From assembly GCF_023703375.1 (NCBI RefSeq), contig NZ_JAMQGO010000003.1, positions 124,001 to 188,000 of the forward strand: DNA of 64,000 nucleotides. Direction: 5' to 3'. The translations under genes and the position numbers were made by a program. A model generated the notes under the pieces. The model saw only the letters and a list, made by a program, of their open reading frames with translations. It was not told the DNA's origin and made no database searches. Below are positions 1 through 64,000 of the stretch, piece by piece; within the stretch, counting starts at the first letter, position 1, and the number at the start of each line of letters is the position of its first letter. This DNA is from Lutimaribacter degradans. Its GTDB lineage: Bacteria; Pseudomonadota; Alphaproteobacteria; Rhodobacterales; Rhodobacteraceae.

Positions 1-303
1 GTGATCGGCCAGGGCGAAATGCGCCTGGGCGCGCAGCAGGTGCGTGTTGTGTATAACCAAGATCAGAGCCGCATCCGCAGACTTGAGGCAACGGGCGGCG
101 TAACGCTGGTCAGCGGCCCCGACGCGGCCGAGGCCGAGCGCGCCGATTACGACATAGACAGCGGCGTGGTCGTGATGAGCGGCAACGTGCTGCTGACACA
201 GGGCAGCAACGCGCTGACATCAGACGAGATGACCGTGAACCTCAATACAGGTGCGGCACAGATGCAGGGGCGTGTGAAAACCATCCTGCAACAGCAGGAA
301 TGA
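1..303 (+). CDS. lptA: LptA, LPS transport periplasmic protein (3' part only)
   Basis: C-terminal 100 residues of an OstA/LptA-type protein; the gene begins before the window, so the codon at base 1 is not its start. The visible part has the repeating pattern of short beta strands of the beta-jellyroll (for example GGVTLVSGPDAAEAERADY, then GNVLLTQGSNALTSDEMTV). LptA forms the periplasmic bridge that carries lipopolysaccharide from the inner-membrane LptBFG extractor to outer-membrane LptDE. The stop TGA overlaps the lptB start (ATGA), so the two are translationally coupled. The assignment rests on fold pattern plus this pairing and is fairly secure. Confidence 0.85.
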   Translation: MIGQGEMRLGAQQVRVVYNQDQSRIRRLEATGGVTLVSGPDAAEAERADYDIDSGVVVMSGNVLLTQGSNALTSDEMTVNLNTGAAQMQGRVKTILQQQE

Positions 304-1067
304 TGCGCATGGCCCGCCCTGAACTGACCGTCACCAAGGGTGATCTTGGGCTGCACATCCTGAACCTGCGCAAAAGCTACAAGAAACGGGTCGTGATCCG
401 TGATTTCAGCATGGAGCTGAACCGCGGCGAGGTGGTGGCCCTGCTGGGGCCCAATGGTTGTGGCAAATCGACGACATTCTACATGATCGCCGGTCTTGTG
501 AATACCGAGGCCGGGCAAGTGATGCTTGACGGTCGCGACGTGACGAACCTGCCCATGTACCGACGTGCCCAACTTGGCATCGGGTACCTGCCACAGGAAA
601 TGTCGATATTTCGCGGCCTCAGCGTCGAAGACAACATTTCGGCTGTTCTGGATATCGCCGTCAAGGACCGGCACAAACGCCGCGAGCGGCTGGAAGAGTT
701 GCTAAGCGAATTTTCCATCGAACACCTGCGACGCGCGCCCGCGCTTGCGCTGTCTGGTGGGGAGCGGCGGCGCGTCGAAATCGCCCGCTGCCTGGCTGCC
801 GATCCGAAATACCTGTTGCTTGATGAACCGTTTGCCGGGGTCGACCCGATCAGCGTGGGCGATATCCGTCACCTGGTGGCCGACCTGAAAAAACGCGGCA
901 TCGGCGTATTGATCACCGACCACAACGTCCGCGAGACGCTGGAAATCGTCGATCGCGCCTATATCCTGCATGATGGCAAGGTTCTGATGTCCGGCACGCC
1001 AGACGAAGTGGTGAAAAACGACAATGTGCGGCGCGTTTACCTGGGCGATAATTTCCGTATGTCCTGA
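300..1067 (+). CDS. lptB: LptB, ATPase of the LPS extraction ABC transporter
   Basis: ABC ATPase of 255 residues that powers extraction of lipopolysaccharide from the inner membrane with LptF and LptG. Visible motifs: Walker A GPNGCGKST at residues 50-58, Q-loop in YLPQE near 99, signature LSGGE at 151-155, Walker B YLLLDEP at 171-177 with D-loop GVDP, and the switch histidine in TDHNV near 208. Length is slightly above the usual 240 because of a short N-terminal extension. A second in-frame ATG three codons later could also be used. The start overlaps the lptA stop. No rpoN follows it, unlike in many proteobacteria where lptB-rpoN-hpf-ptsN is the order. Confidence 0.96.
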   Translation: MMRMARPELTVTKGDLGLHILNLRKSYKKRVVIRDFSMELNRGEVVALLGPNGCGKSTTFYMIAGLVNTEAGQVMLDGRDVTNLPMYRRAQLGIGYLPQEMSIFRGLSVEDNISAVLDIAVKDRHKRRERLEELLSEFSIEHLRRAPALALSGGERRRVEIARCLAADPKYLLLDEPFAGVDPISVGDIRHLVADLKKRGIGVLITDHNVRETLEIVDRAYILHDGKVLMSGTPDEVVKNDNVRRVYLGDNFRMS

Positions 1068-1110
1068 CCCGGCATAATGCCGCGATCTCGCGCTGTTTAC
1101 CCGGTTTCGA

Positions 1111-1140
1111 TTGACAGTTGCGGGCCGACTCATCTCAAAT
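1111..1140 (+). promoter_or_regulatory. Candidate sigma-70-type promoter for hpf
   Basis: A consensus -35 hexamer TTGACA (1111-1116) is followed after 18 bases by TCAAAT (1135-1140), a weak -10. It lies in the 241-base gap between lptB and hpf and would give a leader of about 160 bases. This is seen by eye only. Confidence 0.35.
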
Positions 1141-1255
1141 AGAGTTATGACATTCAAGGTTTCCGCACCGACGCCGCGACAGCCCTGCACTTCTGGGCCG
1201 GTAAGGTCGCAGCCCTTGAAACTGTCGTTTACCAGCATTCGGGCATAATAAAAGT

Positions 1256-1292
1256 CGGTCGCATCCCGCGACCGGACAAACCCCGATTTGTC
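1256..1292 (+). promoter_or_regulatory. Tandem hairpins in the hpf leader
   Basis: Two perfect inverted repeats lie back to back just before the hpf Shine-Dalgarno sequence: CGGTCGC/GCGACCG (1256-1262 with 1268-1274, 5-base loop) and GACAAA/TTTGTC (1275-1280 with 1287-1292, 6-base loop). The ribosome-binding site AAAGGAGA starts about five bases later. Neither hairpin has a T-run, so they are not terminators. They may influence translation of hpf. Confidence 0.5.
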
Positions 1293-1308
1293 ACGCAAAG
1301 GAGACAAG

Positions 1309-1875
1309 ATGCGCTACCAGATCACCGGCAAGCAAATCGATATCGGCGAGGCTCTTCAGACCCACGTCAAGGATGAGCTGGGCTCGACCATTGCAAAATA
1401 TGCCGGCCGCCCCACTGACGGGACCGTGGTTTTTTCAAAGTCTGGGCATGAGTTCGTGTGTGAAGCCGTTGTGCATCTGTCGACCGGACTGACCGCGCAG
1501 GCCAAGGCGAGCGCGCACGAAATCTATGCCGCGTTTGATGGCTGCAACGCGAAGATGGACAAGCAATTGCGCCGCTACAAGCGCCGGCTGAAGGACCATC
1601 ACCGCGAGCGTGCCGAACCGGTTGAACTTATGAACGCACCCTCGTATATCCTCGCCTCTGAAAAGGATGGTGACGAGTCGGAGCCGGAAAGCCTCCAGCC
1701 GATTATCATCGCTGAAATAGAAACCCGCATACCTGCCCTTTCGGTTGGCGAAGCGGTGATGCAGATGGAACTCGCAGGGGCGCCGGTCTTGGTGTTCCGG
1801 AACGAAGGCAAGGAAGGGTTGAACGTGGTCTATCGCCGCGAAGACGGCAATATAGGCTGGATTGACCCCAACTGA
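1309..1875 (+). CDS. hpf: Ribosome hibernation promoting factor, long form
   Basis: Protein of 188 residues with an N-terminal S30AE/HPF domain (about 1-105, starting MRYQITGKQIDIGEALQTHV) and a separate C-terminal domain (about 130-185, containing VGEAVMQMELAGAPVLVFRN) typical of long HPF. Long HPF binds the decoding centre of idle ribosomes and pairs them as 100S dimers through the C-terminal domain. The start at 1309 was chosen because AAAGGAGA precedes it at good spacing and because the homologous domain begins there; an upstream in-frame ATG at 1288 has no such site. ptsN follows 48 bases later. Confidence 0.93.
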   Translation: MRYQITGKQIDIGEALQTHVKDELGSTIAKYAGRPTDGTVVFSKSGHEFVCEAVVHLSTGLTAQAKASAHEIYAAFDGCNAKMDKQLRRYKRRLKDHHRERAEPVELMNAPSYILASEKDGDESEPESLQPIIIAEIETRIPALSVGEAVMQMELAGAPVLVFRNEGKEGLNVVYRREDGNIGWIDPN

Positions 1876-1923
1876 CAAAAGCGTATGGGCCGCGGTAACG
1901 CGGCCCGCCGGAGATACAGGCAC

Positions 1924-2388
1924 ATGCAACTTTCGAAGATCCTCAAGCCCGAGGCAGTCAAAGTCATTTCCTCGAGCTCGAGCAAAAAGCGTCTTTTGCA
2001 TGACTTGGGTGACCTGGCATCGAGCGCTTACGGAATCGATGCCAATCGCGCGGTAGAAGCCCTGATGGAGCGCGAGTCGCTTGGCCCGACCGGCGTCGGA
2101 CATGGCGTTGCCTTGCCTCATGCGCGCCTTGATGGTGTGACCGAGGTTATCGGCGTATTCATCCAGTTGGAAAAGCCGGTCGATTTCGACGCGGTCGACC
2201 GGCAACCTGTTGATATCGTGTTTGGCCTCTTCGCACCTGAAGAGGCAGGCGTTGAGCATCTCAAGGCACTAGCGCTGGTGTCGCGCACCCTTCGCGAGGC
2301 ATCGATCTGCAACAAGCTGCGCGCCAACAAGGATGCGCAAACGCTGTATACCATTCTGACCGAAGGTCAGACGGTGCAGGCCGCCTGA
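1924..2388 (+). CDS. ptsN: PTS IIA-like nitrogen-regulatory protein PtsN (EIIA-Ntr)
   Basis: Protein of 154 residues matching the EIIA-Ntr family. The phosphorylated histidine is in GVALPHARLDG (His66), with the conserved FGLFAPEEAGVEHLKALA segment further on. It receives phosphate from the PTSNtr chain (EI-Ntr, NPr) and acts as a regulator rather than in sugar uptake. The start at MQLSKILKPE fits family length; an upstream in-frame ATG at 1885 would add a basic tail not expected in this family. It lies just downstream of hpf, the usual proteobacterial neighbourhood. Confidence 0.94.
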   Translation: MQLSKILKPEAVKVISSSSSKKRLLHDLGDLASSAYGIDANRAVEALMERESLGPTGVGHGVALPHARLDGVTEVIGVFIQLEKPVDFDAVDRQPVDIVFGLFAPEEAGVEHLKALALVSRTLREASICNKLRANKDAQTLYTILTEGQTVQAA

Positions 2389-2410
2389 CACTTGTGCAAG
2401 GGCCGACCTT

Positions 2411-3838
2411 TCAGCCCCAGCTTTCAAATCCGAACATGATGTAATCGCGCTGATACACCTGCGCGGCCAGTTTCTCGATCTCGCTGTCGTAAATATCGGC
2501 CAGATCGAAAGGACCGGCCGGATCGGCCTCGGGCACCTGCGGCACGCTGGCACAGCCCAGTTGGCTGGCCAGATCAGGCAAGGTGCGGGGCATATCTTCC
2601 TCGCGCAAGATCAGGTCGGGCAGGGAAAAATTGGCAAAGCCTTCAAGCACGCTGGCCTGGCTGGCCCAACCGGCATCCACGCGGATGCCCGTTTGGCCGT
2701 TCAGGTTTTTCTTCAGAAACTCCAAGAAAGCGACAAAGGCCGCGCGATGCGCCCGCCTGTCATAATCTTCGCCGGGCTCACGTCCAGGGATCGGCAGCTT
2801 GAATTGTTTGCGCAAGGTCTTGCGAATTTCAGCATAGCCGCCGGGCCCAACCGTCAGGATCCTGCGGCAGAAGGCATCATGCGCCCGAGCCAACGGATGA
2901 CGGAGCACTGTAAAACTGCGGTGGCCGGGGTGGGCACGCTTCCATTGACGCATCGTTTTCTGGCTGAACTTGCTGTGCAAGTCTTCCGGCCCGACGCCAT
3001 CCAAGGCGGCCAGCCATGCCATCACCTGCGCCTCGGGTCCGGACCGGACAGGCATGTATAACAGCGGCGCCCGCGCCGCGGCCACGAAGCTGGGCACCTG
3101 GGCACCGCGACGCGGTTCGAAATTGGGTGTGCGGCTCAGGTTGAACCTGTCAAGACGTGCCAATGCCTCTGCCATTGCCTCGAAATTGGTGACCTTTTCA
3201 GACATTGGCTCGGGGTTTTGTTTTTTCAGGCTTTGATCCAAACTGTCCAATTGGTCGGACACCCCAAGCCAACGGGCCAGCCCGTTCATCACCTCGACGC
3301 TTTGCAGGTCTTCGTAATCCACGTAGAAGGCTGTTTGACCTGTCACCTGAAGCGCGTTCATCACCCTAAGCTGAAACTCTTGCAGCGCACCCAGGTGCGC
3401 CTCGAATTCATCGCGGTCGAATGTCACGCGGCTGTCTTTGCGGCGGCGGCCATCTGTCAGTTTCCATTGTCCTGTGGCCTGTGCGATCTTCCAACTTACA
3501 TAGCTTTCCGCCGGGTTGCGCGTCAGCACGATCTTGGCGCAACGAGGATCGCCCAGCAAAACCTCGAGCACGCGCGGATCGTGATCGTGGAAAAAGCGAA
3601 AGCCACCAAGCCCCCCGGCCTGATCACGAATGGTTGTCACCAACCTTAACGGATCGGCATCGCGCATCGCTTGCGTGACACCCAAAATCTCGGATCGGTT
3701 CGGATAACCGATGAAATGGGGGTTGAACGCCTCACCATGACAGGTGACCCCGTCATAGGCGTTCAGGTTGGTTTCCAGAAAATTCGAGCCGGTCCGCATC
3801 TCGGCGAAGACGACGAAGTAATCGAAGGGTTGCGACAT
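2411..3838 (-). CDS. Sulfotransferase (NodH-like) with a second sulfotransferase-like half
   Basis: Protein of 475 residues. The N-terminal half carries PAPS-binding motifs of carbohydrate sulfotransferases: the 5'-phosphosulfate loop MRTGSNFLETN (about 14-24) and the 3'-phosphate motif LTRNPAESYVSWK (about 105-117). The second half has RHPLARAHDAFCRRI (about 313-327), which resembles the 3'-phosphate motif of the Sulfotransfer_2 family; its putative 5' loop (VRSGPEAQV) is degenerate. The likely role is sulfation of a surface or exported glycan using PAPS. It ends a run of minus-strand glycosyltransferase genes, with a 3-base gap to the Core-2-type enzyme. The acceptor is unknown. Confidence 0.82.
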   Translation of the reverse strand: MSQPFDYFVVFAEMRTGSNFLETNLNAYDGVTCHGEAFNPHFIGYPNRSEILGVTQAMRDADPLRLVTTIRDQAGGLGGFRFFHDHDPRVLEVLLGDPRCAKIVLTRNPAESYVSWKIAQATGQWKLTDGRRRKDSRVTFDRDEFEAHLGALQEFQLRVMNALQVTGQTAFYVDYEDLQSVEVMNGLARWLGVSDQLDSLDQSLKKQNPEPMSEKVTNFEAMAEALARLDRFNLSRTPNFEPRRGAQVPSFVAAARAPLLYMPVRSGPEAQVMAWLAALDGVGPEDLHSKFSQKTMRQWKRAHPGHRSFTVLRHPLARAHDAFCRRILTVGPGGYAEIRKTLRKQFKLPIPGREPGEDYDRRAHRAAFVAFLEFLKKNLNGQTGIRVDAGWASQASVLEGFANFSLPDLILREEDMPRTLPDLASQLGCASVPQVPEADPAGPFDLADIYDSEIEKLAAQVYQRDYIMFGFESWG

Positions 3839-3841
3839 GCG

Positions 3842-5539
3842 TTACTTGACCAGGTAAGGTTTGCGTGGGCGGCTTTGCTGTGGGTCCAGGTCCCGCGCAA
3901 CCGGGAAATCGCCCATCAGGTAGGGGTGCATCCCCTGGTTCTTGAGGTTCTGCAAGAACTGCCCGAACCCCTTCAGATCGGCCATCTTCGGCACCTCGGC
4001 CAGGCGCCGCAAGGATTTGCTGCCAATCTCGTCGATGATGGATTGCAGGGGCTCCATCGGGGCCTCGATGAATTCGGCCATTGTCCAGATACGGATGCGC
4101 GCCTTGGAATACGGGCTGCGCAGCACGTTCAGAAACTCGCTTTCGACACGCTGCAAATGTGCGGCCTCTTTGCGAATATCGGCAAAATTCCGATTGGAAT
4201 TGAACAAGTGCACAGCCCAAGCCCCCGATACGACCGATATCTGCGCATTTGGATCCTTGGCAATCAACCAGTTGATTTCCTGGTTGTCGGCCGGCCCGAA
4301 TTGGAAACACTGCCGCTCGCCGCGTGTATTCCAGATCAGGTTCGTCAGAAACGCACATGGGTTGTAGTTGCGCAGCGTCGCGTCGCTGGAAAGCGCGCCG
4401 TTCATCGTGGTCTGGTTCTGCGCAAACTCAACCCTCTCGGGGCCAAACAGGTGCCCGTGCACCCGCGCACCTGTTGCCTTGTGCAGCCAAGGCTCGAAAT
4501 CTTTGAACAGATCGGCAAAGCCGCAAAAGACCGAATACCGCCCCGAGGTCAAACCGTTCTCCCAATCGGAATTGGGAAACCGGCTTTGCATATACAGGCC
4601 CGGGCGCCCGCGTGTCCGTTTTTCCACAGCCTTGGCAAAGATGCGGTCAATCTTTCCGGGGTTCGGTTCGGTCCGCTTCATCGCACCGGCGGCATCTGTC
4701 AGGAATGCCTCGTAGAGGCGATCAGCATGGGGCCAGATCTTGCGCGCCACAAAGCAATCGGATCGCCGCAACAGCTGCAGGTGATCGTCGTAAAAGATAT
4801 GTGGCTTTCCTTGGAAATCGAACTTCGACAAGGTCAACGAGCGGCTTTCGATATTGGTGGAATACAATCGCGCCAGCGTCTGGAAATAGGATTCATCGGG
4901 GATCCAGACCTTGCGAAAATAGCTGTCGTACGTTTCACGCTCGGGGTCTTGCAAGATGGCCGACAGCGTCTGCCGCGTCAGGCACCACCACTGGCTGCCC
5001 ATGTGTGGCACGATGCCCCGCGGAATCTGCCGACGCAGCCGCAGGCGGCGTTGCAGGCGAACATAGGCGTCAAACAGGCGGCGGTGCTTTTTCCAACTGA
5101 ACGGAAAGCGCAGCGTGAACCGCTCATGATCCAGCCCGCCTACCGTCCAGGGCACGTCAGCGGTGGTTGCGCTTTCGATGAAATCGGTGCGCGGCCGGGC
5201 TGCCAGGTAGTCGATCAGTTCCTGCACCGGGCGCAATGGCAAGCATGACCCCGAGGCAAGATAGACATGCCGGACCTGTGGAAACTCCTCCAGCATGAGT
5301 TCCGATGCGCTTTGTGATGCGGCGACGATGCCCCACGTGCCCCATTCACAGCGATGGCGGCGTGAAAACCGCAGGTCAGGCAAATCCGACAGCGCCTTTA
5401 CAAAGGCATCATGGGTCTTGCGCGCAACATTTCGGTCAACATGGATCACCACCGGGCAGCCCGCGGCATGCCAGTGCCGCGCCACCTGCTCGGCGCGGCC
5501 CAGCGCGGTATGCACCAGCATGACGATCCCGACTGTCAT
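3842..5539 (-). CDS. Core-2/I-branching-type glycosyltransferase with uncharacterised C-terminal domain
   Basis: Protein of about 565 residues. Residues 1-290 resemble the GT14 Core-2/I-branching beta-1,6-N-acetylglucosaminyltransferase family: MTVGIVMLVH at the start, HVDRN, HVYLASGSCLPLRP, the GSQWWCLTR motif and WIPDESYFQTL. The C-terminal half (about 300-560, with GRYSVFCGFADLFKDFEPWL) belongs to no family I can name with certainty; it matches my memory of DUF5928-type tails in Rhodobacteraceae. The ATG at 5539 was chosen because the family motif starts there; a GTG at 5554, one base after the preceding stop, is the alternative. The gene is in a glycan operon. Confidence 0.8.
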   Translation of the reverse strand: MTVGIVMLVHTALGRAEQVARHWHAAGCPVVIHVDRNVARKTHDAFVKALSDLPDLRFSRRHRCEWGTWGIVAASQSASELMLEEFPQVRHVYLASGSCLPLRPVQELIDYLAARPRTDFIESATTADVPWTVGGLDHERFTLRFPFSWKKHRRLFDAYVRLQRRLRLRRQIPRGIVPHMGSQWWCLTRQTLSAILQDPERETYDSYFRKVWIPDESYFQTLARLYSTNIESRSLTLSKFDFQGKPHIFYDDHLQLLRRSDCFVARKIWPHADRLYEAFLTDAAGAMKRTEPNPGKIDRIFAKAVEKRTRGRPGLYMQSRFPNSDWENGLTSGRYSVFCGFADLFKDFEPWLHKATGARVHGHLFGPERVEFAQNQTTMNGALSSDATLRNYNPCAFLTNLIWNTRGERQCFQFGPADNQEINWLIAKDPNAQISVVSGAWAVHLFNSNRNFADIRKEAAHLQRVESEFLNVLRSPYSKARIRIWTMAEFIEAPMEPLQSIIDEIGSKSLRRLAEVPKMADLKGFGQFLQNLKNQGMHPYLMGDFPVARDLDPQQSRPRKPYLVK

Positions 5540-5555
5540 TGGCCTGCGATCCACC

Positions 5556-6608
5556 TCATGCCCAGTTGCCCTTGGACATCAGCCCCAGAATTTCCAACTG
5601 CCGCCAGTTTATGTATTTTTCCGACCACTTGCACCAAAGATCGGGGTTGTCCTGCAATGCTGCAGCATAGGCCTTGTATTCCACACTTGCCGCGTAATGC
5701 TGTTTGCGGGTCAGCTCTTCGGCGGCTTTCACGGTGAACGTGTCCAGGAACTTGGTGTGCAGCAGCACGCCGCTTGCCTTTTCACCGCCCCATTCATCAT
5801 AGACAAGGTTCAGGCCCCGCGGCAGCAACATGTGGGTCGAGCTGACATAGGCATAGCGCCTGTCCCATTTCACCAGCGGGATCTTGTTCAACGCAGGCGC
5901 GCTTTCCGGCATGTCGGGAAAGAAGACCCTCGCCCGTGGCCCGCCCTGGATCCACAAGTTTCCGAAACGATGGTTGCGCGAAATCGTGTAATTCCCCGCA
6001 TCGAACCAACTGGCAATTTCCAAGGGATCCTGCCCGGCGCGATAGGGTTGCTCGTCGATCGGCCCCTTCGGATACATATCCAGCAGCATGGCAGAGAACG
6101 ACTTGATCGATGAGGCGTCCAGCCAATCCGTGAGCGCGCGCAAGGGCCGAGTGTCGCAAAACGGGTAAACAAGAAACTCGTCAGGATCGACAACCAGTGT
6201 CCAATGCTCATGCCCGTATTTTCGCTGCAACCAGTTCAGCCAATCCACGCCGAACCGCGACCGCTTGTAGCTGTGCCGCGTATACCAAACCGATACGTCA
6301 GGCTGGTCGACCAGGTAATCCAATGATCCATCGTCGCTATCGTTGTCGACGATAACAAAGTGATTCACGCCAATGTCGCGATAGTATTTCAGGAAATAGG
6401 GCAGACGCGTAACTTCATTCCGCTGGGTCGAAAACAGCAGGATGTCGCCCGGCTTGATCTGCGCGGTGCGATTGATGACCGATCGCAGTTCACGCCGTTT
6501 ACGAAAGGCGCGGATCAACCAGCGCTTGCGTTGAAGCCTGAGCCGATATGACTGCCACACCCCCAATATCGTAATCCTTGTTCTACCCTGGTGCTTTTTA
6601 GCACCCAA
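5556..6608 (-). CDS. Glycosyltransferase family 2-like protein
   Basis: Protein of up to 350 residues with a GT-A fold signature of the Glyco_tranf_2_4/GT92-like type: ILLFSTQRNEVTRLPYFLKY, HFVIVDNDSDDGSLDYL, then VDPDEFLVYP, which supplies the metal-binding DxDE-like acidic cluster. It presumably transfers a sugar to a surface glycan; donor and acceptor cannot be read from the sequence. The start is uncertain: the longest frame begins with TTG at 6608 without a clear ribosome-binding site. A TTG at 6566, preceded by AAGGA, is also possible. The gap to the upstream GT4 gene is 7 bases. Confidence 0.8.
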   Translation of the reverse strand: MGAKKHQGRTRITILGVWQSYRLRLQRKRWLIRAFRKRRELRSVINRTAQIKPGDILLFSTQRNEVTRLPYFLKYYRDIGVNHFVIVDNDSDDGSLDYLVDQPDVSVWYTRHSYKRSRFGVDWLNWLQRKYGHEHWTLVVDPDEFLVYPFCDTRPLRALTDWLDASSIKSFSAMLLDMYPKGPIDEQPYRAGQDPLEIASWFDAGNYTISRNHRFGNLWIQGGPRARVFFPDMPESAPALNKIPLVKWDRRYAYVSSTHMLLPRGLNLVYDEWGGEKASGVLLHTKFLDTFTVKAAEELTRKQHYAASVEYKAYAAALQDNPDLWCKWSEKYINWRQLEILGLMSKGNWA

Positions 6609-6615
6609 CTCGGCA

Positions 6616-7854
6616 CTATACCGGCTTGTTTAAGACGGTATTGAAATGCGTTTCCCACGAAGGCATGGCTGCCGGCTGCCTCTTTCTGCCTGCCCTGATT
6701 TCGGCAACAAGTGCCATTATCGTTGTTTGCCAATGATATATTTCGTTCACGTCTGCGTAAACGGGAATGTCGCCCAAAATTTCCCGAAAGACGGGCAGAT
6801 CGTTGCAGATCACCGGCACACCCATGGCCGCAGCCTCGGCCGGGGGCAGGCCAAAGCCTTCGGCAAGGCTGGGAAACAGCAACCCTGCCGCGCCTGTCAT
6901 GGCCGCGCCCAACTGTGCATCGGTAAGGTCCGGGTGCTCGAACACATCGCGCCCCATCATCGCGTCGCGATCCAACCGCTCGAACACATTCGCGTTTTGC
7001 CAGCCGCGACCACCACAGATCAGCAATTGCGGCATCGGCCTAGCCCCCGACTGGGCCAGCGCAGACCAGAGATCCAGAAGAAAGGCGTGGTTCTTGCGCG
7101 GCTCGATCGTTCCGACGGTGATGAAATATGGGCGACGCGGGTCAAGCCCGGCAGGGTGCGGCCATTCGGGCGCCGGTCTGGGGGCTGTAACGCCCAGATG
7201 CGCCACGACCAGCGGGGGGAGCGCGCCCCACTGGTCCGCAATGCGGGTCACGTCCGCCGCCGTCACATGCGAATTGCAAATGATCCGATCAGCCTGCGCA
7301 CAGACACGCCGCAGCATAGGGCCAAAGCGCGCGACCACCTCGGGGCGCTGAAATTCGGGGTAATCCAGCGGTATCGTGTCATGGATCATCACCTCGATAC
7401 GCGCCCTTGCCCCTTGCTTGACTGCGCGCAGCACGCGTTCCGTCAGGTTGGAATGGCCTACGTTCAGATAGATCGCCCCGCCCGGCACGGATCGGGCCAA
7501 CATGCGGGGCAGGTGCGACGGCAAGCAGCGGGCCATTGCGAGGCGCCGCACATCTGCCTCGGCCCGTTTCCGCGCCAAAGACAGGCCCCGCCGCAAGCGT
7601 GATAGCACATCGACCGGGCCCCACGGCTGCTTTCTCTCAAGGCGCGAAGCCAGTTGCCCCATACCCGCCCGATCCAGCAAGGCATAGCCGTAGGCGGTGC
7701 GCACAAGGGCAAACACCGGCGCATCAAGCCCCAACAAATGATCCAGATAGGCGCGCTCTACCCGGTCAACGCCGGTCGCAACGCGCCCGGCGCGGCTGAC
7801 AAGCCGCGACAGGTCTAGGATGTAAGCATCGTTTCCAAGTGGCGTGCCGATCAC
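6616..7854 (-). CDS. Glycosyltransferase family 4 (GT-B)
   Basis: Protein of 412 residues from a GTG start. The GT4 C-terminal donor domain is clear: ITVGTIEPRKNHAFLLDLW, then GLLFPSLAEGFGLPPAEAAA with the E-x7-E catalytic/donor motif, and GVPVICNDLPVFREILGD. The N-terminus has the YILDLSRLVSRAG / TGVDRVERAYL pattern of this alphaproteobacterial subgroup. The frame is open upstream to 7995, which would overlap the end of galU by 124 bases. The GTG at 7854, 17 bases after the galU stop, fits family alignment better, but no strong ribosome-binding site precedes it. It is probably cotranscribed with galU. Confidence 0.82.
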   Translation of the reverse strand: MIGTPLGNDAYILDLSRLVSRAGRVATGVDRVERAYLDHLLGLDAPVFALVRTAYGYALLDRAGMGQLASRLERKQPWGPVDVLSRLRRGLSLARKRAEADVRRLAMARCLPSHLPRMLARSVPGGAIYLNVGHSNLTERVLRAVKQGARARIEVMIHDTIPLDYPEFQRPEVVARFGPMLRRVCAQADRIICNSHVTAADVTRIADQWGALPPLVVAHLGVTAPRPAPEWPHPAGLDPRRPYFITVGTIEPRKNHAFLLDLWSALAQSGARPMPQLLICGGRGWQNANVFERLDRDAMMGRDVFEHPDLTDAQLGAAMTGAAGLLFPSLAEGFGLPPAEAAAMGVPVICNDLPVFREILGDIPVYADVNEIYHWQTTIMALVAEIRAGRKRQPAAMPSWETHFNTVLNKPV

Positions 7855-7871
7855 TGCGGGCGCAGGCCGCT

Positions 7872-8765
7872 TTACTCGGCTGCCTTGTCGTGCGCGACGA
7901 TCTCTTGCAGATACTGCGACAGCTCGTCCCGCAAATCGGGGCGCGACAGGCCAAAGGCAACGGTAGCCTGCAAGAAACCGGCTTTTGAGCCGCAATCAAA
8001 GCGCTGTCCGCGGAACCGGTAACCATAGACGCCCTGCTCACTGCCGATCTGCGCGGCAATCGCATCGGTCAACTGAATTTCACCGCTGGCGCCGACTTTC
8101 AACTTGTTCAGGTTCTGCAAAACGGCTGGTGTCAGGATGTAGCGCCCGATCACGGCCAGGTTCGACGGTTCGGTACCTGGCGCGGGTTTTTCGACCATGC
8201 CTTTGACCGACACCATCGACCCCATGTCTTTTTCGATATCGAGAACGCCGTAAGACTTGGCCTTTTCGGGCGGCACCTCCATCGCAGCCACGATGTTGCC
8301 GCCGGTCTCTTCATAGGCTTCGACCATCTGCTGCAGGCAGGGCTTTTCGGCTGAAATCACATCATCGGGCAGGATGACGGCAAACGGTTCGTTCGCGATG
8401 AGGCGCCGCGCACACCAAACGGCATGGCCCAAGCCCAGCGGCTTGTGCTGGCGGAGATAGGCAATGGCACCCGACTCCATGTTGGTGGACTTGAGCGTTT
8501 CCAAAAGCTCGGTCTTACCGTCCTTGCGCAGCTTTTGTTCAATTTGCGGCGCTTCGTCGAAATAATCTTCCAATGCGCTTTTGCCACGCGACGTGACGAA
8601 AATGAATTCCTTGATACCGGCGGCCCGGGCTTCATCGATCGCATATTGAATCAACGGGCGATCGACCAGGGTCATGATTTCTTTCGGAACAGATTTCGTT
8701 GCCGGCAGGAATCTTGTGCCCAAGCCCGCGACGGGAAAAATTGCTTTTGTTACCTTCTTCTTCAT
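7872..8765 (-). CDS. galU: UTP--glucose-1-phosphate uridylyltransferase
   Basis: Protein of 297 residues, usual family length. It makes UDP-glucose from UTP and glucose-1-phosphate, the precursor for glucose, galactose and glucuronate residues of surface glycans. The nucleotidyltransferase signature GLGTRFLPATKSVPKE lies at about 15-30, followed by DRPLIQYAIDEARAAGI; FAVILPDDVI holds the metal-binding aspartates; GMVEKPAPGTEPSNLAVIGRY is typical of bacterial GalU. It is the first gene of the minus-strand glycan run ending with the sulfotransferase. The AT-rich gap upstream (8766-8926) likely holds its promoter. Confidence 0.96.
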   Translation of the reverse strand: MKKKVTKAIFPVAGLGTRFLPATKSVPKEIMTLVDRPLIQYAIDEARAAGIKEFIFVTSRGKSALEDYFDEAPQIEQKLRKDGKTELLETLKSTNMESGAIAYLRQHKPLGLGHAVWCARRLIANEPFAVILPDDVISAEKPCLQQMVEAYEETGGNIVAAMEVPPEKAKSYGVLDIEKDMGSMVSVKGMVEKPAPGTEPSNLAVIGRYILTPAVLQNLNKLKVGASGEIQLTDAIAAQIGSEQGVYGYRFRGQRFDCGSKAGFLQATVAFGLSRPDLRDELSQYLQEIVAHDKAAE

Positions 8766-8819
8766 CTGTTGCCTCGTAACCCTTTTTTAGAATGCAAAAC
8801 GCCTATTGCGCTAAATAGT

Positions 8820-8855
8820 CTACACTTCTAGTCACAACTTTACGACCCTACACTT
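8820..8855 (-). promoter_or_regulatory. Direct repeat upstream of galU
   Basis: The octamer AAGTGTAG (minus strand) occurs twice, at 8848-8855 and 8820-8827, with a 28-base period. It lies 55-90 bases before the galU start in an AT-rich gap. A perfect 10-base palindrome AACTTAAGTT lies further upstream at 8885-8894. The layout is that of an operator or activator site, but no known regulator can be named. Confidence 0.35.
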
Positions 8856-8926
8856 AGAAATGCGCGGAATTGGACCAGATCAGAAACTTAAGTTGTCAAA
8901 AGGCCAAAAAGTCAACGTTTTTGCAC

Positions 8927-10153
8927 CTATCTGACACCCGTCGTGCGCGCGATCTCGTGTTTCAGTCTACTCTCGAACCTCCACCATCGCCAAAGCGGGT
9001 CAGTCCTGTCGCTACGCCCCCACAGACCCCCACGCTGCAGCCACACACCTTCGGGCAAGAATCGGACCGAGTGGAACAGACCCGTGTGGGAAAAAACGTA
9101 AAGCGAAACAGTAGCGCCATTTTCGGCCCGTTGCGACGCTTCGCAACGCAGGCGTGCGCCACTCCATAGTCGGCCCGCCAATATCTCGGTTGGGCCGGTG
9201 GCAAGGCTGGGAAAAAACCGAAAATCACTTGGCGAAGGTACGATTCGGTCCACCGGCATCGGCGGTCTGTGTCGGCCTTCGGCTATTCCGGCGTCAAACC
9301 GCCGAAGATTCTGGCGCACGTCACGCGGCTCAAGACGGCCATCAATCATCTGTGCGATCAGGCGCTGGCGTTGCTCGGCGCGTATGCTCGCGACAAGTGC
9401 AGGCCAGGCATCGGGGTGCGGGTGGTGATTGCGCAAATACACCGATGTCGAGGCGCCGATTTCGTGCAGATCGGTCACAGCACGCTCGGCGTTTCGGCGT
9501 GCGCTAGGGGCATAGGCATGATGCACCTGCGCCAAGGGAACGATGGCGGTTGCATAGCCGCCACGGGCCAGTCGCATGTTCAGGTCGGTTTCATCGAGGT
9601 AGAAGCGGAACGCCGGATCAAAACCACCTATCTCGGCCAGAACCTCGCGGCGCACCGCCATGTTCGTGCCCTCGGTCTTGACCGCGCGGCCCTCGGGGGG
9701 GTGCAGCAGGGTCACGGCCAGCGGATCAACATCCGCAGGATACGCCCGGCCGGTGGTGTCGACCGTACGCGCCTTCCATTGAAACGATATTCCATTGCGC
9801 CCACGAACAAATCCGCTGGCCGCTGCAACCCGCGCATCATCAAAGGGCCGGATCAGGTGCGCCAGCCAGCGCGGCTCGGGCACGGCATCATCGTCGATAA
9901 AGGCCACCACATCGCCTGCCGCCTGTGCAATGCCAAGGTTGCGTGCCTCGGAAATATTGGCACGATCGAACTCGACCAGCTTGAGATCAGAGGCAAACGG
10001 CAAGGTCCGAGCGGCAGCCAGCCCGACCGGATCGGCGACCACGATCACCTCGTATTCGACATTGCGCAACCGGGCGATCCCGGCCAGGCACAGGCACAGC
10101 GCGTCAGGTCGGCCACGGCTGACGATGACAACGCTGGCCCGCAGGGCGGTCAT
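8927..10153 (-). CDS. Glycosyltransferase family 2
   Basis: Protein of 408 residues. The GT-A domain of family 2 occupies about 1-230: ASVVIVSRGRPDALCLCL, NISEARNLGIAQAAGDVVAF, the metal-binding IDDD at about 86-89, and FYLDETDLNMRL near 190 with the catalytic acidic ED-like motif. The remaining 170 residues are not a recognised domain. The start ATG at 10153 overlaps the kdsB stop as ATGA; a longer open frame upstream runs through kdsB and is not coding. It is probably in an operon cysQ-kdsB-GT2, so a role in a Kdo-containing surface glycan is likely but not proven. Confidence 0.84.
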   Translation of the reverse strand: MTALRASVVIVSRGRPDALCLCLAGIARLRNVEYEVIVVADPVGLAAARTLPFASDLKLVEFDRANISEARNLGIAQAAGDVVAFIDDDAVPEPRWLAHLIRPFDDARVAAASGFVRGRNGISFQWKARTVDTTGRAYPADVDPLAVTLLHPPEGRAVKTEGTNMAVRREVLAEIGGFDPAFRFYLDETDLNMRLARGGYATAIVPLAQVHHAYAPSARRNAERAVTDLHEIGASTSVYLRNHHPHPDAWPALVASIRAEQRQRLIAQMIDGRLEPRDVRQNLRRFDAGIAEGRHRPPMPVDRIVPSPSDFRFFPSLATGPTEILAGRLWSGARLRCEASQRAENGATVSLYVFSHTGLFHSVRFLPEGVWLQRGGLWGRSDRTDPLWRWWRFESRLKHEIARTTGVR

Positions 10154-10950
10154 TCCATCCCCATCTCGGCCATCATCGCCTCGATACGGGGCACGTCTTC
10201 GGGGTTGTTCAATTCCCAGAACTGGCGCCCACGCGCGGCCACCTCGACACACAGAATGGCATGACCGTGTTCAAGAAAGCGAAGCTGTTCCAGGCCTTCG
10301 AGCTGCTCCAACGGGCCGGTAGCAAGGCCGGGATATTCGGCCAGGGCGTCGGGGCGGTAAGCATAGACGCCCACATGGTGAAAAACCGGCGTGTCGGCGT
10401 CGTCGTCATAGCGTTGCGGCGTAAACGGGATCACCTCTTTCGAGAAATAGAGGGCATGCCGCCCCGCCCCGAACACGGCCGTCGTGCCCCCGACGCGACC
10501 TGCGAGACGGTCATCCAGAAAACCGTTCAACGCGCGCCCATCACAACGCAGAACAGGCGTGGCCACGTGTGCGTTTGGATCATCTTGCAGACCGCTTACC
10601 AGGTCTTCGACGAACCAATGCGGCGTCAACGGTGCGTCTCCTTGCAGGTTTACCACGATATCGAAGCCACCACCCAGGACCGCGTGCGCCTCGGCACAGC
10701 GTTCCGTGCCGTTCTGACAATCAGTCGAGGTCATCACCACCTCGGCACCGAACCCTTGCGCAGCCTCGCGAATCCGGTCGTCATCAGTGGCCACCACGAC
10801 CTTTTCAACACCGGCAACCTGCCGTGCTGCCCACCAGCTGCGCTCTACCAGGCTGCGGGTTTCGCCGCTGGCGCCGGTAAGCCCCACCAGCGGTTTGCCC
10901 GGATACCGCGACGAGGCGAAGCGTGCCGGAATGACGACCAGTACGCTCAT
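10150..10950 (-). CDS. kdsB: 3-deoxy-manno-octulosonate cytidylyltransferase
   Basis: Protein of 266 residues of the CMP-Kdo synthetase family, which activates Kdo with CTP for lipopolysaccharide core or capsule synthesis. The N-terminal signature VLVVIPARFASSRYPGKPL lies at 3-21; NLQGDAPLTP (about 102-111) is the nucleotide/metal site, and YFSKEVIPF and HVGVYAYRPDAL are family blocks. The start overlaps the cysQ stop (ATGA) and its stop overlaps the GT2 start, so three genes are translationally linked. The placement with glycosyltransferases supports a surface-glycan role in addition to general LPS synthesis. Confidence 0.94.
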   Translation of the reverse strand: MSVLVVIPARFASSRYPGKPLVGLTGASGETRSLVERSWWAARQVAGVEKVVVATDDDRIREAAQGFGAEVVMTSTDCQNGTERCAEAHAVLGGGFDIVVNLQGDAPLTPHWFVEDLVSGLQDDPNAHVATPVLRCDGRALNGFLDDRLAGRVGGTTAVFGAGRHALYFSKEVIPFTPQRYDDDADTPVFHHVGVYAYRPDALAEYPGLATGPLEQLEGLEQLRFLEHGHAILCVEVAARGRQFWELNNPEDVPRIEAMMAEMGME

Positions 10951-11744
10951 GCCGATTTCAGATCGACGCTGGGCGCAAAAGCGATGAAGAACGGGTTGGC
11001 AAAGCCAGCCTTGCCGTAGGTCAGCGGGCTATGATCGTCGAACCGCACCACGCGGCCGCCCGCGCCATGCAAAACCGCATGGCCGGCGGCGGTGTCCCAT
11101 TCCATCGTGCGGCCAACACGGGGGTAAAGATCGGCCTCGCCCGTGGCCACAAGGCAGAATTTCAAAGACGAGCCTGCCGATTTTATATCCGCCACCGCAT
11201 ATTTGTTTATGTAATCGTCGGTCGCCTCGTCGCGGTGCGATTTCGACGCCACGACATTCAACGCGCCGTTGTCGGCATCACTGACCCGGATCGGTCGGGC
11301 GGTGCCCATCTTTTCCTTGGAAAAGGGGCCCTGCTCCTCAACCGCGCTGCCATCTGCCAAGGTCAGGAACATCCGACCCTTGGCGGGGGCATAAACCACG
11401 CCGCGTGTCGGCACACCATTTTCCACATAGGCGATATTCACCGTGAAATCACCACGGCGCTTGATGAACTCCTTCGTGCCGTCCAGCGGATCAACGATAA
11501 GAAAAGTGTTGGCCGTCTGGCCGTGCGATTCTGACTGCTCTTCTGTTACCAGGGTCATGTCGGGAAACTCAGCGCGCAACCCCGACGAGATCAGCGCATC
11601 CGCTGCCTCGTCGGCCTCGGTCACCGGGCTTTCGTCGGACTTGACCTTAACGTCAAAATCATCGGCATTGTAAATTTCCATGATCGTGTCGCCGGCCTCA
11701 AGCGCCAGCCGCCGCATGACCTGTGTAAGTTTTTCGTAATCCAA
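10947..11744 (-). CDS. cysQ: 3'(2'),5'-bisphosphate nucleotidase CysQ
   Basis: Protein of 265 residues of the inositol-monophosphatase superfamily. It removes the 3' phosphate of PAP, the by-product of PAPS-dependent sulfation or sulfate reduction. Motifs: VTEEQ near 66-70, the metal site DPLDGTKEF at 85-93, and MEWDTAAGHAVLHGAGG near 210. The start is a TTG at 11744 with AGGAG at good spacing; the frame is open further upstream, but that part lacks family similarity. It shares a region with a sulfotransferase about 8 kb away, which fits recycling of PAP from glycan sulfation. Confidence 0.92.
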   Translation of the reverse strand: MDYEKLTQVMRRLALEAGDTIMEIYNADDFDVKVKSDESPVTEADEAADALISSGLRAEFPDMTLVTEEQSESHGQTANTFLIVDPLDGTKEFIKRRGDFTVNIAYVENGVPTRGVVYAPAKGRMFLTLADGSAVEEQGPFSKEKMGTARPIRVSDADNGALNVVASKSHRDEATDDYINKYAVADIKSAGSSLKFCLVATGEADLYPRVGRTMEWDTAAGHAVLHGAGGRVVRFDDHSPLTYGKAGFANPFFIAFAPSVDLKSA

Positions 11745-11784
11745 ATGATTTCTCCTGCCTGTGGGCCGCCATTCGCGGCACGAA

Positions 11785-11813
11785 TTGCCAATTCCGGCGT
11801 TACCCCTTATGGT
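11785..11813 (+). promoter_or_regulatory. Candidate promoter for the ABC-2 permease
   Basis: TTGCCA (11785-11790), 17-base spacer, TATGGT (11808-11813), in the 133-base divergent gap between cysQ and the permease. Each box has two mismatches to consensus, so it is only a suggestion. Confidence 0.3.
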
Positions 11814-11877
11814 ACAAGCCCATAGGGTCAGCAAGAATTCCGTGGCAATTCCCCACAACATGCGGAGCAGTGAGGCC

Positions 11878-12702
11878 ATGTTTCAACAACGCCCCATGCG
11901 TCAGTCAAGCATCTTCTCGGCGCTGACCATATTCGAGCTGATCTATCACAGCACCGTGCGCAGCGTGCGCAAGGCACATGGCAACGCGCTGATGGCGCTT
12001 GTCATGAACATGTTGCAAGTGGCGATCTTCGTTCTGGCATTTTACGTGCTGTTCTCGGTGTTGGGTCTGCGTAGCGCTGCCCTGAGAGGCGATTTTCTGC
12101 TTTATATCATGTCGGGCATCTTCCTTTACATGACACATGCCAAGACGCTTGGCGCGGTCGTGGGGGCTGAAGGGCCCGCCTCGCCGATGATGAAGCACGC
12201 CCCAATGAACACGATCATCGCGATCATGGCCGCGGCCCTGTCGACACTCTATATTCAGGTGTTGTCGCTTTTCGTGATCTTGTTCATCTATGACGTGGCT
12301 TTTACGCCATTCGAGATTCAGGATCCCACCTCGGCTTTCGGCATGATCATGCTGGCATGGTTCACGGGCCTTGGGTTGGGGGTGCTGCTCTTGGCGATCA
12401 AGCCGTGGTTTCCCACTTTCGTCAGCATTTTCACCACGATCTATCAGCGCGCCAACATGATCGCTTCGGGAAAGATGTTCGTGGCCAACACCCTGCCCGC
12501 CTACATGCTGGCAATGTTCGACTGGAATCCGCTGTTCCACAGCATCGACCAGGCGCGCGGCTATGTCTTCATCAACTACTTCCCGCGCTATTCAAACTGG
12601 GAATACGCGTTCTGGGTGGGGCTTGTGCTGCTGATGATAGGGCTGATGGGCGAGTTTTACACACGCCGTCACGCCTCGCTCAGTTGGGACGCGCGGCGCT
12701 GA
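11878..12702 (+). CDS. ABC-2-type polysaccharide export permease (KpsM/Wzm-like)
   Basis: Integral membrane protein of 274 residues with about six hydrophobic segments (for example LMALVMNMLQVAIFVLAFYV, IIAIMAAALSTLYIQVLSLF and the last one VGLVLLMIGLMGEFY). The sequence around SIFSALTIFELIYHSTVRSV and the late NPLFHSIDQARGYVFINYFP resemble KpsM/Wzm-type permeases that export capsule or O-antigen chains. Such permeases work with a separate ATPase (KpsT/Wzt), which is not in this window. The start at 11878 follows GGAG; an ATG at 11860 is possible. It is convergent with gyrB and divergent from cysQ. Confidence 0.82.
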   Translation: MFQQRPMRQSSIFSALTIFELIYHSTVRSVRKAHGNALMALVMNMLQVAIFVLAFYVLFSVLGLRSAALRGDFLLYIMSGIFLYMTHAKTLGAVVGAEGPASPMMKHAPMNTIIAIMAAALSTLYIQVLSLFVILFIYDVAFTPFEIQDPTSAFGMIMLAWFTGLGLGVLLLAIKPWFPTFVSIFTTIYQRANMIASGKMFVANTLPAYMLAMFDWNPLFHSIDQARGYVFINYFPRYSNWEYAFWVGLVLLMIGLMGEFYTRRHASLSWDARR

Positions 12703-12778
12703 ATCACGCCGCGGTCCACCCAACGCCCCGTTTGTCGGCTAAACTTGGCAAAGGGCACCCACGCCCGGCACCCAACCC

Positions 12779-15196
<2,418 letters not shown>

Positions 15197-15223
15197 TTAG
15201 GACTTCCTTGTTCTTATGGCGCT

Positions 15224-15252
15224 TTTATACGATCCGTGGTGGGGAATGTCAC
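15224..15252 (-). promoter_or_regulatory. Promoter upstream of gyrB
   Basis: On the minus strand GTGACA (15247-15252) is followed after exactly 17 bases by TATAAA (15224-15229); each hexamer has one mismatch to the sigma-70 consensus. The gyrB start is at 15196, 28 bases from the -10 box. This gives gyrB its own promoter separate from recF. Confidence 0.6.
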
Positions 15253-15287
15253 GCGGATACACCATATTTTGCGGGATCTTGCGAAGG

Positions 15288-16418
15288 CTACGCCGGATCG
15301 CTCTGCCGGGTGATCGAGGTGCCGTTTTCCTCGGTCACCTCGATGTATTGCGCGCGATCCCCAAGCTCGGCAAACAGCTCGGCCCCAGTCCCGGTCATCC
15401 AGGCCTGTGCGCCAAGCGCGCAGATCTCATCATAAAGAGCGGCACGACGGCCGGCATCCAGATGTGCCGCGACCTCATCCAGCAAAAGCAGCGGTGGCGC
15501 GCCGAAATCACGCGCAAGCGCGCGGCCATTGGCAAGGACCAGCGACACCAGTAAAGCCTTCTGTTCGCCAGTTGAACAATCGCGCGCGGGCACGCCCTTG
15601 GCGGCGTAGACCCCAAACAGATCGGTCCTGTGCGGGCCAATCAGCGTGCGCCCGGCGGCCAGGTCGCGAAACCGGCCCTCGGACAGCGCCTCGCGCAAAT
15701 CAGACACGGTTTCAGGCATGGCGCCTTCGGATTGCACCAACTCCAACCGGGCGGCGGGAAAGGCCGTTTCGGCCTCGGTCTGCGCGGCATCAAGCCGGAT
15801 CAGCGCCGCCTGGCGATTGGCATGGATCTGTGCACCCGACTCGGACATCTGGCGTTCCAGCGCGACATACCAATGCCCGTCCCGCACCTGGTCTTTCAGA
15901 AGGCGGTTGCGTTCGCGCATGGCCTTTTCGTAACTCAGCACCACCTCGGCATGATCGGGGGTGAAGCTCATCGTCATGCGGTCCAGAAATCGCCGTCGCC
16001 CTTCGGCGCTTTCGATCCAGAGCCTGTCCATGCTGGGCACCAACCACAACACGCGCGCGATGCGGCCCAGCACCAGTTGTGTGCCGGCCTTCGCATCAAT
16101 ACGCACTTGCCGTGCAGCCCCGTTTTCGGACCAGGTTTCAACCTCACGGGCACCGCCCGGCGCGTGCAGGATTCCGGTGATTTTCCAACCCAGAGCTTCG
16201 GGGCGGCGCACCATGTCTTGTGCTGCGGCGCGCCGCAGGCCGCGCCCGGGCGAGAACAGCGAAACAGCCTCGATCAGGTTGGTCTTTCCCGCACCGTTTG
16301 GGCCATGAATTGCCACCGGCCGCGCATCGAGCGACAGCCGCGCCGACAGGTGCGAGCGGAAATGCGACAGCGTCAGGTCAGACAGGTAAAGGCCGGGCAC
16401 GCGGGCGCTGGCCGTCAC
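15288..16418 (-). CDS. recF: DNA replication and repair protein RecF
   Basis: Protein of 376 residues of the SMC-like ATPase family that loads RecA at single-strand gaps with RecO and RecR. Walker A GPNGAGKT lies at 39-46 after the hallmark LTLSHFRSHLSARL; the signature CSTGEQKALLVSL and Walker B PPLLLLDEVAAHLD are in the C-terminal third. The start is a GTG that overlaps the dnaN stop (GTGA), so translation is coupled to dnaN, the classic arrangement. Confidence 0.96.
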   Translation of the reverse strand: MTASARVPGLYLSDLTLSHFRSHLSARLSLDARPVAIHGPNGAGKTNLIEAVSLFSPGRGLRRAAAQDMVRRPEALGWKITGILHAPGGAREVETWSENGAARQVRIDAKAGTQLVLGRIARVLWLVPSMDRLWIESAEGRRRFLDRMTMSFTPDHAEVVLSYEKAMRERNRLLKDQVRDGHWYVALERQMSESGAQIHANRQAALIRLDAAQTEAETAFPAARLELVQSEGAMPETVSDLREALSEGRFRDLAAGRTLIGPHRTDLFGVYAAKGVPARDCSTGEQKALLVSLVLANGRALARDFGAPPLLLLDEVAAHLDAGRRAALYDEICALGAQAWMTGTGAELFAELGDRAQYIEVTEENGTSITRQSDPA

Positions 16419-17533
16419 ACCCGCATGGGCATGACAACATAGACCGCACTGGTGTCGTTGCCTTCGCGCATCAGCGTGGGATCACCCGCCGAATTGAAAA
16501 GGAACACGGCATTTTCACGGTCAACCTGGCTGGCAATCTCCAGCAGGTACTTCGCGTTGAACCCGATCTCCAGCCGCTCGTCACCATAGGCCACGGCCAG
16601 TTCTTCTTCGGCGGCACCGCTGTCCGGCGCGTTGACCGACAAGATCAGACGATCCTCGTCCAACTGCATCTTGACCGCGCGCGAACGTTCCGAGCTAACG
16701 GTTGCCACACGGTCGACGGCGGCGGCAAACTCGCTCGCATCCACCTCCATCTTGCGCGTGTTCCCTTGCGGGATGACACGGGTGTAATCGGGGAAGGTGC
16801 CATCGATCACCTTGGATGTCAGCGTGATGTCGGGTGCGGCAAAGCGAACCTTGGTTTCACTGACCGAAACGGCGATTTTCGTATCGTCGTCTTCCAGCAG
16901 CTTGCGCAATTCGCCCACGGTCTTGCGAGGCACGATCACGCCGGGCATATCCTCGGCGCCCGCCGGCAGATCGGCGTCGATCCGGGCCAGGCGATGGCCA
17001 TCGGTGGCCACGCAGCGCAGCACCTTGCCACCATCGGCTTCAGCCACGTGCATGTAGACACCGTTCAGGTAATATCGGGTTTCCTCGGTCGAGATGGCAA
17101 ATTTCGACTTGTCGAAAAGGCGCCGCAACACCGGCGCATCCGCGGTGAAGTTCGAGCTGTATTCCGAAGAAGCCATTACCGGGAAATCTTCCTTCGGCAG
17201 CGTCGCCAGGTTGAACTGCGACCGGCCGGCGGTGACGGAAAGCCGCCCGTTGGCACCGTCATCCGTAAGCGTCACCAACGCGCCGTCGGGCAGTTTGCGC
17301 ACGATTTCATGCAGCGTGACAGCCGAAACAGTTGTTGCGCCGGCCCGCTCGACCTGGGCGGGGGCCTTGTCCACAACCTCGATGTCCAGATCGGTGGCAC
17401 GGAAATGCACCTCCGAGCCTTCGGCTTCGATTAACACGTTGGCGAGAATCGGAATGGTGTTGCGCCGCTCGACAACCGATTGCGCCTGAGAAACGGCCTT
17501 GAGCAGCGTGCCGCGTTCGATGCTGAGTTTCAT
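16415..17533 (-). CDS. dnaN: DNA polymerase III sliding clamp (beta subunit)
   Basis: Protein of 372 residues, the ring that tethers polymerase III to DNA. The three clamp repeats are recognisable: start MKLSIERGTLLKAVSQAQ, NTIPILANVLIEA in domain I, TRYYLNGVYMHV and ATDGHRLARID in domain II, and PDYTRVIP, with the C-terminal VYVVMPMRV in domain III. The start at 17533 matches family length; the open frame upstream is not coding. It is separated from dnaA by an intrinsic terminator but overlaps recF. Confidence 0.97.
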   Translation of the reverse strand: MKLSIERGTLLKAVSQAQSVVERRNTIPILANVLIEAEGSEVHFRATDLDIEVVDKAPAQVERAGATTVSAVTLHEIVRKLPDGALVTLTDDGANGRLSVTAGRSQFNLATLPKEDFPVMASSEYSSNFTADAPVLRRLFDKSKFAISTEETRYYLNGVYMHVAEADGGKVLRCVATDGHRLARIDADLPAGAEDMPGVIVPRKTVGELRKLLEDDDTKIAVSVSETKVRFAAPDITLTSKVIDGTFPDYTRVIPQGNTRKMEVDASEFAAAVDRVATVSSERSRAVKMQLDEDRLILSVNAPDSGAAEEELAVAYGDERLEIGFNAKYLLEIASQVDRENAVFLFNSAGDPTLMREGNDTSAVYVVMPMRV

Positions 17534-17633
17534 GACCCTCGTTCCTCTCCGATGCCGGACTATCGCCGGGAGCAGCAAGGTATCGCATTTCACCACCTGC
17601 TCAAGGCTTTTGTTTGGTTGTCCAAGGAAATGC

Positions 17634-17674
17634 AAAGGGCGTCAAGGGCGGCAAGCAATGCCAGCCCGACGCCC
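17634..17674 (-). terminator. Intrinsic terminator after dnaA
   Basis: On the minus strand a long hairpin follows dnaA: outer stem GGGCGTC/GACGCCC (17668-17674 with 17637-17643), inner stems GGGC/GCCC and GGCA/TGCC with one bulged T, and a 5-base loop. It is followed by TTTGCATTT. The stem is strong and the T-run short. It lies 16 bases after the dnaA stop, inside the 156-base dnaA-dnaN gap. Confidence 0.65.
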
Positions 17675-17689
17675 TGCCGTCAGTTGCGC

Positions 17690-19072
17690 TTACGCCTCAA
17701 GCGTGCGGCGCAGCATTTCTATATCTTCGGCAATCTGCCCGTCTTGCACGCGCAGCTCGTCTATCCGTTTGACACCATGCATCACCGTGGTGTGGTCACG
17801 CCCGCCGAAACGGCGGCCTATCTCGGGCAGGCTGCGGCTGGTCAGTTGCTTGCACAGGAACATGGCCACCTGACGGGGGCGGGCAAAGCTGCGCACGCGC
17901 TTGGGTCCGACCAGGTCGGACAGGCGGATATTGTAATGCTCGGCCACCCGGCGCTGAATTTCCTCGATCGTGATCTTGCGTTCCGAGGCACGCAAGACAT
18001 CGGCCAGGCAATCCTGGGTCATGTCCAGGGTGATTTCGCAGCCCACAAGCGACGCAAAAGCAAATAGCCGCGTCAGCGCACCTTCGAGAACACGAACATT
18101 TGTGCTGATGCGATGGGCCAGGAATTCGAGCACACCATCCGCCAGAACCAGGTCGGGGTATTGGTTGCGGAACGTGTCGACCTTGGATTGCAGGATGCCT
18201 AGCCGAAGCTCGTAATCCGTGGGGTGCAGGTCGACCACCAGCCCGCATTGCAGGCGGCTTTTGATACGGTCCTCAAGATCCTTGATCTCGCCCGGCGCAC
18301 GGTCAGCCGAAATGATGATCTGCTTGTTGGCGTCAATCAGCGCATTGAAAGTGTGGAAGAATTCTTCCTGCGTACTGTCCTTGCCGGCAATGAACTGCAC
18401 GTCATCAACCATCAGAACATCGACCGCGCGGAACAGCTGCTTGAAATCCATCATGCGGCGATCGCGCAACGCCTGAACGAAACGATACATGAATTGCTCG
18501 GCCGACAAGTATACCACGTTCAGGTCGGGCTGGCGCGCCCTGAGTTCATGCGCGATGGCGTGCATCAGGTGCGTTTTACCCAACCCGACGCCACCATACA
18601 AAAACAGCGGATTGAAGGTGACAGGCCCGCCTTCGGCGACTCGCCTGGCCGCGGCGTGGGCCAGTTCGTTGGGCTTGCCGACCACGAAATTGTCAAAGGT
18701 GAATCGCGCATCCAGCGGGGCGCCCGGCAAAAGTTCGTTCTGTGCGGCAGGCGTGGGGGCGGCCTTTGCGGTCATGTCGGCACCATTAACCCGGCTTGCG
18801 GCTTGATGCCTCTCGGCGCGGGCAGGGTTATTGGTTGCGACCTGGAACTGCAGACGGCGCACATCCTCGCCGGCGCGGGTCAGTTGATGCAGTATCAGGT
18901 CACCGAAATTCTGCGAGACATAGTTGCCCATGAAGCTGGTCGGCACGTTGAACACCGCAACACCTTCGCGGATGTCCAGGAATTCGATCGGCTCAATCCA
19001 GTTGGTGAAGTTGTTCTGCCCAACACTGCCCAGCAAGTTCTTGCACACCTGACCCCATTGTTCCTGCGTCAT
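17690..19072 (-). CDS. dnaA: Chromosomal replication initiator DnaA
   Basis: Protein of 460 residues, the AAA+ initiator that binds DnaA boxes and melts the origin. Domain I starts MTQEQWGQVCKNLLG; the AAA+ domain has Walker A YGGVGLGKTHLM, Walker B VLMVDDVQF, and sensor regions; domain IV ends with the DNA-binding signature GGRDHTTVMHGVKRI. The start at 19072 was chosen by family alignment; the weak GGGGAAAAG before it is the only ribosome-binding candidate. No clear DnaA box is visible in the upstream gap. A hairpin terminator separates it from dnaN. Confidence 0.98.
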   Translation of the reverse strand: MTQEQWGQVCKNLLGSVGQNNFTNWIEPIEFLDIREGVAVFNVPTSFMGNYVSQNFGDLILHQLTRAGEDVRRLQFQVATNNPARAERHQAASRVNGADMTAKAAPTPAAQNELLPGAPLDARFTFDNFVVGKPNELAHAAARRVAEGGPVTFNPLFLYGGVGLGKTHLMHAIAHELRARQPDLNVVYLSAEQFMYRFVQALRDRRMMDFKQLFRAVDVLMVDDVQFIAGKDSTQEEFFHTFNALIDANKQIIISADRAPGEIKDLEDRIKSRLQCGLVVDLHPTDYELRLGILQSKVDTFRNQYPDLVLADGVLEFLAHRISTNVRVLEGALTRLFAFASLVGCEITLDMTQDCLADVLRASERKITIEEIQRRVAEHYNIRLSDLVGPKRVRSFARPRQVAMFLCKQLTSRSLPEIGRRFGGRDHTTVMHGVKRIDELRVQDGQIAEDIEMLRRTLEA

Positions 19073-19602
19073 CTTTTCCCCGTTTGCTCGCCGCTTATTC
19101 CAAAACGCACTGCGCCCCCACGGCTCGTCGCCCGTAGAATGCAAAAAATCACTACCCCGCTGACACTGCTCAGCTGGTCGCCACCCGTGTTCGGGTTGCA
19201 TTTATTGGTTCGGCAAGGATCACGTGCACGGAGTCCCTCCTCCGGGTTTACGCACGGTGATCATGCACCGAATATCTTGTCGGACGGGTTGGGCCGCAGA
19301 ACGCCCCTTGGAAAAACCATGCGCCGGCAACAAGGCGCGAGTTTTTTCCATATAACCGAACGCGCGCCTGTTCCGTGCGCTCGATTCTAACCTGTCCCCC
19401 CAAGGCGATGTGACTCGCAGGGTGGAAATTAGCAAGATGGCGAACAGCGCGGCAACTGTTCTTCACGCTTGACTCTATCTTTCACGAAAAAGAATCTTTC
19501 GCATTCGCAGAAGCGCATTGAATCCATTGATGTCATGAAAAAGGGCGCTGCATCACTGCAACGCCCCGAGCAAAATCATACTGGATCATGCTACGCCTTG
19601 TA
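19073..19602. other. 530-base gap between dnaA and rpsT with a GANTC cluster
   Basis: No gene is supported here. The dnaA promoter must lie in the left part, on the minus strand, but no convincing -35/-10 pair was seen. The right part (19383-19524) has five GANTC sites, at 19383, 19412, 19471, 19492 and 19520. GANTC is the target of the alphaproteobacterial cell-cycle methylase CcrM. No 9-base DnaA box close to TTATCCACA was found, so this is probably not oriC. The right end holds the rpsT terminator. Confidence 0.6.
19538..19566 (-). terminator. Intrinsic terminator after rpsT
   Basis: On the minus strand GGGCGTTGCA (19557-19566) pairs with TGCAGCGCCC (19543-19552) with one mismatch across a 4-base loop, and TTTTT follows (19538-19542). 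It lies 37 bases after the rpsT stop. Confidence 0.85.
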
Positions 19603-19866
19603 TCAGCCCAAAGCCTTAACCCGCGCCGCGAGTCGCGATATTTTACGGGATGCGGTGTTCTTGTGGAAAACACCCTTGCTGACGCCACGCATCAGTTCGG
19701 GCTGGCACGCCTGCAGCGCAGCTTGCGCGGCAACCTTGTCTCCCGAGGCGATCGCCTCTTCGGCCTTGCGCAGGTAGGTGCGGATGCGCGAACGGCGGGC
19801 TTTGTTTACGGCAGTGCGACGCTCGAGCTGGCGAGCGCGTTTTTTCGACTGGGGCGTATTTGCCAT
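19603..19866 (-). CDS. rpsT: 30S ribosomal protein S20
   Basis: Basic protein of 87 residues matching S20, which binds 16S rRNA early in 30S assembly. The N-terminus [17 protein letters not shown] and the block [19 protein letters not shown] are diagnostic, as is the late [19 protein letters not shown]. It is a single-gene unit: a terminator follows it and the next gene upstream ends with its own terminator. The 199-base region upstream contains a perfect inverted repeat that may be part of its leader. Confidence 0.98.
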
Positions 19867-19923
19867 GATGTCTGACCTTTGTCTTTCGGGTTCGGTTCAA
19901 ATGTCTTGCACTATGCAAACCCG

Positions 19924-19947
19924 ATCCGGCAGGGCAGAAGGCCGGAT
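19924..19947 (-). promoter_or_regulatory. Inverted repeat in the rpsT upstream region
   Basis: Perfect 7-base inverted repeat ATCCGGC/GCCGGAT with a 10-base spacer, 58-81 bases before the rpsT start. It could be a leader hairpin or a protein site. Ribosomal protein genes are often autoregulated through leader structure, but no specific S20 element is recognised here. Confidence 0.35.
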
Positions 19948-20021
19948 AAAATTCGAGCCAGAGCGGGCTACACGCGCATTTATGGTCGTGGCCTATAGCG
20001 CAACATCGCGCGCTTGAAAAC

Positions 20022-20057
20022 CACAAAAGAAAACAGGGCCGCCATCGTGGCGGCCCC
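20022..20057 (-). terminator. Intrinsic terminator after the enoyl-CoA hydratase gene
   Basis: On the minus strand a perfect 9-base stem, GGGCCGCCA/TGGCGGCCC (20036-20044 with 20048-20056, 3-base loop), is followed by TGTTTTCTTTT. It starts 10 bases after the stop codon. Confidence 0.85.
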
Positions 20058-20065
20058 GTGTTGAA

Positions 20066-20842
20066 TTAACGGTCGCGGAATTGCGCGGTGCGCTTTTCCA
20101 GGAAAGCGGCCATGCCTTCCTTTTGATCTTCGGTCGCAAAAAGCGAATGGAAGACGCGGCGCTCGAACAACATGCCCTCGGACAGGGTCGTTTCGAACGA
20201 ACGGTTTACCGATTCCTTGACCGCCATCACCGTGATCATCGATTTCTCGGCAATCTTGCCAGCAGCCGCCAAGGTTTCCTTCATCAGTTCCTTGCAGGGC
20301 ACGATACGGCTGACCAGCCCGGCACGTTCGGCCTCTTCGGCATCCATGAAGCGCCCGGTCAGGTTCATGTCCATTGCCTTGGCCTTGCCAACGGCACGGG
20401 TCAGGCGCTGGGTACCGCCGATACCGGCCATGACACCAAGGTTGATCTCGGGCTGCCCGAACTTGGCGGTATCCGATGCGATGATGAAATCGCACATCAT
20501 CGCCAGCTCGCACCCGCCGCCCAGCGCATATCCCGACACCGCCGCGATGATCGGTTTGCGCACGCGGCAGATTGCATCGGTTTCGGCGGTAAACAGATCG
20601 CCTGCGAATACGTCGACAAAGCTTTTCTCGCTCATCATCTTGATGTCGGCGCCAGCGGCGAATGCCTTTTCGCTACCAGTCAAAACGATGCAGCGCACCT
20701 TATCGTTGTTTTGCGCCGCCGCCAACGCGTCCGAGAGCTCGCCCAGAAGCTGGTCGTTCAGGGCATTCATCGCGTCGGGACGGTTGAGTTTGATTAGGGC
20801 GACGTGGTCTTCTACTTCGACGATGATCGTCTCATAGGCCAT
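20066..20842 (-). CDS. Enoyl-CoA hydratase
   Basis: Protein of 258 residues of the crotonase family, which adds water to trans-2-enoyl-CoA in fatty-acid or amino-acid breakdown. Oxyanion-hole and catalytic regions are intact: [25 protein letters not shown]-like segment ([18 protein letters not shown]) and [18 protein letters not shown], which carry the two conserved glutamates of true hydratases. Length is standard. It is a monocistronic gene with its own terminator, between mutM and rpsT. The exact substrate chain length is not readable. Confidence 0.92.
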
Positions 20843-20906
20843 GAAGTTTGCTTTCGCTTGTTTCGATCAGGACGTAACGCTTACCAGTCTTGCGTCACGG
20901 TTCAAG

Positions 20907-21758
20907 CTATCTTTGGCAAGCAGGGCAGTAGAAACTGGACCGTCCGGATTGCACGATCCGCGCGATGGTGCCGCCGCAATCGGGCCTGCGACACGGCTGA
21001 CCTGCACGGCCATAAACATCGAACGCGTGCTGGAAATACCCCAGCTCACCATCCGCCTGGCGAAAGTCACGCAATGAAGATCCGCCCGCGGCGATGGCAT
21101 CGACCAGCACCTGCCGGATGATCGGCACCAGTGCGGCGACACGACGCGCCGAGATGCGCCCGGCCTTGCGACCGGGGTGAATGCCTGCACGGTAAAGTGC
21201 CTCACACACATAGATATTTCCCAGCCCGGCGACGATATGCTGATCGAGCAGCGCGGATTTTACCGGCGTGTTTCGGCCAGCGAACGCGGCGATCAGGTGC
21301 GGTTCGTTGAAGTCATTTCCCAGCGGTTCCGGCCCCAGCACGGAAAGCAACTTGTGCTGGTCGGCCGTGGCTGTCGGCAACAGGTCCATCGCGCCAAAAC
21401 GGCGCGGATCATTAAAGGTGATGCGTGCGCCATTCTCCATGTCCAACACCACGTGATCATGCTTTTCCAGCGCCGGGTGATCATGTACGAAAACCCCCAA
21501 GGGATCGCCCGAAATCAGCATCCGCCCCGACATTCCCAGGTGAATCAGCAGGGTTTCACCCGAATCGAGATCGGCCAGGATATACTTTGACCGCCGCCGC
21601 AGCGCCGCCACACGCCGCCCCGTCAGCCGCGCCGCCATGTCGGGCGGAAAGGGCCAGCGCAAATCGGGCCGGTTGACCTGCGCCCGGGCGATTACCTGGC
21701 CCTCCATAACGGGGGTCAGGCCGCGGCGCACGGTTTCCACCTCGGGCAGTTCGGGCAT
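20907..21758 (-). CDS. mutM: Formamidopyrimidine-DNA glycosylase (Fpg)
   Basis: Protein of 283 residues that excises 8-oxoguanine and formamidopyrimidines from DNA and nicks the backbone. The catalytic N-terminus [14 protein letters not shown] (Pro after Met as nucleophile, then Glu) is intact; the H2TH region [15 protein letters not shown] and the C-terminal zinc finger with C-x4-C and YCPACQR are present. AAAGGA precedes the ATG at 21758. The frame stays open upstream across ubiE, but that extension is antisense to a real gene. It diverges from ubiE. Confidence 0.96.
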
Positions 21759-21790
21759 GGGCTGCGGTCCTTTCAAGACATAAGGGCGCA

Positions 21791-21818
21791 TTGCAGCGCC
21801 CAGCCAGCGCCCTATAAG
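21791..21818 (+). promoter_or_regulatory. Candidate promoter for ubiE
   Basis: TTGCAG (21791-21796), 16-base spacer, TATAAG (21813-21818), ending 31 bases before the ubiE ATG in the 90-base divergent gap with mutM. Confidence 0.5.
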
Positions 21819-21848
21819 AAAGGCAGAGAAAAAGGAACGGCAAGCCCC

Positions 21849-22601
21849 ATGAGCGACGAGCAACAGAAAACCACCCATTTCGGCTTTGAGGACATCCCCG
21901 AATCCGAAAAGGCGGGCCGCGTGCGTGGCGTGTTCGGTTCGGTCGCCTCGAAATATGACGTGATGAACGACGCGATGAGCATGGGCATCCACCGCATATG
22001 GAAAGATGCGATGATGGATTGGCTGGCCCCGCGCCCCGGCACGCGCCTGCTGGACGTGGCGGGCGGCACGGGTGATATCGCCTTTCGCTATCTCGCGCGG
22101 GCAGGCTACGCCCACGCCACGGTTCTTGACCTGACCGAACCCATGCTGATCGAAGGCCGCAAACGCGCCGAGGCCGAGCGCCTTTCCGACAGCCTCGATT
22201 GGGTGGTGGGCGACGCGATGGCCCTGCCCTTTCCCGACAACACCTTTGACACCTACACGATCAGCTTCGGTATACGAAACGTCACCCGGCCCCAAGAGGC
22301 CCTGAACGAGGCGTTTCGCGTGCTACGCCCCGGTGGCCGGTTGATGGTTCTCGAGTTCAGCCAGATCCCGAACGACCTTATGCAGAAGGTCTATGACCTG
22401 TATTCATTCAACATCATCCCCCGTCTTGGGCAGGCCATCGCCAATGATCGGGACAGTTACCAATACCTCGTGGAATCGATTCGCAAGTTTCCGGATCAGG
22501 AAACCTTTCTGGGCATGGTGCGCGCCGCAGGGTTCGAGAATGCAAAATATCGCAACCTGAGCATGGGCATCGCCTGCCTGCATTCTGGCTGGAAGCTCTG
22601 A
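21849..22601 (+). CDS. ubiE: Ubiquinone/menaquinone biosynthesis C-methyltransferase
   Basis: Protein of 250 residues. SAM-dependent methyltransferase that C-methylates the benzoquinol ring in ubiquinone synthesis. Motif [15 protein letters not shown] (about 67-80), the family signature [18 protein letters not shown] before it, and [16 protein letters not shown] later are characteristic of UbiE. AAAAAGGAACGG provides the ribosome-binding site. ubiB follows with a 1-base gap, so the pair works in the same pathway from one transcript. Confidence 0.97.
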
Positions 22602-22602
22602 T

Positions 22603-24138
22603 ATGCGCGGGCCCCACAACATCTGGCGGCTGATCCGCACTGGCGCCACGCTGGAACGCACCGAGGCCATGAAAGTCGTGCTCGACGCCTTCGACGCGCC
22701 GCGCAGCGTGCGAATCGTATTGCGCGCCATCGTCTGGCCATTTCGCTGGCTGGGCTACAAGGGTGACCCGTCCATGCCACCCGCCACCCGCGCGCTTACG
22801 GCACTGGGCCCGGCCTATATCAAGTTCGGGCAGGTGCTTTCGACCCGGCCCGACGTGGTGGGTGATGAACTGGCCAACCAGCTGCGCGTCTTGCAGGACA
22901 AGCTGCCGCCCTTTTCGCTGGCCGCGGCGCGCAAAAGCATCGAATCCGAGCTTGGTGAACCGGCCGATGACGTGTTCCTGGAGATCAGCGAACCCGTCGC
23001 GGCGGCTTCGATCGCGCAGGTGCACAAGGCGCGGCTGCGCGACACGGGCGAAGCGGTGGCCATCAAGGTGCTGCGCCCCGGCATCGAACGCGCTTTCCGA
23101 AAGGATATCGACGCGTTCTACTTGGCGGCCGATGTCATCGAATTTCTGGCCCCCTTTGCCCGCCGGTTGCGCCCCAACGATGTGATCGCCCATTTCGAAG
23201 GCGTTGTCATGGGAGAGTTGGATTTGCGGCTCGAGGCGTCCTCGGCAAGCGAGTTCGCGGCCAACACCACCAATGACGCTGGCTTTGCGCTGCCGGAAAT
23301 CAAGTGGCGGTTTTCAGGGCGGCGCGTGATGACGATGGGCTGGGCGGAGGGCGTGGCACTGGGCGACAACGCGGCACTGGACGCGGCAGGCCACAACCGT
23401 GCCGAACTGGGCGAACGGGTGCTGCAACTGTTCCTGAACCACGCGCTGCGCGACGGGTTTTTCCATGCGGACATGCACCAGGGTAACCTGAAGGTCGCGC
23501 CCGATGGTGACATCATCGCCTACGATTTCGGGATCATGGGCCATATCGACGAATATACCCGCCGCGTCTACGCCGAGATTCTCTATGGCTTTATCCGCAA
23601 GGATTACAAACGGGTGGCCGAGGTCCATTTCGAGGCGGGCTATGTGCCCGCCGATCGCGATGTGGATGAATTCGCCAGGGCCCTGCGCGCAGTGGGCGAA
23701 CCCATTTTCGGCCTGGACGCCACGAAGGTATCAATGGGTCGGCTGCTGAACTACCTGTTCGAGGTGACGGAAAGGTTCGGGATGGAAACACGGACCGAGC
23801 TGATCCTGCTGCAACGCACCATGGTCGTGGTCGAAGGGGTTGCGCGCTCGCTCAATCCCCAGATCAACATCTGGAAAGTGGCACAGCCCGTCGTGGAAAA
23901 CTATATCCGGCAATCCATTGGCCCCGCCGCGCTGGCGCGCGACCTGGGGAAAACGGCGATGGTCCTGGCGCGCTTTGGCCCGCGTTTGCCCGGCCTCGTG
24001 GAAGACGCATTGGTGCGTCAGGCCAGTGGAAAAGAAGCCCCCAGGACGCGCAGTGGCTGGGTCGTGTGGCTGGGTGTCGCTGTCGGTGCGCTTGGTGGCG
24101 CGGCCGGCACCGCGCTCATCCTGCACTTGATGGGTTAA
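22603..24138 (+). CDS. ubiB: Ubiquinone biosynthesis kinase-like protein UbiB
   Basis: Protein of 511 residues of the ADCK/ABC1 atypical kinase family, needed for ubiquinone synthesis. The family KxGQ motif AYIKFGQ lies at 71-77, the alanine-rich loop AAASIAQVH near 138, the VAIKVLRPGI lysine, the catalytic-loop FFHADMHQGNL and the metal-binding YDFGIMG. The C-terminus has a hydrophobic stretch (VVWLGVAVGALGGAAGTALI) that anchors it in the membrane. It is cotranscribed with ubiE. The stop overlaps the stop of the convergent gene at 24135. Confidence 0.95.
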   Translation: MRGPHNIWRLIRTGATLERTEAMKVVLDAFDAPRSVRIVLRAIVWPFRWLGYKGDPSMPPATRALTALGPAYIKFGQVLSTRPDVVGDELANQLRVLQDKLPPFSLAAARKSIESELGEPADDVFLEISEPVAAASIAQVHKARLRDTGEAVAIKVLRPGIERAFRKDIDAFYLAADVIEFLAPFARRLRPNDVIAHFEGVVMGELDLRLEASSASEFAANTTNDAGFALPEIKWRFSGRRVMTMGWAEGVALGDNAALDAAGHNRAELGERVLQLFLNHALRDGFFHADMHQGNLKVAPDGDIIAYDFGIMGHIDEYTRRVYAEILYGFIRKDYKRVAEVHFEAGYVPADRDVDEFARALRAVGEPIFGLDATKVSMGRLLNYLFEVTERFGMETRTELILLQRTMVVVEGVARSLNPQINIWKVAQPVVENYIRQSIGPAALARDLGKTAMVLARFGPRLPGLVEDALVRQASGKEAPRTRSGWVVWLGVAVGALGGAAGTALILHLMG

Positions 24139-25007
24139 GCCAGCGCACGCAGGGCCGATAACTCCAGCTCTTTTGCATGGCTGTTATCAGGTTCGCGTCG
24201 TTGCGCGCGCCATTGGCAATAGGCCGCCATGCGCCAGTGAAATGCCGGGGCCAATGCACGATACCGCGCCACGGTAGCCGGATCACCATAAGCCTGTAAA
24301 AATCTGTTCTCGTTCTCCCGGCCCAGCGGTTGGCCACCGTAAAGAAACCGCATCGCCGGCGACAGGCAAATTGCCAGGTCTTCGCAGCGATCCCCCACTG
24401 CGGGGCATTGCCAATCGATTAGGCATGACCCCTGCGCGGTGGCAAGAATGTTGGCGGGCACCGGGTCACCATGCAGAAATACCGGGTCAGCGGTTGCACC
24501 GACCGCGAGTTTTGGCCGAAACGCACGCAAACCCGCGTCATCTTCACATTGAGCCAAAATTTCATCGCCCTTCCGTAAAATTGCGGCGCTGCCGCTGGCA
24601 ACATGGCGCAAACCGGCCGGTGGCGCGATCCGGTGAAGATGGCGCAAAACCGCGCCAATTCCAGCCGGGTCAGACGACGAATGGCTGCCGGGCACATGCC
24701 GATATATGACACATGGTCCAGCGGCAGTTGCAACATGCGCAACAGGGTGTGGCGCCAACCCCGACCCGGCAAGATGCTGCAAGACCGCATATTCCGCCCT
24801 GTCATCGTTGGGGAAAAGCGGTGTCCCGGCCTGCTTGATGTAAAGCTTGACCACCAGCGGCGCCTGATCACTCTCGACACGCCAGATATGGTTCGTGCGC
24901 CCGCCCGGCATCGGCACCCAATGCGCACGCTCGGGCAGCAGGCCCGAAAGCGCAGCGTCCGACGCGATGCGTGGAAGGCGCTGCGATTGGAAATAAGCCG
25001 TCATCAT
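24135..25007 (-). CDS. APH/choline-kinase-family phosphotransferase
   Basis: Protein of 290 residues with a eukaryotic-like kinase fold of the aminoglycoside-phosphotransferase type. A nucleotide-binding N-lobe with VVKLYIKQ carries the likely ATP-binding lysine; the catalytic loop is FLHGDPVPANIL and the metal-binding motif is LIDWQCPAVGD. The usual substrate range of this family is wide (aminoglycosides, choline, sugars, homoserine), so the substrate is not known. It is convergent with ubiB and upstream of flgD on the same strand with a 69-base gap. It need not be flagellar, and nothing points to drug resistance. Confidence 0.72.
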   Translation of the reverse strand: MMTAYFQSQRLPRIASDAALSGLLPERAHWVPMPGGRTNHIWRVESDQAPLVVKLYIKQAGTPLFPNDDRAEYAVLQHLAGSGLAPHPVAHVATAAGPCVIYRHVPGSHSSSDPAGIGAVLRHLHRIAPPAGLRHVASGSAAILRKGDEILAQCEDDAGLRAFRPKLAVGATADPVFLHGDPVPANILATAQGSCLIDWQCPAVGDRCEDLAICLSPAMRFLYGGQPLGRENENRFLQAYGDPATVARYRALAPAFHWRMAAYCQWRAQRREPDNSHAKELELSALRALA

Positions 25008-25076
25008 GTTCCAGCACCTGGGTCCCGTTCAGCACGGACATCCTAGGGGGCCGTTCAGGCGCAAACAACCGCGGGC

Positions 25077-25745
25077 TCAGGCTTGGCGCAACCCGGTAAC
25101 GGCGCTTGCCGGCACGGTATCACCGCTTTCGGTCAGCAATTCCAGTCCTCGGGGCGTGCTTTGCACCTCGACAACGCGGGTATAAATCTCGGCGTCTGAA
25201 ACATCGATTACCGTGCCATCCTCGGCCCGGCTTTCAATCTCAAAACGGTATGCGCCATGCAGTGCGCTTCCGCCACCAACCAGGTGTCCATCCCAGGTCA
25301 AGCGCCCGCCACTGCCTTCGACACCTGTGCGCGTGATCTCGTTGCCGCCGCTGTCGCGGACCACTAGGTCGGCTTGAACGGCGCCCGGCGCCGGCTCGGC
25401 CCATATCGCGACCGGCTCACCATCGAAACTCGCGCTACCGGCCACACGGATATCCATGCCGACCCAATTGGCGATCTGCGATATGTTGCCACTTGATTGG
25501 CCCACGAGAGTGGCCAAGAGATCGTTTGTCAGCACCTGTTGTTCTACTGACGAAAAGGTCGCCAACTGCACCGCGTATTCCGAGCTTTCGACTGGGTTCA
25601 AGGGGTCCTGATTCTGCATCTGCACGGTCAGCATTTTCAGGAAAGTCTCGAAATCCGAGCTTAAAGTGGCCTGCGCCTGCACGGACGTGGCTTGCGTCGC
25701 CGCAGTTTGGGAAAAGGCCGGTTGAATGGTGTTGAAGTCGGTCAT
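25077..25745 (-). CDS. flgD: Flagellar hook capping protein FlgD
   Basis: Protein of 222 residues. FlgD forms the cap under which hook subunits assemble. The N-terminal export/cap signature FLKMLTVQMQNQDPLNPVES (about 34-53), followed by YAVQLATFSSVEQQ, is diagnostic, and the C-terminal half has the FlgD Ig-like/tudor pattern (LTWDGHLVGGGSALHGAYRF). The start at 25745 follows GAGG; longer frames upstream belong to the fliK region. It is second in a two-gene unit with fliK, 10 bases apart. Confidence 0.95.
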   Translation of the reverse strand: MTDFNTIQPAFSQTAATQATSVQAQATLSSDFETFLKMLTVQMQNQDPLNPVESSEYAVQLATFSSVEQQVLTNDLLATLVGQSSGNISQIANWVGMDIRVAGSASFDGEPVAIWAEPAPGAVQADLVVRDSGGNEITRTGVEGSGGRLTWDGHLVGGGSALHGAYRFEIESRAEDGTVIDVSDAEIYTRVVEVQSTPRGLELLTESGDTVPASAVTGLRQA

Positions 25746-25755
25746 ATCGGGCTCC

Positions 25756-27390
25756 TCAAAGTCTGATGTCCACGCGGTCACCGGGCAGCATTGACGCGGG
25801 CCCGCGCCCGACGACAGAAGGTGAAGATGTGTTGTCAGGCTCTGCCGCGGGGTCACTTTCGCCGATGACCAGGGTGGGCGGCGCCGGCGTGCGCTGGTGA
25901 CGCTGGCCAAGATCAATAGTCAATCCGCCAAACCCCTGCGCCGAAAACTCGCGCATCAGCAAATCGACATGGCGGCGGACCAGCTCTTGCGTATCCATGC
26001 GTTCCGCAGTGACGTGCAATACGGGTGGCCCGCCATCTGCGCCCACAAGGGTCAGGCGCAGGCGGCCCAGCTCTTCTGGGTTCAGAGTGATTTCCAAAGC
26101 CGCATCGGCCAGGCGCGGAACGGCTTCAGCCATCTGCCGCGCCACGGCCTGGGCGAGGTGTATCGCGCCCGCTCGCGCCGCAGTTTCGGCAGCAGGCGCG
26201 GGCGACCCCGGTATCCGGTCGGCAATACCATCTGGCGAGCCATGCAACATCAGGGAACCACGCGCCTCGATCACCGATGGGTCAGCCACGTCTTGCTCCG
26301 GTGCTGTGCCGAAGGGTGCGCCCGCCGTTTGAAACGAGACCTGCATGTTTTGCCCCATGGCTTGGGTAACGGCGCCCCGCCTTGACACAAGCCCTTGCAT
26401 CGCAACTTGGTGCCCTCTGCCCGGCTCTTTGCGCGCTGTTTTATTTTCCGGCCCTGCACTGTGGTATCTGCCTAAAAGACCAAGTTCGGGTGCTTGCAGC
26501 CGGTCGGTTGACGGGCCCGGCATGGTATTCGCGCCTTTATCAACCGCTTTCACTGGGCTTGCCGGAACCAGCGATACCGATGCCGGGGATGTCGATTCTA
26601 TCTTTCCCGGTGCGCGCGTTCTGATCTGCGGATACTCGGCCAGTTCGACCGTCGGCGGTTTGTCTTGTCCCGGCGTACCCCTTGCGAAACCACTCGCATC
26701 GCCCGCGAAGAACTGGGGTCTTGCCAGTGCCTCGCTGCGCCTGTCTGCTTGCCCACGCGCTATCCGGTCTTGGCCCATCCCGGTTTGGTCATTCAACGTC
26801 AATGTCGTCAAAGAGATGCCCTTTTTCGCATTATCTGGTGATCCAAGCGGTTCTGGTATCCGCGACTGCTGGTCGGTTTCGCCCGCTGCCTTGGCATACA
26901 CCAAGCCATCGGAATGGTCCGGTCCTCTTGCAAGACCACCACTTGCTGTATCGCGCCCGAACCGTAACACGCTTGCATCAGGCCGACCCGGCGCGACTTC
27001 ACGTTCTTGTGGGTTCTTTGCTGCGTGATCGAGCCACAGGGCAGTGATTTGCCCTTGGGCCATCCGGCCTTCGGCCTCATCCCTCTCCGAGCCAAGCAGG
27101 GTATCATTCCGGCGTGCTGTTTCGGTGATTGGCAGCGTGGTTTCCACATTTTCACCAGGGTGTTGAAGGTCGAGCAAAGGCCGTTCCATATCCTCGGGCC
27201 TGGACTCGGCAGTCGCAGACTCGTGATCGGCCACCTTGTCGATGGCCGGAGGATGCCGCGCATCATCAGGCGCGCCTTGCGCAACGTATTCTTCTGAAAA
27301 CGCCTTATGAGCTAGGGACTGTAGCGTTTTACGCGGCTGTCCCGCCTGCGTCTGCGGACTGCTTCCCAACTGGGGCGATAAAGGTGTCAT
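25756..27390 (-). CDS. fliK: Flagellar hook-length control protein FliK
   Basis: Protein of 544 residues with a long, low-complexity polar N-terminus and the Flg_hook C-terminal domain (about 410-510), where LNPEELGRLRLTLVG is the family hallmark. FliK is exported during hook growth, measures its length and triggers the switch of FlhB specificity to filament substrates. The very poor conservation of residues 1-390 is normal for FliK. The 10-base spacing to flgD supports the assignment. The gene diverges from the FlgJ-like gene. Confidence 0.85.
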   Translation of the reverse strand: MTPLSPQLGSSPQTQAGQPRKTLQSLAHKAFSEEYVAQGAPDDARHPPAIDKVADHESATAESRPEDMERPLLDLQHPGENVETTLPITETARRNDTLLGSERDEAEGRMAQGQITALWLDHAAKNPQEREVAPGRPDASVLRFGRDTASGGLARGPDHSDGLVYAKAAGETDQQSRIPEPLGSPDNAKKGISLTTLTLNDQTGMGQDRIARGQADRRSEALARPQFFAGDASGFARGTPGQDKPPTVELAEYPQIRTRAPGKIESTSPASVSLVPASPVKAVDKGANTMPGPSTDRLQAPELGLLGRYHSAGPENKTARKEPGRGHQVAMQGLVSRRGAVTQAMGQNMQVSFQTAGAPFGTAPEQDVADPSVIEARGSLMLHGSPDGIADRIPGSPAPAAETAARAGAIHLAQAVARQMAEAVPRLADAALEITLNPEELGRLRLTLVGADGGPPVLHVTAERMDTQELVRRHVDLLMREFSAQGFGGLTIDLGQRHQRTPAPPTLVIGESDPAAEPDNTSSPSVVGRGPASMLPGDRVDIRL

Positions 27391-27501
27391 TGCGGCTCCG
27401 TTCTGGATCGACAGAGCGAATATGCGGATCGGTGGTTACTGCTTCTTTACTGTCCCAGGTCCATGTTCGGAAAAATCCATCGAATTGAAAGAACAGCCAA
27501 T

Positions 27502-27774
27502 ATGACCGAAATCCCGCCGATGGCCGGAGCTGCGCCAAAGACAGCCGACACGCATCTGCGCAAGGCTGCAATCGAACTTGAGGCAAGCTTTCTCGCCGAA
27601 ATGTTGAAAACCGCAGGGTTGGGCAATACGCCGGACGCTTTCGGAGGTGGCATCGGCGAAGACCAGTTCGCATCATTTCTTTTGCAGGAACAGGCGCGCG
27701 CAATGGCCGAGCGCGGCGGTGTCGGATTGGCCGAAACGATCTTTCACGCATTGAAGGAGATTCCGAATGACTGA
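27502..27774 (+). CDS. Rod-binding protein, FlgJ N-terminal-like
   Basis: Small protein of 90 residues matching the rod-binding domain of FlgJ (LRKAAIELEASFLAEMLKTAG, then FASFLLQEQARAMAERGGVGLAE). It lacks the peptidoglycan-hydrolase domain seen in enterobacterial FlgJ, as is usual in alphaproteobacteria, where rod assembly and wall cutting are on separate proteins. The ATG at 27502 was preferred over 27463 because the homologous region starts soon after it. It overlaps the next gene by 8 bases. Confidence 0.82.
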   Translation: MTEIPPMAGAAPKTADTHLRKAAIELEASFLAEMLKTAGLGNTPDAFGGGIGEDQFASFLLQEQARAMAERGGVGLAETIFHALKEIPND

Positions 27775-28114
27775 TCAAGCAACAATAGCCCGTAACGCTT
27801 TCGATGACCTTCTTGACAAGGAAAGGGCCGCCTTGCTGGCGGGCGATGTTGAAAACCTGGCGCGCCTGGCCGAAGAAAAAGAAAAGCTGGTCAATACCTT
27901 GGCCAAGCTCCCAAAATCCGGTTTGGACGGTCTTCAGGCCAAGGCAAAGCGCAATCAGGAATTGTTCGACAGCGCGCTGAAGGGGATAAACGCCGTCACC
28001 CGTCGGCTGCAGGCACTGCGTGATGTCCGCAGCGCGCTGAACACCTATGACCAAAGTGGCAACCGTCAAAGCATCGACGGAATGCACCGACCCAGCGTCG
28101 AGCGCCGCGCCTGA
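27767..28114 (+). CDS. FlgN-like flagellar export chaperone
   Basis: Protein of 115 residues, almost entirely helical and charged, with the layout of FlgN-type chaperones (NAFDDLLDKERAALLAGDVE, LARLAEEKEKLVNTLAKL). FlgN keeps FlgK and FlgL export-ready in the cytoplasm. Similarity at this length is weak, so the assignment rests on size, helical pattern and position directly after the FlgJ-like gene, with an 8-base overlap. A general coiled-coil protein is the alternative. Confidence 0.65.
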   Translation: MTDQATIARNAFDDLLDKERAALLAGDVENLARLAEEKEKLVNTLAKLPKSGLDGLQAKAKRNQELFDSALKGINAVTRRLQALRDVRSALNTYDQSGNRQSIDGMHRPSVERRA

Positions 28115-28172
28115 GAACCCTTCGAATTATACAAAACACTCAATCAAATACATTCGAGATGGGAGAGTTGGA

Positions 28173-28187
28173 TTAGCGTTCTCTTAG
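28173..28187 (+). promoter_or_regulatory. Degenerate CtrA-like box upstream of fliC
   Basis: TTAG-N7-TTAG, compared with the CtrA consensus TTAA-N7-TTAA (one mismatch per half), 156-170 bases before the flagellin start. It is weaker than the boxes at 46526 and 54851. Confidence 0.3.
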
Positions 28188-28307
28188 GTCTTTGAGCGGC
28201 AGGTTGTTCCCGCACCTTGCTGGTGGCGCGACCGCGGTTGGAGCCGTTGTCGCATTCGTCAGAAGACGGTCGATCCGGCCGCGATACGCGCGTCGGGAAC
28301 CCAATCG

Positions 28308-28325
28308 GGCGGAAAGCGCCTTTTT
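28308..28325 (+). promoter_or_regulatory. Hairpin and T-run in the flagellin leader
   Basis: GGCG/CGCC (28308-28311 with 28317-28320) around a GAAAG loop, followed at once by TTTTT and then the ribosome-binding site GAAGGAAC. It is short but placed where it could affect flagellin translation or cause attenuation. In Caulobacter FlbT acts on the flagellin 5' leader, and flbT is three genes downstream here. Confidence 0.35.
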
Positions 28326-28342
28326 GACTGAAGGAACATATC

Positions 28343-29551
28343 ATGTCGAGCATTCTGACCAACAACGGCGCCATGGTCGCGCTGCAAACCATGCGCTCCA
28401 TCAACAAGAACATGGCCTCGGTGCAATCCGAGATTTCAACGGGCAAGTCGGTATCGAGCGCCAAGGACAACGCCGCAGTCTGGGCGATTTCCAAGGTGAT
28501 GGAATCGGATGTAAATGGCCTCAAGGCCATTTCGGACAGCTTGTCGCTGGGCGAATCGACGGTCGCTGTGGCGCGTGAAGCGGCAGAAACCACCACCGAG
28601 CTCTTGAACCAGATGAAGGCAAAGATCGTCGCTGCGCAGGAAGACAATGTCGACCGTGCCAAGATCGACGCCGATGTGACCGCGCTGAAGGAACAGATCG
28701 GCGCAGTCGTGGGTGCAGCCCAGTTCAACGGTCTGAACCTGGTCGATGGCAGCACCGCATCCACATCGGTATTGGCGTCGCTTGACCGCAGCGGTACCGG
28801 CGTCAGCGCTTCGTCGATCACCGTCAACGCACAAAACCTGTCAACCGGGGGCTACACGGCCAAGGCGTCCTTTACCGGCACGGATGGGGTGGCTGCCGAT
28901 TCGGCCGATGCGTTCGGGTTCTCACTCGATGGAAACGGGGGAACGGACGACAACGGCACCATCGTCATCGCAAACCCGACCTATGCGACCGGGGACAAGA
29001 TCACGCTGCAACTGGGCGAGGACTCTGTCAGCTACACGGTGACCGACGAAGACGTGGCGAGCACCACCCCCCAAGACGTGATCGCCGTGAACCTCAAGAA
29101 CGCGATTGAGGCCACCGACCTCCAGGTGACGGTCGATTACAACAGTGCAAACGCCGGCACATTGGTCGTCACCAATGATGGTGCGGATTCGCTGCAAGTT
29201 TCGGGCCAATTCACCAATGCCAACTCTGGCGGCCTTGGCGCGCTGGCGGCAATCGATGTCAGTACCGATTCCGGGGCAGCGGCGGCGCTTGGCAACATCG
29301 AAGGCCTGATCGACACCGCGATCAACGCCGCCGCGTCGTTCGGTTCGATCGAAGGCCGGATCGAAACCCAGTCCGAGTTCATTTCGAACCTCGGCGACTC
29401 GCTGAAATCCGGTATCGGGGCGATGGTCGATGCCGACATGGAGGAAACTTCGGCGCGTCTGCAAGCGTTGCAGGTGCAACAGCAGCTGGGGGTCCAGGCC
29501 CTGTCGATCGCCAACCAGGCGCCGCAGACCCTGCTGTCGTTGTTCCGTTAA
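28343..29551 (+). CDS. fliC: Flagellin
   Basis: Filament protein of 402 residues. Conserved D0/D1 helices are at both ends (MSSILTNNGAMVALQTMRSI... and ...LQVQQQLGVQALSIANQAPQ with LLSLFR at the end). Between about 165 and 300 lies a polar, Asp/Thr/Gly-rich insert that makes it longer than the roughly 270-residue flagellins common in alphaproteobacteria. The insert would form the exposed D2-like surface. GAAGGAAC precedes the ATG. It is first in the run fliC-flaF-flbT-DUF1217. Only one flagellin gene is in the window. Confidence 0.96.
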   Translation: MSSILTNNGAMVALQTMRSINKNMASVQSEISTGKSVSSAKDNAAVWAISKVMESDVNGLKAISDSLSLGESTVAVAREAAETTTELLNQMKAKIVAAQEDNVDRAKIDADVTALKEQIGAVVGAAQFNGLNLVDGSTASTSVLASLDRSGTGVSASSITVNAQNLSTGGYTAKASFTGTDGVAADSADAFGFSLDGNGGTDDNGTIVIANPTYATGDKITLQLGEDSVSYTVTDEDVASTTPQDVIAVNLKNAIEATDLQVTVDYNSANAGTLVVTNDGADSLQVSGQFTNANSGGLGALAAIDVSTDSGAAAALGNIEGLIDTAINAAASFGSIEGRIETQSEFISNLGDSLKSGIGAMVDADMEETSARLQALQVQQQLGVQALSIANQAPQTLLSLFR

Positions 29552-29561
29552 ACGCTGGCGT

Positions 29562-29587
29562 TCCGGGGGCGTCACGGCGCCCCCGGA
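29562..29587 (+). promoter_or_regulatory. Strong hairpin between fliC and flaF
   Basis: Perfect 10-base stem TCCGGGGGCG/CGCCCCCGGA (29562-29571 with 29578-29587) with a 6-base loop, 10 bases after the flagellin stop and 40 before flaF. It has no T-run. It is probably a transcript-stabilising or processing element, or a partial terminator that keeps flaF-flbT below flagellin level. Confidence 0.6.
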
Positions 29588-29627
29588 CCTTGAATCTCCC
29601 GGAAATCGCAAATCGGAAGGATAAGAC

Positions 29628-30005
29628 GTGAACACCAAACGTCTGGCACAGCGCGCCTACCAATCGAACGCCACACCGATCCGCACCCCGCGCAGTGGCG
29701 AATACGAGGTTTTCGCGCGCGTCACGCAACGCCTTGCAGCCTCGGCACGCAAAGGAAAAGGCGGGTTTTCCAAACTGGCCGAAGCCATCCACGAGAACCG
29801 TCGCCTCTGGAACACGTTGGCGATATCGGTAGCCGACAAGGACAATGCTTTGCCTGCCGATTTGCGGGCGCGGCTCTTTTATCTGGCTGAGTTCACGGAA
29901 ACCTACAGCCGCAACGTATTGAAAGGAAATGCACCAGTCGGACCGCTGGTCGAGGTTAACACGGCCATCATGCGGGGCTTGCGCAAGGAAGGCAAAGACA
30001 CATGA
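29628..30005 (+). CDS. flaF: Flagellar biosynthesis regulator FlaF
   Basis: Protein of 125 residues, helical, matching FlaF (YEVFARVTQRLAASARKGKG, ENRRLWNTLAISVADKDNALP). In Caulobacter FlaF is needed for flagellin translation or secretion and acts opposite to FlbT. It starts with GTG, preceded by GGAAGGAT. Its stop overlaps the flbT start (ATGA). The placement after fliC is typical of alphaproteobacteria. Confidence 0.92.
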   Translation: MNTKRLAQRAYQSNATPIRTPRSGEYEVFARVTQRLAASARKGKGGFSKLAEAIHENRRLWNTLAISVADKDNALPADLRARLFYLAEFTETYSRNVLKGNAPVGPLVEVNTAIMRGLRKEGKDT

Positions 30006-30403
30006 GCGGTTTGGTCCTGAAGTTGAACCCGAAGGAACGCGTTCTGGTGAATGGCGCCGTTATCGAAAACGGTGACCGTCGCACGCGGCTGTCGATCCTC
30101 ACGCCTGATGCGAACATCCTGCGCCTCCGGGATGCCATCCACCCCGAGGACGCACAAACACCCGTGCGTCGCGTCTGTTACGCAGCGCAGCTGGTGTTGT
30201 CCGGCGACCTCGATCCGGATGATGCCCAGCACCAATTGCTTCGCCGGATCGAGGAACTGAGCCAGGTGCTGACAGACGCTGACAGCCGCACACAATTGAC
30301 GATAGCCACCGAGGCGCTGATTTCGCGCCGCTATTACCAATGCCTCAAGGCGCTGCGCCGTTTGATTCCGCGCGAAGATCGGCTTTTGGCCGCCGCAAAA
30401 TGA
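30002..30403 (+). CDS. flbT: Flagellin synthesis repressor FlbT
   Basis: Protein of 133 residues matching FlbT (LVLKLNPKERVLVNGAVIEN at the start, then RTRLSILTPDANILR, PVRRVCYAAQLVLSG). FlbT represses flagellin translation by acting on the mRNA leader until the hook is complete, as shown in Caulobacter. Both ends overlap neighbours by ATGA. Together with flaF and the flagellin leader hairpin it suggests post-transcriptional control of filament synthesis. Confidence 0.93.
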   Translation: MSGLVLKLNPKERVLVNGAVIENGDRRTRLSILTPDANILRLRDAIHPEDAQTPVRRVCYAAQLVLSGDLDPDDAQHQLLRRIEELSQVLTDADSRTQLTIATEALISRRYYQCLKALRRLIPREDRLLAAAK

Positions 30404-31203
30404 GCTTTCAACCCGTCCTGCCGATGGCCGGGTTGGCCGGGTGGCGCTTTTTGCAGCGCACGATGGATACTCAAACCGCCACATTCAACTCGGGTGCGCA
30501 AATCACCCGCGACACCGATTATTTTCTTGAGAAGATCGGTAAGATCGACACTGCGGAACAACTGGTATCCGACAGGCGGCTATTGCGGGTCGCATTGGGC
30601 GCCCATGGGCTGCAAAGTGATATCGACAACCGCTTTTTCATCCGCAAAGTGCTGGAAGATGGTACGCTGAAAAGCGACGCGCTGTCGAACAGGCTGGCCG
30701 ATGATAGATACAAAAGCTTTTCCAAGGCATTTGGTTTCGGCGATTTCCCGGTACCAAACACCAAGTTGAGCGATTTCGGCGCGAAAACGGTGGCGCTTTA
30801 TCGCAAGCAGCAGTTCGAGCAGGCCGTCGGCGAACAGGATAATGCGATGCGGCTGGCGTTGAACGCCGATCGGCAGTTGCCAGAGATCGCAGGCGGTTCG
30901 AGCAGCGAGAACGCCCGGTGGTTTCGCATCATGGGCACCGCCCCACTGCGCGAGGTATTCGAGGTTGCGCTGGGTCTGCCCAAAAGTTTTGGCCAGATCG
31001 ACATTGATCAGCAACTGCAGGTTTTCCAGGAAAAGGCGCGCGGCCAGCTTGGCCTGGAAAGCGTCGGAGACTTGGCAAGGCCGGAGGTGCGCGAACAGCT
31101 GGTTCAACGATACTTGTTGCGGACACAAGTTGCCGAGGCTGTCGTGACCGGCCCGGCCTCGGTCGCGCTAAGCCTGCTGCAAAACATCCCACGCCGGAAT
31201 TAA
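30400..31203 (+). CDS. DUF1217-type flagellar-cluster protein
   Basis: Protein of 267 residues starting MSFQPVLPMAGLAGWRFL. It matches the DUF1217 family, which I recall in alphaproteobacterial flagellar clusters with repeats of the type DNRFFIRKVLEDGT and FGFGDF. No signal peptide or transmembrane segment is visible. The start overlaps the flbT stop (ATGA). It is convergent with fliI, stops overlapping. Its molecular role is not known. It may be an exported or chaperone-type component, because such proteins accompany flagellin regulators. Confidence 0.7.
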   Translation: MSFQPVLPMAGLAGWRFLQRTMDTQTATFNSGAQITRDTDYFLEKIGKIDTAEQLVSDRRLLRVALGAHGLQSDIDNRFFIRKVLEDGTLKSDALSNRLADDRYKSFSKAFGFGDFPVPNTKLSDFGAKTVALYRKQQFEQAVGEQDNAMRLALNADRQLPEIAGGSSSENARWFRIMGTAPLREVFEVALGLPKSFGQIDIDQQLQVFQEKARGQLGLESVGDLARPEVREQLVQRYLLRTQVAEAVVTGPASVALSLLQNIPRRN

Positions 31204-32558
31204 CGTGTTGCGTGGCTGGCAGATCCCGGCTGCACTGGTCGCGGGGCGCTCGCGCGTCGCAAGATCAAACGCAACCGGGCAAAACTATTTGTGCTTGCCT
31301 GGCTTTCGTTCTCGGCAAGAAACGCATCAAGCTCGGGCCAGATTGAGATTGCGCTGTCCAGGGTCGGGTCGCTGCCTGCTGCATAAAGCCCCGCCCGGAT
31401 CATCATGTCGTTTTCGTCATACACACCAAGCAAATGCCGCGCTTCGCCGATCAGCGCATTTTCAGCCTCAGTCGCGGCGTCGGGCAAGCTGCGCGAGACC
31501 GAGCGCGGAAGGTCGATCGCAGGATAGCGTCCTCGCTCGGCGATCTTGCGATCCAGAACCACGTGGCCGTCAAGGACGCCACGCAAGATATCTGCCACCG
31601 GCTCTTCCATGTCCGATCCGGGCACCAGAACGGTAAACAACGCGGTAACATCCCCCATGCTTCCAGCGCCCGGCCCAGCGCGTTCGGCCAGGGCCATGAT
31701 GGTATGCGCGGTCGAAGCAGGATAGCCACGCAACGCCGCGTCCTCGCCCGAGGCCACGGCGATTTCACGATGCGCTTCGGCAAAGCGGGTGATGGAGTCG
31801 GCCAGAAACAGGACGTTGCACCCCTGGTCGCGGAAATATTCGGCCACTGTCATAGCCGTCCAGGCGCATCGCCGCCGCAATAGCGGCGATTGGTCTGACG
31901 TTGCCGCCACCACCACCGACCGTGCCATGCCCTCGGGGCCGAGAACCTTGCCGACGAAATCGCCAACTTCGCGGCCGCGCTCTCCGATAAGGGCGATCAC
32001 GACGACATCGGCCTGCATGTACCGCGCCAGATGCCCAAGCAGATGCGTCTTGCCGACGCCAGAACCGGCAAAAAGCCCGACGCGCTGCCCCTGTACGATG
32101 GGCAACAATGTGTTGAAAACGCGCATTCCCGTTTCCAACCTTTGTCCCAGGCCACGGCGCTGCGCGGCTGGCGGCGGCGCTGAAAGGAAGTCGCGCCCGC
32201 CATCGCCGCGCGGAAGGGGCGTCCCGTCAAGCGGGCGTCCCATTGGGTCGATCACGCGGCCAATCCACCCGTCGCAGGGCGCTATATGGGCCGGCCCTGC
32301 CAAGATGACCCGATCCCCCAGTGAGACGCCGGTCAGAGCGTGTTCCGGAAGCATGGTCAACGCATCCTTCCCCAGTTGCAGAACCTCGCCCATCAGCGGC
32401 AGCGCCCCCTTGCGCAAAAGACGCAACTGATCTCCCAGCCGGGCGAACGTGCCAAGCCCCTGCACCTTTACCAAACCGCCCGAAACGGCAACTACACGGC
32501 CTACGTCACGAACCGAAGTCAGGCTGCCGATTTCCGGCATGGATTTGGGCTGGGGCAT
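31200..32558 (-). CDS. fliI: Flagellum-specific ATPase FliI
   Basis: Protein of 452 residues, the type III export ATPase related to the F1 beta subunit. Walker A AGSGVGKTHLLG, then VVIALIGERGREVGDFV, Walker B NVLFLADSITRFAEAHREIA and the YPAIDLPRSVSRSLPDA block are all present. The start at 32558 (MPQPKSMPEIG) follows GGAGAG. It partners with FliH (48204) and FlhA. It stands alone on the minus strand, divergent from flgB, while its usual partner fliJ is elsewhere, probably the gene at 37233. Confidence 0.97.
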   Translation of the reverse strand: MPQPKSMPEIGSLTSVRDVGRVVAVSGGLVKVQGLGTFARLGDQLRLLRKGALPLMGEVLQLGKDALTMLPEHALTGVSLGDRVILAGPAHIAPCDGWIGRVIDPMGRPLDGTPLPRGDGGRDFLSAPPPAAQRRGLGQRLETGMRVFNTLLPIVQGQRVGLFAGSGVGKTHLLGHLARYMQADVVVIALIGERGREVGDFVGKVLGPEGMARSVVVAATSDQSPLLRRRCAWTAMTVAEYFRDQGCNVLFLADSITRFAEAHREIAVASGEDAALRGYPASTAHTIMALAERAGPGAGSMGDVTALFTVLVPGSDMEEPVADILRGVLDGHVVLDRKIAERGRYPAIDLPRSVSRSLPDAATEAENALIGEARHLLGVYDENDMMIRAGLYAAGSDPTLDSAISIWPELDAFLAENESQASTNSFARLRLILRRASAPRPVQPGSASHATR

Positions 32559-32642
32559 CGCACTCTCCAAAAATCTTTCGAAAACAATTTCTAAAGGAAT
32601 CACGGTTAAGCATCGGTATAGGTCACCGAGGGAGAAGCCCCG

Positions 32643-33029
32643 ATGTTTGCGAATTTGCAGATTTTTCGTCTGTCACACGCCATGGCAAGCCATGCTGGCG
32701 CCAGGCAGGCCACCATCGCGCAGAACATGGCCCATGCCGACACGCCGGGCTACAAGGCGCATGACTTGCCGCCCTTTGCCGACATGGTTTCAGACCGCCA
32801 GACCGTGCAAAAGGCCACGCGCACAAGGCATCTGAATGGCACAGTTGCTGGCCAGATGTCTTTTGAAACCGTGGCGCGCGACGGCGCCGGCACCAACCCC
32901 AACGGCAACAACGTCACGATCGAGCAAGAGATGCTGCACGCGGTCGACACCAAGCGGCAGCATGACCGGGCGTTGGCCATCTACAAGAGTTCGCTGACCA
33001 TTCTGCGCAGCGCGATCGGACGTCGTTGA
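32643..33029 (+). CDS. flgB: Flagellar basal-body rod protein FlgB
   Basis: Protein of 128 residues, a proximal rod subunit. The N-terminal rod motif RQATIAQNMAHADTPGYKAHDL is conserved, and NGNNVTIEQEMLHAVDTKRQHD is typical FlgB. GAGGGAGAAG precedes the ATG. First gene of the long plus-strand unit flgB-flgC-fliE-fliQ-flgF-flgG-flgA-flgH-fliL-like. The 84-base gap to fliI contains a TTAAG/CTTAAC half-site that may relate to CtrA control. Confidence 0.95.
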   Translation: MFANLQIFRLSHAMASHAGARQATIAQNMAHADTPGYKAHDLPPFADMVSDRQTVQKATRTRHLNGTVAGQMSFETVARDGAGTNPNGNNVTIEQEMLHAVDTKRQHDRALAIYKSSLTILRSAIGRR

Positions 33030-33039
33030 GGAGACCGGC

Positions 33040-33429
33040 ATGAGCGACTTTTCAAGATCACTCGAAGTATCCACCAGCGGGCTGAATGCCCAAGCCCAGC
33101 GCCTGCGCCACGTGTCTGAAAATATCGCCAACGCGGATACACCAGGATACCGGCGAAAGACGATCCCGTTCGAGGCCACGATGCGAGGCGCGGGCGTGAG
33201 CATGGTAAATCCGGGGCGTGTCACGCTTGATCGCGGTGACCTGGAACAAGTTTATGATCCCGCGCATCCGATGGCCGACGAGACCGGGCACTATCTCGGG
33301 TCGAATGTCGACCTGGTGATCGAGGTGGCAGACGCACGCGAAGCCCAACGCAGCTACGAGGCGAACCTGAAAATGTTCGACCAGACACGGCAGATGTCGT
33401 CGGCATTGATGGACCTGTTGCGCCGGTAA
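33040..33429 (+). CDS. flgC: Flagellar basal-body rod protein FlgC
   Basis: Protein of 129 residues, proximal rod subunit. Motifs: start SLEVSTSGLNAQAQRLRHVSENIANADTPGY-type (N-terminal rod signature around 12-35), and the C-terminal NVDLVIEVADAREAQRSYEA. It is 10 bases downstream of flgB. Length matches the family. Confidence 0.96.
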   Translation: MSDFSRSLEVSTSGLNAQAQRLRHVSENIANADTPGYRRKTIPFEATMRGAGVSMVNPGRVTLDRGDLEQVYDPAHPMADETGHYLGSNVDLVIEVADAREAQRSYEANLKMFDQTRQMSSALMDLLRR

Positions 33430-33456
33430 ACCCCGAAGATCCAGAAGGAGAGAACG

Positions 33457-33744
33457 ATGCAAGCGATTTCCGCACTCGCCGGGCAGAACTATGCCGCGGC
33501 CCGCCCCGCAACCGAACCGCAAGGCACTGGCACTGCCGGCGAAGCGGCGGTGAACCTGGCCCGGGATTTCACGGCGACGCTGCAACAGGCCGAGCAAACA
33601 GCCCAGGCCGCCATGACGGGCGGCGCAGATCCTCATGCGCTGGTGCAGGCGTTGGCACAAACCGAACTTGCGGTCGAAGCCGCAGTGACCGTGCGCGACA
33701 AGGTTGTCGAAGCATACCAGGAAATCCTGCGGATGCCCGTCTGA
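33457..33744 (+). CDS. fliE: Flagellar hook-basal body protein FliE
   Basis: Protein of 95 residues that joins the MS ring/export gate to the rod. The C-terminal helix block LAQTELAVEAAVTVRDKVVEAYQEILRMPV-type (about 67-95) is diagnostic of FliE. AAGGAGAGAACG provides a strong ribosome-binding site. Its stop overlaps the fliQ start region, so the two are coupled. Confidence 0.94.
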   Translation: MQAISALAGQNYAAARPATEPQGTGTAGEAAVNLARDFTATLQQAEQTAQAAMTGGADPHALVQALAQTELAVEAAVTVRDKVVEAYQEILRMPV

Positions 33745-34013
33745 TGATGGACCAGGGCGTATTCTACGACACGCTGCGCCAGGGCCTGTGGGTGTCGGTG
33801 ATAACCTCGGTGCCGATCCTTTCGGTCGCGTTGATCGCCGGCGTCACTGTGGGGCTTTTCCAGGCACTGACGTCGATCCAGGAAATGACCCTGACCTTCG
33901 TTCCGAAACTCGGGGCAATCGTCGCGGTCTACTGGGTCTCGATGGGCTTCATGACCAAGACACTGGTCAGCTTTTTCCAAGATACGCTGGTGCCGCTGAT
34001 GGTCGGCGGCTGA
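33744..34013 (+). CDS. fliQ: Flagellar export gate protein FliQ
   Basis: Protein of 89 residues with two hydrophobic helices (about 15-40 and 50-75) matching FliQ: LWVSVITSVPILSVALIAGV, GLFQALTSIQEMTLTFVPK. Part of the FliPQR core of the export gate in the inner membrane. It lies apart from fliP (49077) and fliR (38692), which is less usual than a fliPQR block but normal within alphaproteobacteria. ATG at 33744 or 33747 may be the start. Confidence 0.95.
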   Translation: MMDQGVFYDTLRQGLWVSVITSVPILSVALIAGVTVGLFQALTSIQEMTLTFVPKLGAIVAVYWVSMGFMTKTLVSFFQDTLVPLMVGG

Positions 34014-34034
34014 CAGGGCAAACGGGGGCAGTAC

Positions 34035-34748
34035 ATGGATAATGCAGGCTACACCACGCTCACCCGGCAGTCGGGCTTGATGCGCGAAATGCGGGTAGTG
34101 GCGAACAATATCGCCAACATGGCCACGACCGGCTTTCGGCAGGAGGGGCTGATTTTCTCGGAACATGTAAAGCGGGTTGAAAACGGTCCGTCCCTTTCGA
34201 TGGCCACGGGAAATGTGCGCAACACGTCGATCATGCAGGGCGCATTGACCCGAACGAACGGGCGTTTCGACCTTGCGATCGAGGGCGAGGGGTTTTTCAT
34301 GGTCGAAACATCACGGGGCGAACGATTGACCCGTGCAGGCAGTTTTACACCGAATGCCGAAGGCGACCTGGTAACGCCAAACGGCTTTCGCGTTCTTGAT
34401 GCAGGCGGTGCGCCGGTTTTCGTTCCGCCCGATGCCGCGAACATTGGCATCTCTGCTGACGGCACGATTAGCGACGATGGGCGCCCCCTGGGGAAGATCG
34501 GGCTTTACCGACCGGCAGATCCCAACGGCATGATCCGCGAGGACGGCGTGATGTTCCGCGCAGACGGCGGTGTGGAACCAGTTGAAGCCGGCCAGATCCT
34601 GCAAGGGTTTCTGGAATCGTCGAATGTCGACCCGATCAGCCAGATCGCCCGCATGATCGAGGTCCAGCGTGCCTACGAGATGGGGCAGAAATTCCTTGAA
34701 GCCGAAGATGAGCGCATTCGGACCGCCGTCAAGACATTCATCCGCTAA
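34035..34748 (+). CDS. flgF: Flagellar basal-body rod protein FlgF
   Basis: Protein of 237 residues of the flagellar rod/hook family. N-terminal signature MREMRVVANNIANMATTGFR and C-terminal QIARMIEVQRAYEMGQKFLE are conserved. The central region RFDLAIEGEGFFMVETSRGE is shared by FlgF and FlgG. It is called FlgF because it is shorter than and upstream of the clear FlgG. Proximal rod component next to FlgG. Confidence 0.94.
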   Translation: MDNAGYTTLTRQSGLMREMRVVANNIANMATTGFRQEGLIFSEHVKRVENGPSLSMATGNVRNTSIMQGALTRTNGRFDLAIEGEGFFMVETSRGERLTRAGSFTPNAEGDLVTPNGFRVLDAGGAPVFVPPDAANIGISADGTISDDGRPLGKIGLYRPADPNGMIREDGVMFRADGGVEPVEAGQILQGFLESSNVDPISQIARMIEVQRAYEMGQKFLEAEDERIRTAVKTFIR

Positions 34749-34763
34749 CCGCAGGAGGCCACC

Positions 34764-35549
34764 ATGCGTGCCTTGAAGATCGCCGCAACGGGCATGTCCG
34801 CCCAACAGATGCGGGTTGAAACGATTTCCAACAACCTCGCCAACATGTCGACCACGGGCTATAATGCTCGGCGGGCAGAATTCTCCGATCTGCACTATCA
34901 GCAAGCCGCCCGCGCCGGGACGGTAAACGCCGCCGATGGCACCATATTGCCAACCGGCGTGCAGCTTGGCCTGGGCGTGCGACCCGCGGCCGTATCGATG
35001 AACCTTGCACAAGGCGCGCTGAGCGAAACTGGCGGCGATCTGGATGTCGCAATCGACGGGCAAGGATTCCTGGAGGTGACACTACCCTCGGGGCAGGCCG
35101 CTTACACCCGTGACGGTGGCCTGAAACGCAGCGGCGACGGGTTGATTGTCACCTCAGACGGGTTCCCCGTGCAGCCAGAAATCGTGATCCCGACGGATGC
35201 GCGCTCGATCTCGATCAACGCCGATGGCGAAGTCTATGCCTATTTCGATCTTGCCACCGAGGCGCAGGTTTTGGGGCAGTTCAGCTTGGTAGGCTTTACC
35301 AATGCCAAGGGGCTGGAAGCAATCGGATCAAACCTTTTCACCGAAACCGAAGCATCCGGTCCGGGATTGGTAACAACACCCGGTCAGGACGGGTTGGGCA
35401 CCTTGCGGCAGGGCTATCTTGAAGACAGTTCCGTCGATCCCGTACGGGAAATCACCGAACTGATCGAAGCGCAACGCGGCTACGAGTTGAACTCAAAGGT
35501 CATTTCCGCAGCCGACCAGATGCTGGGCGCAACAGCGCAGGTACGGTGA
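34764..35549 (+). CDS. flgG: Flagellar distal rod protein FlgG
   Basis: Protein of 261 residues. The N-terminus MRALKIAATGMSAQQMRVET with NNLANMSTTGYNARRAEFSD, followed by GTILPTGVQLGLGVRP, and the C-terminal GYLEDSSVDPVREITELIEA are diagnostic of FlgG, the distal rod subunit. GCAGGAGG precedes the start. Its stop overlaps flgA (TGATG). Confidence 0.97.
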   Translation: MRALKIAATGMSAQQMRVETISNNLANMSTTGYNARRAEFSDLHYQQAARAGTVNAADGTILPTGVQLGLGVRPAAVSMNLAQGALSETGGDLDVAIDGQGFLEVTLPSGQAAYTRDGGLKRSGDGLIVTSDGFPVQPEIVIPTDARSISINADGEVYAYFDLATEAQVLGQFSLVGFTNAKGLEAIGSNLFTETEASGPGLVTTPGQDGLGTLRQGYLEDSSVDPVREITELIEAQRGYELNSKVISAADQMLGATAQVR

Positions 35550-35974
35550 TGACCATGCTATGGCTTGCCCTGATCCTGGTTGGCCTGGCATTTCCGGCGC
35601 ATGCCGACATGCTGGTTGCCGCCCGCACTTTGCGTGCACAGACGATCGTTTCCGCCAGCGATCTGATCTTGCACACGGGTCCGGATGTGGGCCTGGCCGA
35701 TCCCGCGTTAATCGTCGGCCAAGAAGCCCGCGTCACCATATATGCCGGCAGGCCGGTTCGCCCCGGTGATGTTGGCCCTCCTGCAATCATCGAACGCAAC
35801 CAGATCGTTCCCCTGGTGTTCGAGTCGTCCGTTTTGCATATCCAAACCGAGGCGCGCGCCCTTGATCGTGCCGGGGTAGGCGAAACCATACGTGTTCTGA
35901 ATCTGTCGTCGCGTAGTCCGGTCATGGGCCAGGTTCAGGCTGATGGTACGGTTCTGGTGAAAGGTATGAAGTGA
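35549..35974 (+). CDS. flgA: Flagellar P-ring assembly chaperone FlgA
   Basis: Protein of 141 residues with a signal peptide (MTMLWLALILVGLAFPAHA) and an SAF-type domain (LVAARTLRAQTIVSASDLI, then GRPVRPGDVGPPAIIERNQI and GVGETIRVLNLSS). FlgA helps assemble FlgI into the periplasmic P ring. The ATG at 35549 overlaps the flgG stop; a GTG three bases earlier is also possible. It is shorter than enterobacterial FlgA, as in other alphaproteobacteria. Confidence 0.92.
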   Translation: MTMLWLALILVGLAFPAHADMLVAARTLRAQTIVSASDLILHTGPDVGLADPALIVGQEARVTIYAGRPVRPGDVGPPAIIERNQIVPLVFESSVLHIQTEARALDRAGVGETIRVLNLSSRSPVMGQVQADGTVLVKGMK

Positions 35975-36702
35975 TGCGTTCACGCTTGCTCTGTCTATCC
36001 GCGCTGTTGGTTTTGTCCGCTTGCGTCCGCGCCGACCACATCGGCAAGGCGCCGGATTTCACTCCGACCCAGGAAAGCCCGGCGCACAACGCCATGTTCA
36101 ACCCGGGCCTGCCGATGCGGCAAACGGTTCAACGCCCCGTCGATCATTCTTCGCTGTGGCATTCCGGTCGTCGATCTCTGTTGGGTGACAGGCGGGCGAT
36201 GCGCCGTGGCGACATACTAACCGTCGTAATCGAAATCGACGATGAGGCCGAAATTTCAAACAGTACGCAACGCGCTCGCGACGGATCAGAAAGCCTGGGC
36301 GTACCAGGTTTGTTCGGGATACCACAGCGCCTCGACAAGCGCCTGCCAGAAGGAGCCTCGATGGCAGAAGCGGTATCGATCGGGTCCACCTCGTCAAGTT
36401 CGGGCAGCGGCTCGGTCCGTCGCAACGAGAAACTGACGCTGCGGGTGGCCGCGACGATTACCCAGGTGCTGCCCAACGGGGTTCTCGCGGTATCAGGTAG
36501 CCAAGAGGTGCGCGTGAACTACGAAATGCGCGAATTGCTGGTCACCGGCTATGTGCGCCCCGAGGATATCTCACGCCGAAACGAAGTTACCTACGACAAG
36601 ATCGCTTCGGCTCGCGTGTCCTATGGCGGCCGCGGCCAGATCTCGGACATGCAGCAACCACGCTACGGCCAGCAGATTCTGGATGCGGTCCTGCCGTTCT
36701 GA
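35974..36702 (+). CDS. flgH: Flagellar L-ring protein FlgH
   Basis: Lipoprotein of 242 residues; the lipobox LSAC gives Cys17 as the acylated residue. It forms the outer-membrane L ring around the rod. Characteristic blocks: SLWHSGRRSLLGDRRAMRRG, DILTVVIEIDDEAEISNST and the late LLVTGYVRPEDISRRNEVTY. TGATG overlap with flgA. Standard length. Confidence 0.96.
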   Translation: MRSRLLCLSALLVLSACVRADHIGKAPDFTPTQESPAHNAMFNPGLPMRQTVQRPVDHSSLWHSGRRSLLGDRRAMRRGDILTVVIEIDDEAEISNSTQRARDGSESLGVPGLFGIPQRLDKRLPEGASMAEAVSIGSTSSSSGSGSVRRNEKLTLRVAATITQVLPNGVLAVSGSQEVRVNYEMRELLVTGYVRPEDISRRNEVTYDKIASARVSYGGRGQISDMQQPRYGQQILDAVLPF

Positions 36703-36713
36703 GGAGACCAGAC

Positions 36714-37220
36714 ATGTTTCGCACGCTTTTACCGATCTTGCTTGCCGCCATGGGCACCGGCGGTGGCGTCGTGGCAGGTGCGATGGTGCGACCTGCCCCC
36801 GAAAAGGCCGCAACCTTGTCGGAATGCGCGCCTTCTCCGCCCTCGGATACCAAGCGTGCCGGCATCGCCGTGAAAGACACGCGCGCTCAGCCAGCAATTC
36901 CGGAATACATCAAGTTGAGCAACCAATTCGTTGTGCCTGTCGTAGAACAGGATCGCGTGGCCGCGATGGTCGTGCTGTCACTCAGCATCGAGGCCGCACC
37001 CGGAGCGCGCGAAACGATTTACACCAGAGAGCCCAAACTCCGTGACGTTTTCTTGCAGGTACTGTTCGATCACGCGAATATTGGTGGGTTTCGTGGTGCT
37101 TTCACCTCGGCTGCCAACATGGGATCATTACGTGATGCCTTACTGGATGCCGCACAAGGCGTGATCGGGCATGATGTGTCGGATATACTGATTACCGACA
37201 TCGGGCGACAGGATGTCTGA
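36714..37220 (+). CDS. FliL-family flagellar basal-body-associated protein (second copy)
   Basis: Protein of 168 residues with one N-terminal hydrophobic segment (LLPILLAAMGTGGGVVAGAM) and a periplasmic domain: FVVPVVEQDRVAAMVVLSLSI, then REPKLRDVFLQVLFDHANIG and the terminal VSDILITDIGRQDV. The pattern is that of FliL, a stator-associated ring protein. The other FliL-type gene is at 45947. Being last in the basal-body operon, it may act with the LP ring or the stator. The family call is moderately secure and its division of labour with the other copy is unknown. Confidence 0.72.
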   Translation: MFRTLLPILLAAMGTGGGVVAGAMVRPAPEKAATLSECAPSPPSDTKRAGIAVKDTRAQPAIPEYIKLSNQFVVPVVEQDRVAAMVVLSLSIEAAPGARETIYTREPKLRDVFLQVLFDHANIGGFRGAFTSAANMGSLRDALLDAAQGVIGHDVSDILITDIGRQDV

Positions 37221-37232
37221 GCCCAACCGGTA

Positions 37233-37613
37233 TCAACCTTGCCTCTTGTCCGCCCTGGATCGCTGTCTTTGCGCAGCGGTTTTCTGCAGGTGCTCGGCCA
37301 CCTGCTGACGCCCAAGCGCCTTTTTCAAGCTATGCAACAGGGTTTCCTTCGCCGCGCGAAGGCGCGCAAGCTCCATGCTCAGCTCACGCTGCTGGGTATC
37401 AAGCCAGCCTTGCCAAAGAACATCGGCACCAAGGCTTTGCCGTACAGGGTTTGCGCAATCGGCCAATTTTGTCTGAACACGGTTCTCATCCAGTGCCGCC
37501 ATTGCATCCCGCAGACGGTTTTCTTCGACATGCAATGCTTGCAGTTCGGCCTGTCGCCGACGGAACATCACCGATGTCAGGCGGGCGATTTGATCGGCCT
37601 TGTCCTTGTTCAT
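37233..37613 (-). CDS. FliJ-like coiled-coil export protein
   Basis: Charged, all-helical protein of 126 residues with a long coiled coil (FRRRQAELQALHVEENRLRD, LSMELARLRAAKETLLHSLK). It follows flhB with an ATGA overlap and looks like FliJ, the stalk-like protein that links the FliI ATPase ring to FlhA. Sequence conservation in FliJ is low, so the call rests on coiled coil, length and linkage to flhB-fliR-flhA. It is convergent with the FliL-family gene. Confidence 0.62.
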   Translation of the reverse strand: MNKDKADQIARLTSVMFRRRQAELQALHVEENRLRDAMAALDENRVQTKLADCANPVRQSLGADVLWQGWLDTQQRELSMELARLRAAKETLLHSLKKALGRQQVAEHLQKTAAQRQRSRADKRQG

Positions 37614-38695
37614 CGCCTTCTGACCTTTTGCCTGAGCCCATCGGCAAACCGGATCGCGGCCGCTACTGCGCGATAATGTTCGGGCGCGATTTCCTCCCCG
37701 ATTTCGACCGACGCATAAAGGGCCCGCGCCGTCGGTGGGTCCGACTGGACCGGCACGCCATTTTCAAACCCGATTTCACGAATCCGCCTGGCAATCTCAT
37801 CCACGCCCTTGGCAACACATTCCGGGGCCGAGCCCGGTGCCCTGCTCCATTTCAATGCGACCGCGTAATGCGTCGGATTCACGATAATGACATCGGCCCG
37901 CGGCACATCTTGCATCATGCGGCGCGACGCGATTTCCTGTGCCTTGTGGCGCCGCGTCTGCTTCATTTGCGGGTCGCCTTCGGTGTCCTTATGCTCGTCG
38001 CGCATTTCCTTGTGGGACATCCGGTTCTTGCGCATATGTTCATGCCACTGCCAAAGGTAGTCGATTCCACCAAGGACCAGGGCAACAACCAGGGCCACGA
38101 AGAGAAACTCGATGCACAAGCGCCCCAGCATCGTCATGGCGATACCCGGGCTTGTCTGTACGCTTGCTGACATTTCTTCCAGCCGCGCGTTCAGGAAAAC
38201 AAACAAGACAATCGAATAGATCACCAGCTTCGCAAAGCTTTTCGCAAACTCGAAAAGACCCCCGCGGCCAAACTTGTTCTTCGCGTTGGCAATCAGCGAA
38301 ATTCGGTTGAGTTTGGGCACCAGCTTGGACGGTGTCACGATGAAGGCCCGCTGGGCAATCACCGTGAGCAGGACAAGCGCAGCCGGAGTGACAAACCAGG
38401 GCGCAATGGCAGCCATGCTTTGTACGATCAAACCTTTTGCCGGACGGCTTGCAGAGCCGTTGAAGAACACCTCACGCCAGCCATCGGCGTGCTCGATCAG
38501 GCTACGAAACAACATACCCAGCGCCTCTACGCTGCTGGCGCCGGTCAACAGAAGTGCCAAAAGCAAACCGCCATAGGCCGCAGATACCGAAAGATCCTGT
38601 GATCGTGCGACCTCTCCTTTCTTGCGTGCTTCCTCCAGTTTTCGTGGGGTTGGCTCGTGAGTTTTGTCGCTGTCCTCACCTGACGCGCCATTCAT
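37610..38695 (-). CDS. flhB: Flagellar export protein FlhB
   Basis: Protein of 361 residues with four transmembrane helices and a cytoplasmic switch domain that cleaves itself at NPTH (in VIIVNPTHYAVALKW, about 265-279). The N-terminus KTHEPTPRKLEEARKKGEVARS is diagnostic. Together with FliK it sets when the machine changes from hook to filament substrates. The ATG at 38695 overlaps the fliR stop; its stop overlaps the FliJ-like start. Confidence 0.97.
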   Translation of the reverse strand: MNGASGEDSDKTHEPTPRKLEEARKKGEVARSQDLSVSAAYGGLLLALLLTGASSVEALGMLFRSLIEHADGWREVFFNGSASRPAKGLIVQSMAAIAPWFVTPAALVLLTVIAQRAFIVTPSKLVPKLNRISLIANAKNKFGRGGLFEFAKSFAKLVIYSIVLFVFLNARLEEMSASVQTSPGIAMTMLGRLCIEFLFVALVVALVLGGIDYLWQWHEHMRKNRMSHKEMRDEHKDTEGDPQMKQTRRHKAQEIASRRMMQDVPRADVIIVNPTHYAVALKWSRAPGSAPECVAKGVDEIARRIREIGFENGVPVQSDPPTARALYASVEIGEEIAPEHYRAVAAAIRFADGLRQKVRRR

Positions 38696-39465
38696 CTCGC
38701 AACCTCGTGCGGCACAAGCAAGAACCCGTCGATCGCGGCAAGCCACACCTGTAGCATCAGCGGCGACAACAGCATGAGCAGCGCAAGCCCGCCAAAGGTA
38801 ATAACCGGCGCGCCGACAAACGCCACCATGAGCTGCGGCATCGCCCTGTTGATAACGCCCAATGTCAGGTTGTAGAGAACCGAAACGATCACGAATGGCA
38901 CCGCCAGCATGAAGCCAAGTGCAAACACTTTTGACACCAGGCCCACGCCCCAGGTTGATACGGTTTCAGCATCAGGAAGTCGCGCTGGCGGGAACATGTC
39001 GTAGGACAGAATGACGAAAATGACGGCCTTCGTGTGCAGGCCCGCCATCATTGCAAGCGCCAGCCCGGCAATGACCAGCATATGTGCCATGGCCGGCTGC
39101 GGATCCCCCCCGGCAGTGGCAAAAATCTGTGCAAGTGAGGTGGATTGCGCCGCGATGGAGCCTGCAGTTGACAGACCAAGGACGAAAAGGCGCAGGCTGA
39201 CCCCCAGCAATGCCCCTGAGAGCGGCTCGGTAATCAACAGCCATGCAAGATCGGGCCAGTCGGGAACGCCGGCGAACGGGTCGATCGCAACTGCGACCGG
39301 AACCGTGAAGGCAAGCGCCAAGCCAAGCTTGATCCGCAGGGGCACCGCCGTTTCACCGAACCCCGGCAACAAGGTAACAAGTGCACCCACCCGCAAGAAA
39401 ACGACAAATCCGTGCCAAAGGGCCAGCTGCGACAACCCCAGAATGCTCGCCGCCTGGTCGATCAT
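38692..39465 (-). CDS. fliR: Flagellar export gate protein FliR
   Basis: Integral membrane protein of 257 residues with about six hydrophobic segments. Motifs: FVVFLRVGALVTLLPGFGE near 20-38, PLRIKLGLALAFTVPV, and a late FVGAPVITFGGLALLMLLSP. FliR completes the FliPQR export gate core. Overlaps flhA (stop) and flhB (start) as ATGA at both ends. Confidence 0.96.
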   Translation of the reverse strand: MIDQAASILGLSQLALWHGFVVFLRVGALVTLLPGFGETAVPLRIKLGLALAFTVPVAVAIDPFAGVPDWPDLAWLLITEPLSGALLGVSLRLFVLGLSTAGSIAAQSTSLAQIFATAGGDPQPAMAHMLVIAGLALAMMAGLHTKAVIFVILSYDMFPPARLPDAETVSTWGVGLVSKVFALGFMLAVPFVIVSVLYNLTLGVINRAMPQLMVAFVGAPVITFGGLALLMLLSPLMLQVWLAAIDGFLLVPHEVAR

Positions 39466-41552
39466 GCGGCAACCGTTCCAACAAGAGAGGGGTGGGCATC
39501 GGCACCAATCTCTTCGAAAGACAAGACCGGAGTGCTCAACCCTTTCGCGGCAAGAAGCGCCCGAAGAAACCGACGGCGACGAGATGCGGTGACAAGCGCT
39601 GGAAACACGCCACGCTCGCCAGCAGCGGAAACCTGTTCGGCGACCCCGTCGGTCAGCCGCGCGAAAAGATCAGGCGGGAGGGCAACATCAAGTGCACCGC
39701 GTTCGCCGTCGACCTGGTAACTGGTGAACGTATCCTCCCACTCGGGCGCCAGTTGAATAAGCGGAAGAGAGCCATCGTCTCTTTTCAGCCCTGCAACCAG
39801 TTGGAAGCCCAAACGCTGGCGAACATGCTCGCAAATCATGTCAGGCGCGGCCAATCCCGCTGATCGCGCCTCGGCAGTCGCTTCAAGGACGAGTGGCAGG
39901 TTTCGCACGGATACCTGCTCCTCTAGCAAAAGACGCGTGACGCGGTGCAGCAAATCCAGCGGAACACGATCAGGTATCATTTCGTCCAGAAGGGTGCGGT
40001 TCGCCTCGGCGCGTTTTGGATCAGACAAGTTAACCATTTCATCAAGCAGTCGCTGCAAGGCTTTGAGAGTCAAAAGCCGCGAGAAATTGCGCTTGATCGT
40101 TTCCAGTAGATGCGTGGCCAGCACTTCGGCCGGCGTGACGATCGTCACCCCTTCAAGGGTCAGTTTTTCCCTGGCGTCCTCGTCGATCCAACGCGCTGGC
40201 GCACCATAAACGGGTTCTGCAACATCCTCTCCCGCCGGAACCGAGACATCGCCCTCCGGCAGAAGCGCCAGGACGCGATCAGAAAACAGGCGAGCGCGCA
40301 CCTGCTCCACCCCCTGTATACGAATGATATATGTTCCGGGCGGCAGCCCGGCGTCATCGGTCAGGCGAATTTCCGGCAAAATTAGGCCAAATGCCTTGGC
40401 CACATGAAGCCGCATGTTCGCGATCCGCACGTCTAGCCCGGTGCCTGCATCCAGAACCATTTCGACAAGGTCTGAGGCGAACTCCACATGGATATCATCG
40501 AGATCCAGCACATCGCCCAACGGCTGTGGCGCAGGCATTACTTCTTTGGGCAAGGCGTCACCGTATTCCAAGGCCACGCTGTTGCGCCTGTTCACCATGA
40601 GCGCGGCAGTGGCCAGAACACCGCTGCCCATGACAAAGGGTACAAAGGGAAGGCCTGGCACCAAGGCGAAAAGCAGCATCAGCACGGCCACCGTGGCCAG
40701 GGCTGCGGGATGTTTGCCCAATTGTGCCACCAATGCCGTGTCAGTCGCGCCAACAGTGCCGCCCCGCGCAAGAAGGAGTGCCGCGGCAATCGAGATTATG
40801 ACGGCAGGAATTTGCGTGACCAAGCCATCACCGACGGTCAGGATGGCGTATGTTTCGAAAGCAGTGGCAATTGGCAGGTCATGGACCACAAGACCCATCA
40901 CCAACCCCATGACAAGGTTCAACAAGGTTATCAGCAGCCCGGCCAGCGCATCGCCCTTGACGAATTTGGATGCCCCGTCGAGCGAGCCGAAGAAGGTCGT
41001 TTCCTGTTGCTCACGTTCGCGCCTAGCACGTGCTTCGACGTGGTCTATGGCCCCTGCGGACAGGTCGCTATCGATCGCAAGTTGTTTGCCTGGCATCCCA
41101 TCAAGAGCAAAACGGGCGCCGACTTCGGCCATCCGGCCCGCACCTTTGGTGATGACCATGAAATTCACGATCAACAGAACGCCAAAGACGACCAGCCCTA
41201 AGAAAAGGCTTCCGCCCATAACAAAATTGGCAAAGCCTTCGATGACACCGCCCGCTGCCCGCGTCCCGGTGTGACCCTCGCCAATGATGAGTTTGGTGGA
41301 CGAAACGTTAAGCGAAAGTCGAAGCATCAAGGATGCCAGAAGGATCGTGGGGAACGCTGAGAAATCCAGCGGTTTCTCGACGAAGAGCGTTACGGTGAAG
41401 ATAAGGATTGCAAGACCAAAGGATACGGACAATCCCACATCAAGAACCCATGCGGGCATGGGCAGAATCATCATCACGATGACCGCCATCAAGGCGAGCG
41501 CCAGCAACACGGTGGGTTGGAAAACGGCCTGCGCCGAAAAGCCCGACGGCAT
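39462..41552 (-). CDS. flhA: Flagellar export protein FlhA
   Basis: Protein of 696 residues with seven or eight transmembrane helices (about 1-330) and a large cytoplasmic domain that binds export chaperones and substrates. Motifs: FPTILLASLMLRLSLNVSST, FVVFGVLLIVNFMVITKGAG-type region, the FHIPEP-type block EVGARFALDGMPGKQLAIDS, and GDGLVTQIPAVIISIAAALL. The start overlaps the stop of a 63-residue gene as TAATG. Length is standard. Confidence 0.97.
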   Translation of the reverse strand: MPSGFSAQAVFQPTVLLALALMAVIVMMILPMPAWVLDVGLSVSFGLAILIFTVTLFVEKPLDFSAFPTILLASLMLRLSLNVSSTKLIIGEGHTGTRAAGGVIEGFANFVMGGSLFLGLVVFGVLLIVNFMVITKGAGRMAEVGARFALDGMPGKQLAIDSDLSAGAIDHVEARARREREQQETTFFGSLDGASKFVKGDALAGLLITLLNLVMGLVMGLVVHDLPIATAFETYAILTVGDGLVTQIPAVIISIAAALLLARGGTVGATDTALVAQLGKHPAALATVAVLMLLFALVPGLPFVPFVMGSGVLATAALMVNRRNSVALEYGDALPKEVMPAPQPLGDVLDLDDIHVEFASDLVEMVLDAGTGLDVRIANMRLHVAKAFGLILPEIRLTDDAGLPPGTYIIRIQGVEQVRARLFSDRVLALLPEGDVSVPAGEDVAEPVYGAPARWIDEDAREKLTLEGVTIVTPAEVLATHLLETIKRNFSRLLTLKALQRLLDEMVNLSDPKRAEANRTLLDEMIPDRVPLDLLHRVTRLLLEEQVSVRNLPLVLEATAEARSAGLAAPDMICEHVRQRLGFQLVAGLKRDDGSLPLIQLAPEWEDTFTSYQVDGERGALDVALPPDLFARLTDGVAEQVSAAGERGVFPALVTASRRRRFLRALLAAKGLSTPVLSFEEIGADAHPSLVGTVAA

Positions 41553-41743
41553 TACCCACGCTCCGACATTTGGGGCGCCACGCCAAACAGCCGGCTTGCA
41601 AGTGTCACCTGTCCAGCAACGTAAAATTCACCTGCGCCAAGCGGACTTTCCAAGATATCGGGCAAACGGTGCGCCACCGTGACAGCCTTTGGATAAGGCG
41701 CGCCCGTTCGCCAAGCCAAGTCGGGGATTTCCCGCTTTTTCAT
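41552..41743 (-). CDS. Small protein of unknown function coupled to flhA
   Basis: Gene of 63 codons starting MKKREIPDLAWRTGAPYPKA. A strong ribosome-binding site (CGGAGGG, 8 bases before ATG) precedes it and its TAA overlaps the flhA ATG as TAATG, which favours a real, translated gene. No signal peptide or membrane segment is visible; it has PhageTail- or FlhA-like similarity to nothing I recognise. It lies between the 748-residue gene and flhA in the motA operon. Either the peptide has a function in export-gate assembly or its translation mainly sets flhA expression. Confidence 0.6.
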   Translation of the reverse strand: MKKREIPDLAWRTGAPYPKAVTVAHRLPDILESPLGAGEFYVAGQVTLASRLFGVAPQMSERG

Positions 41744-41807
41744 TTTCCGGCCCTCCGCAGCATTCTGCTTGTGAGAACAGGGTTAGGCCCGGTGTCTTTC
41801 GATTCGG

Positions 41808-44054
41808 TTACGGCGAACCGGCTTGGTCAGAGTTGTTCGCGGAATCATCAAACGCGAAACTTGAAATTAGCTGGTCCAGTGTTTCCCGCACGCGCGCACT
41901 CTGGTCAAGCAAGTCTTGGTTTCTTGCCAGCACAGCCTCATTCGGCGTTGCCTCGTTCTCGGTCAGCTTCAACGCGGCAAATGCGGATAGTGCAGGATCA
42001 TCGGTTTGGGCAAGATCTGCCCACTCGCTTGCAAGGAAAGCCGAACGCCTCCCATCGCCCTCGGATTCGAGGTCTGCATAAACCCGCGCGGCAATCGCAT
42101 GATCGCCGGCCATGCTGCGTGCACGCGCCCTTATCGCGTCGACATCGGGCCCCGAGAAACCAAGCAACTCTGCCTCGGCCTGCCGTGGGCGCGTCATTTT
42201 CAACGCCGCCTCTGCACGCAACAGGCGCCTTTCCCGCGCCTCGTCACCACCCGCCGGATTCATCAACAGCTTCATGGAGTCTTCCGGGAACCCGAGCAAA
42301 AGCACGCGTTCAGCAAGCCGATTCACTTCGTCTTCCGGAAGCTCTTTGGCCTGATCCAATCGCTGAAAAATCAGCTCCAGAAACAGGGCATCTGGTGCGT
42401 TTGTCCGAAGCAGAGCGTAAATCCGTGCAGGCCGCGCCGCAATATTTTCCGGATCAAGGGCATCCAGCTTGGAAAGGGCTAACGCGAATTGGCCAGCCCC
42501 AGCATGTGCCAGAGCATCGGCCCAGGCCAGGATGTCAGCGTTCTCACCACTGCGGTTTTCGAATGCAAATGCTGCAGCAAGTTCGGCGGTTTTCCCCGGA
42601 ATAGGCCGCCCCGCCGCGACCTCGGATTCTATGATTGCCGCCAACGCCATGGGCGATTGCTCAGTATTCTGCGCGACGGCCACCTTGCGAAGTTTCTGCG
42701 CCTTTTCCTGATCAGCCGCGCGTTTGGAAATGCCAATCTCGGCAAGTGCTTGATTCTGCGTTTTCCGGTCAGCTGCCAGGTCCATCCTGCGCAGGATCAG
42801 TTCGGACGCCTCTTCGTGGCCGTAGCCGGCCAACCGCATTGCCAAATCGGGCCCCAACCCGAGGCGGAGATGCCGAGGTAAGGCGGCGAAGTGCCGAACA
42901 ACGGCTTTATGATTAACATCGGTTGGTTGCCGCCCCTCCTCTGCCGAGAGAACCGCCCACAACGAGACAAGGCCCTCACAGCTTGCCTGCGCGGGCAGCG
43001 ACCCAGGATCAGCCACCGGGTCACCGTCGACGAGGTGTGACATGATTTCCAAGAGTGGCTCAGGCTTGTCCTGCAAGCGAAGAGACTGCCGCGCCTCGGC
43101 CCCGAAACCGTAATGGATATAGTGTTTTGCCAAACCCAACGCTGCGTCTTCATTGATTTGGTCAAGGTCACCAAACAGCTGCCCGCGCCAATGCGACAGA
43201 CCAGCGTGGAAACTGTCAGCACCCCAGTCTACCACCGAAAAATCATCATCCGGGATACAGTCGGCACCCCCCATGGTTTGATTTTCCGAACCTTTTGCGC
43301 CAAGGAAATCGGCATCCTGGCTGGACAATGCGACCAAAGGAATGTCCGTTTGCAACCGTGGTGACTTGGAGAAAGTCTTGCTGGAAGGCTGCGAGCTTGC
43401 CCGGGTCGATGCTGAACGAAGTGCGATGCCGGCGTTGGGAGCCAAAAGCCCTTGCGTAGCGGCGCGTCCAAGTTGTCGCAAAAGACGTTCTTCTGCTTTA
43501 CCCGCGAGTTCGATTGCCACCATTTTTTCGGCAAACATTCCTATGGCCCCGGTCGTGTTGGTGCCGCCCTCTGACGGAAAATCGGGCAAAGCCATTTGCA
43601 AGCCCATTCGGGGCACCTGGACCACCGCACTTCCGAAGCTGAGAGTTTTCGAGACGGGCCCTGTTGCATCAGCTTGTTGACCCGCATCAATTGGCATCGG
43701 GGCAATATCCAGGGCCAGCATCCGAGGGCCGGCCAGAAACGCCTTGGCCGAGCAATTGCACCCGATATCAATAATCAGTTGCCCGGGGACATTTCCTGCG
43801 CTGACCGAAGCAACCCGCGACCGGTCGATCCGTTGAAATACACTGGAAAGGTCGAAACTGGTGACACCCGAACCGATCTGCAGAATGACCCGTTTTTCTG
43901 CCTTCTGTATTTCCCATTCCGCCCCACGCGGCAGACCAACGACCAACCGTGTGAAATCACCATGTTCGCCGGAACGAACAATGGCCTGTTGGGCCGCAAC
44001 CGCGGTTGGAAAAAGCGAAAAGAAGAGCAGTATTGAGCAGAGTCTTCGTATCAT
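41808..44054 (-). CDS. Secreted AMIN-like/helical-repeat protein in the motA operon, function unknown
   Basis: Protein of 748 residues with a signal peptide (MIRRLCSILLFFSLFPTAVA, cleavage before AQQ). Residues about 25-120 have the beta-rich pattern of AMIN-type domains (DFTRLVVGLPRGAEWEI, RVILQIGSGVTSFDLSSVF, GQLIIDIGCNC). Residues about 300-720 are helical and look like TPR/Sel1-type repeats (AALGLAKHYIHYGFGAEARQ, HAIAARVYADLESEGDG). It overlaps motA by ATGA. A periplasmic role in the stator or wall anchoring is inferred from the AMIN-like part, export signal and position. It may be a functional counterpart of rhizobial MotC, but I cannot show homology. Confidence 0.75.
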   Translation of the reverse strand: MIRRLCSILLFFSLFPTAVAAQQAIVRSGEHGDFTRLVVGLPRGAEWEIQKAEKRVILQIGSGVTSFDLSSVFQRIDRSRVASVSAGNVPGQLIIDIGCNCSAKAFLAGPRMLALDIAPMPIDAGQQADATGPVSKTLSFGSAVVQVPRMGLQMALPDFPSEGGTNTTGAIGMFAEKMVAIELAGKAEERLLRQLGRAATQGLLAPNAGIALRSASTRASSQPSSKTFSKSPRLQTDIPLVALSSQDADFLGAKGSENQTMGGADCIPDDDFSVVDWGADSFHAGLSHWRGQLFGDLDQINEDAALGLAKHYIHYGFGAEARQSLRLQDKPEPLLEIMSHLVDGDPVADPGSLPAQASCEGLVSLWAVLSAEEGRQPTDVNHKAVVRHFAALPRHLRLGLGPDLAMRLAGYGHEEASELILRRMDLAADRKTQNQALAEIGISKRAADQEKAQKLRKVAVAQNTEQSPMALAAIIESEVAAGRPIPGKTAELAAAFAFENRSGENADILAWADALAHAGAGQFALALSKLDALDPENIAARPARIYALLRTNAPDALFLELIFQRLDQAKELPEDEVNRLAERVLLLGFPEDSMKLLMNPAGGDEARERRLLRAEAALKMTRPRQAEAELLGFSGPDVDAIRARARSMAGDHAIAARVYADLESEGDGRRSAFLASEWADLAQTDDPALSAFAALKLTENEATPNEAVLARNQDLLDQSARVRETLDQLISSFAFDDSANNSDQAGSP

Positions 44055-44920
44055 GCTGCATCCTGTTTGAGCGTCTTCAATGCATCTTCAAGGGCATCGA
44101 AATCCGGCCTGTAATGCGATGGGGTATTCTGCCGTCCAACCTCGATGCAGATATTGGCAGGATGGTTGTGCAGGTTTGCGACCAGAACCTCACGGATCAG
44201 CTGATAGAAATGGGCATCTTCCTCTACCACGGCCTTCACTTTGCCGGCGAAGGGGGCAACCAGACCATAGGCCAGGAAAACGCCCAGGAATGTCCCGACA
44301 AGTGCCCCGCCAATCATTTTGCCCAGTACCTCGGGTGGCTGGTCAATCGATGCCATCGTCTTGATAACCCCCAAAACCGCAGCCACGATTCCCAAAGCAG
44401 GCAGCCCATCGGCAACGGTCTGCAAGGCATGGCTGCCATGCAGGGCATGATGCAGGTTTGCATCAATCCGCTTTTCAAGAACTTCTTCGACCTGGTGAGG
44501 GTCATCATAATTCATCGAGGCCGAGCGCATCGTGTCGCAAATCAGGTTGATCGCTTCCTTGTCGGATTGAATGCGAGGGTACTTCGAAAAAATAGTGGAC
44601 TCATCCGGTGCCTCGATATGTTCCTCGATTGCAACCGGGCTGGATTTCGCAAGACGAACCAATTCGAACAACAAGCAAAGCAGATCGCGGTAATCATCCG
44701 GCTTCCACTTGGCCCCCCTGAAAACCTTTCCAATATCCTTGGCGGTATGCTTGACCGCCCCCATGTCATTGCTGATCAGGAAAGCCCCGACCGCGGCCCC
44801 GCCAATTATCATCAGTTCGAAAGGCAGCGCCTTGAGAATGATCCCCAATTTACCGCCTGCCGCCAGATAACCGCCAAAAACCATGGCGAAAATCATGATG
44901 ATGCCAAAAATGCCCAGCAT
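44051..44920 (-). CDS. motA: Flagellar motor stator protein MotA
   Basis: Protein of 289 residues with four transmembrane helices: MLGIFGIIMIFAMVFGGYLA, LPFELMIIGGAAVGAFLISN, and the pair VADGLPALGIVAAVLGVIKT and GALVGTFLGVFLAYGLVAPF, which include the two conserved prolines of the proton channel. The cytoplasmic loop holds the charged residues that contact the rotor. It is the first gene after a 71-base gap in the minus-strand motor unit and overlaps the 748-residue gene. Its partner motB is about 10 kb away (54880). Confidence 0.97.
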   Translation of the reverse strand: MLGIFGIIMIFAMVFGGYLAAGGKLGIILKALPFELMIIGGAAVGAFLISNDMGAVKHTAKDIGKVFRGAKWKPDDYRDLLCLLFELVRLAKSSPVAIEEHIEAPDESTIFSKYPRIQSDKEAINLICDTMRSASMNYDDPHQVEEVLEKRIDANLHHALHGSHALQTVADGLPALGIVAAVLGVIKTMASIDQPPEVLGKMIGGALVGTFLGVFLAYGLVAPFAGKVKAVVEEDAHFYQLIREVLVANLHNHPANICIEVGRQNTPSHYRPDFDALEDALKTLKQDAA

Positions 44921-44991
44921 TGACGCCTCCGCGAATTAGAACTGAATGCGTTCTTGCATGTCAGCAGTTAAGAAACCCTCAGCAGCTTGCG

Positions 44992-45582
44992 TTATTCCGT
45001 CGGGACGTCAGCATTTCGGCCAGCTAGGATGACACTTACGGAATAGGCCATCTGCGGGGTCAGGCCGGCCATCACCGCGGCAGCCGCGGCAGGTTGCATG
45101 CGCCCGAGAAAGCCCGCGGCAAAACCAGGGTCCATGGTCTCGAAAAGTGCCGCTGCTTCCTTGGGCTTCATCGCCTCGTAGACGGCCACCAAACGGTCAA
45201 TATCATCTTCTGCGGCGGTATCGGCCAAGGCGATTGTCGCGCGCAGGGATTCTTCTGCAGCAAGAAGCTCTTGCAGTTTTCGCTGAATCTCCTCTTCTGC
45301 AACGGCAAGCGCGTGCAGGCGATCTTGAGCCTGTGCCTCACGCTTATCGAGCCGAGCTTCCCGCGCATTCAGTGCATCCAGAAACGGCGCGATATCCTTT
45401 GGCGGTTCACAACTCTGTGCAGTATTCGCATCTCCGGTTTCCGCTGGCACTGGGGCGTCATCGCTTACGGCAAGTGCCGCATCAGCCCCCAAGCCAACCC
45501 GTAACAGCGCAGATCCGATCAAAAGAAATGCGATGACGGCCAGTGTCCCGCGGCCACTGCGCCGTTTGCGCCGCTCGCTCAT
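44992..45582 (-). CDS. motE: MotE-like flagellar protein
   Basis: Protein of 196 residues: an N-terminal hydrophobic segment (GTLAVIAFLLIGSALLRVGL), a coiled coil (LNAREARLDKREAQAQDRL), and a C-terminal MgtE-N-like region (YEAMKPKEAAALFETMDPGF, LTPQMAYSVSVILAGR). This is the architecture of MotE, which in Sinorhizobium is a periplasmic chaperone for the stator protein MotC. Start overlaps the stop of the 118-residue gene (ATGA). A general MgtE-N-like flagellar protein is the alternative. Confidence 0.7.
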   Translation of the reverse strand: MSERRKRRSGRGTLAVIAFLLIGSALLRVGLGADAALAVSDDAPVPAETGDANTAQSCEPPKDIAPFLDALNAREARLDKREAQAQDRLHALAVAEEEIQRKLQELLAAEESLRATIALADTAAEDDIDRLVAVYEAMKPKEAAALFETMDPGFAAGFLGRMQPAAAAAVMAGLTPQMAYSVSVILAGRNADVPTE

Positions 45583-45935
45583 GGCCGCGCCTCCTCATCC
45601 GCACGGCCATGGCGCACGAACATGGGTTCTTTTACATCTTCCTGAGCGGGCTGGGGAAGGTCGTGCATCGAGGCGACAAGCAATTCCAGCCGTTTTGCAA
45701 CATCTTCGGCCCGATCAGTGAGCCCACTAAGGGAGTCGGCAGACTCCGTCGTGGTTTTCTGCGCCGTGGCCAACATCTTGGTCAGGTCGTCAACTTGCGC
45801 CGATAGCACGGCAACAGCGCCTCCGACTCCGTTTTCAAGGTCGTTGAAGCGGCTCAATCGGCGCGCCAGGATGAAGCAATACAAACCGGCGCCGAGCGCA
45901 CCGGCCACCAGAAGAATATCGGCGATCAGTTCCAT
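45579..45935 (-). CDS. Membrane-anchored coiled-coil protein in the fliL operon (DUF6468-like)
   Basis: Protein of 118 residues: an N-terminal transmembrane helix (ELIADILLVAGALGAGLYCF), followed by a basic turn ILARRLSRFNDLENGVGGAV and a coiled coil (LSAQVDDLTKMLATAQKTTT). It resembles the small DUF6468 proteins that I recall beside fliL/fliM in alphaproteobacteria. It lies between fliL (11-base gap) and the MotE-like gene (ATGA overlap). Its function is not known. The position suggests a motor- or switch-associated role. Notably, fliM, often found here, is missing. Confidence 0.62.
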   Translation of the reverse strand: MELIADILLVAGALGAGLYCFILARRLSRFNDLENGVGGAVAVLSAQVDDLTKMLATAQKTTTESADSLSGLTDRAEDVAKRLELLVASMHDLPQPAQEDVKEPMFVRHGRADEEARP

Positions 45936-45946
45936 AAACTTCCCTT

Positions 45947-46474
45947 TCAGTTCAGGACGAATTCCATGATCAAGAGGTTGCGAACAGCATCATTTCCGGC
46001 AACGACCTGAACCCTGCGCAGCATTTGTGCCCGCAGCCGGGAAAGGACCGTCGGGTCGTGCAAGTCGCGGGTTTCAACAGCACGCAGATAACTGTTCAGC
46101 ACATCTATGATGCGTGGTGTCAGCGCCCGAATGTCGGACTCGTAGTCGGACAGGACTTCCAATTGCGCGCTGAATCGCAAGTGGCGGCTCCCGGTGCCGG
46201 GGGCGAGCGAGATGGTGATTGGATCGAGCGGTACGAAAACGCTGTCACCAAGGGGCAACGCTTCGATCTCTAACGCAGAGTCTTGCGTGGCATGATTCCC
46301 ATCCTCCTGCGCGGCCAGGGCGTCTTTGGTATCGCCCAGCGCAGGCTTGAGAATCAAGCCGGAGTAGACCGCGTAAAATCCACCGCCTCCACCGACAAGC
46401 GCCAGCACGACCCCAAGGATCAGCATGAACTTTGAGGTTTTCTTGGGCTCTTCATCAACAGTGGCTTCGGCCAT
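45947..46474 (-). CDS. fliL: Flagellar basal body-associated protein FliL
   Basis: Protein of 175 residues with a short cytoplasmic tail, one transmembrane helix (FMLILGVVLALVGGGGGFYA) and a periplasmic FliL domain: FVPLDPITISLAPGTGSRHL, RFSAQLEVLSDYESDI, TPRIIDVLNSYLRAVETRDL, and NLLIMEFVLN at the end. FliL rings surround stators and modulate torque. First gene of the minus-strand motor unit, divergent from fliF across a 128-base gap with a CtrA-like box. Confidence 0.95.
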   Translation of the reverse strand: MAEATVDEEPKKTSKFMLILGVVLALVGGGGGFYAVYSGLILKPALGDTKDALAAQEDGNHATQDSALEIEALPLGDSVFVPLDPITISLAPGTGSRHLRFSAQLEVLSDYESDIRALTPRIIDVLNSYLRAVETRDLHDPTVLSRLRAQMLRRVQVVAGNDAVRNLLIMEFVLN

Positions 46475-46525
46475 CGTGTCACCTGGGGCTTCGTTGCGTT
46501 ACCGATCTGCATAACCCATTAGAAA

Positions 46526-46540
46526 CTAACCGATTGTTAA
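46526..46540. promoter_or_regulatory. CtrA-like box in the fliL/fliF divergent promoter
   Basis: CTAA-N7-TTAA on the plus strand (TTAA-N7-TTAG on the minus strand), one mismatch from the CtrA consensus TTAA-N7-TTAA, with an exact 7-base spacer. It lies 52 bases before the fliL ATG and 63 before the fliF GTG, so it could serve both. The minus-strand reading begins GCTTAAC, the same heptamer as in the flgE box. Confidence 0.55.
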
Positions 46541-46602
46541 GCCTGTTCCGCCATAGCTCGGAAGGAACAGGCGCAGAATGCCCTGTTGATCGGAGGTCAG
46601 TC

Positions 46603-48207
46603 GTGCAGCAAATCCTGAACCGCTGGAATGCGCTAGAAATGCAGCGCAAGATCATCATAGCCTTGGCCGGCATCGCCATGCTTGCCGCAGTCGTCGGCTT
46701 GGCCAGGATGGCCTCGAAACCCAGTATGGCCCTGTTGTATTCCGGGCTGGAAAACGGCGCTGCGGGCGAAGTCGTCCGCGCGCTGGAGCAGCGAGGCGTG
46801 ATCCATGACGTGCGTGCCGGTGCCATTTTCGTAGAAGCAACCAAGCGTGACGCGCTTCGGATGACACTTGCCAGCGAAGGCCTGCCAGCCAACAACGCCA
46901 AAGGGTATGAACTGCTGGATGGGTTGTCAGGGTTCGGCACGACATCACAGATGTTCGATGCTGCCTACTGGCGCGCCAAAGAAGGCGAGCTCGCCCGCAC
47001 AATCCTGGCAGGCCCGGCAATCACGTCAGCCCGGGTGCATATTGCTGCGACCGGCGGCAATCCATTCCGGCGCGATTTGCGACCGTCGGCCTCTGTTGCC
47101 GTAACCACGGCCGGTGGCGCCCTGCCACCGCCCCAAGCACGCGCATTGCGATTCCTGGTGGCCGCAGCCGTGGCAGGTTTGCAGCCAGAGGATGTGACGA
47201 TTGTCGACGGCACAGGCGCGATCGTCGCCGGAACCGAGCCAGAAGGCCCTTCAAACTCGGCCGAGGATCGCAGCGCAGCACTGCGTGACAAGGTCCAGCG
47301 CCTGCTTGAGGCGCGCGTCGGATCGGGAAATGCCGTGGTGGAAGTCACACTTGAAACCGTGAACGAAAGCGAATCGATTCGTGAAAAGCGTTTTGACCCG
47401 AACGGTCGTGTCGCAATCAGTACCGAAACCGAAGAAAGTACCGACACTTCGCAGAACACAGGCGATGGCAACGTCACTGTCGCGTCGAATCTGCCCGATG
47501 GCGAGGCCGGCAACGCCGGCTCAAGCAACAGCCAGAACAACCGAAGCCGTGAACGGATAAATTTCGAGGTCTCGGAAACCGAGCGCGAGATCCAGCGCGC
47601 GGCTGGGGGTACCAAGCGGCTCACGGTCGCCGTACTGGTCAATGGGATTGCATCGACGACCGCCGATGGTGAACGAAACCTTGAGCCGCGACCCCAGGAC
47701 GAACTCGATGCACTGCGCGATCTGGTGGCCTCTGCCGTCGGGTTCGACGAAGAGCGCGGCGATGTCATCACATTGAAGTCCATGATGTTCGAGCCTGCCG
47801 ACCCTGTCGGGACGATCGCAACCCCTAGCCTTTTCGCCCGGTGGGCACTCGACGCCATGTCGCTGATCCAGATGGCCGTTCTGGCAATCGTGGCCCTGCT
47901 ACTCGGGCTATTTGTCGTAAGGCCGGTGCTGGCCGGGTCGAATGACGGCGGGCCAACATCATTGCCCTCGCCGGCTGATGCTGCACACAACAGAGCCGTT
48001 TCTGAACTTCTGACTGGCGAGATCGAAGATGAAGACGGCAATTTCATTCCCACGACACCGATCAGCCAGGGCACAAACTTGGCGCCGGTTGATCCATCGG
48101 AGCAGTCCGACGCCGTAGAGCGGCTGCGTACCCTGATCGCGGAACGTCAGGACGAAACGCTCGAAATCCTACGTAATTGGCTGGAAGACGAGGAACCGGC
48201 AAGATGA
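46603..48207 (+). CDS. fliF: Flagellar MS-ring protein FliF
   Basis: Protein of 534 residues with a transmembrane helix near each end (about 17-37, IIIALAGIAMLAAVVGLARM; and about 425-445, LIQMAVLAIVALLLGLFVVR) and ring-building motifs between: MALLYSGLENGAAGEVVRAL, GLSGFGTTSQMFDAAYWRAK and ASVAVTTAGGALPPPQARAL. The C-terminus (ERLRTLIAERQDETLEILRN, then W) keeps the helix that binds FliG in other bacteria. The GTG at 46603 was chosen because CGGAGG lies at ideal distance. Its stop overlaps fliH; fliG is not in between. Confidence 0.96.
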   Translation: MQQILNRWNALEMQRKIIIALAGIAMLAAVVGLARMASKPSMALLYSGLENGAAGEVVRALEQRGVIHDVRAGAIFVEATKRDALRMTLASEGLPANNAKGYELLDGLSGFGTTSQMFDAAYWRAKEGELARTILAGPAITSARVHIAATGGNPFRRDLRPSASVAVTTAGGALPPPQARALRFLVAAAVAGLQPEDVTIVDGTGAIVAGTEPEGPSNSAEDRSAALRDKVQRLLEARVGSGNAVVEVTLETVNESESIREKRFDPNGRVAISTETEESTDTSQNTGDGNVTVASNLPDGEAGNAGSSNSQNNRSRERINFEVSETEREIQRAAGGTKRLTVAVLVNGIASTTADGERNLEPRPQDELDALRDLVASAVGFDEERGDVITLKSMMFEPADPVGTIATPSLFARWALDAMSLIQMAVLAIVALLLGLFVVRPVLAGSNDGGPTSLPSPADAAHNRAVSELLTGEIEDEDGNFIPTTPISQGTNLAPVDPSEQSDAVERLRTLIAERQDETLEILRNWLEDEEPAR

Positions 48208-48794
48208 GCATGCAGCAACTTCTTGAAGACTTCGGTACCACGTCTTCTGACCGGCTGGTAATGACCGACCAGGCATTGGAGGAAGTGCGCCTGGTGTCTT
48301 TCGAGAATGGCTATCAGGCCGGGTGGGAAGATGCCGCCGAGGCCCATTCCAAGGAGCAGGCCCACGTAAAGAACGAGCTCGCTCAGAACCTGCAGGACAT
48401 AACTTTCACCCTGCACGAAGCGGAAACCGCGATTCTTCGTAACCTCGAACCTTTGTTCGCGGGTCTTTCCAACACGCTGTTGCCGGAAACTGCACAACAG
48501 GCGTTTGAAACCCGAATTTCGGAAGAGCTCGCAAAACTCATCCGCGAGATGGGCAGGGGCAGGCTCGTTCTGACGGTCAACCCGGACCAGGTGGAACGCG
48601 TTGAGGCGCTCGCCCCGAAAGACGGAACTGTCGATTTGTCGGTTGAGGCCGATGCGACGCTGGGCGAGGGCCAGGCGTTTCTCAGGCTTGGCCAGCGCGA
48701 GCGGATGATCGATCTCGACTCGGCGCTCGGGGAAATCCAGCAAATGATTCTTTCCTGTTTCGGGACACTCAAGGAGGACAAAGTATATGGCTGA
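48204..48794 (+). CDS. fliH: Flagellar export regulator FliH
   Basis: Protein of 196 residues with FliH/FlbE layout: an N-terminal segment, coiled coil (SFENGYQAGWEDAAEAHSKE is the family start block), and a V-ATPase-E-like C-terminal half (RGRLVLTVNPDQVERVEALA). It inhibits and positions the FliI ATPase. The ATG at 48204 overlaps the fliF stop and the gene overlaps fliN by 8 bases. The family is divergent, so confidence rests on pattern and position together. Confidence 0.82.
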   Translation: MSMQQLLEDFGTTSSDRLVMTDQALEEVRLVSFENGYQAGWEDAAEAHSKEQAHVKNELAQNLQDITFTLHEAETAILRNLEPLFAGLSNTLLPETAQQAFETRISEELAKLIREMGRGRLVLTVNPDQVERVEALAPKDGTVDLSVEADATLGEGQAFLRLGQRERMIDLDSALGEIQQMILSCFGTLKEDKVYG

Positions 48795-49080
48795 CAGTGA
48801 CCAGATCTTGCCTGCTGGCGATCTCGGGGGGGCGTTCTCTTCGGTGCCGATCGAAATTACCATCTCGGTCGGTCGAGCCCGGCCGCTTATCCGTGATCTT
48901 CTGCAGATGGGCGAAAACTCGATCTTGCCGCTTGACCGGCGCGTCGACGACCCTGTCGAGCTTTTTGTCGGCGACAGATTGATTGCCCGTGGGCAACTCG
49001 AAGAGGTAGATGGCGACATGCCGGGCCAGTTGGCCGTGCGGTTGACAGAGGTCAGCGACTTCGAGGATGGCCTGGAATGA
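48787..49080 (+). CDS. fliN: Flagellar motor switch protein FliN
   Basis: Protein of 97 residues consisting almost only of the SpoA/FliN domain: SVPIEITISVGRARPLIRDL, LQMGENSILPLDRRVDDPVE, ELFVGDRLIARGQLEEVDG. FliN forms the lower C ring and binds FliH for substrate docking. It overlaps fliH and its stop overlaps fliP (ATGA). It is the only C-ring gene in the window; fliG and fliM are absent. Confidence 0.95.
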   Translation: MADSDQILPAGDLGGAFSSVPIEITISVGRARPLIRDLLQMGENSILPLDRRVDDPVELFVGDRLIARGQLEEVDGDMPGQLAVRLTEVSDFEDGLE

Positions 49081-49814
49081 CACGGCGTCGCGGCCTGTTG
49101 GGTTTCATCCCCCTTCTCATGCTTGCGACTGCACAGTCGGCAATGGCCCAGGATGTTTCGATCACGATCGGCGAGGGCGATTCGCTCACCACGCGAACCA
49201 TTCAGCTCTTTGCGCTCATAACGCTTCTGTCGCTCGTTCCCGGCCTTGCGGTAATGATCACGTGTTTTCCGTTTATTGTCACGGTCTTGTCGATCTTGCG
49301 CCAAGCCATCGGGTTACAGCAGGCCCCCCCGAACATGCTGATCGTGACCCTGGCGTTGTTCTTGACATATTTCGTCATGGACCCGGTGCTACGAACAGCT
49401 TGGGCCGCAGGGATTGATCCGTTCATCAATGGGCAATCCGCGTTGGAAGATGCCTTTCTGGCAACGCTGGAGCCTTTTCGCGCCTTCATGTCAGCCCGTG
49501 TAGACCCGGAAACCTTTGAGACGCTCGCGGCCCTTCGTTCCGACCTCGAGACAATACCCGCCGATGCAGATGCCCCGCTCTCAGTCCTGATCCCGAGCTT
49601 CTTGCTCTCCGAGATTGCGCGGGCGTTTCAAATCGGTTTCCTCGTCTTTCTCCCGTTTCTGATCATCGATCTGGTTGTTTCGGCCGTGTTGATGTCCATG
49701 GGAATGATGATGGTGCCGCCGGTCATTGTCTCTCTTCCGTTCAAACTGGCATTTTTCGTGATCGCGGACGGATGGGCTCTTATCGCAGGTGCCTTGGTTC
49801 GCGGTTATTTTTGA
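49077..49814 (+). CDS. fliP: Flagellar export gate protein FliP
   Basis: Protein of 245 residues with a cleavable signal peptide (about 1-24, ending AMA-QDV) and four transmembrane helices. Motifs: TIQLFALITLLSLVPGLAVM, ITCFPFIVTVLSILRQAIGL, QQAPPNMLIVTLALFLTYFV, and the late SMGMMMVPPVIVSLPFKLAF. Forms the FliPQR gate core. Last in fliF-fliH-fliN-fliP; no fliO seen. It is convergent with flgI; the 100-base gap has a weak hairpin but no certain terminator. Confidence 0.97.
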   Translation: MTRRRGLLGFIPLLMLATAQSAMAQDVSITIGEGDSLTTRTIQLFALITLLSLVPGLAVMITCFPFIVTVLSILRQAIGLQQAPPNMLIVTLALFLTYFVMDPVLRTAWAAGIDPFINGQSALEDAFLATLEPFRAFMSARVDPETFETLAALRSDLETIPADADAPLSVLIPSFLLSEIARAFQIGFLVFLPFLIIDLVVSAVLMSMGMMMVPPVIVSLPFKLAFFVIADGWALIAGALVRGYF

Positions 49815-49914
49815 GCCCGACCGGGGCAATCGGCGATCACCAAGCTACGCACGCAGGACGAGCAAGAAGTTCAGTTTCTGCGCAGCAAGCCCGCGTGGAA
49901 CGCGCGTTTTCCGG

Positions 49915-51015
49915 TCAACGCACCACGAAATCTGCATGCAAGGCACCCGCGGACTTTATACTTTTCAGAATGTCGATCATGTCGCGCGGCGACACGCCAA
50001 GTGCATTCAAGCCGGCCACGACTTCGGACAGCGAGGTACCTTCGGGCACCTCTGCCAGCCCGATTCCGGGTTCTTCAAGAATCTCGGCTTCGGTTCTAGG
50101 CACGACAACGGTTTCGCCATCTGTGAACGGGTTGGGCTGAATGGCCAACGGCCGTTCCTGGATGCGCAGGGTCAGGTTGCCCTGAGACACCGCAACCCGG
50201 GAAATTCGCACATCTTCGCCCATCACGATGGTACCTGACCGCTGATCGACAACGACACGCGCCCGACGTTCGGGTTCGACCGACAGATTTTCGATGCGGC
50301 CAAGAGCATGCGCTGGCGAGCGCGCTCGGGTTGCGCCGACATTCAACTCGACGGTACCGGCATCCAGCATCACTGCAACCTCACGTCCAAAACTTGCGTT
50401 GATGCGTGTTTCGATGCGCGCCGCTGTCGTGAAATCGGGTTCTCTCAATGCCAGGCGCAACATGCTGAGCTGCGTGAAATCGAAATCAATTTCGCGCTCG
50501 ACATACGCGCCCGAAGGGATTGATCCTGCCGTGGGCACGCCCTCAACCGTGGCAGCGCCCTGACCTTCGGCAACCGCGCCACCGGCGATCACTGTACCCT
50601 GCGCCACCGCGTATATCTGGCCGTCTGCAGCGTTCAATGGCGTCATGATAAGTGTACCACCCAGAAGGCTCTTGGCATCGCCGACAGCAGAAACCGTAAC
50701 GTCGATTCGACTGCCTGCCCGCGCGAATGGTGGAAGATTTGCGGTCACGAAAACGGCGGCCACGTTTTTCGGGCGAAATTGCTCTCCGCTGACATTCACG
50801 CCAAGTCGCTCGAGGATATTGGTCATGATTTCCTCGGTGAAGGGTGCGTTTCGTATACCGTCCCCCGTGCCGTTCAAGCCGACCACAAGGCCATACCCCA
50901 CCAGGTCGTTACCGCGAACCCCATCAAACTCGACAAGATCCTTTATTCGCACAGGACTTGCCAGTGCGTTCACGGGAAAGGCTGCCGCGACCGCGACCAC
51001 CAGTGCAATGCGCAT
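49915..51015 (-). CDS. flgI: Flagellar P-ring protein FlgI
   Basis: Protein of 366 residues with signal peptide MRIALVVAVAAAFPVNALA and the diagnostic mature start VRIKDLVEFDGVRGNDLVGY, GLVVGLNGTGDGIRNAPFTE. It builds the periplasmic P ring. The C-terminus ending LNALGVSPRDMIDILKSIKS is standard. The ATG at 51015 overlaps the flgL stop (TGATG); a GTG three bases earlier is possible. Last in flgE-flgK-flgL-flgI. Confidence 0.97.
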   Translation of the reverse strand: MRIALVVAVAAAFPVNALASPVRIKDLVEFDGVRGNDLVGYGLVVGLNGTGDGIRNAPFTEEIMTNILERLGVNVSGEQFRPKNVAAVFVTANLPPFARAGSRIDVTVSAVGDAKSLLGGTLIMTPLNAADGQIYAVAQGTVIAGGAVAEGQGAATVEGVPTAGSIPSGAYVEREIDFDFTQLSMLRLALREPDFTTAARIETRINASFGREVAVMLDAGTVELNVGATRARSPAHALGRIENLSVEPERRARVVVDQRSGTIVMGEDVRISRVAVSQGNLTLRIQERPLAIQPNPFTDGETVVVPRTEAEILEEPGIGLAEVPEGTSLSEVVAGLNALGVSPRDMIDILKSIKSAGALHADFVVR

Positions 51016-52016
51016 CACATGAACTCCGTCAAAGACAGCCGGGAAAGGCGCACTGTTACCGTATACAGGTTTTCAAGATTCGACTGGACGCTTTCAAGGC
51101 GTGTCGCCGTCTCGTAAGGGTCGACCCCGAGAAGGGCACCACGCGCCTGTTCAAGCGCCAGGCTCTCTGACGCAAGACGCACGGTTGTTTCCTCAAGTCG
51201 AGATTGCGCAACCCCCAACTCGGCCCTGGCTGACGTGATACCGCCCTGGACAGACAAAAGTTCTGTGCCCGCGGCCGCGTAAATTTGCTGTCGCGTCGCA
51301 ACCCCCAATGACGGGTCGTCAGCGAGGGCTGCAAATGCCACCAGCTTAAGCGTTTCGCGAAAAACTAGCTGGTCTGCGCGCAGATCAAGCTGTGCCATTT
51401 CGCCTTGTGCGACCTGGTAGGGTGGAGCCGAGTCTCCGGCACCGGTGTATCCAACGGTTTCAAACCCGCCCCCGGGCATCTCGAACCAATCATCAAGGGC
51501 GGCCCTTATATCCGCAACAGACGTCATGCCAACAACCGCTGAACGGATGTCCGCCAAAATCGCCTCGGAATCGGCAAGCGCGGATTGCCCCACTGCCGCT
51601 CCGGCGAACAGGCTGCGACCGGCAACACGCGTGTTCAGAACGCCAACAACGCGGCCGAATGTATCTTGCGCTGTTTTTGCACCAAGCTGGGACGTTTCAG
51701 GCTGGGCCGCCTCGGCAAGGGATACAAGATCTGCCGACAAATCGGTTGCCATGTCCTGCAGATTACCCAGTGCAGATTGCATTGCATCCGTCACGGTAGA
51801 CGCTTCGAGCGCAGCCTGTCGAAAAGCGGCATTTCCGGTCAGGCGCTGCTCTAGGTCGGCAAATGCGCGCAGATCACCGCCAAGATGCCTGATCGGGTCG
51901 GCCGTTTCGCCGGTTGCCAATTCGGTGCTGAGCCGTTGCATTTCGCTGCGCAACGAGACATTCGGTTGCCGCAGCATGAATTGTGTCGCCAGATCGCCAA
52001 GCGTCGTGATTGTCAT
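51015..52016 (-). CDS. flgL: Flagellar hook-filament junction protein FlgL
   Basis: Protein of 333 residues of the flagellin-related HAP3 family. The N-terminus has the flagellin-like QFMLRQPNVSLRSEMQRLST and the C-terminus LESVQSNLENLYTVTVRLSR. It joins FlgK to the filament. The 3-base gap to flgK upstream and the overlap with flgI downstream place it in the hook operon. It is slightly longer than typical flagellin N/C ends alone, as expected for FlgL. Confidence 0.87.
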   Translation of the reverse strand: MTITTLGDLATQFMLRQPNVSLRSEMQRLSTELATGETADPIRHLGGDLRAFADLEQRLTGNAAFRQAALEASTVTDAMQSALGNLQDMATDLSADLVSLAEAAQPETSQLGAKTAQDTFGRVVGVLNTRVAGRSLFAGAAVGQSALADSEAILADIRSAVVGMTSVADIRAALDDWFEMPGGGFETVGYTGAGDSAPPYQVAQGEMAQLDLRADQLVFRETLKLVAFAALADDPSLGVATRQQIYAAAGTELLSVQGGITSARAELGVAQSRLEETTVRLASESLALEQARGALLGVDPYETATRLESVQSNLENLYTVTVRLSRLSLTEFM

Positions 52017-52019
52017 CGT

Positions 52020-53468
52020 TCAGATCCTCATCAACGTGTCGATCAATTTGCCGACGGTTTCGATTACCCGTGCATTGGCGGCATAGCTTTGCTCGAGACG
52101 CATGAGATTTTGCATTTCGGCATCGGTATCCACACCGCCTTCCCGTTCGAGGGTCAGCAATGCGTCGCGCTGTGCGGTCACAAAGGCATTTCGACGGTGC
52201 TGTTCATTGAGATCCGATGCTGCGTTTGATTGCAGATCGGCAACCAGGCCATGCAGCGATCGGCCAACCGCCGGCAAAGCGGGCGATTCCGGCTTCTGCG
52301 TCGCACCAAGTGCTGCACTCATCGCCGTCAACAAGCGCCCGTCGCCGGTAGACCCCTGCGTGACTGCGGCCAGCCCGTCACGCATCCGCCAAGTCGCCCC
52401 ACCGGAATCGGGGTCAACCGCCGCGTGCACGGACAGCCTGCCAGCAAGCCCCGTTTCGTTCACCGGGACAACGCTTGCGCCAGCATCGGTGAACAAGCCT
52501 GCATCGCCGCTCGACAGGGTGGGATCAAGGCTTGTAACTTGGAAACGCTCCGCAAGGTCGCGCGCCACGGCATCGAGGCCGGCCTGTGCCCGGACCAGTG
52601 TACGATCGCGCATGTCAAATAACGCCCCAAGCGAGCCACCGCCCAGCGACCCACCCGCCGGATCGACCGAAACCGGGTTTCCGTTGATGGTAAGCCCGGA
52701 TAGCAGGCCGGCCGCAGCCGTCATGTGGGGCATGATCGTCGGTGTCGGTGCAAAGCCGATTTCAGCTGCCTGACCTTCCAGCAATATCGCACCTTTAGGC
52801 GTATAAAGCGCAACAGCATCATTCGCGCGTGACGCCACACGGATCGGCACGATCTGGCTGATTTCGTCCAGCATCCGGTCACGTTGATCCAGCAGCGCGG
52901 CCTTTTCATGACCGGTCGCAGGGGAAATGCGGGCGTTCATACCTTCCAGATCTTCAAGAAGCGTATTCAACCGCATCACCTGCGTATCAATGGTACGATC
53001 AGCCTTTTCACGAAGCTGCTGGAAATCGCCCGACATCGTATTGAGCGCTTGCGCCACTTCTTTGGCCCGAGAAACCGCGATATCAAGCCGCGTTGTCACG
53101 TTCGGCTGGCTGGCCGCCGACACCAAAGCTGCGTCGAATTCGGCAAGGATCGTGCCAAGCGCACCCGGGGCGCCGGGCAGTCCGGCGATGTCCGAAACGG
53201 GCTCAAGGAAACTGCTGCGTGTCTGGGCGTTTGCATTATCGGCATCCACCAAGCGGCGATCCGATTGCAGGGCAAGATCGACATGTCGCGTCATTCCAGT
53301 GACCGTAACGCCACCATGCCCGCCGATGACGCGAGAGGCCAATTCCAGGCTTCGCGGCATGTACCCCTCGTTTGTCGCGTTCGACACGTTCGAGGAAACG
53401 ACCTGGGCCCCACGCGAAGCGGCGGTAAGCCCGGAAAGGGCATTTGAAAGCGCGCCAGAAATACTCAT
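52020..53468 (-). CDS. flgK: Flagellar hook-associated protein FlgK
   Basis: Protein of 482 residues. Rod/hook N-terminal signature SISGALSNALSGLTAASRGA with VVSSNVSNATNEGYMPRSLE, the HAP1-type middle (LLDQRDRMLDEISQIVPIRV) and C-terminal QNLMRLEQSYAANARVIETV. It forms the first hook-filament junction layer. It is between flgE (21-base gap) and flgL. Confidence 0.95.
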   Translation of the reverse strand: MSISGALSNALSGLTAASRGAQVVSSNVSNATNEGYMPRSLELASRVIGGHGGVTVTGMTRHVDLALQSDRRLVDADNANAQTRSSFLEPVSDIAGLPGAPGALGTILAEFDAALVSAASQPNVTTRLDIAVSRAKEVAQALNTMSGDFQQLREKADRTIDTQVMRLNTLLEDLEGMNARISPATGHEKAALLDQRDRMLDEISQIVPIRVASRANDAVALYTPKGAILLEGQAAEIGFAPTPTIMPHMTAAAGLLSGLTINGNPVSVDPAGGSLGGGSLGALFDMRDRTLVRAQAGLDAVARDLAERFQVTSLDPTLSSGDAGLFTDAGASVVPVNETGLAGRLSVHAAVDPDSGGATWRMRDGLAAVTQGSTGDGRLLTAMSAALGATQKPESPALPAVGRSLHGLVADLQSNAASDLNEQHRRNAFVTAQRDALLTLEREGGVDTDAEMQNLMRLEQSYAANARVIETVGKLIDTLMRI

Positions 53469-53489
53469 TGCGTTCGCCTTTCGTCAGGA

Positions 53490-54791
53490 TCAGCGTTTGA
53501 TATTGGTGGTTTCCTGCAACATCTCGTCGACGGTCTGTATGACCTTCGCGTTCGAGGAATAGGCGCGCTGGGTCTTGATCATGGTGGTCAGTTCACCGGC
53601 GACATCGGTGGTCGACTCTTCGCGCGAATAGGCCGCCACGTCCCCGGTCGGCCCATCCCCTGCATCCCACAGGAAATAGGTTCCGCTATCGGGCGACGGC
53701 AGATAGGTTTGCTGATCCAGCGCCACCATGCCGTTCGGGTTGGGCATATCGACCAGCGGAATCTGGTAGATGCGACGTGAGACCCCGGTATCGAAAAGCG
53801 CATAAACGAAACCGTTCTCATCGACCTCGACCGAGGTCATGTTGCCCACGGGCGATCCATCCTTGGAAATGGAAAGTGGCGCAAAACTGTCGGAAAGCTG
53901 CGTGAGCCCGCCGCTTTCACCGGGACGCCCGATATTGATTTCCATCGGCCCGCCGGCAACATCGACAATCATCGTGCCCGTGGTCGGATCATACCCTCCC
54001 CCGGATACGGTCGCGACCGACGCCAGCGTACCTCCCGAGCTGCGCCCGTCATCGAATATCAGATTGTATTCACCGACCACTGCGTCACCAGACGCGGAAT
54101 CCCTGATGACCATGGTCCATGCGTTTGACGAGCCCGTGGCCGGAACCGTTGGAGAGAATTCGACCGACAGGTTCTCCGATGTTCCAAGGTTGTCGAAATA
54201 CTCGACCGAGAGTTCCTCTACTTCACCCGATGCGCCGGCCGAAGTTGCAACCGCTGGCAGGTTCACGCCGAGCGACATACGCGTGGTCGGCTCTCCGGTA
54301 AACTGGTTTGCATTGACCTGCACGGGAACCAACCCGGCCGATGTGTCGCGCGGATAAGTTGGGATGGATCCGTCCGCCAAGGCTGGCCAGCCCATCAGCG
54401 TAAGCCCTGATTCCGTGCGCAGGTATCCATCGGCATCGGTTCGAAATGACCCGGTGGTTGACAGATACATCGTGGTATCGCCATTCCCGACGCCAACCTG
54501 GGTTGCCCTTGCAACAGGCAGGAACCCCCGGCCGCGCACAGACAGATCTGTCGCATTTGACGTTGTCACGAGTGAACCGCTTTGGTCGATCAGGCGTTGG
54601 TTGGTCGTACGAACGCCCCCGGCCGCGTATGCACGGCCCGAGTTCGAAAGAACCATGGAATGGAAATCGGTTTCGACCCGCCTGTACCCGTAGGTTGCTG
54701 AGTTCGCGATATTGTCCGAAATCGATGCCAGGCGGCTGGCATTCGCCGCCAGCCCCGCCACGCCGGCATTGAGCGAAGAGGAAATCGTCAT
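53490..54791 (-). CDS. flgE: Flagellar hook protein FlgE
   Basis: Protein of 433 residues. N-terminal MTISSSLNAGVAGLAANASR with SISDNIANSATYGYRRVETD, and the C-terminal hook motif ELTTMIKTQRAYSSNAKVIQ. Polymerises into the universal-joint hook. The start at 54791 follows AGAAAGG; the longer open frame upstream crosses the promoter region. A CtrA-like box is 60 bases upstream, so this operon (flgE-flgK-flgL-flgI) likely has its own control. Confidence 0.96.
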   Translation of the reverse strand: MTISSSLNAGVAGLAANASRLASISDNIANSATYGYRRVETDFHSMVLSNSGRAYAAGGVRTTNQRLIDQSGSLVTTSNATDLSVRGRGFLPVARATQVGVGNGDTTMYLSTTGSFRTDADGYLRTESGLTLMGWPALADGSIPTYPRDTSAGLVPVQVNANQFTGEPTTRMSLGVNLPAVATSAGASGEVEELSVEYFDNLGTSENLSVEFSPTVPATGSSNAWTMVIRDSASGDAVVGEYNLIFDDGRSSGGTLASVATVSGGGYDPTTGTMIVDVAGGPMEINIGRPGESGGLTQLSDSFAPLSISKDGSPVGNMTSVEVDENGFVYALFDTGVSRRIYQIPLVDMPNPNGMVALDQQTYLPSPDSGTYFLWDAGDGPTGDVAAYSREESTTDVAGELTTMIKTQRAYSSNAKVIQTVDEMLQETTNIKR

Positions 54792-54850
54792 GGATACGCC
54801 TTTCTGCTGCATCAGCCAAATCTTCTGGACACAGGCATAAGGGCGTTGGC

Positions 54851-54865
54851 TTAACACCGCGCTAA
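54851..54865. promoter_or_regulatory. CtrA-like box upstream of flgE
   Basis: TTAA-N7-CTAA on the plus strand (TTAG-N7-TTAA on the minus strand), one mismatch from the CtrA consensus with an exact 7-base spacer, 60 bases before the flgE start. It begins with GCTTAAC, as does the box in the fliL/fliF gap. Confidence 0.55.
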
Positions 54866-54879
54866 TAGATAAAATCCGA

Positions 54880-55725
54880 TCAACGCGACGTGCGCAGCAA
54901 TACAAGCTCCAATCGATTGTTTCGAATCGACATCGGGTTTTGTGTTGCCGGTTCGCGATCGGCATGGCCGGTAACGCGGCGAATTCGGTCAACCGGAAAT
55001 TCCTGCCCTTCGATCAAACCCCGGGTGACATTCGCGCGGTCGACCGACAAGGGCCAGACCGGGTTGTCGACAAGCACCAGCGGGCGTGCGGCAACGTGGC
55101 CTTCGATTGCCAATGGGTTTTGGACCAGGGCAAATACCCTCGACAACATGGCTGACAACTCTTGCAGCAAGGCCGTGGGCTGGGCCGTCGCCCCCTGAAA
55201 CAAGGGGGCGCCTTCCAGGTCAAAAACTTCGACAACCAGGCCTTCGTCGGTGACGCGTGTCAAGATATGCTTCAAGTGGTCGTCGTGAACCATGCTTTCG
55301 CCGCCCCGCCCCATCAGCGCTGCCTCGACAACCTTGAAAGCTTCTTCTTCGGCCCCAGTCTCCCGATCCGTTTCAGACACGCCGCTTTCGCCGCGAGCCT
55401 TATTTTCCTCGGTCGGGCGCAGATTTGTCGCCCCCGTTCCATTTCTTGGCAAAACTTCTTCGGAAAACACGCTGTTGCCGCCGAATATGCCTTCGCCGCC
55501 ACCAGAAACACGCGCCATCGGCACGGTCGGCGTAAAGTAATCCGCGATCCCTTTACGTTGCTTTTCCGTTGTTGCGTTCAGCAGCCACATCAAAAGGAAA
55601 AATGCCATCATGGCGGTCACGAAATCGGCATAGGCAACTTTCCACGCCCCGCCGTGGTGCCCATCACCGCGTATGACCTTTTTCCGCTTGATGATGACTG
55701 GCACCGCATTGCCTTGCGCGCCCAT
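54880..55725 (-). CDS. motB: Flagellar motor stator protein MotB
   Basis: Protein of 281 residues: a cytoplasmic tail (VIIKRKKVIRGDGHHGGAWK), one transmembrane helix with the proton-carrying aspartate in YADFVTAMMAFFLLMWLLN, a plug region and an OmpA-like peptidoglycan-binding C-terminus (FPVDRIRRVTGHADREPATQ, NRLELVLL). The start at 55725 was chosen because AAAGG precedes it; GTG codons just before are alternatives. It is not next to motA but upstream of flgE in the same direction. Confidence 0.95.
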   Translation of the reverse strand: MGAQGNAVPVIIKRKKVIRGDGHHGGAWKVAYADFVTAMMAFFLLMWLLNATTEKQRKGIADYFTPTVPMARVSGGGEGIFGGNSVFSEEVLPRNGTGATNLRPTEENKARGESGVSETDRETGAEEEAFKVVEAALMGRGGESMVHDDHLKHILTRVTDEGLVVEVFDLEGAPLFQGATAQPTALLQELSAMLSRVFALVQNPLAIEGHVAARPLVLVDNPVWPLSVDRANVTRGLIEGQEFPVDRIRRVTGHADREPATQNPMSIRNNRLELVLLRTSR

Positions 55726-55845
55726 TGCCACCACCTTTTTTACTCACCCGATACAAGGGTTAGCGCAATACTTGTTGCCAGTGCGTTAATCGGACTGGTG
55801 AGGATCAAGCCAGGAACGGGCAATTCTAAGCAAAACAATGCAAAA

Positions 55846-56454
55846 TCAGGTGACGACCCGACAAGTCAGGTTCAACCGTCCATGTTTCGGCAAAAGGCTG
55901 GACGACCCGAACCTGATGCGGTCGACACCATGATGGACCAGGCGCGCCGCGCCGCCCATTACCAGCACATCGCCTGATTGCAGCCACAGGCTCTCGGTGC
56001 TTCCCCCCCTCTCGATATTGCCAACACGAAACAAACCCTCGTCGCCCAGGCTGATTGACAGAACCGGCCATGAAAAATCCGCTTCGTCCCTGTCCTGGTG
56101 CAAGCCCATGCGCGCACCCTCACCGTAATAGTTCACGAGACAGCAGTCCGGGTCGCTCGAGTCGGTCACCAATTCGCGCCAGACGTCCAGTACCTGCGGT
56201 GGGATCGGCGGCCAATCGGCCCCAGAGGGGTGACGCGGTTCATAGCGATAGCCACGCCGGTCACTGATCCATCCAAAACGCCCGGCCGATGTCATGCGCA
56301 CACTCATCTGCTTTCCACGCCGCGTTTCAGGATGAAACATCGGCGCGGCGGCAACCACGTCGCGCAGCGCTGCAACCAGGCGTTTCTGGGCCGCGGTTTC
56401 AAGATAACCCCGATACAAAAGGACTCCGCGCAAGTTATGTGGGCTGACCGTCAT
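55846..56454 (-). CDS. alkB: AlkB-type 2-oxoglutarate/Fe(II) dioxygenase
   Basis: Protein of 202 residues of the AlkB family, which reverses alkyl damage on DNA or RNA bases by oxidative demethylation. The iron-binding motif HxD is in GLHQDRDEADF; the distal histidine is in RLVHHGVDRI, and the 2-oxoglutarate arginines are near the end (HGRLNLTCRVV). The NYYGEGARMG block and RFGWISDRRGYRY substrate loop fit bacterial AlkB. The ATG at 56454 matches family length; the open frame further upstream crosses the dnaK promoter. Divergent from dnaK. Confidence 0.9.
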   Translation of the reverse strand: MTVSPHNLRGVLLYRGYLETAAQKRLVAALRDVVAAAPMFHPETRRGKQMSVRMTSAGRFGWISDRRGYRYEPRHPSGADWPPIPPQVLDVWRELVTDSSDPDCCLVNYYGEGARMGLHQDRDEADFSWPVLSISLGDEGLFRVGNIERGGSTESLWLQSGDVLVMGGAARLVHHGVDRIRFGSSSLLPKHGRLNLTCRVVT

Positions 56455-56495
56455 GAAAATTACCCGTGATTCATCAATTCCATCTAGTTGCGGTG

Positions 56496-56524
56496 CTTGC
56501 AGGGTGAAACACCCCTCCTTATAT
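56496..56524 (+). promoter_or_regulatory. dnaK: Candidate heat-shock (RpoH-type) promoter of dnaK
   Basis: CTTGCA (56496-56501), 16-base spacer, CTTATAT (56518-56524), close to the alphaproteobacterial sigma-32 pattern CTTGAC-N17-CYTATNT. The dnaK ATG is 112 bases downstream. The spacer contains an inverted repeat GGGTG-AAA-CACCC (56502-56514). Confidence 0.5.
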
Positions 56525-56636
56525 ACGCCCAGAAGCAGCGCACCGCACATCGGTGTCGCACAAACAATTCGGGGCAGGGATGCCATAACGGGTCCTGGCC
56601 TCGTTTCATCGCCTTGAAAAGAAAGGGATCGAAAAC

Positions 56637-58556
<1,920 letters not shown>

Positions 58557-58578
58557 GCGCGCTTTGCGGAACCAATCA

Positions 58579-58609
58579 GGGCCGGTCCGGGCACCGGGCC
58601 GGCCCTTTT
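58579..58609 (+). terminator. Intrinsic terminator between dnaK and dnaJ
   Basis: A 12-base stem GGGCCGGTCCGG with CCGGGCCGGCCC (one G-U pair) closes over a 3-base loop at 58579-58605, followed by TTTT. It would make dnaK mRNA more abundant than the dnaK-dnaJ readthrough. Confidence 0.8.
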
Positions 58610-58633
58610 CGTTCCGCCAAAGGGGGACCCCCA

Positions 58634-59791
58634 ATGGCAAAACGTGACTTTTACGATGTGCTGGGCATTTCCAAGGGCGCGACGCCCGAAGAAATCAAGA
58701 AAGCCTACCGCAAGAAGGCCAAGGAGCTGCACCCCGACCGCAACGCGGACAACCCCGATGCCGAGGCGCAGTTCAAAGAGGCCAACGAAGCCTACGAAAT
58801 TCTTAAAGATGCCGAAAAAAAAGCGGCCTACGACCGGTTCGGCCACGCCGCCTTCGAAGGTGGTATGGGCGGCGGTGGCGGCGGTGCGCGCCCAGGCGGC
58901 GGCGGCTTCCATGGGCAGGGCGATTTCGCCAGCGCCTTTTCCGATATCTTCGACGACCTGTTCGGAATGGGCGGAGGTGGCGCTGCTGGCGGCCGGCAAC
59001 GCGCCGCGCGTGGCGCCGACCTGCGCTATAACCTGCGCGTGACGCTGGAAGAGGCCTATAAGGGCCTCCAGAAAACCATCAACGTGCCGACATCCGTGGC
59101 CTGTGACGCGTGCAGCGGTTCGGGCGCCGAAGGCGGTGCCGAGCCAACCACTTGCCCCACCTGTTCGGGTATGGGCAAGGTGCGGGCGCAACAGGGCTTT
59201 TTCACGATCGAGCGCACCTGTCCAACCTGTGGCGGGCTAGGGCAGACAATCAAGAACCCCTGCAAGGTCTGCGGCGGGCAAGGCCGTGTGGAAAAAGACC
59301 GCGCACTGTCGGTGAATATCCCTGCCGGTGTTGAAACCGGCACCCGTATCCGCCTGGCCGGAGAAGGCGAAGCCGGAATGCGCGGCGGCCCCTCGGGTGA
59401 CCTTTACATTTTCATCGATGTCGCGCCGCATGACATCTTCGAACGCGACGGCACGAATCTCTTTTGCCGCGTACCGGTTTCGATGACTTCCGCCGCGCTT
59501 GGCGGCGATATAGAGGTACCGACGATCGATGGTGGCCGTTCACGCGTCAAGATACCGGCCGGTAGCCAATCTGGCCGCCAGATGCGTCTGCGCGGTAAAG
59601 GCATGCCAGCCCTGCGCGGCGGTGGATATGGCGACATGTTCATTGAACTTGCCGTTGAAACCCCGGTGAACCTGACCAGCCGCCAGAAAGAGATGTTGCG
59701 CGAATTCGAGGCTCTGTCGGAAGACAACAACCCAGAAAGCAAAAGCTTCTTTTCGTCGGTCAAGGGTTTCTGGGATTCGATGAAAGGCTGA
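58634..59791 (+). CDS. dnaJ: Chaperone DnaJ (Hsp40)
   Basis: Protein of 385 residues. J-domain at 1-70 with the HPD motif in [15 protein letters not shown]; Gly-rich linker; zinc domain with four CxxCxGxG-type repeats ([32 protein letters not shown]); then the substrate-binding C-terminal domain. It stimulates DnaK ATPase. A GGGGGA site precedes the ATG. It is cotranscribed with dnaK to the extent that the terminator allows. Confidence 0.98.
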
Positions 59792-59813
59792 TACCGCAAG
59801 CACCACGCGACAG

Positions 59814-59839
59814 GCGCGCCCTCACAGGGCGCGCTTTTT
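59814..59839 (+). terminator. Intrinsic terminator after dnaJ
   Basis: Perfect 9-base stem GCGCGCCCT/AGGGCGCGC (59814-59822 with 59826-59834), 3-base loop, then TTTTTCTTT. It lies 22 bases after the dnaJ stop. Confidence 0.9.
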
Positions 59840-59887
59840 CTTTGTGCATTAACCAACCGTTCATCAAGGCGGGCACATTCTACCGCC

Positions 59888-60655
59888 ATGACGCAGCCAC
59901 GCAATGCCCTTGGTGAAATGCCCTTGCCGCTGTTCAACACGGACGAGGCCGCTGGACAGGCGCCCCTGCCCTCGGGGCGTCTGCCCTCGTATATCGCCGA
60001 TCATCGCAAGCGATTGCGCGCACGGTTCATGGACGGCGGTGCGCAGGCCATGCCCGACTACGAATTGCTGGAACTTGTTTTGTTCCGGGCCATTCCACGG
60101 CAGGATGTGAAACCCTTGGCCCGTGAATTGCTTGACAGCTTTGGCGACTTCAACGGTGTCGTCACCGCCCCTGCAACCCGTCTTTCCGAGATCAAGGGCA
60201 TCGGCCCTTCGGTCATTTGCGAGTTGAAGATCATCGAGGCCGCGGCTCAGCGCCTGTCACGCGCCCGCGTGATGCAGCGCCACGTTGTCAGCAGCTGGAA
60301 CCAGTTGTTGGACTATTGCCATACCACCATGGCGCACCGTGATACCGAACAGTTTCGGGTGCTTTTCCTTGATCGCAAGAACGTGCTGATCGCGGATGAA
60401 GCCCAGGCAAGCGGCACGGTCGATCATGTGCCCGTCTACCCGCGCGAAGTTGTGAAACGCGCATTGGAGCTGAACGCCAGCGCATTGATCCTGGTTCACA
60501 ATCACCCGTCGGGCGACCCAACCCCATCCCAGGCGGATATCGCGATGACCCGGCAGATCGAGAACGCCGCGCAAGCGCTGTCGATCACGCTGCACGACCA
60601 CCTGATCATCGGTAAGTCACGCGAGCTCAGCTTTCGAGAGCAAGGGCTGCTTTAG
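59888..60655 (+). CDS. radC: RadC-family JAMM/MPN+ protein
   Basis: Protein of 255 residues of the RadC/YicR family. An N-terminal helix-hairpin-helix-like region ([20 protein letters not shown]) is followed by a JAMM metalloprotease-like domain with the [14 protein letters not shown] metal motif and an upstream catalytic glutamate region ([19 protein letters not shown]-type block). Despite its name, a direct DNA-repair role is doubtful; the enzyme's substrate is not known. The stop overlaps that of the convergent gene at 60652. Confidence 0.93.
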
Positions 60656-62211
60656 CGCACCCAGACCTCGACCCGCCGGTTGACCAGTCGGCCCCACGCA
60701 CTGTCATCGCAAGCCATCGGCATCGCCTCGCCAAACGCGTCAACCTCCAGCCCGATCCGTGAAAGGTTCGCCGTCTCGGCCGCAATCTGAACCGCGCGGC
60801 GCACCGCCTCGGCCCGCCGCACAGAAATTTCGCGGTTGATCCGGGCCGACCCTTCGCCATCGGAAAAACCAACAAACAACAACTCGCGCGTGTCATATGT
60901 GCCCGCCTCCAGCGCGCGGGCCAACTGCTCGACGTTCGACCTGGATTGCGCATCCAGCCGGGTTGAACCTTGCTCGAACCGGAACGTCGTGGTCAATCGC
61001 CGCATGGGTGACAAGACACTGACCATGCGCTGCAACTCTTCCAGCCCTATTTCCTCGCCGGCTTGGGAAATCGCGTTTGCAAACCGGTTGCCTTGGGCAT
61101 CAACAGGTATTTCCTCGGGGGTCTGATCGACAAACCCGGCACGCCGTATAACCAACTGCGCTTGCGGACCACGCAGGTAAGTCAGGAATTCGCGCGCCAG
61201 TTTCGGCAATCGTCGTGCGGGCAGATACAGGAAAAGCGGCGCTGTCAGCGGGTAATCCTCGGTCTTCACGTTGCGCCGTTCGGCCCGCAGGGTAAAGCCG
61301 CAGGCCCCTGACAATGCCAGTTGCTTGGTCAGACCCAGCGATGCGGCCGACGCCAGCCCTAGCCCAAAAGGGTCATCGGCCACCGCCCTGGCCAGCGCAT
61401 CGTTCGAGTCATGCCGCTCGACCCCGGGTGCAAGCTCGGCGCGGGCCGGGTTCAAAAGCCGGTCAACCACGGCCTGACCAAGGCCCGAGCGCCCGTCGCG
61501 AAGGTGAAGGGTTATCGGCGCATCCGGCCCGCCAAGGTCACGCCAATTGTCAATCTGGCCCGAGAAGGCGTGCGCCAGATCGGTTGTCGTGATGTCGGCC
61601 ACCGGGTTGTCCTGGGACACGATAGGCACCAGGGCATCCAGCGCCAGCACGCGCGCGCGCCTGGGCCCGCGCAGGTTGCCCATGCCAGCCTCTTGCGCGC
61701 GTTCCGCCTCTGCATCGCGTATCTCGCGCAGCGACATCACGATATCAGCGTCATTCACCAGCAAGTCGGCGAAACCTTCGTCGGTATTGGTTGCATGGAT
61801 GTGAAACCGGCCCATCAACTCGCCTGTCTCGCGATTGCGCAGCAGATAGGTGAACCGCGCGCCCTCACCCGCCTGGCGCGTGGCCGACAGGCCATTGCGC
61901 AGGGCAAATGCCTCGACCAGGGCGGGCATCAGAACCGAACCCATCGTATCGGCGCCCGACATCCGCAATTCGGCCACAAAGGCTGTAAGATTGGGGCAAC
62001 CGGGGCCTTCGCACAGAACGCCCGAGCCATCTACGGTAAGTTCACCGTAAATGGTTTCGACCCGGTAGAACTCACCGTCGAACCCCAACAATGTGCCGTT
62101 GATTTCAACCGACCCGTCGCGCGACGTCAGGGTGACGTCTTGTGCCAGCGCCGTGAATGCCCCCAAGGCAAGGAAAAGTGCGGCGCAAAACGCCGCACGA
62201 CAGTATTTCAT
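60652..62211 (-). CDS. Periplasmic phosphate-binding-protein-like domain fused to OmpA domain
   Basis: Protein of 519 residues with a signal peptide (about 1-23, [11 protein letters not shown]). Residues about 75-360 look like a type-2 periplasmic binding protein of the PstS kind ([51 protein letters not shown]). Residues about 395-519 are an OmpA-type peptidoglycan-binding domain ([54 protein letters not shown]). So a ligand-binding module is anchored to the cell wall. The ligand is unknown; no Pst transporter genes are nearby. It is 29 bases downstream of the next gene. Confidence 0.8.
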
Positions 62212-62240
62212 GAAGGAAATGCGCCCCTGACGCTGTTGTT

Positions 62241-63269
62241 CTAGTTGCGGGCGATTTTCAGGTCTTGGAACAGGTTTTTCAACAACAGAATGTCACCCGA
62301 TACATCGCAGGATGGCACGGTCAGCATCAGATCCTGAACTTTCAGCGTGCCTCCGACCCCAAGTTCGATCGCTTGGCCTTCGATATCCCGGTTGCAATTG
62401 CCCTCAGACACCACGGCTTCGGCGCTCAGAATGACATCACCGTCCCGCGCGGCTCCAACCGGAAAGGTGTAAACCTCGGCCCGCAGCCCATCGGGAAGAT
62501 CGGGGTCACCAAGCGTGGTCAGGTAACCACCTTGCCCTTCAAGTATTTGCCCGATGTCACCCGGGGCGTCGCGCCAGACATGCCCCGCATCGCCATAGTC
62601 GGCACCGTATTCAAGGGCATGTACCTGGAAACCGGCATCGCCACGCCATTGCAACACGACGCGCTGATAGGCATCCAGATCATCGAGGTTGGCGCGCGCC
62701 ACGGCACCCGCGCCATTCTCGAACGATGCGATGTACAGCGCATCGGACGCCAAGGCCGGCGCACGCAATTGCACATTGCCCTCGTCATCCGTCAGGACCG
62801 ATATCATCATGCCGTTATGATGCAATGTCATGCGCGCGTCAGGCATACAGCTCGCACTGACAGCCAGGTCAACCATGCCAGCGGGTGCCGGCGTTGCCGT
62901 CATCACCGGCTCGCACGCCTCGACCTCAGACAGGGGCACAGCGGGGGGTGACTCCGTCGCGGGCGCCTTGGCGTCCAGCGCGGCTATTTCAATTGGGGCC
63001 GGGGCTTGTGACATCTCTGTTTCGACGGCCATCGGTTTATCCGGGGCCGAGATGAAAGACACGTCGCTGACCTCTAGCTTCGGCTGCTCGGGGGCCTTGC
63101 CGGACATGGGAACAGGTGTGTCCACAGCGGCATCGCTGCGCGTATCAAGCGATGCGGTTTGCGCAGATGTGTCCGGCACGGGCTGCGGCGACCGCTGCAT
63201 TACAACCCCGATGCCAAGCGCCACGATCACCGTGCCCCCGGCCATGATATACCGTTTCGGATCAAACAT
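62241..63269 (-). CDS. Membrane-anchored protein of unknown function next to secA
   Basis: Protein of 342 residues: short N-terminus MFDPKRYIMAGG, one transmembrane helix (GTVIVALGIGVVMQ, about 11-25), a Pro/Ala/Ser-rich linker (about 27-125), and a folded C-terminal part from about 128 (VDLAVSASCMPDARMTLHHN, EGNCNRDIEGQAIELGVGG) with several cysteines that could pair in the periplasm. GGAGG precedes the ATG at 63269. No family is recognised with certainty. Position between secA and the binding-protein/OmpA fusion suggests envelope function only. Confidence 0.68.
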   Translation of the reverse strand: MFDPKRYIMAGGTVIVALGIGVVMQRSPQPVPDTSAQTASLDTRSDAAVDTPVPMSGKAPEQPKLEVSDVSFISAPDKPMAVETEMSQAPAPIEIAALDAKAPATESPPAVPLSEVEACEPVMTATPAPAGMVDLAVSASCMPDARMTLHHNGMMISVLTDDEGNVQLRAPALASDALYIASFENGAGAVARANLDDLDAYQRVVLQWRGDAGFQVHALEYGADYGDAGHVWRDAPGDIGQILEGQGGYLTTLGDPDLPDGLRAEVYTFPVGAARDGDVILSAEAVVSEGNCNRDIEGQAIELGVGGTLKVQDLMLTVPSCDVSGDILLLKNLFQDLKIARN

Positions 63270-63386
63270 ACCGACCTCCAAAAACCGACTGGTTCAAGGA
63301 TTTGTATGCGCGGTGAAAACGGCGCCGATGTGGCGCGCATCAGGTGTTTGTCTGACGTTTCGGCAGTAACAATCTCGTCGCGGCGC

Positions 63387-64000
63387 TTAGACGACGCGAC
63401 CATGGCAATGTTTGAATTTCTTACCCGAACCGCAGGGGCAGACTTCGTTTCGGCCCGGATTTCCCCAAGTGGACGGGTCGTTTTCATCAAAACCACCCTC
63501 CAATTCGGCCACCGTGCGGGCCTCGGACTCGGCAGTGGCCTGATCCAGGGCAGCCTGTTGCGCGGCTTGCTGGGCAGCAAGCTCTTGCACCATGGCTTGC
63601 TGTTCCTGTTCGGTCAGCGGCCTGATCTGTGACAGCTTCTGCGTCACTTCGGTGCGCAGGCTATCCAGCATGGTCTCGAACAAATGGAAACTTTCCGACT
63701 TGTATTCGTTCAGCGGATCGCGCTGCGCATAGCCACGGAAGCCCACGACCGAGCGCAGATGCTCTAGCGTCAACAGGTGTTCACGCCACTTGCCATCAAT
63801 GGTTTGCAGCAGGATCTGCTTTTCGATCTGGCGCATGGTGTCGGCGCCGAATGCCTCGGCCTTTTCGGCCATCAGCTTGTCGCTGGCCTCTTCCAGACGC
63901 TCGGCAATGTCATCATCGTCCACGCCTTCCTCGTTGGCCCAGTCAATCACCGGCACGTCGATGCCAAGGTATTCGATACAGGCCGCATAAAGCCCCTCGG
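63387..64000 (-). CDS. secA: Preprotein translocase ATPase SecA (3' part only)
   Basis: The last ~203 residues of SecA; the gene continues beyond the right end. Seen: the helical scaffold/wing segment [20 protein letters not shown] with [20 protein letters not shown], then a linker and the C-terminal zinc-binding SEC-C motif [17 protein letters not shown], which binds SecB and phospholipid. SecA drives Sec-dependent protein export through SecYEG. The downstream 117-base gap before the next gene has no clear terminator. Confidence 0.97.

Follow-up and report, generated by a model that had tools for sequence, protein, structure and literature searches.

What does a large exported protein do when its gene follows directly on the stator gene motA? 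The question is raised by a stretch of 64,000 nucleotides from Lutimaribacter degradans (hereafter the window), in which an initial annotation had read the open reading frame at 41808-44054 (-) as a candidate undescribed motor component, a periplasmic partner of the stator that works with a MotE-like protein and has an architecture unlike that of MotC. The answer can be given with considerable confidence: the gene is very probably motK, and its product an exported scaffold or spoke on the wall side that brings stators to the motor, keeps them open, or does both. The functional guess is correct, since it agrees for this family with what has been reported for MotK of Cereibacter sphaeroides, but the word undescribed does not stand. 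The family is already known, having been described as MotK in 2024 (PMC10954123) and as CP4 in 2025 (PMC12363192), with FssB of Caulobacter as a distant relative (PMC7885107), and it is therefore no new motor part.

The motK gene and its operon

The reading frame starts with ATG and encodes 748 amino acids on the minus strand. It is a genuine gene: among 200 base-shuffles of its DNA the longest stop-free run is 256 codons, against 748 in the real sequence, and 146 of the 197 genomes from its order contain a homologue that keeps the frame, in most cases at 25-34% identity. The window protein has no match in Pfam, NCBIfam or PADLOC, and a PDB sequence search with the MotK profile returned nothing meaningful. 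Clear homology to an unrelated family, which would have spoken against the proposed role, was not found.

The gene closes a run of five on the minus strand in the order fliL-pflI-motE-motA-motK, which is the order published for the fla2 cluster of C. sphaeroides (PMC10954123). The first gene, fliL (45947-46474, -), is recognised by PF03748, and pflI (45579-45935, -), the equivalent of CP2, is a DUF6468-like gene assigned from its position and from a match to PF20072 that lies under the cut-off (E 7e-4). motE (44992-45582, -), the CP3 of Phaeobacter inhibens, would encode a putative E-ring protein and partner of MotK; this MotE-like gene had been noticed in the initial annotation, and it is borne out by a match to MgtE_N at 26.0 bits (cut-off 25.9), by a FlbB collar match at 30.3 bits, under its own cut-off, and by its co-occurrence with MotK. 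motA (44051-44920, -) encodes the stator and scores 358 bits against TIGR03818 (MotA1). It ends at 44051 and motK, the CP4 of P. inhibens, starts at 44054, so that stop and start overlap in the ATGA junction described beforehand (44051-44054, -). Such an overlap suggests that translation of motA and motK may be coupled; MotK would then be made in proportion to the stator. Across Rhodobacterales, 78 loci have both genes, and in 76 of them the start of motK overlaps the stop codon of motA. Where there was enough upstream sequence, all five genes stand in this order in 65 of 75 relatives; in the remaining 10, motA and motK are still joined, and fliL-pflI-motE were not found adjoining.

The gene for the other stator protein, motB (54880-55734, -), the product of which is the probable partner of MotK, is separate from this operon. 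It is identified by PF13677 (MotB_plug, E 1.6e-19) and lies about 11 kb from motK, which follows motA instead. No OmpA model matches the window MotB at E 0.01, which suggests that its wall-binding domain has diverged; a motor with such a domain could depend more on another wall anchor, for instance MotK.

Some further features of the region can be recorded here. The gap between motK and flhA measures 255 bp (41553-41807) and holds no lytic transglycosylase gene; in about half of the relatives a space of 800-1000 bp lies 3' of motK, where P. inhibens has sltF. A scan for CtrA sites gave 4 matches against 4.4 expected, which is the chance level, and one of them precedes fliL at 46526. A second gene of the FliL family follows flgH (36714-37220, +; 24.1 bits, just below the Pfam cut-off), and two fliL genes are also listed for P. 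inhibens. After fliC-flaF-flbT, there is a gene for a DUF1217 protein (30460-31203, +; PF06748, 139 bits); in relatives of P. inhibens, CP1 has been reported at this position. A DUF1217 gene adjoins flgF/motA on a Phyllobacterium plasmid as well (locus L181, 13058-13837), and CP1, like CP4 (see below), is thus probably not restricted to Rhodobacterales.

Domain architecture of MotK

The signal peptide, the AMIN-like N-terminal domain and the long helical-repeat region of the initial annotation are all supported by prediction. From hydropathy, a Sec signal peptide is predicted at the N-terminus, MIRRLCSILLFFSLFPTAVAAQQ (about residues 1-21, 43992-44054 (-), with a putative cleavage site). Residues 5-22 are the sole long hydrophobic segment, and no further membrane-like segment exceeds the hydropathy cut-off. 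The AF2 model of the full-length protein, built with 80 relatives, has a mean pLDDT of 85.8. Residues 22-119 (43698-43991, -) form in it a beta domain of 9 strands, which Foldseek matches to the AMIN domain of AmiC (4bin; 114 columns, 3.7 A) and also to that of PilQ (4aqz), and in which H31, R36, C99, C101 and D116 are invariant in the alignment of the 80 relatives. The Pfam AMIN-like models (PF11741 / PF24837) do not match the window MotK and match weakly in 6 of 26 relatives; AMIN models of Pfam are found in 26 of 30 larger MotK homologues, with a best E-value of 7e-7.

The resemblance to AmiC would also suit a wall-remodelling accessory, the AMIN domain of which lets the rod or rings through the peptidoglycan, as would the wider space 3' of motK at the sltF position of P. 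inhibens. Such a role is extremely improbable, given that neither Pfam nor the AF2 model reveals a hydrolase domain in MotK, that mutants of its relatives have not lost the production or secretion of hook and filament, and that the motK-flhA gap of the window is just 255 bp and holds no slt gene. In a stator scaffold, which is the preferred reading, the AMIN domain would rest on or against the cell wall.

Behind this domain, a linker of low confidence (residues 126-170, 43545-43679, -; pLDDT <50), probably disordered, leads to a lone long helix (residues 171-200, 43455-43544, -), near which A198 and G202 are conserved, and to a second low-confidence linker (residues 207-243, 43326-43436, -; pLDDT <50). 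Residues 245-733 (41856-43322, -) consist of helix pairs throughout and, folded alone, reach a mean pLDDT of 92.5 and a pTM of 0.80. This region is predicted to be a TPR-like solenoid; Pfam TPR_19 is found in 11 of 26 relatives, and the alignment shows invariant positions at C266, W277, GFGxEA 316-321, C359 and W366. The motK-slot proteins of loci L195 (6208-8352, -) and L153 (8789-10408, -) match the helical profile of MotK and are devoid of the AMIN domain. For genome G110, the profile match of the motK-slot protein begins no earlier than position 112 (E 8e-12), which leaves no AMIN domain, and the L153 protein, from genome G252, is similar. That two genomes have an AMIN-less protein in this slot indicates that the AMIN domain is dispensable in some lineages.

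Distribution across the Alphaproteobacteria

Within the order, MotK and a close MotE are almost inseparable: among 197 genomes, 145 have both, 1 has MotK only, 2 have MotE only (G110 is one of them) and 49 have neither. Beyond it, the MotK profile finds AMIN-TPR proteins of about 980-1280 aa across Alphaproteobacteria, some of them with two or more AMIN-like stretches; in almost every one of the first 20 loci, their genes cluster with fliL, fliM-like, DUF6468 and motE-like genes. Profile-profile comparison of MotK with 30 of these large homologues gives an E-value of 5e-34 over 411 columns, and each half matches separately (N-terminal E 6e-19, C-terminal E 6e-24). Column-shuffled or reversed profiles reach a probability of 0.1-0.3%, against 99.9% for the real match. 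Across the class, the profile match and FlhA tend to go together (59 of 66 matches at E 1e-5; Fisher p 3e-10). These counts are approximate, because some matches are AMIN domains of other proteins, in frames of about 400 aa that are probably AmiC. It has been claimed that CP4 is exclusive to the fla1 cluster of Rhodobacterales (PMC12363192); judged by their sequences, the large homologues do not support this confinement.

The tie to stator genes is seen in these loci as well. A MotB-like gene, recognised by its MotB-type transmembrane motif, lies immediately upstream in 23 of 37 non-Rhodobacterales loci, mostly with its end no more than a few bases from the start of the MotK homologue and often overlapping it, and this number comes from a simple pattern that misses divergent MotB. 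Five of the directly upstream MotB-like genes were scanned; all five match MotB_plug and four also match OmpA. In three loci from other orders (L144 7810-8499, +; L145 7783-8463, +; L148 7022-7927, +), a second, weaker MotB-like membrane protein that seems to lack the stator aspartate is encoded ahead of the MotB-like gene and the MotK homologue, and in L144 cheZ comes before that.

A rival reading makes the window gene an orthologue of rhizobial motC. Like MotK, MotC is exported, has helical repeats and acts together with MotE and MotB; a 2026 review makes the case that the two are divergent homologues (PMC13023049), and the AMIN-less proteins of the motK slot (L195, L153) show a MotC-like layout. 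Orthology is nevertheless very improbable: hhalign assigns a probability of 0.3% to the match of MotK with MotC and again 0.3% to that of its helical part, and the large MotK homologues reach 4-5%; MotC of Sinorhizobium meliloti scores 708 bits to NF009442, whereas the window MotK matches no NCBIfam model; and rhizobial motC sits after motB, whereas the window gene follows motA. Homology of MotK to MotC was rejected, as profile comparison gives no detectable sequence homology. A Phyllobacterium MotC, used as the query against 115 genomes of the class, found no match, a result that is uninformative. A broader proposal, tentative and rather doubtful as a whole, is that MotK, CP4 and FssB represent an ancient stator scaffold of the entire class, inherited with MotE and coupled to motA in Rhodobacterales and to a motB-like gene elsewhere, of which rhizobial MotC would be an AMIN-less descendant and the L195 and L153 proteins intermediates.

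Function of the family and proposed mechanism

The role assigned to the window gene draws on three described proteins. MotK of C. sphaeroides is periplasmic and binds MotE and MotB2; its localisation to the pole requires MotA2/MotB2, it stabilises MotE, and cells that have lost motK are flagellated yet paralysed (PMC10954123). CP4 of P. inhibens (PGA1_c35690) is essential for motility, and the mutant has been complemented (PMC12363192). In Caulobacter crescentus, FssB (CC_2058) is required for stator activity, and its loss gives paralysed flagella, 'analogous to a motB mutant' (PMC7885107). According to a 2026 review (PMC13023049) and a 2025 preprint (PMC11870540), MotE is the E-ring, and MotK, MotC and CC_2058 are PflA-like partners.

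The study of P. inhibens (PMC12363192) makes no mention of MotK, MotE or MotC, and the equivalence of CP3 with MotE and of CP4 with MotK has therefore, it seems, gone unstated. A point against the motK reading is that the motE phenotypes differ between the two organisms, no flagella being seen in the P. inhibens CP3 mutant (PMC12363192) and the C. sphaeroides motE mutant being flagellated and paralysed (PMC10954123). In the Results of the P. inhibens study it is the CP1 and CP4 mutants that still secrete hook and filament proteins, and in the Discussion the late-acting proteins are given as CP1 and CP3, which is probably a slip.

The same study provides the grounds for seeing in MotK a late assembly factor or chaperone for secreted flagellar parts and not a part of the motor: the CP4 mutant secretes a reduced set of flagellar proteins, and the authors discuss chaperone roles for some CP proteins (PMC12363192). 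This is very unlikely, because secretion of FliC, FlgK and FlgE persists in that mutant (PMC12363192), motK and fssB mutants bear filaments that do not turn (PMC10954123, PMC7885107), and the motK gene is tied to motA and motB genes, not to export genes.

The phenotypes and binding partners of the relatives, together with the PflA-like placement, give as the best-supported mechanism one in which MotK, as a scaffold or spoke, stands between the ring of MotE and the stator and recruits or activates MotAB. MotK would be exported by Sec to the periplasm, where its TPR solenoid would bind MotE, thought to form an E-ring around the MS-ring, and also the periplasmic part of MotB. Braced against the wall by its AMIN domain, it would serve as a scaffold or spoke on the wall side, bringing MotA/MotB stators to the motor and/or holding them in an open, torque-giving state; without it, the flagellum would be built but would not turn. 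Export, binding of MotE and MotB, stator-dependent localisation and paralysis have been shown in relatives, by analogy with which the window MotK probably has the same role. The assignment of a partner to each domain, the binding of the AMIN domain to peptidoglycan and the geometry of the spoke are presumptive features of this model.

Comparison with known systems

The window MotK resembles MotK of the C. sphaeroides Fla2 system (RSWS8N_12065) in its operon, signal peptide, AMIN-like N-terminus, linkers and TPR-like C-terminus. The published layout consists of a signal peptide, an AMIN-like domain at residues 23-119, disordered linkers and TPR-like helices (PMC10954123), and it is with this description that the window protein was compared; the lengths are 748 aa against 652 aa. 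Its authors already name homologues in Roseobacteraceae, such as Dshi_3259, and regard the members from this family as only distantly similar to C. sphaeroides MotK (PMC10954123). In the archetypal flagellar cluster of Rhodobacterales, CP4 likewise lies between motA and flhA; P. inhibens differs in having sltF between CP4 and flhA, a gene missing from that place in the window. FssB is likewise an exported TPR protein, encoded next to the motE-like CC_2059, and has been proposed as a MotK homologue with an AMIN-like fold. It differs in belonging to Caulobacteraceae and in having no reported BLAST similarity to MotK; the relation is taken from published descriptions. MotC of S. meliloti (NF009442) is unlike the window MotK, with about 430 aa, no AMIN domain and a gene 3' of motB.

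These comparisons connect bodies of work that in part do not cite one another, since CP3 and CP4 of Phaeobacter correspond to MotE and MotK, and fssB, known from surface sensing in Caulobacter, is a proposed relative. What is new here is the class-wide profile link, the coupling to motA or motB-like genes, the near-perfect co-occurrence of MotK with MotE and the AMIN-less forms. The value of the result lies in the annotation, together with the class-wide link and the stator-gene coupling, and as a discovery it is ordinary.

Outside the class, the comparison leads to PflA of Campylobacter and Helicobacter, which is exported and, as in MotK, combines an N-terminal beta-sandwich, a linker and a TPR solenoid. 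Among 350,542 PDB chains, the best Foldseek match of the full-length MotK model is a chain of the periplasmic scaffold of the Campylobacter jejuni motor (9hmf chain K, E 1e-5), probably PflA, judging by its length of 773 aa. The solenoid alone ranks this chain 32nd (E 0.01), among generic TPR/PPR proteins, and a specific match of the helical domain to PflA was rejected, being no better than many of these. No sequence homology to PflA was found in the PDB search with the MotK profile. As the solenoid by itself does not single out PflA, the likeness concerns the two-domain layout and is no proof of descent. PflA helps to scaffold MotB, an interaction with FlgY, the E-ring protein, has been reported for it, and its beta-sandwich binds PflB (PMC12222027). 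By its sequence link across the class and its constant coupling to stator genes, MotK is an alphaproteobacterial counterpart of the PflA stator scaffold, and the motors of Phaeobacter and Caulobacter are suggested for imaging its position.
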